DNA of 25,384 nt. Source: a virus. The notes under the pieces are model-generated. The model was given only the letters and a program-made list of their open reading frames with translations. It was not told where the DNA came from and ran no database searches. Numbering within the stretch: the stretch's first letter is position 1; the number at the start of each line of letters is the position of its first letter. The DNA lies in IMG/VR virus record IMGVR_UViG_3300007276_000273, positions 1 through 25,384 of that record. One strand, given 5' to 3'. Shown piece by piece: positions 1-25,384 of the stretch. Made by a program: the position numbers and the translations under genes.

Positions 1-1110
1 CAAGCTTTAGAAGCATTTTTTGCTGGGTGTAAAGAATATGATGTATATGAATTAGCATCTATATTTCCTAATTTATCTGTTGATGATATTATTAGTATAC
101 AAAATGATATTACGGACCAATATAAAGCGGACCCTGAAACTACAGTTGCTGACAACACTAGTGGGGTCGACACACCAGTAAACCCAAACCCAGCGGTAAT
201 TGACTTAGATAGTGACGATTTAGTAGACCCGAGTATAATTGATGCAGATAATGGTAGTACTGTCGGTAATGAAAGTACAATACCAGATAATGTACAAAAT
301 ACGGAAATGGAAGGTTCTTGGAATGCTTTTGACGCTAGTAATCCGGGAGAAACCCAAACAGATGAAACACAAGCTACAGCTAATAACCAAGCGGGTGCAG
401 GTAAAGAAAAGAAATTAGACACAGCAAAAATATTAGCTAAAATGTTAGGTGAAGAAAACTACTTTAACGCTTTAAAACAAGACGACGAATTTATATATAA
501 TTCATTAAAAAGAGAATTAAAACATTTTCACCCGTCGTTTCATTCGATGACACCAGAAGGTTTAAACAACAGGTTAAGTTTTTTACTACAATGTGTTAGA
601 CCAGGAAACACAATACCAACAGTTAATCGTGACGGTAGTTTAGATACCGAAAGAGATGTTGACAATACAGCTTTTGGAGCACCACCTATATGTGTTTTAA
701 GAATTGGGGACTTTTACCATACAAAAATAGCTATTGACTCTGTAAGTTTTAGTTACGACCCATTAATATATGATTTAAACCCAGAAGGTATTGGTGTACA
801 ACCTATGATAGCTAACGTATCGATGAACTTTAAATATATCGGAGGACAAGGATTAGAAGCACCAGTATCTGAACTACAAAACGCTCTATCAAACAACTTT
901 TTTGCAAACACAGAGATGTATAATAATAATAGTGTCAAAACAACAACAGACAAACAAAAACCTGTAACTGACGAACAAGAAATAATTCTTGAAATGGCAG
1001 CTCAACAAGCTGAAGCCGCAAAAGGTAAGTCACAAGGAAGTAATACAGAAGGTAGTAGTACAGACGGTGAACAAAGTGGTAAGCTTTGGCAAAAATTCTT
1101 TGGAAAATGA
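1..1110 (+). CDS. Putative tail/baseplate structural protein, 5'-truncated
   Basis: The reading frame is open from the first base of the window to a TGA at 1108-1110, giving 369 residues with the true start lying upstream. An internal ATG at 307 is probably not the start, because the frame before it is open and protein-like. The visible N-terminal third is low-complexity and acidic (Asp, Asn, Thr, Pro), like a linker. A compact domain follows (nucleotides about 400-930) containing the stretches APPICVLRIGDFYHTKIAID and ANVSMNFKYIGGQG, and the tail is Gln/Ser/Gly-rich. The pattern of beta-strands around a PP-x-C-x-L-x-x-GDF core resembles tail-tube or baseplate adaptor proteins of contractile systems. 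That resemblance is recalled by eye, not searched. Position just upstream of the gp53-like and hub genes supports a virion role. The exact function is unknown. Confidence 0.6.
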   Translation, partial: QALEAFFAGCKEYDVYELASIFPNLSVDDIISIQNDITDQYKADPETTVADNTSGVDTPVNPNPAVIDLDSDDLVDPSIIDADNGSTVGNESTIPDNVQNTEMEGSWNAFDASNPGETQTDETQATANNQAGAGKEKKLDTAKILAKMLGEENYFNALKQDDEFIYNSLKRELKHFHPSFHSMTPEGLNNRLSFLLQCVRPGNTIPTVNRDGSLDTERDVDNTAFGAPPICVLRIGDFYHTKIAIDSVSFSYDPLIYDLNPEGIGVQPMIANVSMNFKYIGGQGLEAPVSELQNALSNNFFANTEMYNNNSVKTTTDKQKPVTDEQEIILEMAAQQAEAAKGKSQGSNTEGSSTDGEQSGKLWQKFFGK

Positions 1111-1127
1111 CCATAAAAATATAAAAA

Positions 1128-2225
1128 ATGGATTATACAATAAATTATAAAAATCTTTTAAATACTTTCGTTGATGAGAGTAAGGCATATTCTTTGGATG
1201 TTAAAAATAGATTACACGACCTATTTCTATACCATAGTATGGGTGCTGTTGAAGAAATAATGTTTATTAGAAACTTTAGTGCTGGAATATTAGGTAACAC
1301 TACCGACGCACGACTGGTAGGTGTACCTAGAGAAGTTATAACTAGAATAACTGATTATTATACCGTACTTAAAAACAATATAAGTGCAGAAACCACAACT
1401 ATACAAACAGAGTTAAATACATGTTCCCCATCTATACCTGAAAAAGTTTATGTGCAAAATCTTTTATATAATACTTTAGAAACACAATTAAATAACACTA
1501 TGACACAAGTCATAACAGTAGTTCACAGTCTTAGAGAGTCACAACAAAAACTGGCTGCCACAGCTGACAAACTTAACTTTGTCACAAACAATAATGGTGA
1601 TATCGGATTTTTTGATGGACAGTATATAAACCCCAATGGTGGTAGAGTGGTGGCATTTGAGTTAACTGGAACAACACTAAACGAAGTTGACACCCAGTAT
1701 AATGTTAGTAATAGATACTTAAACACATTTATAACCAACCACGTAAACTCTGGTTTTGTTAAAAATTATCCGGGTGGTGGTGAATATATTTTCTTTAGTC
1801 CTATTATCTACACAAATGAAGCTAATCATTTTACATTTAGTAATAAAACAGAATTAGATAAATTACTTAAATATAGAAAAAGCACACTTTATAATGATTT
1901 AACAAATATAGACCCATTAGGTATAACGGGGTTGACATCTGTTACTGAACAAGTATTTAAAAGTAAATTAAATAACATTATAAAAGTGTGGATAAACTAT
2001 GATACTGGTCTAATGACTTCTAGATTTACAAGTAATTTGGATGGAGGATATAAAACATTAGAAGGTAGTTTAAATAGATATTACTCAGACTACAATGTAG
2101 GATACTCAATTAACACAGGAGTAACTGCAGAAAACATAGTTAGGGTTAATTTGATAAATAAAAACGTTGGAATTAGTAATAATAAGTTTAATTACAAACT
2201 ATTAAACCAACTATATATTAGTTAA
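1128..2225 (+). CDS. Unknown structural protein of the baseplate cluster (365 aa)
   Basis: This ORF of 365 residues starts at ATG 1128 after an A-rich leader (ataaaaatataaaaa) and stops three bases before the next gene. I do not recognise a family. The first half is predicted to be mainly helical, with a stretch of about residues 85-150 rich in Gln, Thr, Leu and Asn that could form a coiled coil. The second half is rich in Asn, Tyr, Gly and Thr, as is typical of beta-structured phage virion proteins. There is no signal peptide, transmembrane segment or catalytic motif. Tight packing between the upstream tail protein and the gp53-like wedge gene suggests co-transcription and a tail or baseplate role. 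That is inference from position only. Confidence 0.55.
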   Translation: MDYTINYKNLLNTFVDESKAYSLDVKNRLHDLFLYHSMGAVEEIMFIRNFSAGILGNTTDARLVGVPREVITRITDYYTVLKNNISAETTTIQTELNTCSPSIPEKVYVQNLLYNTLETQLNNTMTQVITVVHSLRESQQKLAATADKLNFVTNNNGDIGFFDGQYINPNGGRVVAFELTGTTLNEVDTQYNVSNRYLNTFITNHVNSGFVKNYPGGGEYIFFSPIIYTNEANHFTFSNKTELDKLLKYRKSTLYNDLTNIDPLGITGLTSVTEQVFKSKLNNIIKVWINYDTGLMTSRFTSNLDGGYKTLEGSLNRYYSDYNVGYSINTGVTAENIVRVNLINKNVGISNNKFNYKLLNQLYIS

Positions 2226-2228
2226 AAT

Positions 2229-2546
2229 ATGAGTTATTATAATAGATATAGTGAATTTATCATCAATGGTGATTATGTTATGGTACCCAGTATAGTACTA
2301 ACACCAAAATCCAGTGATAGAAAAATAGTTTATAAAGTAGGTAAAACTAGGTTAGATAAGTTATCCGACCAGTTCTATAGTTCACCATACTATGGGTGGT
2401 TGATAATGCAAGCAAATTCAACATACGGAGGACAAGAATGGAACATACCAGATGGTACCATAATTACAGTACCCTTCCCATTAATGCAATCATTAGAGGA
2501 CTACAAATCTAAATTAGACCAACACTTCCTCTATTATGGCAGATAG
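2229..2546 (+). CDS. 53: Baseplate wedge protein, T4 gp53-like
   Basis: This 105-residue protein carries the arrangement typical of the gp53 family: YYGWLIMQAN near residues 54-63, then WNIPDGTIITVPFPL near residues 71-85, then a C-terminal DYKSKLDQ helix. In T4, gp53 is a wedge component that helps join wedges around the hub. The region with the PDGT turn resembles a LysM-like fold used in contractile injection systems at this position. At 105 residues it is shorter than T4 gp53 (196), so it may be a minimal version. The gene starts three bases after the preceding stop and overlaps the hub gene by 11 bases, implying translational coupling. The family call rests on motif recognition by eye. 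Confidence 0.72.
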   Translation: MSYYNRYSEFIINGDYVMVPSIVLTPKSSDRKIVYKVGKTRLDKLSDQFYSSPYYGWLIMQANSTYGGQEWNIPDGTIITVPFPLMQSLEDYKSKLDQHFLYYGR

Positions 2547-5500
2547 TTTAAATTCAGGTAACATATTAACAACACAAATAGGTGGAAATGTAGTTTCCAT
2601 AGACCCAAATAAAATAGTGGGTAGTGACGGTGTTGTAAAAGATAGATTAGTTAATCAAGAAGATTTTGTTATGTATGCTAATCTTACAGCTAAAATTTTC
2701 CCTAGAAGTAAATTATTAGTTGGTGCAGCTGCGGGTGATGAAATAAGTGTAGAAATAGCAGACGGTGAACTAAATTTTCTAAAACCAAAAGGTAAAAATT
2801 CTTTTGACTCTGATTGGACTGACGCATTCACCGACCCAGACGTAAACCAAAAAATAAAAACTAAAACAAAAGAAGGTGTAACAATATCACAAAGCATTAA
2901 TAACCAAAATGATTTCCAAGGATTTGGAATAACTTCTATAAGTATTAAAATTAACGCATCTTATATACCACAAGTCACTATAAATTTTACTGACGTAAGA
3001 GGTAAGACACTATTTGAACAAGCTAAAGTTAATACACCTTACACCGCTTTTTTTCACCTACCTTACCCCACATTCTTTTTAACCCTTAAAGGTTATTATG
3101 GAAAAGCTGTACAATACCAGTTAACTTTAGAAAAATTTGTATCTCGTTTTGACCCATCTTCTGGAGATTACTTAGTTACGTGTGACTTTAAAGGTAACCA
3201 CATAGCGATGCTAAGGGACATAAATATGCATGAAGCAGTTACCGCACCATATATGTACCCAACTAGACAAGACGCATCTACTGGTACAATACAAATGACA
3301 AAAGGTAGACAAGTATTGGGTGAGGTTTATAGAGAATATCACACAAAAGGGTTAATAGGTGATAATTTATATGATAAAAAATATACAATAGTAGAGTTAA
3401 TAGAAAAAATACAATCTATAGACAATGACATGTCACAAGTCTTTGGTAAAGCTAATTTACAAAGTACAACACATAAATTAGAATACGAAGAAACTTTGGA
3501 AAAGTTTAGAGAAGCTGTAACTGGTACAAAAGGTTGGGTTGGAAAATATCTAGACACATCTAGTGTTGGTAGACGTAATGTGACGGTAGACGAACCCCCA
3601 TACCCACCATTACAAGGACAACCAAACCCACCAACACCAAACACAGGTAGGACCATAGTCACCAACGCTTACCCACTAAAAGGAATGTCAGCCGCTACAG
3701 CGGAAACAGACCCAACAAAAAGAAAAGAAAGACAAGACGGATTAGTTGATGAAGCAAAAAACGCTTTAAACGCGATAGTAAAAAAATACTTTAAGTTATT
3801 ACAACAAAACCCTACATTTAAAGCTAGAAGTGAGGTAGACGGTGGTAAATATGCTGTCGCTACAAGATTCAGTGACCCAACATACGACATTTTTGAAAGT
3901 TCAAAAATTACTAAAGCAGTAAAAATAGGTGGTATAACCACACAATTACCCACACAACAAGCACCTTGGTTTATGTTTGAAGGTAGTACGGATAGTTTTG
4001 TGTTTATATGGACAACAACAAAACGAATATTTGACGCCAAAGCAAAAACTATGGCAGAAAATTTAAGTGAAGAACTTAATGGTAGACTACAAAAAGCTAT
4101 AGGATTTAAACCGACCATAAGGAATGTTTTTGCTATTATTTTAGCGGGAGCTGACACTTTTTTAAAATTGTTAGATGATGTACATACAGAAGCTTTTTCA
4201 CAAAGACAAAATGAACAAAGACTAGCTGTCGCAGTTTCTTCAAACGATTCAAACGCAACCAACCAAATTGTATATCCATGGCCACAATATTATAAAATTG
4301 AAGAAGAAGAAAAAGGTGGTAATTGTACCACAACTAATTCAGTTTTAACTTATCCAGGTGCAAATGAAGTTATCGCCAATACTTTGGGTAACGACCAAAA
4401 AATATGGCCAGAGGTTGCATTTGTGGAAGAATATACAAAAGCAACAAATTATAAATTTAGTTTTTTTAGTCCACCAGTTGAAAATACGGCGGTTGATAAA
4501 GATTTTACACCGATAACACTTTACGATTGGTTACCGACAGACACACCATACTCGAGTCTTGAAGACTTAGATATATGGTTTGAAATCCTAGATAGAGCAC
4601 AAAAAGCAGTTCTAAATGGTGGGTTAGTGTCTAGATATACTGGACAAGTTGGTGTCTCACCTAATTCTTTAATCGGTGGGGGTATAGTAGAACTAGCAAA
4701 ATATGACGCATTAAACCTATACCAAAGAATTAAACCATATAGTACACAAAAACAGGTGTTTATGGATTTAGGTGGTCTTGGACAAATGTTAACCATTTTA
4801 AAAGAAGCGGACCCTAGCAGATTCAGACAATACCAACTATATGGAACCATAACACCATACACAACAAAAAGTACATTCACATTAAACTACAAACAATCTA
4901 GATTTACCGTTATACCACAAAACTTTGAAGAAAACACCAAAGTACTTTTAGAGGGTAAAACTAATGGTATGTATGATTTAGCACCCTGTATTTATGGTGC
5001 ATGGGTACGTAGTAACTTTGCAAATGCTAACACAGTATCACAAAATGATTTCTTTGACATTAGTAAGAATGTACAATATGATATAAATGAAAAAAATGTT
5101 TTAACAGACACCTGGAGCACCACCTATCTAACCAGAGCAAAGTACCTAACCTCCAAGTTTGTAGACGAAGACCAAGAAAAACTAATAGAAAGAAAAAATA
5201 ATTCAAATGCGTTAAACACACTAACTACGGCAAATGAATCGTATGAATCATTCGCAGCACATAAATTTATAACAGAAGGTGAAATACACGGTTCACCAAC
5301 AGTAGCAACTATACCAGGGGGTGGAACCAATACAGAATTAGCTGCGGTAAGATTAACATCTATGTTAAACACACCTTACTTTATGAACGCATTAACCGCT
5401 GGTGCCGAGGCTGAAAAGGCAGGTACATTTAACGCGTATACACAAGCAGCATACTTATTTTTAAACTCATTACCAGTACCGACATTACGGGAAAAAGCCT

Positions 5501-8500
5501 TATATAAAGAAGGTGATAATCATGAATTTGGTAACTACATATCACAAATGTTTAATCAAATGCCTGCGATACACAATCTACCAATAGCATTTATGTTAAG
5601 GATTGGTTCTGTGTGGTGGAGGTATAAAACAGAAGTACAAACACAAGTTGACCCTTTAAACTCTATATGGGGTGATGTAGGTGTGGTGGGCCAAATAGGG
5701 TATACTGGACCAAGTAGTATTTATGAAACCCCATTAAATACAACTAATTATTATACATTTGTCGCGAGTAATGATGGTGTCACATCTTCTGGACCATACC
5801 CATATGTAAGTCACGATAATACTGTTGCTAACACTATAATGCAAGTGGGTGTTTACCCAAAACTAATAGATACCATTAATTTTATTGCTACTAATAGTAC
5901 TAATTATAACAATATTGGTGTTGGACAACTATTAAATAATCTTTTAGATTCTACGGGTAACGCACCTTTAACAATAGAACCTAACAGTGACATTAACTAT
6001 AAATCATTTGATAATGTTGATGTAAAATTTTATAGTGTTTATCTAAGGTCATCAAGTATAACGGTACCAGCCTTAGGTGTTACGACCGCAAATTCACCAG
6101 ACCCAGGAGGGTATACAATACTTTTCCCTTCTTCAGGTGGATTAAATCAAACAGACGCAAGTACATACGAAACACCAACATACGGTAATCCAGCTTTACA
6201 TAATGGAGCTAGTAGAATTTTATGGGGAGCATCTAACTATGGTTATTTTGAACACAAAGTAAATTACAAATCAACGGCTAGTCAGTACTTTAAAAATATT
6301 AATCCAGAACAAAACGAACAAGAAGATTGGAGTTTTAGTGAAGAATCTATATATGACACTATTGAGGTTCTTAGAGGTGTGTTTAATAAAGAACAATTAG
6401 ATGCTTTTGAACAAGAATTTCTAACTTTTTCAACACCAGGAGGGTCTAGTGCTCTAGGTGGTTCTTTAAAAGAATTAATTAGAGAATTGGTTGTTGTGGA
6501 AGATAGTTGGGTTAGTATGGTTGGAGACCTATCATCCATGTCCATAATACCTAACAGTAAAGAATTAGCAGAAGCACAAATGTTAAAATTCAACACAACA
6601 ATGTTTCAATTCTTAAATAAAAAAGTAGAATATATTCACAGAAGTACCACCAATCTAGATTTAGTTGTGAACAATCAAACACTACTAGAAAAATTACAAA
6701 CAATACACTCCATCAACAATAATTTGTGGCAGTATGATACTACTAGTGACACATCAAATGGTGAATCTCCATATGAAAACCTAACAGAATTATATGGTAG
6801 TTATGCTAATGGACTACAAATACCAACCTCAGGAAACTTTTTTATCGGTAACCCAATAGAATATCAAACAATAAGATTAGAAGTTGGTGAATTCTATAGT
6901 GGGACTATCACACAATTTAACAATTTAGTACCAGCTGATGACACCAACCCAATATACAAATTTTTTACAACTATAAATAAACCCAATTCAGCAGATGGTA
7001 TGGAATTTAGTGTGGCTAATATAGTTGATTTTGCACCTTTTATTAAACTATACGCTACACACTGTAATCAATATGGTCCTACACAAGCAAACGAATTTTT
7101 AAATAAATTCATCACCCAGATAGATTCTACACAAAGTACCCAAGAATTATACATTTCTAATTTATTAGAAGAACTTAAAAAGAACATAAAACAAAATTTA
7201 GAAACTGATAACACAACAATAAATGTTGTAACTGATGATAGACCAGAAGTTAAATCAGACGATATAAAATTAGAACTATACAATCAGTTTAAAACAATAA
7301 ATGATAGATGGGTTTCAGGAACAAACCTAACAGACCAAACCCTATTTGAAAAATTTTTATTTTTAGATAGGGCCAATCAAGATATAGGTGACCAGGCAAT
7401 AATTAATATATGGGACATACTACAACTAGATTCACCATTTACAGATACTAACTCTAAAACTTTAACACAAAGTGTGTCTAGTTACCTAAGTATTATATTA
7501 GCTAACAACTATTTTAATTTTATACCACTACCTTCATATATAAACTTTTTTAATATTGAAAAGAAGGGGACGGACACACAAGCTCAAGGAAATGCAATGT
7601 TTGGTACTTTTAAAACTGTAGACTATATAGACTCTTCACCAGCTTTTCTATGTCAATATGTTGGTAAACCGTCATCACAACTAAATGTTAAAACACCAAA
7701 CAATGGATATAATGGTGATTCATTTAACTACAACTCACCTAACTCACCACTGGTAACCCAAGAATGTGGTAATAAAGAACAATCTAATAAAGTTATGGGA
7801 TTCAACGTAGATTTTGGAATACCAAATCAAAATATATTTGAATCAATAACGTTAGACCAATCTCAGTTTCAAAACACATCTGAGAGTTTTAAGGTACTAC
7901 AGAGTATGGCGGATTCAGGTGGTGGAAATGCTACCTCACCAGCTTCCGCATCACTATTTAACGTATACGCTAGTAGGTCTTATACAGCAAGAATAACCTG
8001 TGTTGGAAATGTAACAATACAACCAACCCAATATTTCCAACTAAGATACCTACCAATGTTTAATGGGCCGTATTTAATTATTAATGTTGAACACGAAATT
8101 AGACCTAATACTATAGAAACAACTTTTGAGGGTGTAAGAGTACCTAGACCATCTCTTCCAGCCATAAGTGATTTGGTACAAAGAGTTAATGTTAAATTAT
8201 ATGAAAAAGCAGAAGACAGACTAGATAAAATACCTATAGATTTGTATTACGATGGTTTAAGCGCTACTGAAAGTCAAAAGAAATTAGCAGTAACTCAAAA
8301 TGACTATATAGCTACAGGGGTAACATATCAAACACCACCACTAAATGATGACAATGTTACATGGGTAGATGTTACTTTAAGTGCCGGTACATTCATCGTT
8401 ACACCAAATGAGGACCCAGAAAAACGACACTTAGGTGTGGATATTTGCCCAACATCAGATAACTCTGTAAATGCTAATAGTGAAAATGGTGGTATAGACA

Positions 8501-8883
8501 TTTACCCATCAGTCTATGGTGTGGTAACCAAAGTAGTTGATGGGTGTAAACCATTACAAGAAAGTGACGGATGTTCCAAATACGGTAATCATGTTGAAAT
8601 TAAAACAAATATAAATGTAGACCCAGATGAAGAAGGTACGGCTTATTATTTGACACGGTACGCTTTTCTAAGAGAAGGGATAACAGTAAATTTAAACGAC
8701 TCAATACAAAGAGGGTTTGTAGGTCCTGGAATGGGTAATAAAGTGTTGGGTAAAATGGGAAATAGTGGACTATCAAAAGACACACACGTACATTTTGAAA
8801 TAAAAAGGGGTGTGAAACAACAAGGTAAAATAATAGAACATTATTTAAACCCAGCAGAATTTTTACCCAGGACACGTCAATAA
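2536..8883 (+). CDS. Giant baseplate hub protein with C-terminal M23 metallopeptidase
   Basis: A single uninterrupted ORF encodes 2115 residues. N-terminal residues about 129-225 look like a hub-type domain (SYIPQVTINFTDVRGKTLFE, then LPYPTFFLTLKGYYGKA). Residues about 1810-1871 (YTARITCVGN, LRYLPMFNGPYLIINVEHEI) resemble the last beta-domain of gp27 or late-control-D hub proteins. Residues about 1950-2110 are an M23 (LytM-type) zinc endopeptidase: HLGVD supplies H1965 and D1969, and THVHFEI supplies H2084 and H2086, a complete ligand and catalytic set. The protein would sit at the centre of the baseplate and cleave peptidoglycan cross-links during DNA entry, replacing the T4 gp5 lysozyme. 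The roughly 1,500 residues between the hub parts are not recognised. The M23 call is strong; the hub call is a family-level inference. Confidence 0.82.
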   Translation: MADSLNSGNILTTQIGGNVVSIDPNKIVGSDGVVKDRLVNQEDFVMYANLTAKIFPRSKLLVGAAAGDEISVEIADGELNFLKPKGKNSFDSDWTDAFTDPDVNQKIKTKTKEGVTISQSINNQNDFQGFGITSISIKINASYIPQVTINFTDVRGKTLFEQAKVNTPYTAFFHLPYPTFFLTLKGYYGKAVQYQLTLEKFVSRFDPSSGDYLVTCDFKGNHIAMLRDINMHEAVTAPYMYPTRQDASTGTIQMTKGRQVLGEVYREYHTKGLIGDNLYDKKYTIVELIEKIQSIDNDMSQVFGKANLQSTTHKLEYEETLEKFREAVTGTKGWVGKYLDTSSVGRRNVTVDEPPYPPLQGQPNPPTPNTGRTIVTNAYPLKGMSAATAETDPTKRKERQDGLVDEAKNALNAIVKKYFKLLQQNPTFKARSEVDGGKYAVATRFSDPTYDIFESSKITKAVKIGGITTQLPTQQAPWFMFEGSTDSFVFIWTTTKRIFDAKAKTMAENLSEELNGRLQKAIGFKPTIRNVFAIILAGADTFLKLLDDVHTEAFSQRQNEQRLAVAVSSNDSNATNQIVYPWPQYYKIEEEEKGGNCTTTNSVLTYPGANEVIANTLGNDQKIWPEVAFVEEYTKATNYKFSFFSPPVENTAVDKDFTPITLYDWLPTDTPYSSLEDLDIWFEILDRAQKAVLNGGLVSRYTGQVGVSPNSLIGGGIVELAKYDALNLYQRIKPYSTQKQVFMDLGGLGQMLTILKEADPSRFRQYQLYGTITPYTTKSTFTLNYKQSRFTVIPQNFEENTKVLLEGKTNGMYDLAPCIYGAWVRSNFANANTVSQNDFFDISKNVQYDINEKNVLTDTWSTTYLTRAKYLTSKFVDEDQEKLIERKNNSNALNTLTTANESYESFAAHKFITEGEIHGSPTVATIPGGGTNTELAAVRLTSMLNTPYFMNALTAGAEAEKAGTFNAYTQAAYLFLNSLPVPTLREKALYKEGDNHEFGNYISQMFNQMPAIHNLPIAFMLRIGSVWWRYKTEVQTQVDPLNSIWGDVGVVGQIGYTGPSSIYETPLNTTNYYTFVASNDGVTSSGPYPYVSHDNTVANTIMQVGVYPKLIDTINFIATNSTNYNNIGVGQLLNNLLDSTGNAPLTIEPNSDINYKSFDNVDVKFYSVYLRSSSITVPALGVTTANSPDPGGYTILFPSSGGLNQTDASTYETPTYGNPALHNGASRILWGASNYGYFEHKVNYKSTASQYFKNINPEQNEQEDWSFSEESIYDTIEVLRGVFNKEQLDAFEQEFLTFSTPGGSSALGGSLKELIRELVVVEDSWVSMVGDLSSMSIIPNSKELAEAQMLKFNTTMFQFLNKKVEYIHRSTTNLDLVVNNQTLLEKLQTIHSINNNLWQYDTTSDTSNGESPYENLTELYGSYANGLQIPTSGNFFIGNPIEYQTIRLEVGEFYSGTITQFNNLVPADDTNPIYKFFTTINKPNSADGMEFSVANIVDFAPFIKLYATHCNQYGPTQANEFLNKFITQIDSTQSTQELYISNLLEELKKNIKQNLETDNTTINVVTDDRPEVKSDDIKLELYNQFKTINDRWVSGTNLTDQTLFEKFLFLDRANQDIGDQAIINIWDILQLDSPFTDTNSKTLTQSVSSYLSIILANNYFNFIPLPSYINFFNIEKKGTDTQAQGNAMFGTFKTVDYIDSSPAFLCQYVGKPSSQLNVKTPNNGYNGDSFNYNSPNSPLVTQECGNKEQSNKVMGFNVDFGIPNQNIFESITLDQSQFQNTSESFKVLQSMADSGGGNATSPASASLFNVYASRSYTARITCVGNVTIQPTQYFQLRYLPMFNGPYLIINVEHEIRPNTIETTFEGVRVPRPSLPAISDLVQRVNVKLYEKAEDRLDKIPIDLYYDGLSATESQKKLAVTQNDYIATGVTYQTPPLNDDNVTWVDVTLSAGTFIVTPNEDPEKRHLGVDICPTSDNSVNANSENGGIDIYPSVYGVVTKVVDGCKPLQESDGCSKYGNHVEIKTNINVDPDEEGTAYYLTRYAFLREGITVNLNDSIQRGFVGPGMGNKVLGKMGNSGLSKDTHVHFEIKRGVKQQGKIIEHYLNPAEFLPRTRQ

Positions 8884-8892
8884 GTAATAATA

Positions 8893-8923
8893 TTGACTAT
8901 TAATGAATTTACGTATATTTATA
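8893..8923 (+). promoter_or_regulatory. Promoter-like element upstream of the small gene
   Basis: TTGACT at 8893-8898 is followed, after 15 bases, by TATATT at 8914-8919 within GTATATTTATA (8913-8923). The same 11-mer recurs at 9986-9996 downstream of a TTGACA. The repeated TTGAC ... GTATATTTATA architecture supports a promoter, although the spacer here is short for a sigma70-type site. It could alternatively be read as a Bacteroidota-type TTG / TAnnTTT pair. The element overlaps the ATG at 8903, which favours ATG 8939 as the start of the next gene. Confidence 0.4.
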
Positions 8924-8938
8924 GGTATACCAAATATT

Positions 8939-9178
8939 ATGATAACAGAACAACTTAGACAAAAATTAGGAAATTTCTTAGGTAAGAAAACAGATAACAT
9001 TGTTGAAAATGGTCAAAGTGCTGAAGGACAACAAGTTTGTGATTTAGATACTGGAATTTGTTATACTATTAAAAGTAGGGATGGTTTGATAGAAAGAGTA
9101 GAAAATAGTATAAGAGTTAATCGAAAAGTACAAGTAGAATCTCCTTCAGGACAAGTAAAACAATTATTAAATGGCTAA
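8939..9178 (+). CDS. Small unknown phage protein (79 aa)
   Basis: This small ORF begins MITEQLRQKLGNFLG and ends eight bases inside the next gene. I chose ATG 8939 because the longer alternative at ATG 8903 would start inside a promoter-like element and would add a hydrophobic, unconvincing 12-residue leader (MNLRIFIGIPNI), giving 91 residues. The body contains a central CDLDTGICYTIKSRDGL segment with two cysteines, then a short basic/valine-rich beta-like stretch. No family is recognised. There is no membrane segment from the 8939 start. It shares a transcription unit with the acidic protein that follows. Function is unknown. Confidence 0.55.
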   Translation: MITEQLRQKLGNFLGKKTDNIVENGQSAEGQQVCDLDTGICYTIKSRDGLIERVENSIRVNRKVQVESPSGQVKQLLNG

Positions 9179-9944
9179 AGAAATAGAAAAATCTATACTA
9201 AAAGAACTTAGTAGGTTTAATGAGATTAACCATAATATGGATAATTTGAATGAACAAAAAATTAATTCATTGGGAGATGGTATGGCCGATGTAGGTTCGG
9301 GGTTTGAACACCAACAAGGAAGTTCAGACAGACTAAAGAAATTCAAAACTCAACAAGAGATTGGTGAACAAGAAGTCCCAGATGAAGAGTTAGGTGATGA
9401 AGAGTTAGGTGATGAAGAGTTAGGTGATGAAGAGTTAGGTGGTGAAGAATTAGATGTGGATGTTGAAACCGAAGATGGTGGTATTGAGGATGACCTAGAC
9501 ATGGATTTAGATACTGGAGGTGGTGATACAACTGAACTTGAGGTTACTGATTTAGTAAGTAAACAAGATGAGACAAATACTGAACTTTCAGACCAAAAAG
9601 ATATTTTATCTAAGAACACAGAAAGTCTAGATGATTTAATGACAAAACTTTCTGATTTAGAAACGCAACTATCCTCTATGGAAGATGTAGCAACCAAAAT
9701 TAGTAGTTTAGAAGATAAACTTGAAGAATATCGACCTAGAACACCACAAGAACAAATTGGTTTAAGAAAACACGATAGTGGACCATACAACAGAACACTA
9801 AGTGACTTTTTTACCGACAAAGAAGAAGTTTTTGACAAAACAGGTAAAAAACAATATATTTTAACCAAAGACGAAGTAGAAGACTATAGTGACGTAGACA
9901 TCCAAAAAAGTTTCGGAGACCCAGACGAGGAAAACGACGACTAA
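9171..9944 (+). CDS. Highly acidic coiled-coil protein with pentapeptide repeats
   Basis: The 257-residue product is dominated by Asp and Glu. Residues 71-90 are four exact copies of DEELG, followed by a degenerate GEELD, then an acidic linker to about residue 120. Residues about 123-187 have heptad-like spacing of Leu and Ile (SLDDLMTKLSDLETQLSSME) and probably form a coiled coil. The C-terminal 70 residues (NRTLSDFFTDKEEVFDKTGK) look like a separate folded tail ending in DEENDD. No family is recognised. It could be a scaffold, a chaperone-like assembly factor or a DNA-mimicking acidic protein, and the sequence does not decide between these. It overlaps the preceding gene by eight bases and is followed by a 91-base gap holding a promoter. 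Confidence 0.65.
   Translation: MAKEIEKSILKELSRFNEINHNMDNLNEQKINSLGDGMADVGSGFEHQQGSSDRLKKFKTQQEIGEQEVPDEELGDEELGDEELGDEELGGEELDVDVETEDGGIEDDLDMDLDTGGGDTTELEVTDLVSKQDETNTELSDQKDILSKNTESLDDLMTKLSDLETQLSSMEDVATKISSLEDKLEEYRPRTPQEQIGLRKHDSGPYNRTLSDFFTDKEEVFDKTGKKQYILTKDEVEDYSDVDIQKSFGDPDEENDD
9381..9455 (+). repeat. 15-bp in-frame tandem repeat (4 exact copies plus 1 degenerate)
   Basis: The unit GATGAAGAGTTAGGT occurs four times without change at 9381-9395, 9396-9410, 9411-9425 and 9426-9440. A diverged fifth unit lies at 9441-9455. Each unit encodes DEELG inside the acidic protein. Perfect identity at the DNA level, including third positions, indicates recent slippage or recombination rather than protein-level selection alone. 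Confidence 0.95.
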
Positions 9945-9963
9945 AAATACTTTAAATATTTAT

Positions 9964-9996
9964 TTGACATACCAATAAACTATGTGTATATTTATA
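9964..9996 (+). promoter_or_regulatory. Near-consensus promoter upstream of the SSB gene
   Basis: TTGACA (9964-9969) is separated by exactly 17 bases from TATATT (9987-9992), a full -35 match and a five-of-six -10 match to a sigma70-type promoter. The -10 lies within GTATATTTATA (9986-9996), shared with the element at 8913-8923. It sits in the 91-base gap before the SSB start at 10036 and would drive the replication block. If the host is a Bacteroidota, its vegetative sigma factor prefers TTG / TAnnTTTG, and this site fits that moderately (TATATTTA). Confidence 0.6.
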
Positions 9997-10035
9997 CATA
10001 TGTTTATTAATTAATAATATTTAAAAAGAAAATTC

Positions 10036-10902
10036 ATGAGTAATAGTTTAGACGCGGTTTTAGCTCAATACGAGAAAAACAAACAAAGTGGCGGTTCCAC
10101 AAAACCACAAATGACATCAGAAGAAAGAATGAAACAATACCTTTCTATAATGTTACCAAAAGGAACAAAACAAGGAGAAAAAAGAATCAGAATAGTACCA
10201 ACAACAGACGGTACGTCACCCTTTAAAGAAGTATTTTTCCACAATATACAAGTTCAAGGAAGATGGCAAAAACTTTATGACCCGGGTAAAAATTCAGAGG
10301 GAAAACCATCAGGTGAAAGAAGTCCATTAAATGAAGTTGAAGAAGCTTTAAGATTAGCTGGTGATGCACAATCAAAAGAATTAGCACGTTCTTATCGTTC
10401 ACAAAAATTTTACATAGTAAAAGTTGTAGATAGAGACAATGAAGAAGACGGTGTTAAATTCTGGAGATTTAAACACAACTGGAAAGGAAATGGACCAATA
10501 GATAAGATTATACCTATTTGGAGAAATAAAGGAGATGTGACCGACGCGAATGAAGGACGAGACCTAATCCTAATACTCCAAACCCTTCCATTACCAGGTG
10601 GAAGAGGTGAATATACAACAGTATCTTCAGTTATGTACGAAGACCCAGGTAAATTATCTGAAGACCAAGCTAAAACAAAAGAGTGGACTGAAGACGAAAG
10701 AACTTGGAAAGACGTATACTCACAAAAACCAGTAGAATACCTAGAAGCTATTTCAAAAGGACTAGAGCCAGTTTGGGACTCGGAACTTAAGAAGTATGTT
10801 TACGACGACCCTAATAGTGTTAGTAATTCAACAAACACAACAACATTAGGTTCTACAGACCCACAAGCAAATGACCCACAATCCGAAGATTTACCATTTT
10901 AA
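10036..10902 (+). CDS. 32: Single-stranded DNA-binding protein, T4 gp32-like
   Basis: This 288-residue protein aligns by pattern with gp32. It has a basic/Gln-rich N-terminus (cooperativity region), an OB-like core opening with GEKRIRIVPTTDG near residues 47-59, and a second conserved strand set FYIVKVVDRDNEEDGVKFWR at residues 125-144, matching the gp32 ANILVVKDP region. The C-terminal tail is flexible and acidic (SEDLPF). gp32 coats ssDNA and organises replication and recombination proteins. Two departures are clear. There is no cysteine in the whole protein, so the His-Cys zinc site of T4 gp32 is absent. The tip DLPF resembles the bacterial SSB C-terminal DDDIPF, not the T4 tail. It is the first gene after a strong promoter and precedes uvsX, as expected for a recombination partner. 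Confidence 0.8.
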   Translation: MSNSLDAVLAQYEKNKQSGGSTKPQMTSEERMKQYLSIMLPKGTKQGEKRIRIVPTTDGTSPFKEVFFHNIQVQGRWQKLYDPGKNSEGKPSGERSPLNEVEEALRLAGDAQSKELARSYRSQKFYIVKVVDRDNEEDGVKFWRFKHNWKGNGPIDKIIPIWRNKGDVTDANEGRDLILILQTLPLPGGRGEYTTVSSVMYEDPGKLSEDQAKTKEWTEDERTWKDVYSQKPVEYLEAISKGLEPVWDSELKKYVYDDPNSVSNSTNTTTLGSTDPQANDPQSEDLPF

Positions 10903-10911
10903 TAAGTAGAT

Positions 10912-11916
10912 ATGGCATTGAAAAAAAGGACATTTGCGGACCTAAAAAGTAAATTCTCAAAGAAAGCTAACTTTAAACCAGAAAGATTTTTTGATTTAGG
11001 GGAAGCTTTCCTTGATGCTACTGGATTACCAGGACCAGCTATGGGACATTTACAAATGTTTCTTGGTCATTCTGACACTGGAAAAACTACAGCTTTAATT
11101 AAATCAGCGGTTGATGCACAAAGTAAGGGTATTTTACCAGTATTAATTATAACAGAACAAAAGTGGGGGTTTGAACACGCTAAACTTTTAGGTTTTGACT
11201 GTGAACAAGTTGTAGATACAACTACTGGTGAAATAGATTGGGATGGGTTTTTCTTATTCAACAACGACTTTCAATACATTGAACAAATAACTGATTACGT
11301 TAATGAATTATTAGACGCTCAAGAAAAAGGTGAATTAGAGTACGATTTGTTATTTTTATGGGATTCTGTTGGTTCAGTACCTTGTAAAATGACTTTTGAT
11401 GGTAAGGGTGGTAAGATGCATAATGCAGCTACATTAGCCGACAAAATAGGTATGGGACTAAATCAAAGAATTGGTAAATCCAGAAGACAAGACTCTAAAT
11501 ATACTAACACTCTAGTGGTTGTTAACCAACCATGGGTAGAACTACCAGATAACCCATTTGGGCAACCTAAAATAAAAGCTAAAGGTGGTGAATCTTTATG
11601 GTTAAACTCTACTTTAGTTTTTAGGTTTGGAAATCAAAAAAATGCTGGAACGACAAACATTTCAGCAGTTAGAGAAAAAAGAAAAGTAAAATTTGCCACA
11701 AGAACTAAAATAACAATTATGAAAAACCATGTTAACGGTTTAGGTTATGAAGATGGTAAAATATTAATTAGCCCACATGGGTTCTTAGCTGGGAGAGAAT
11801 CAACAGAAGAAAAAAAATCAATAGAATCATATAAACAAGAATACGCCACCTTTTGGTCAGAACAACTGGGTGTTGGTGGTGATTTCGATTTAAAAATAGA
11901 AAAAGAAAATGACTAA
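10912..11916 (+). CDS. uvsX: UvsX/RecA-like recombinase
   Basis: The 334-residue protein has a RecA-fold ATPase core. The Walker A motif GHSDTGKTT lies at residues 52-60, and the Walker B strand LLFLWDS ends in D151. A later conserved stretch TLVVVNQPWVELPDN and the basic, glycine-containing KAKGGESLW match the RecA/UvsX L2-region arrangement. It would form filaments on gp32-coated ssDNA and catalyse strand exchange for recombination-dependent replication and repair. It is shorter than T4 UvsX (391) and close to bacterial RecA in length, but the Walker A sequence and the context next to a gp32-like gene favour UvsX. The start ATG 10912 lies nine bases after the SSB stop, and the 3' end overlaps the FKBP gene by eight bases (ATGACTAA). 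Confidence 0.88.
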   Translation: MALKKRTFADLKSKFSKKANFKPERFFDLGEAFLDATGLPGPAMGHLQMFLGHSDTGKTTALIKSAVDAQSKGILPVLIITEQKWGFEHAKLLGFDCEQVVDTTTGEIDWDGFFLFNNDFQYIEQITDYVNELLDAQEKGELEYDLLFLWDSVGSVPCKMTFDGKGGKMHNAATLADKIGMGLNQRIGKSRRQDSKYTNTLVVVNQPWVELPDNPFGQPKIKAKGGESLWLNSTLVFRFGNQKNAGTTNISAVREKRKVKFATRTKITIMKNHVNGLGYEDGKILISPHGFLAGRESTEEKKSIESYKQEYATFWSEQLGVGGDFDLKIEKEND

Positions 11917-12343
11917 AATAAAAACAGGAGATAAAGTAAAAGTACATTATGTAGGTACTTTAAAAGATGGTTCACAATTTGACAATTCTAGAGATAAGGG
12001 TGAAGGGTTAGAATTTACAATTGATGATGGACAATTATTAAAAGGATTTAACGACGCGGTTAAAAATCTAGAAGTTGGTTCGACAACTAAAGTAGATGTT
12101 AAAGCTGAGGAAGCTTACGGAAATTATATTAGTGAGGCCGTAATAACGGTTAAAAAAACTGAATTCCCAGAAACTTTAAAATACGAATTAAACGGGTTCA
12201 TCCAAGGACAAGACAATAAAGGAAGGCCAGTACAAGGACAAGTAGTTAAAATTGATGAGGAAAGTGTAAATTTAGATATGAACCATCCTTTAGCTGGTGA
12301 AGATTTAAGTTTTGAGATAGAATTATTAGAAATAGTAAAGTAA
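11909..12343 (+). CDS. SlyD-type FKBP peptidyl-prolyl cis-trans isomerase
   Basis: This 144-residue protein has all parts of a SlyD-class FKBP. The FKBP N-terminal strand is KVKVHYVGTLKDGSQFDNS (residues 9-27), then LLKGFNDAV and AYGNY (69-73). An inserted IF (chaperone) domain spans about residues 74-118, and the closing DMNHPLAGEDLSFEIELLEI lies at 123-142, the classical SlyD signature. Such proteins isomerise X-Pro bonds and chaperone folding in the cytoplasm. The C-terminal His/Cys-rich metal-binding tail of E. coli SlyD is missing. There is no signal peptide. It is translationally coupled to uvsX by an 8-base overlap, so it should be made with the replication proteins. Phage-encoded FKBPs are uncommon to my knowledge. 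Client proteins are unknown. Confidence 0.93.
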   Translation: MTKIKTGDKVKVHYVGTLKDGSQFDNSRDKGEGLEFTIDDGQLLKGFNDAVKNLEVGSTTKVDVKAEEAYGNYISEAVITVKKTEFPETLKYELNGFIQGQDNKGRPVQGQVVKIDEESVNLDMNHPLAGEDLSFEIELLEIVK

Positions 12344-12373
12344 AAAAATTGTTTAACCTTTTAAAAGTGTGTT

Positions 12374-13390
12374 TTGACAAGAACATTATTAGTTGACGGA
12401 AATTCCTTATTAAATACTGGTTTTCATGGTATAAAAAATATGTATAATGGTACAGACCATATAGGTGGCCTGTACCATTTTCTTAATACCTTAAGAAAAC
12501 TAATAGATACATATCTACTTACTAAAATAGTTGTTTGTTGGGATGGTGAACAAAACACCAAACCCAGACTAGAACTATACCCAGATTATAAATTAAATAG
12601 AAGAATAAAACCTAAGTCTGAAGGTGATTTACAATCATACGGCAGGCAAAAATTACGTGTACAAGAATACCTAGAAGAACTTTATGTTAGACAAGCAACT
12701 TTTAAATGGTGTGAAGCAGATGACTGCATAGCACACTATTGTAAAAAAACAACTAAAGAAGAAATTATTGTCCTAACATCGGATAGAGACTTGTTACAAC
12801 TAATATCCAAAAATGTGTCAGTACATATAATTTCATTAAACAAATTATTTAAAGATGGTGACAAAGTACCATTAAACGGAGTTAATATACCGTCAAGTAA
12901 TGTTAGAGTTGTTAAAACTATATGTGGTGATTCTTCTGATAACATATATGGTATAAAAATGGTTGGGGTAAAATCTTTAGTAAAAATAAAACCCGAAATA
13001 CTAGAAAAAAAAGTATCTTTACAAGAGATAATAGAAACTATAAAATCCAAAGATAAAATTAATAAAAAAGAACAAAATATATTAGAAGAAGTAACCCAAA
13101 AAACACTTAATATTAACCATAAAGGTTCGATATTAGAAACAAACTACACCATTATAGGGGTTGGGGAACAATTTCTAACTAAAGAAGCCGTAAACGGAAT
13201 AAACGACTTATCAAAAGAAGCTATAGACCCAGAAGGAAGACACTGGAAAAATGCCTTAGACTTGATGATGTCAGATGGAATTCTTAATATTTTACCTAAG
13301 AAAGATGATTCTTGGGTAGATTTCGTAAGACCATTTTTAAGATTAACAAGAATAGAAAAAGATTTTTATAAAAATAAAAGACATGAGTAA
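12374..13390 (+). CDS. rnh: 5'-3' exonuclease / flap endonuclease (T4 RNase H-like), TTG start
   Basis: The 338-residue product has the complete FEN/5'-3' exonuclease motif series: LLVDGNSLL (D8), VVCWDG (D57), CEADDCIAHY (E114, D116, D117), VLTSDRDLLQL (D137, D139), and the helix-hairpin-helix region CGDSSDNIYGIKMVGVKSL (D186, D189). These acidic residues bind two metal ions. The enzyme would remove RNA primers and 5' flaps at the fork. The start must be TTG 12374: the catalytic strand begins five codons later, a stop lies at 12362-12364 in frame, and the first in-frame ATG (12440) would delete D8. No Shine-Dalgarno sequence is visible. The 3' end overlaps the next gene by eight bases. T4 RNase H (305 residues) is the closest functional analogue. 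Confidence 0.9.
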   Translation: MTRTLLVDGNSLLNTGFHGIKNMYNGTDHIGGLYHFLNTLRKLIDTYLLTKIVVCWDGEQNTKPRLELYPDYKLNRRIKPKSEGDLQSYGRQKLRVQEYLEELYVRQATFKWCEADDCIAHYCKKTTKEEIIVLTSDRDLLQLISKNVSVHIISLNKLFKDGDKVPLNGVNIPSSNVRVVKTICGDSSDNIYGIKMVGVKSLVKIKPEILEKKVSLQEIIETIKSKDKINKKEQNILEEVTQKTLNINHKGSILETNYTIIGVGEQFLTKEAVNGINDLSKEAIDPEGRHWKNALDLMMSDGILNILPKKDDSWVDFVRPFLRLTRIEKDFYKNKRHE

Positions 13391-13832
13391 AATTAAACAA
13401 AGAGTAGAAAACACACAAAAATGCGAATTCGTATTAAAATTAGGTAATAACATAGTTTGCCAAAGATTCTTTTCGGTAAGAAACTTTAATGATAGAGCAA
13501 CACAATCAATAGACATACACTACGTGATAAGAGATATTGTAGATGGTATTGTTGAGAGATTAAAGCTTAAAACTTTATATTTATTAGAAAGTAACTATAA
13601 AGAAAACACTATAGACGAAGCCCAAGAAGACGAGTATTTTACAATAACTTTAAAGAAAGGAAACAAGGTATTTTACGACACAATTACACCTGCCAGTATC
13701 TACCCCCCAAAAGTTAGGTTTACCGTAGACATAAGACCACAAATATCTTCTATACTAAGAGAACTTACATTAGTACTATCACAAAAAAAAGTTACAACAC
13801 ACTACCAAGATTATAACTTAATCGTTAACTAA
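13383..13832 (+). CDS. Unknown protein of the replication block (149 aa)
   Basis: I do not recognise this 149-residue protein. It overlaps the exonuclease gene by eight bases (ATGAGTAA) and precedes the helicase gene by 29 bases, so it is almost certainly part of the replication operon. The sequence suggests a small alpha/beta protein: an N-terminal basic stretch, beta-like FVLKLGNNIVCQRFFSV (residues about 16-32), a helix IHYVIRDIVDGIVERL (about 45-60), and more strands to the end. There is no membrane segment or metal motif. In T4 the corresponding neighbourhoods hold helicase-loader or recombination-mediator genes, but nothing in the sequence ties it to gp59 or UvsY. Confidence 0.65.
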   Translation: MSKIKQRVENTQKCEFVLKLGNNIVCQRFFSVRNFNDRATQSIDIHYVIRDIVDGIVERLKLKTLYLLESNYKENTIDEAQEDEYFTITLKKGNKVFYDTITPASIYPPKVRFTVDIRPQISSILRELTLVLSQKKVTTHYQDYNLIVN

Positions 13833-13861
13833 TCTAGTATTTATTACAATAACAAAATAAT

Positions 13862-15241
13862 ATGACAGACAATAAAAACTTCGGTTACCTAGGATATAAT
13901 TTCCAACTCAAACTAATTAACCTTATAGTAACCGATAACACTTTTTTTCAATCAATAATAGATGCTATTACAGCAAAATATTTTGACAACCAGTACTTTA
14001 GATTAATTATGCAATTAATTAAAGAGTACTATGAAAAATACCAAGTCTCACCGTCATTTGAAGCCCTAGACCAATTAACAAGAATAGAAATTTCTTCCGA
14101 AATGGCAAGAAAAAATATTTTTGATATGTTGAAAGAAGTTAAAGATGCTTCATTTGAAGACCACCTCTTTATTAAAGAGAAAGCTTTAAATTTCTGTAAA
14201 CAACAAGAACTTAAAAAAGCTATTAGGAAAGTGGAGAGTATAATGGAAAAAGGTGACTTTGAAAGTTATGATAAATGTGAGGAACTAATTCGTGATGCTA
14301 TTAAGATAGGTGATGGAGACCAAGGTAGTTTTGAAATTTTTACAGAATTAGAAAAATTATTAGAGGAAGATTATAGGCACCCAGTACCTACAGGTGTTGA
14401 TGGTTTAGACAATATATTAAATGGTGGATTAGCTAAAGGAGAAATCGGTGTTATTCTCGCACCTACAGGTGTTGGTAAAACAACTATGTTAACTAGATTT
14501 GCTAACACAGCATTTAACATGGGATATAACGTACTACAAATATTTTTTGAGGACAACCCTAAAATAATACAAAGAAAACATTTCACCTGTTGGACCGGAA
14601 TACCAAACGATAAATTAAGTGACCATAAAGAAACTGTATTGGATAAAGCTGATGAAATGAAAAAAACAGGTGGCAAACTAATACTAAAAAAACTACCATC
14701 TGATGAGATGAGTATGTTACAAATTAAAAATCAAGTAAGAAAGATTATATCAGAAGGTACAAAAATTGATATGGTTCTAATTGATTATATCGATTGTATA
14801 TTACCAGACCGTGCATTTAATGATGAATGGAAAGGTGAAGGTTCAGTTATGAGAAAATTTGAAGGTATGTGTCATGAGTTAGATATAGCAGGATGGACAG
14901 CAACTCAAGGAAACAGAACCTCTATAAGTTCTGAAGTTGTAACCACAGACATGATGGGTGGGTCAATTAAAAAAGCACAAGTTGGTCACGTTATTATATC
15001 TGTAGCTAAAACGTTACAACAAAAAGAACTTGGTTTAGCTACAATAGCTGTTGTTAAATCTAGATTAGGTAAAGACGGTGTAATTTTTGAAAATTGTAAA
15101 TTTGACAACGGAACACTAGAAATAAATACAGAAACAACCCAAACGTTCTTAGGTTTTGAAGAAGAAAAAACCAATAGAAATAGAGAGAGAGTAACTCGAG
15201 CTCTACAAAGAAGAGAACAAGTAATAAATAAAAATAATTAA
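13862..15241 (+). CDS. 41: Replicative DNA helicase, DnaB/T4 gp41-like
   Basis: This 459-residue protein has the two-part layout of DnaB-family helicases: a helical N-terminal region (residues 1 to about 165) and a RecA-like motor. The segment PTGVDGLDNILNGGL marks the start of the motor, Walker A is APTGVGKTT (residues 200-208), Walker B is MVLIDYID (D308), and DIAGWTATQGNRTS is the conserved strand with a Gln sensor. T4 gp41 is 475 residues, so this is full length. It would form a hexamer that unwinds the fork 5'-3' and recruits primase. No primase gene is visible in the window. A short gap upstream holds a TATTTATTA motif (13837-13846) similar to one before the gp25-like gene. Confidence 0.9.
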   Translation: MTDNKNFGYLGYNFQLKLINLIVTDNTFFQSIIDAITAKYFDNQYFRLIMQLIKEYYEKYQVSPSFEALDQLTRIEISSEMARKNIFDMLKEVKDASFEDHLFIKEKALNFCKQQELKKAIRKVESIMEKGDFESYDKCEELIRDAIKIGDGDQGSFEIFTELEKLLEEDYRHPVPTGVDGLDNILNGGLAKGEIGVILAPTGVGKTTMLTRFANTAFNMGYNVLQIFFEDNPKIIQRKHFTCWTGIPNDKLSDHKETVLDKADEMKKTGGKLILKKLPSDEMSMLQIKNQVRKIISEGTKIDMVLIDYIDCILPDRAFNDEWKGEGSVMRKFEGMCHELDIAGWTATQGNRTSISSEVVTTDMMGGSIKKAQVGHVIISVAKTLQQKELGLATIAVVKSRLGKDGVIFENCKFDNGTLEINTETTQTFLGFEEEKTNRNRERVTRALQRREQVINKNN

Positions 15242-15255
15242 TAAAAAGCAAAAAT

Positions 15256-17154
15256 ATGGAAGTATCAAATAAGATTCTGTCGGATATTACTGTCTACATG
15301 AAGTACGCTAAGTATCTACCAGAAGTGAATAGAAGAGAGTCGTGGGAAGAATTAGTAACACGTAATAAAGAAATGCATCAAAAAAAATACCCACAACTAA
15401 AGGATGAGATTGAAGAAAAATATAATTTAGTTTATAGTAAAAAAGTATTACCATCTATGAGGAGTATGCAATTTGGTGGTAAACCAATAGAAATATCACC
15501 AAACAGAATCTATAATTGTGCGTATCTACCTATAGACCATATAGATTCTTTTAGTGAAACAATGTTTTTGTTATTAGGTGGTACAGGTGTTGGGTACTCA
15601 GTTCAGAGACACCACGTCGCTAAATTACCAGTAATACAAAAACCATACCAAAAGAGAAAGAAAAGATTTTTAATTGGTGACTCAATTGAAGGATGGGCTG
15701 ATTCTATAAAAGTTCTTATGAAAACTTATATGAATGGTGGTGGAAGTAGAGTAGAGTTCGATTATTCAGACATTAGACCAAAAGGGGCTAGATTAATAAC
15801 ATCAGGAGGAAAAGCTCCAGGACCACAACCATTAAAAGAATGTTTGGTAAAAATTGAAGGCCTACTAAACCAAAAAGAAAATGGAGAACAACTTACAACG
15901 ATTGAAGTACACGATATCGTATGTCATATCGCTGACGCCGTATTGGCTGGTGGTATTCGTCGTGCAGCACTTATATCGTTATTTAGTGCTGATGATGAAC
16001 AAATGATTGGTTGTAAAGCTGGAAATTGGTGGGAGTTAAACCCACAACGAGGTAGAGCTAATAATTCAGCATGTTTAATGAGACACAAAATTACTAAAGA
16101 ATTTTTTATGGATTTATGGAAACGTGTTGAGTTGTCTGGAGCTGGAGAACCTGGTATCTATCTGAACAATGATAAAGACTGGGGAACAAACCCATGTTGT
16201 GAAATTGCCTTAAGACCTAATCAGTTTTGTAACTTATGTGAAGTGAACGTATCAAATATCGAATCACAAGAAGATTTAAACGAACGAGTAAAGGTTGCAG
16301 CATTTATAGGGACACTACAAGCTGGATATACATCTTTTCATTATCTAAGAGAAAAATGGCAAGAAACAACCGAAAAAGACGCATTAATTGGGGTTTCAAT
16401 GACAGGTATTGGTTCTGGTAAAGTTTTAAATTATGATATGCCAAAAGCAGCTAGTTTAGTAAAAAGAGAAAATACAAGAGTAGCAAAACTAATAGGAATA
16501 AACCAATCAGCAAGATGTACAACAGTTAAACCAGCAGGTACTACATCATTGACATTAGGTACTAGTTCCGGTATACATGCTTGGCATAATGACTACTACA
16601 TTAGAAGAGTTAGGGTTGGTAAAAATGAAGCAATTTATACATATCTTAAAGATAATCACCCAGAACTAGTTGAAGACGAATATTTCAGACCACATGATAC
16701 AGCAGTAATTAGTATACCACAAAAAGCACCTGAAGGTTCTATAATGAGAACAGAATCACCATTCCAACTACTTGAAAGAGTTAAAAAAGTAGCTACAGAG
16801 TGGGTTAAATCAGGACATAGAAATGGGTCTAATTCTCATAATGTTTCAGCTACAATTTCACTAAGAGAACATGAGTGGGATGCAGCTGGAGAGTGGATGT
16901 GGGAAAATAGAAAATCATATAACGGACTATCTGTACTACCATACAATGGGGGAACATATACACAAGCACCATTCGAAGATATTACGGAAGAAAAATATCA
17001 AGAAATGATGGAAGTTTTAAGTGATGTAGACTTATCAAATGTGGTTGAATTAGACGATAATACAAATTTAACTGGTGAATTAGCTTGTGCGGGGGGTAGT
17101 TGTGAAATAGATGTTGATGTTAAAACAATGAAAAAAGAAGTTGAGGTAAGTTAG
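15256..17154 (+). CDS. nrdJ: Class II adenosylcobalamin-dependent ribonucleotide reductase
   Basis: The 632-residue protein matches monomeric B12-dependent ribonucleoside-triphosphate reductase. Key residues align in spacing with the Lactobacillus leichmannii enzyme: C88 (like C119), N312/C314/E316 in NPCCE (like N406/C408/E410, with C314 the thiyl-radical site), C325 (like C419), and a C-terminal CAGGSC pair C611/C616 (like C731/C736) that re-reduces the active site. GGTGVGYSVQ (108-117) and VKPAGTTSL are further family motifs. It makes deoxynucleotides for phage DNA and works with or without oxygen, provided the host supplies B12. It is about 100 residues shorter than the 739-residue reference, with part of the loss between C88 and C314, where the allosteric insertion lies. 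It follows the helicase gene by 14 bases. Confidence 0.93.
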   Translation: MEVSNKILSDITVYMKYAKYLPEVNRRESWEELVTRNKEMHQKKYPQLKDEIEEKYNLVYSKKVLPSMRSMQFGGKPIEISPNRIYNCAYLPIDHIDSFSETMFLLLGGTGVGYSVQRHHVAKLPVIQKPYQKRKKRFLIGDSIEGWADSIKVLMKTYMNGGGSRVEFDYSDIRPKGARLITSGGKAPGPQPLKECLVKIEGLLNQKENGEQLTTIEVHDIVCHIADAVLAGGIRRAALISLFSADDEQMIGCKAGNWWELNPQRGRANNSACLMRHKITKEFFMDLWKRVELSGAGEPGIYLNNDKDWGTNPCCEIALRPNQFCNLCEVNVSNIESQEDLNERVKVAAFIGTLQAGYTSFHYLREKWQETTEKDALIGVSMTGIGSGKVLNYDMPKAASLVKRENTRVAKLIGINQSARCTTVKPAGTTSLTLGTSSGIHAWHNDYYIRRVRVGKNEAIYTYLKDNHPELVEDEYFRPHDTAVISIPQKAPEGSIMRTESPFQLLERVKKVATEWVKSGHRNGSNSHNVSATISLREHEWDAAGEWMWENRKSYNGLSVLPYNGGTYTQAPFEDITEEKYQEMMEVLSDVDLSNVVELDDNTNLTGELACAGGSCEIDVDVKTMKKEVEVS

Positions 17155-17178
17155 TATTAAAACTTTACATAAAATTAT

Positions 17179-17214
17179 AATAAATGGTGATTCTTTCGGG
17201 TCACCATTTATTTT
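17179..17214 (+). terminator. Rho-independent terminator after nrdJ
   Basis: AATAAATGGTGA (17179-17190) and TCACCATTTATT (17201-17212) form a perfect 12-bp stem around the 10-base loop TTCTTTCGGG, which could itself add three pairs. The stem runs into TT and is followed by an AT-rich stretch, and it is AT-rich on both sides, so it might work in both directions. It lies 24 bases after the nrdJ stop and 14 bases before the next start, closing the replication block. Confidence 0.85.
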
Positions 17215-17228
17215 CTAATAAATAAAAA

Positions 17229-17438
17229 ATGAAAAGAAGTGACGACTGGATTAGTGAACTACACTATAAAGAATTTATAAAACCAAAACTACTACCAACA
17301 GATTTCTATTGGGAGGGTGGTACGATGGTTCTAACTGAAGATTATCATAAACGAAGAGGGTATTGTTGTGGTAATGGATGTAGACACTGTCCCTACCAAC
17401 CTAAGAATCTACTAAACAATAAAGTTACCACACAATAA
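17229..17438 (+). CDS. DUF5522-like small Cys-rich protein (69 aa)
   Basis: This 69-residue protein ends in a core that matches my recollection of the DUF5522 family (also seen in a human orphan protein, C1orf53): DFYWEGGTMVLTEDYHKRRG followed by YCCGNGCRHCPY. Cysteines at 46, 47, 51 and 54 with a histidine at 53 could bind a metal ion. Function is unknown, and the family is mostly chromosomal in bacteria, notably Bacteroidota. The gene begins 14 bases after a terminator hairpin with an A-rich leader (aaataaaaa), and 32 bases before the gp25-like gene. It may be an acquired host gene with an auxiliary role. Any link to the neighbouring reductase is speculation. Confidence 0.78.
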   Translation: MKRSDDWISELHYKEFIKPKLLPTDFYWEGGTMVLTEDYHKRRGYCCGNGCRHCPYQPKNLLNNKVTTQ

Positions 17439-17445
17439 AGTAATA

Positions 17446-17465
17446 TTTGAAGTATTTATTATAAA
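17446..17465 (+). promoter_or_regulatory. Possible late-promoter-like element before the gp25-like gene
   Basis: TTTGAAGTATTTATTATAAA lies just upstream of the gp25-like start at 17471. A similarly ordered set, TTGAA / TATTTAT / TATAAA, occurs at 19824-19845 before the 1207-residue gene, and GTATTTATTA recurs at 13837-13846 before the helicase gene. Recurrence only at gene-block starts suggests a signal, but in an AT-rich genome this can arise by chance. Confidence 0.3.
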
Positions 17466-17470
17466 AAGAA

Positions 17471-17938
17471 ATGCCAACACAAAGATACGGTATAACGTTC
17501 CCATTTGTTGATAGTCCACAAGGATTCTTTCTAGGATTAAATACAGATACTGATAGTGAAGTGAGGTCAAACCTTATTCATCTTATAGTTACGCCTAAAG
17601 GTTCTAGGTATTTTTTACCAGATTTTGGTACTAATTTAAATAAATATGTTTTTGAGTTAATGGACACAACCACTAAAATATCTATTGAAAGGGAGATAAG
17701 AGAAGCGGTTAACAAATATATACCTAGTTTAACTATAAACAATGTAGAGGTTAAAACATTAGAAGACTTAAAAGCGGAAGAAAAACTTAATGAACAAAAT
17801 ACTGATTTATCTATGGATGATGGTAATATGAGTTTTGTTGGTGAAGCACAAAGAAATTATTCTATGAGGGTAAGAATTGATTACACAGCTGGAGATGGTG
17901 TGTTTGAAACTAAAGATTTTGTTATAATAGATTTATAA
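17471..17938 (+). CDS. 25: Baseplate wedge protein, T4 gp25-like
   Basis: The 155-residue protein has the gp25 core: an N-terminal extension, ESVRSNLIHLI-like helix (residues 30-40), then TPKGSRYFLPDFGTNLNKYVFE (key residues: G44, R46, P50, D51, F52, G53, L56, F61, E62), and EREIREAVNKYIPSLTINNVEV near residues 73-94. gp25 is a small, conserved wedge protein related to the sheath-interacting component of type VI secretion (TssE) and sits at the junction of wedge and sheath. T4 gp25 is 132 residues. The extra length here includes an acidic linker at about 97-123. The next gene starts one base after the stop, so the gp25-gp6 pair is coupled as in other contractile tails. Confidence 0.9.
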   Translation: MPTQRYGITFPFVDSPQGFFLGLNTDTDSEVRSNLIHLIVTPKGSRYFLPDFGTNLNKYVFELMDTTTKISIEREIREAVNKYIPSLTINNVEVKTLEDLKAEEKLNEQNTDLSMDDGNMSFVGEAQRNYSMRVRIDYTAGDGVFETKDFVIIDL

Positions 17939-17939
17939 A

Positions 17940-19778
17940 ATGGCAGACAAAAAAATAGCATATACAGAAAGAGATTTTTTAGGTGTTAGAAATGAATTAC
18001 TAAGGTTAACTAGTACCTATTACCCTGATTTAATTAAAAACGCAAACGATGCTTCAATATATTCAGTATTTTTAGACCTTAATGCTGCGGTATCAGATAA
18101 CTTAAATTTTCAGATTGACAGAACCTTTCAAGAGACAGTATTACAATATGCCCAGGAAAGAAGTTCTCTTTACAATATAGCAAAAACTTATGGTTTAAAA
18201 ATACCAGGAAATAGACCATCAGTTACAGTTTGTGACCTATCTATTATAGTACCAGTTTTAGGTGATAAAGAAGATTTTAAATACTTGGGTAAAATAAGAG
18301 CTGGTTCACAATTTAGAGGGGCTGGACAAGTATTTGAGTTAGTAGAAGACTGTGACTTTTCATCACAATATAACGCAGAGGGAGTACCAAACCAAACTAA
18401 AATACCAAATAGAGATTCTAACGGAATAACCCAAAACTATACAATTGTAAAAAGAGAAGTTATGGTTAATGGGATAACCAAAGTATTTAAAAAAGAAATT
18501 AATGATGCTGATAGTAAACCATTCTTTAAAATATTTTTACCAGAAAAAAATGTTATAGGGGTTACATCAGTAATACAAAAACCAGGACTAGGTTATCAAA
18601 CAATACCATCCAACAGTGAGTTTATATCTACATCAACCAATAAATGGTACGAAGTAGAAGCTTTAGCTCAGAACGAAGTATTTGTAATAGACCCATCAAT
18701 ACCAGCAGATATACCAGGAGTTAAAGTTGGTAAATACATAACCGTACCCCAAAGATTTATAACTGAATTTACACCAGAAGGATTTTTTCATTTAACATTT
18801 GGTAGTGGTAACCAAACATCACAAGATTTATTGGATAACTTTTCTTCTAAAGGGGTTAAACTAAATATGTCTAAATTTTTAAATAATATAGCTTTAGGTA
18901 ACACTGTTAACGCAAATACTACATTATTTATACAGTATAGAGTAGGTGGTGGTAAAGCAGCAAATATTGGTGCTGGAGCCATAAATAGTGTTGGTGTTAT
19001 AGATTTTGTTGTGGGTGGACCAAGTCAACAAATAAACCAAACAGTAATTAATAGTTTAACTGTTACAAATACTACAGCTGCAATTGGTGGTGCAAATCAA
19101 ATGACACCAGATGAAATAAGGAATTATATATCTTTTAATTTTGCAGCACAAAATAGAGGTGTTTCTATTAATGACTATGTTTCAAAATTAAGGACTATGC
19201 CTGCCACATTTGGGGCACCAGCAAAAGTGGGTGTCACAGAAATAGAAAACAAAGTTAATGTAAATGTACTTTCTTATACACCGGACGGTAAATTAACTTC
19301 CCTAGTTAGTGAAACACTTAAAAGTAACATAGCAAATTATTTGTCTAATTATAGAATGTTAAATGATTACGTAGTTGTTGGAGCTGCTAGAGTAATAGAT
19401 TTAGCTTTTTCTATTGACCTCATACTAGAAAAAAATGCAAACGAAGGGGAGATAGTAACTAACGTAATAACTAAAGTAAGTGAATATTTTGCTGTTGATA
19501 AAATGGAGTTAGGTGAAGATTTAGCTTTAGGTAGTCTAAGAGCATTTATAATGACACAACCAGGTGTACTTAATTTAACTGATATATTAGTTTTTAATAA
19601 AGTCGGTGGAAACTACTCACAATCAGTAACAACACAACCATATGTTAATGCTACCACAAAACAAATAGGACTACTAGATGATACCATATATGCTCAACCA
19701 AATGAGATACTACAAATTCGTTTTCCAAACCAAGATATCGCTATAAGGTACAAAAAACCAAGTAAACCGGTCCTTTAA
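17940..19778 (+). CDS. 6: Baseplate wedge protein, T4 gp6-like (baseplate J family)
   Basis: This 612-residue protein has the gp6 layout. The N-terminal region YTERDFLGVRNELLRLTSTY is followed by SIYSVFLDLNAAVSDNLNFQ (residues about 40-60), the conserved helical start. A long beta-rich middle follows, and the C-terminal VVGAARVIDLAFSIDLILEK to LGSLRAFIMTQPGVLNLTDI (about 475-545) matches the baseplate-J type C-terminal domain. T4 gp6 is 660 residues and forms the inner ring that links wedges. It directly follows the gp25-like gene, which is the standard order. No membrane segment or catalytic motif is present. Confidence 0.85.
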   Translation: MADKKIAYTERDFLGVRNELLRLTSTYYPDLIKNANDASIYSVFLDLNAAVSDNLNFQIDRTFQETVLQYAQERSSLYNIAKTYGLKIPGNRPSVTVCDLSIIVPVLGDKEDFKYLGKIRAGSQFRGAGQVFELVEDCDFSSQYNAEGVPNQTKIPNRDSNGITQNYTIVKREVMVNGITKVFKKEINDADSKPFFKIFLPEKNVIGVTSVIQKPGLGYQTIPSNSEFISTSTNKWYEVEALAQNEVFVIDPSIPADIPGVKVGKYITVPQRFITEFTPEGFFHLTFGSGNQTSQDLLDNFSSKGVKLNMSKFLNNIALGNTVNANTTLFIQYRVGGGKAANIGAGAINSVGVIDFVVGGPSQQINQTVINSLTVTNTTAAIGGANQMTPDEIRNYISFNFAAQNRGVSINDYVSKLRTMPATFGAPAKVGVTEIENKVNVNVLSYTPDGKLTSLVSETLKSNIANYLSNYRMLNDYVVVGAARVIDLAFSIDLILEKNANEGEIVTNVITKVSEYFAVDKMELGEDLALGSLRAFIMTQPGVLNLTDILVFNKVGGNYSQSVTTQPYVNATTKQIGLLDDTIYAQPNEILQIRFPNQDIAIRYKKPSKPVL

Positions 19779-19823
19779 TAATCTTTACTATAACCGCATT
19801 TTGTTTACTTTTAGTTTTGGTGG

Positions 19824-19858
19824 TTGAAACTATTTATCTTATAAACACACCATAAATA
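19824..19858 (+). promoter_or_regulatory. Possible late-promoter region before the 1207-aa gene
   Basis: The 117-base gap between the gp6-like gene and the next start holds TTGAAACTATTTATCTTATAAA (positions 19824-19845; key parts TTGAA, TATTTAT, TATAAA) and CATAAATA at 19851-19858, a seven-of-eight match to the T4 late-promoter core TATAAATA. A separate TAGTTTTG at 19812-19819 fits the Bacteroidota -7 consensus TAnnTTTG but lacks a clear -33 box. The gap is the second largest in the window, which supports a regulatory role. Which element is active cannot be decided. Confidence 0.35.
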
Positions 19859-19895
19859 CAATAAATTATTTTATGGAGTTATAATAGTATAAATT

Positions 19896-22800
19896 ATGGG
19901 TAAATCATTTAGAGTAAGGACGGATGTTAGACGTGGTGGGGCAAAAGACAAAAATGTAACTTTTGAACTAAAACAAAATTTCGATTTATTAGAAATTTTA
20001 AGTCTTTCGTTAACACAACAAGAGGTCTACACACGTATGTGTGCTGATTTTGGTGTTGTGATAGGTAGGGTAATCACCAACGGAGGATTCGGGATACCAA
20101 ACGCAAAAGTTTCTATATTCGTACCACTAAGTGAGGAAGATGAAGGAAATCAAGTAATAAAACAACTTTATCCATTTAAGGAACCATTTGACACAACAGA
20201 GGATGGTAAAAGATATAACCTTCTTAGTAGTGAACCAAACTTCGACTGTCACGTAACAGTAGGGAGTTTTCCAACACTAAATGACGTTTTAAATAAACAA
20301 GACGTTAAATATGTTTATGACAAATATTACAAATACACAGTAAAGACTAACGAATCTGGTGATTTTATGATATATGGTGTACCAGTAGGTGACCATACTA
20401 TTATAATGGATGTTGATGTTAGTGATATTGGGTGTTTTTCTTTATTACCAGAAGATTTTAAGATAAAAGGGTTTGCGGATTCCGACTTCGATGGTGCAAA
20501 ATTTAAAGATGACCAAGTAATAAACAGTTTACCCCAAGTACTAAACCAACAAAAATCGATAGATGTTCGACCTTTTTGGGGTGATGAAGAATTTTGTAGA
20601 GCCGCTATTACTAGAGTTGATTTTGATTTATCCGTAACCGGATTTAAATTAGAACCAAACGCAGTCTTTATGGGTAGTACAGCTAGTGATACAGATAAGG
20701 ATTCTGTTAATAGAAATTGTAGGCCTAAAGCAGCGATGGGTGAACTATGTAGTTTAATATCCAAACCAGGAATTATAGATTGTGTTAGGTATACACCATT
20801 TTTCAAAGACGACCCAAACGCTTATCCAGCATATACCCTTGGAGGCTGGGGTGCACCGATAGGTGGAGAAGTACCTATACTTGAAAGATATTACCTACCA
20901 AATGGTGGTAGAGTAATAGACGATAGTGGTTCATTCTTAGTTCACATGCCAATGAATATGGATTACATGGTAACTAATGAATTTGGCGACATGGTATTAT
21001 CAGATGACCCAACTATAGGAGTACCAACTAGAACACGAGTTAGATTTAGAATAAGACCAGAACAGGCAACAGGGAGTGCAAGACAAAGAAGAATTGGTAG
21101 TTACCTAGTACCCAACATTAGAGAGTATTATGACCCTTGGCCTCCAGCTAATGTTGATGGTGACTGGCCTGGAATAGACCCTACCTCATACACTTTTTCT
21201 GTGGAATATAGTGACTATAATCCTTGGGCACAAAGAAATATGATGCCTGCAGCGAAAGACGTATTCTATGATATGACTTTTAATAGGGTATACACCTATT
21301 CACAATTTCACGACCACATTAAACATGGTGGTAGGAGACAATTTGTAGGTATAAAAAATATATTACCAGAATCAGACCAACAATGTGCTACAACAGCAAT
21401 GTTTTTTCCAATAAACAGTGCGGTTAGAGCTCCTAGTTTAATGGTATTTCTATGGATGTTCCTAATAGATTTTTTAGGTATGATTTATATGTTCCTAACT
21501 CTGCTAGTGTCGACACTTGCTTTAGTTTTAGGTATAATTTTAGGTATAGTTTTGGTGATAGTTTATTTTATATGTGTAATGTGGTGTTTCATATACGACA
21601 TTTATATTGGTATTTGGGGGTTTACCATATTAGATATGTCGGATATAATTCCTGCTCCACCTGACGATTGTGGGGTTATTTGTATTTTTTCTTCTGACTG
21701 CTTCGGATGTGGAGCTGCTTGTAAGTATTTTGGTTTAAGGACTGGATTTGTTTTATTTACGTTAAGACAAACAAAATATCCAGAATGTGAAAAGTGTATG
21801 TGTAGAACTATGGGTGACCCAAACACAGAAGATTCTTTAAACTTTCTTGCGTCACAATTTATTTGCCCAGGAGACTTGCCAGATGGGGCCCTGCAAAATT
21901 ATGCACCCCAACCCTGTCCTGTGGGTGATGCCGACCCAGACCCTAATAGTGGGCCTACTTGGGCTCACGATTGCTGTCAAGTACCAGAAGAAACAAGAGT
22001 GTGTTGTCCTGACCATTATGGATTTAATTCAGCTGACCCTAACGACCCACAAACAAGTGGAACTACACGGGATGGAATTGCTGGTGGTGGGTGTTACGTT
22101 AAAATAATATGTTTTAACCCTGGATGCCTACCATTCAACTACAACCTTAGAGTTTTAATTGAGTGGACTAGAAGAGAAAAAATATCACAAGCTTTATGTA
22201 ACGGTGTTATGAATTATTTCTGGGAAAATAGTTGGGTAAGTGGATTCCTATATCAGTTCCAGTTTAGAGCAAAATTAGAATATGACCAAGTTAATGATAC
22301 CTATGCTAGTTCAGGAACTAAATATTGTAAAAAATTAGTATACCTTCACCCCACTGAACATACTTTTTATTATAGGTCTACACCGTTTAAAGTTACAGAG
22401 ATAGGCCCATTAGATGGTAGTTTTATTGGTGATGATGATGGTGTTTACAATCCTTGGTGGGCTTTTGCTGGTAGTAGTGGTAGTAACCATGCAACTGGTG
22501 ACCAAGCTAGACACATACTATTTCCAACAACACTAGTCGATATGGGGTCAAGAAACCAATGTATACAACAAATATGTCTAGACCCAAAATACGCTAACGA
22601 ATGTTCAGTTACAGACCAAATAGGTAGTACAACATTCCAAGACATTACGGAACTTGTTTCAGATGCATACAATCTTAAAATGCAACAACCTGAAGCCTCG
22701 TTATCAACCTTTTTCCCACGACCAGAATTTGAAATAGGTGGTGATGTTGCACAAGCACTAATGCAAAACTGTATGTTAGGTGTTGAGGGTTACGAAGCAA

Positions 22801-23519
22801 ATATGGGTACAACAGCTTGTGACTGTGATTATGACACACAAATGTCTACACCCCCAGCAGACCAACCACCAAATAGTGGTTTAACATACCCATCACCTAA
22901 TTTTACCGGTGGAACATACATACAACACGCTCTTAACGTAAATGACATAAATAATGACGCTACATTTACACATACCCTTTTATGGGAACCTTTATTATTT
23001 ACTACGTCCACCCAAACTATTATGAGTGGACCAGATTTAATAGATTGTGTCACAATGGAATTATCCGCATCTAGTCAAAACGTACCATTTTATCCATGGC
23101 ATTTAGCTGCGGCAGGAGCTGCCACACTTGGTGGTCAACCAATTGGTGGTTATGGGAATGTTTGGAATGATTGGTTAGGTACCGTAGGTGAATATAGATA
23201 TGCTTTTGGTATACCTGGTCCAGCAATGTCGATATTACCAGCAATTGAGTACGCAACGGCTGAAGGAGCAGTACTACACCCAACCAATAGTCCCTCACCA
23301 CTAATATTCGACGGTAATTTCCAACACTATATGGGTAACCCACCCTTTTCATACCCACAAAATAATTATCCAGTAATGAATGGTGTTGTACCAGCTAGTG
23401 ACTCTTATGTGTTTTCACAACCACTATTTTATTATTTTGGTTTAAGACCAGGCGCAACATCATTTAACACATTTGTTAGAAAATATATAGATGAAGAATT
23501 AGCTGATACTGTAATATAA
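19896..23519 (+). CDS. Giant baseplate-position protein with membrane-type core and Cys-rich region (gp7 position)
   Basis: The 1207-residue product starts with a beta-sandwich resembling carboxypeptidase-regulatory-type domains, split by an insertion: GRVITNGGFGIPNAKVSIFV (about residues 57-76) and NESGDFMIYGVPVGDHTIIM (about 152-171). Residues about 515-576 are almost wholly hydrophobic (for example LLVSTLALVLGIILGIVLVI) and could form two or three membrane helices. A Cys-rich region follows (residues 592-745, about 17 cysteines, with CFGCGAAC, CEKCMC, HDCC and RVCCP), then a Gly/Pro/Asn-rich virion-like C-terminal part. No enzyme motif is seen. Order (gp25, gp6, then this) puts it where T4 has gp7 (1032 residues), but no sequence similarity to gp7 is evident. 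It ends in TAATG, sharing one base with the next start. Confidence 0.75.
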   Translation: MGKSFRVRTDVRRGGAKDKNVTFELKQNFDLLEILSLSLTQQEVYTRMCADFGVVIGRVITNGGFGIPNAKVSIFVPLSEEDEGNQVIKQLYPFKEPFDTTEDGKRYNLLSSEPNFDCHVTVGSFPTLNDVLNKQDVKYVYDKYYKYTVKTNESGDFMIYGVPVGDHTIIMDVDVSDIGCFSLLPEDFKIKGFADSDFDGAKFKDDQVINSLPQVLNQQKSIDVRPFWGDEEFCRAAITRVDFDLSVTGFKLEPNAVFMGSTASDTDKDSVNRNCRPKAAMGELCSLISKPGIIDCVRYTPFFKDDPNAYPAYTLGGWGAPIGGEVPILERYYLPNGGRVIDDSGSFLVHMPMNMDYMVTNEFGDMVLSDDPTIGVPTRTRVRFRIRPEQATGSARQRRIGSYLVPNIREYYDPWPPANVDGDWPGIDPTSYTFSVEYSDYNPWAQRNMMPAAKDVFYDMTFNRVYTYSQFHDHIKHGGRRQFVGIKNILPESDQQCATTAMFFPINSAVRAPSLMVFLWMFLIDFLGMIYMFLTLLVSTLALVLGIILGIVLVIVYFICVMWCFIYDIYIGIWGFTILDMSDIIPAPPDDCGVICIFSSDCFGCGAACKYFGLRTGFVLFTLRQTKYPECEKCMCRTMGDPNTEDSLNFLASQFICPGDLPDGALQNYAPQPCPVGDADPDPNSGPTWAHDCCQVPEETRVCCPDHYGFNSADPNDPQTSGTTRDGIAGGGCYVKIICFNPGCLPFNYNLRVLIEWTRREKISQALCNGVMNYFWENSWVSGFLYQFQFRAKLEYDQVNDTYASSGTKYCKKLVYLHPTEHTFYYRSTPFKVTEIGPLDGSFIGDDDGVYNPWWAFAGSSGSNHATGDQARHILFPTTLVDMGSRNQCIQQICLDPKYANECSVTDQIGSTTFQDITELVSDAYNLKMQQPEASLSTFFPRPEFEIGGDVAQALMQNCMLGVEGYEANMGTTACDCDYDTQMSTPPADQPPNSGLTYPSPNFTGGTYIQHALNVNDINNDATFTHTLLWEPLLFTTSTQTIMSGPDLIDCVTMELSASSQNVPFYPWHLAAAGAATLGGQPIGGYGNVWNDWLGTVGEYRYAFGIPGPAMSILPAIEYATAEGAVLHPTNSPSPLIFDGNFQHYMGNPPFSYPQNNYPVMNGVVPASDSYVFSQPLFYYFGLRPGATSFNTFVRKYIDEELADTVI

Positions 23520-25309
23520 TGGCTGACGACAAAAATATAAGAATAGTACGTGGGGAGTCTAAATTTGCAGGCTCACCTAATAGAGAACTAAAATTACAAC
23601 CTTATTTAGATGCAACAAATAGACAACTAAATGAAGGTGATAGAAACTTAGTATTAAATCTTAGAGACCAATTTGATTTTGAACGGTCATACTCAACCAT
23701 ATATAGACTATATGGTAAAATAGATGTTTTATATAACAACATTATAAGTGGGACAACACAAGACACTGATTTTATGGGGTCAATGTACTTTATACCAGAT
23801 TATATTGGTTGTCCACAAACCCTAGGTGTTCCACCATCAAACTGTTCCGGACTACCCCCAGCAGACACATTTTCATTTATACCACCAAAAAGATATGGTA
23901 TAACTTCAAGTCACGCGGGCTGGGAACCCCTACTCGCATATCAAGATAATTGGGTACAATATATATCTTATATCCATGACGCGGATACACAACAAAATAT
24001 GGAGTATTATACTGATTACACAACTTCCTCTGGTATGCAATTCGTTGCTGGAGATGGAATACCTTTTACAGTTAACATAACTATAACTGATGGTAAGGAA
24101 GTGATGCAAATAATTACACCTGTAAAACACAATGTACAACCAGGAGAATACATAGAATTCCAATCAGGGGCAACTACATTCGGAAGTAACCCACCTAATT
24201 TAGTGGTAGACGTACCTATAGCTGTAACTTTCCCAAGTCCATCTGGACCACAAACAATATTTAAAGTAGATTATTTAGGTAATGGGTTGGAAAATTCAGA
24301 ACACTACGTAATTAATGTTACAACATTGGGGTTAGACGCTGCTTCTATACCGACAAAACCCGTAGGTACATTAAAAAGAATACTTAACCCAGACAATATG
24401 TTAGAAACAAAATCTGAATACTATTGTCAAATACACAAACTAATAACCAATCCAACTGATTTTACATTTGATAGAACAGCTTTTGAAAGGGGTATCTATA
24501 ATAAAAAAGGTAGGGTGTTTCCCGCAAAAAGAACCCCAAATTACTTAACAAAAACTGTAATAAATCAAGAATACAATTCGTATTTGTGGAACTCAAATAT
24601 AAATATAAATAGTGGTGATTATTATGACCATCTAAATAGACCTTTAACCGATTTTTATTTAACAATTTTAACCACAAATAGAAACTTAATTTGGGATTGG
24701 GATGCTGGTGGTAATTCTAGTCCAGCTGGATATGGTTGGGGTTGGAACTTTAAAAAAAATGGTGTGGTAGACCCATTTGTAGATAACGCAACCAACCCAG
24801 TTAATCTAACTCAAAGTGGTAACTTAGGTGTCACACCATTACCATTAAGTGGGTCAACTTTTAGGGGTGCATTTGCTGAATACAACCCTTTTGAATTAAA
24901 AGAAACAATAATTTCACAAATAGGACATTCATTAAAGTTTAATGTAAATACTATGTATAAGGTTGGTGGTGCTCAATATGACCATGTCGATTCTATATTT
25001 AAGTACAACCCACATCACAGAATACCTATAAGAAAATTATCTAATTATATAAGTTATAATGATAGTCTGTTTACATCCCCCCAGTATGCTGTTTATTCTT
25101 TATCAGAGGAAACATTTAGGTGGAGAGAAATTTTACCGGTAGAAGTTTATGAAGATGGGGTTAATGGCGTTAGTTATCCCTATCTAAATGATGCACACTA
25201 CCCCTATTATAATTTAGAGTTTAAAATAGAGGCAGTAGGACCGGCATTACTAGCACTTACCTCCGAAACATTAACTATACTAACTGAATACACAGATGGC
25301 TGTCAATAG
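23519..25309 (+). CDS. Unknown structural protein at the gp8 position (596 aa)
   Basis: The 596-residue product starts on the last base of the previous stop codon (TAATG), so the two are translationally coupled. It opens with a basic, disordered-looking MADDKNIRIVRGESKFAGSP, then a helical NRQLNEGDRNLVLNLRDQFD stretch. The rest is beta-like and rich in Asn, Tyr, Pro and Gly. There is no membrane helix, signal peptide or catalytic motif. Following gp25- and gp6-like genes and the gp7-position gene, it occupies the place of T4 gp8 (334 residues) but is nearly twice as long and shows no clear similarity. A baseplate wedge or peripheral structural role is inferred from position only. Confidence 0.6.
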   Translation: MADDKNIRIVRGESKFAGSPNRELKLQPYLDATNRQLNEGDRNLVLNLRDQFDFERSYSTIYRLYGKIDVLYNNIISGTTQDTDFMGSMYFIPDYIGCPQTLGVPPSNCSGLPPADTFSFIPPKRYGITSSHAGWEPLLAYQDNWVQYISYIHDADTQQNMEYYTDYTTSSGMQFVAGDGIPFTVNITITDGKEVMQIITPVKHNVQPGEYIEFQSGATTFGSNPPNLVVDVPIAVTFPSPSGPQTIFKVDYLGNGLENSEHYVINVTTLGLDAASIPTKPVGTLKRILNPDNMLETKSEYYCQIHKLITNPTDFTFDRTAFERGIYNKKGRVFPAKRTPNYLTKTVINQEYNSYLWNSNININSGDYYDHLNRPLTDFYLTILTTNRNLIWDWDAGGNSSPAGYGWGWNFKKNGVVDPFVDNATNPVNLTQSGNLGVTPLPLSGSTFRGAFAEYNPFELKETIISQIGHSLKFNVNTMYKVGGAQYDHVDSIFKYNPHHRIPIRKLSNYISYNDSLFTSPQYAVYSLSEETFRWREILPVEVYEDGVNGVSYPYLNDAHYPYYNLEFKIEAVGPALLALTSETLTILTEYTDGCQ

Positions 25310-25384
25310 ATTAAATATAAAAGCTTCCACCGCGGACAAATCGATAATAATACCGATAGGCCAAATTTTTGACGAAGTTGGTAA
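25296..25384 (+). CDS. Unknown protein, 3'-truncated by the window end
   Basis: An ORF opens at ATG 25296, overlaps the preceding gene by 14 bases, and stays open to the end of the window. The visible 29 residues begin MAVNRLNIKASTADKSIIIP and continue GQIFDEVG. The overlap matches the packing of the surrounding structural genes, and the start follows the local style, so it is probably the next gene of the baseplate/tail block. Nothing more can be said about its function. Confidence 0.6.
   Translation, partial: MAVNRLNIKASTADKSIIIPIGQIFDEVG

Follow-up and report, generated by a model that had tools for sequence, protein, structure and literature searches.

Tape measure and ejection proteins of phages are known to carry transmembrane-like segments with which they enter the host membrane, and to our knowledge it is still poorly understood how contractile phage DNA crosses the inner membrane. 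We found no precedent in the open-access literature for baseplate proteins with transmembrane helices. The wedge subunit represented by T4 gp7, or BW3 (XM1 gp17, P2 gpI and R-pyocin PA0619), is a large protein encoded directly after gp6; T4 gp7 carries one membrane-like stretch (Kyte-Doolittle hydropathy [KD] 2.07 at 886), and a predicted integral membrane domain is annotated in its record. In XM1, a helix-turn-helix arm of gp17 joins the (gp6)2-gp7 core bundle (PMC10457771). For Agrobacterium phage Milano, the published account describes inter-subunit disulfides in the sheath and baseplate and a Cys content of 2.1% in the structural proteins (PMC10811340).

Here we analyzed a 25,384-nucleotide stretch of viral DNA (IMG/VR record IMGVR_UViG_3300007276_000273, positions 1 to 25,384), referred to as the window, in which the gene following gp6 encodes a protein of an undescribed family, termed P1. 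In order, P1 comprises an N-terminal motif, beta-sandwiches, a hydrophobic helix, a Cys-rich region and a conserved C-terminal part. The features of the locus are as follows.

17471..17938, plus strand: gp25-type wedge/sheath-initiator protein (PF04965; Pfam/PHROG)
17940..19778, plus strand: gp6-type wedge protein (Baseplate_J, PF04865; Pfam/PHROG and homologue searches)
19896..23519, plus strand: P1, 1207 aa (ORF call, alignments and AF2 model)
19953..20030, plus strand: conserved N-terminal motif of P1, residues 20-45, NVTFELKQNFDLLEILSLSLTQQEVY (alignment and AF2)
20040..20648, plus strand: transthyretin/CarboxypepD_reg-like beta-sandwich with an insertion, residues 49-251 (Pfam below cutoff and fold match)
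21429..21623, plus strand: hydrophobic block, residues 512-576 (Kyte-Doolittle and family comparison)
21438..21596, plus strand: predicted single continuous hydrophobic helix, residues 515-567 (AF2 pLDDT ~88 and periodicity at 100 degrees)
21624..22127, plus strand: fast-evolving Cys-rich region, residues 577-744 (alignments and Cys counts)
21786..21803, plus strand: CxxCxC core C631/C634/C636 (YPECEKCMC; alignment A4)
22077..23516, plus strand: C-terminal part with the conserved blocks GGCY, NYFWENxWVSGFLY, SQxVPFYxW and YYFGLRPGxTSxNTF (alignment)
23519..25309, plus strand: next gene, 596 aa, no family match (homologue synteny)

P1 thus resembles the gp7/BW3 subunits in its size and its place directly after gp6, and T4 gp7 in having a membrane-like stretch. 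Its hydrophobic block is, however, longer and far more hydrophobic than that of T4 gp7, and its N terminus opens with a short conserved motif, after which comes a transthyretin-like sandwich; in the monomer models a helix-turn-helix arm for the core bundle is not evident. Like the tape measure and ejection proteins, it would be a virion protein with a membrane-type helix; unlike these helical proteins of the tail or head interior, P1 is mainly beta-sandwich and is encoded with the wedge genes. With 3.0% Cys it compares with the Cys-rich contractile baseplate proteins of Milano, whereas the accessible part of that account mentions no hydrophobic helix (PMC10811340); the P1 cysteines may bind metal or form disulfides. 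We tentatively infer that P1 is a baseplate-associated virion protein whose oligomerized hydrophobic helix would be shielded in the virion and would engage the host membrane at contraction.

A protein family encoded beside gp6

With P1 as a single-sequence query we recovered 33 loci, while an alignment search found relatives on at least 588 IMG/VR contigs; a second, deeper alignment gave at least 578 loci, overlapping that set. Complete ORFs range from 835 to 2356 aa and share the start M-x-K-S-F-R-V-R-T. Two relatives (L072 and L089) are ~2100 aa long; in the former, a long insertion separates the block from the conserved C-terminal part. The family is absent from Pfam (above cutoff), PHROGs, the PDB and the isolate collection searched, in agreement with the earlier note, which knew of no family explaining this architecture. 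P1 had no match in PHROG, none above cutoff in Pfam and none in the PDB, searched with both the single sequence and a profile; nor did tblastn with three diverse members and megablast with a fourth return a match among 50,697 phage records. A Pfam/PHROG scan of 29 members yielded weak PF13620 matches, a DUF5122 beta-propeller in 2/29 and isolated weak matches to Reticulon (E = 0.004) and phrog_8884 (E = 0.001). The BFVD contained one clear relative, A0A8S5LA66 of Myoviridae sp. ctPuP5 (E = 5e-51, 977 columns, 25% identity), a full-length structural match and hence a family member, with no function assigned.

A gp6 homologue lies upstream of the P1 relative, on the same strand, in 179/179 loci with at least 1.5 kb of upstream DNA, and among loci with sufficient downstream sequence, 103/109 carry a homologue of the window's 596-aa next gene. 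The earlier note had assigned P1 to the gp7 position. Synteny bears out the position but not the identity: hhalign of A2 against T4 gp7, an insensitive comparison with a single T4 sequence, gave a probability of 0.1, and P1 had no PHROG wedge match. Nor did hhalign match the family with the large gp6-neighboring protein of Flavobacterium phage vB_FspM_immuto, likewise a single-sequence target; distant homology may escape such targets. Since the label gp7 reflects position only, "gp6-adjacent protein" should be preferred pending a structure. The large proteins near gp6 in immuto (1265 aa, with no detectable similarity to P1), Mel-JY01 and LR756508 lack the hydrophobic block.

P1 might instead be a membrane protein outside the virion, acting for instance in superinfection exclusion or envelope modification, that merely shares the tail operon, which would agree with the TM-like segment and the lack of a structural family match. 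We regard this as quite improbable in view of the 179/179 association with gp6, the tail genes on both sides, the pilin/transthyretin-type sandwiches, the size of 835-2356 aa and the conserved C-terminal part.

P1 directly follows gp6 in the window, and in clade 2 a small ORF intervenes. It encodes a protein of ~72-165 aa that starts with MGCxCK or MGCxxCK and has a hydrophobic segment and often an acidic tail at its end. The motif matched in 44 loci (among them L110, L119, L124, L131, L136, L139, L145 and L150), and four of these proteins had no PHROG match below E = 0.01. In clade 1, to which the window belongs, a search for such a protein found a single candidate, in the relative G001.

The hydrophobic helix and the Cys-rich region

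The nearly uncharged hydrophobic block that the earlier note had placed at residues ~515-576 is real. From residue 512 to ~575, the 19-residue KD average exceeds 1.6 almost without a break and reaches 3.26, the 50-residue maximum is 2.54, and 0/2000 composition-preserving shuffles matched either maximum. Only D525 and D568 are charged within residues 515-576. The longest charge-free run (42 residues, 526-567) was equalled in 78/2000 shuffles; it is the hydrophobicity of the block, and not its charge-free length alone, that is exceptional. In a simplified calculation, flat Hessa-scale sums were -5.5 for residues 541-561 and -0.7 for residues 517-537. On these simple scales P1 is hydrophobic enough for bilayer insertion, with the 19-residue maximum of 3.26 and two candidate 21-mers. 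No comparable block occurs in the other tail-related ORFs of the window (gp25, gp6, a 2115-aa hub candidate, the next gene and three ORFs at 1-2546); the runner-up among those examined was gp6 (KD 1.96 over 20 residues).

This pattern recurs throughout the family. The block is located at residues ~440-620 in every member long enough to test, and it was kept in 71/71 members of a further set as well as in every tested member of the first, two sets that share a few contigs; no homologue lacked it. Its sequence drifts although the block itself is always kept, and its length varies from ~27 to 108 residues. In some long relatives, blocks of 60-100 residues look like several membrane helices.

The AF2 model of P1 (75 sequences, residues 1-1200; pLDDT 76.3, pTM 0.77) is beta-rich, and one continuous 53-residue helix projects from its transthyretin/CarboxypepD-like sandwiches. 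The block is thus predicted as a helix and not as ordinary buried beta structure, and the smallest complete relative, L148 (835 aa; pLDDT 80.7, pTM 0.82), has a 29-residue helix at the equivalent place. A two-helix hairpin in the window's block is disfavored, since both models show one helix and the hydropathy phase is continuous. A PDB fold search with the two models returned mainly transthyretin/CnaB/pilin-type sandwiches, with no baseplate protein among the matches listed, in which sandwiches dominated. Domain 1 (residues 49-251) aligned by VIA-align with carboxypeptidase N (Z 8.4, 79 residues, rmsd 2.2; best value for L148, 7.5), and PF13620 matched P1 below cutoff (E = 0.0019) and 9/29 members at E = 0.05; profile and modeled fold together identify it as a transthyretin/CarboxypepD_reg sandwich. 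In L148, a second transthyretin-like match covers model residues ~249-653, with a Z of ~6.5 that is not strong evidence (106 residues, rmsd 2.8). This model suggests that the helix and Cys-rich stretch of L148 form an excursion from, and back into, one sandwich domain.

The motif at residues 20-45 has invariant residues, yet it reaches a pLDDT of only ~45-55 when modeled alone, and in the monomer models the conserved N-terminal 45 residues have low pLDDT and form short helices or none. Invariance combined with low pLDDT indicates that residues 20-45 are probably a partner-docking segment. The same residues resemble the N terminus of a 294-322-aa protein encoded two genes downstream (L032:11317-12198), the shared form being K-x-V/I-T-x-x-L/I-x-Q-x-F-D; this similarity is weak (hhalign probability 64.6, E = 6e-5, 28 columns). 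The two stretches may possibly represent a common docking motif.

Mean hydropathy over the 53 helix residues showed a Fourier peak at 100 degrees per residue (p < 0.001 against shuffled columns), and sliding windows held a roughly constant phase from 515 to 559. The helix has a broad hydrophobic face and a narrow, mostly small or polar stripe, formed in the window by D525, G528, Y531, T535, S539, A542, G546, G550, Y557 and C564; in clade 2, one stripe position is Asn in 37/41 sequences. With heptad-like spacing of the stripe and a hydrophobic remainder, this is an inverse-coiled-coil pattern, coherent across 515-559. Such an inverted pattern suits helices that associate along the stripe and turn their remaining faces to lipid or another hydrophobic surface.

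The side-chain volume SD was 20.9 in columns of the hydrophobic face, compared to 9.3 in hydrophobic columns of the N-domain (p = 2e-9), consistent with lipid-facing or loosely packed positions; it was not above that of the fast-evolving C-terminal part (p = 0.38). The conservation and hydrophobic moments were 24-55 degrees apart for most stretches and not opposed, with weak statistics, an arrangement more typical of a protein-packed face. Taken together, the two tests do not decide between lipid and protein surroundings.

The same helix might instead never meet a membrane: three or six P1 helices, lying under the returning Cys-rich chains, could form a buried oligomerization core that holds the baseplate together. 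We consider this a credible possibility, ranked second. The conserved face lies close to the hydrophobic face, the helix of L148 leaves and seems to re-enter one sandwich domain, and in the window the chain that follows the helix is Cys-rich and in part hydrophobic. T4 gp7 is a wedge subunit and nevertheless has a TM-like stretch, a shorter one, and covalently stabilized, Cys-containing baseplates exist, as in phage Milano (PMC10811340). A buried core agrees less well with the extreme 50-residue hydrophobicity, with a side-chain volume that is unconserved relative to the N-domain core, and with a block length of ~27-108 residues, unexpected for a fixed core. The two alternatives of the earlier note, membrane entry on contraction and a buried trimerization core with Cys knobs, remain the leading pair; an in-phase 53-residue helix with a Cys-rich segment behind it is compatible with either.

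P1 contains 36 Cys (3.0%), 16 of them in residues 577-740. A Cys-rich cluster had been proposed with about 17 Cys in 150 residues; the cluster is genuine and the count is 16, a maximum reached in 1/2000 shuffles. Beyond the helix lies the CxxCxC at residues 631-636, whose cysteines C631, C634 and C636 are kept in 41/41, 41/41 and 40/41 short (mostly marine) members and in 30/31 long members each (A4). Twelve Cys are kept in most short and long A4 members (49, 180, 234, 275, 285, 497, 631, 634, 636, 733, 768 and 811), whereas the short, mostly marine lineage accounts for many others (e.g., 602-609, 693/694, 703/704 and 739/744). Long insertions of some longer relatives fall in this region. The segment is probably stabilized by metal or disulfides.

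Possible engagement of the host membrane at contraction

P1 would be a structural component of the distal part of the contractile tail, in the baseplate or at its periphery, and would probably use its invariant N-terminal motif to dock on the gp6/gp25 wedge. From a body of transthyretin/CnaB-like sandwiches, the predicted helix (53 residues; 29 in the smallest modeled relative) would project, carrying the Cys-rich segment beyond it. Copies of P1, three or six by tail symmetry, may associate via the small/polar stripe into a bundle that is shielded in the virion and becomes exposed by host contact and sheath contraction. The exposed bundle could then enter the host envelope and either anchor the baseplate or line a passage for the tube.

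Several observations argue for such membrane entry: hydrophobicity beyond that of normal soluble proteins (KD maxima over 19 and 50 residues and the Hessa-scale sums), the retention of the block in all members despite sequence drift, the tolerated side-chain volumes, the inverse-coiled-coil stripe and the multihelix-like blocks of some long members. The small MGCxCK membrane protein between gp6 and P1 in clade 2, the fixed place in the tail operon of contractile phages and the precedent of tape measure and ejection proteins point the same way. On the other side stand the proximity of the conservation moment to the hydrophobic moment, a volume tolerance no greater than in the C-terminal part, and the shorter membrane-like stretch in T4 gp7, a wedge protein. 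A straight 53-residue helix (~80 A) is also far longer than one bilayer needs, and the second sandwich of L148, apparently built from strands flanking the helix, argues against a constitutive single-pass membrane helix.

The signal-recognition particle would be expected to recognize a segment as hydrophobic as the P1 block during its translation. This would agree with baseplate assembly at the host inner membrane, into which the helix would be inserted at that stage, the adjoining MGCxCK membrane protein of clade 2 serving as its partner, and a strongly basic stretch just after the block (e.g., in L048, L052, L056 and L068) resembles positive-inside topology. Virions would then need to carry or cut the membrane segment, and clade 1, including the window, lacks an MGCxCK gene at the gp6-P1 position; we consider such an assembly-stage anchor unlikely. 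Overall, we favor membrane engagement at contraction over a buried core, and both over an assembly anchor and, least probable, a role outside the virion.

It is conceivable, if doubtful, that a large, uncultured lineage of contractile phages has, in its baseplate, hydrophobic helices with Cys-rich ends, bundled into an element dedicated to host-envelope insertion at contraction. We know of no such membrane-penetration element in characterized contractile phages, where penetration is attributed to the tube and spike. If true, the P1 helix would be a concrete candidate for the inner-membrane step of DNA passage. Hundreds of environmental phages, a number of them represented by contigs of 150-350 kb, conserve a membrane-type helix beside gp6, and even with the helix as a buried core the P1 family would be a widespread and unnamed element of the baseplate operon.

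Phage lineage, host and neighboring genes

In the relative G001 (155,892 bases, the contig of L032), a contractile sheath, tail tube and portal are recognizable, which identifies the P1-carrying lineage as myophages. Relatives of the window's gp6 occur in the cultured Flavobacterium phage immuto (26%), Microcystis phage Mel-JY01 and a 484-kb metagenomic phage (26-28% identity), and the sole match of its RecA-like recombinase is in immuto (43%). These relatives make a Bacteroidota host, as the earlier note had supposed, plausible by sequence similarity. A distant syntenic locus (L110, QCKH01000004.1), however, lies on a contig of 84 kb that belongs to a Prochlorococcus single-cell genome assembly.

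At positions 2536-8883, the window encodes the 2115-aa protein, whose C-terminal domain is M23-peptidase-like (below the Pfam cutoff) and which is possibly a giant tail hub/lysin fusion. Genes between it and gp25/gp6 have putative replication and nucleotide functions, named from their sequences. Three genes downstream of P1 in G001 (L116:5533-12894) lies a gene for a 2454-aa protein with 199 Cys (8.1%) and no PHROG match; shorter views of it are L009:12436-15663, with 71 Cys in 1076 aa, and L032:12201-15488. It may be a giant tail or adhesion protein, rich in Cys, of the P1-carrying lineage.
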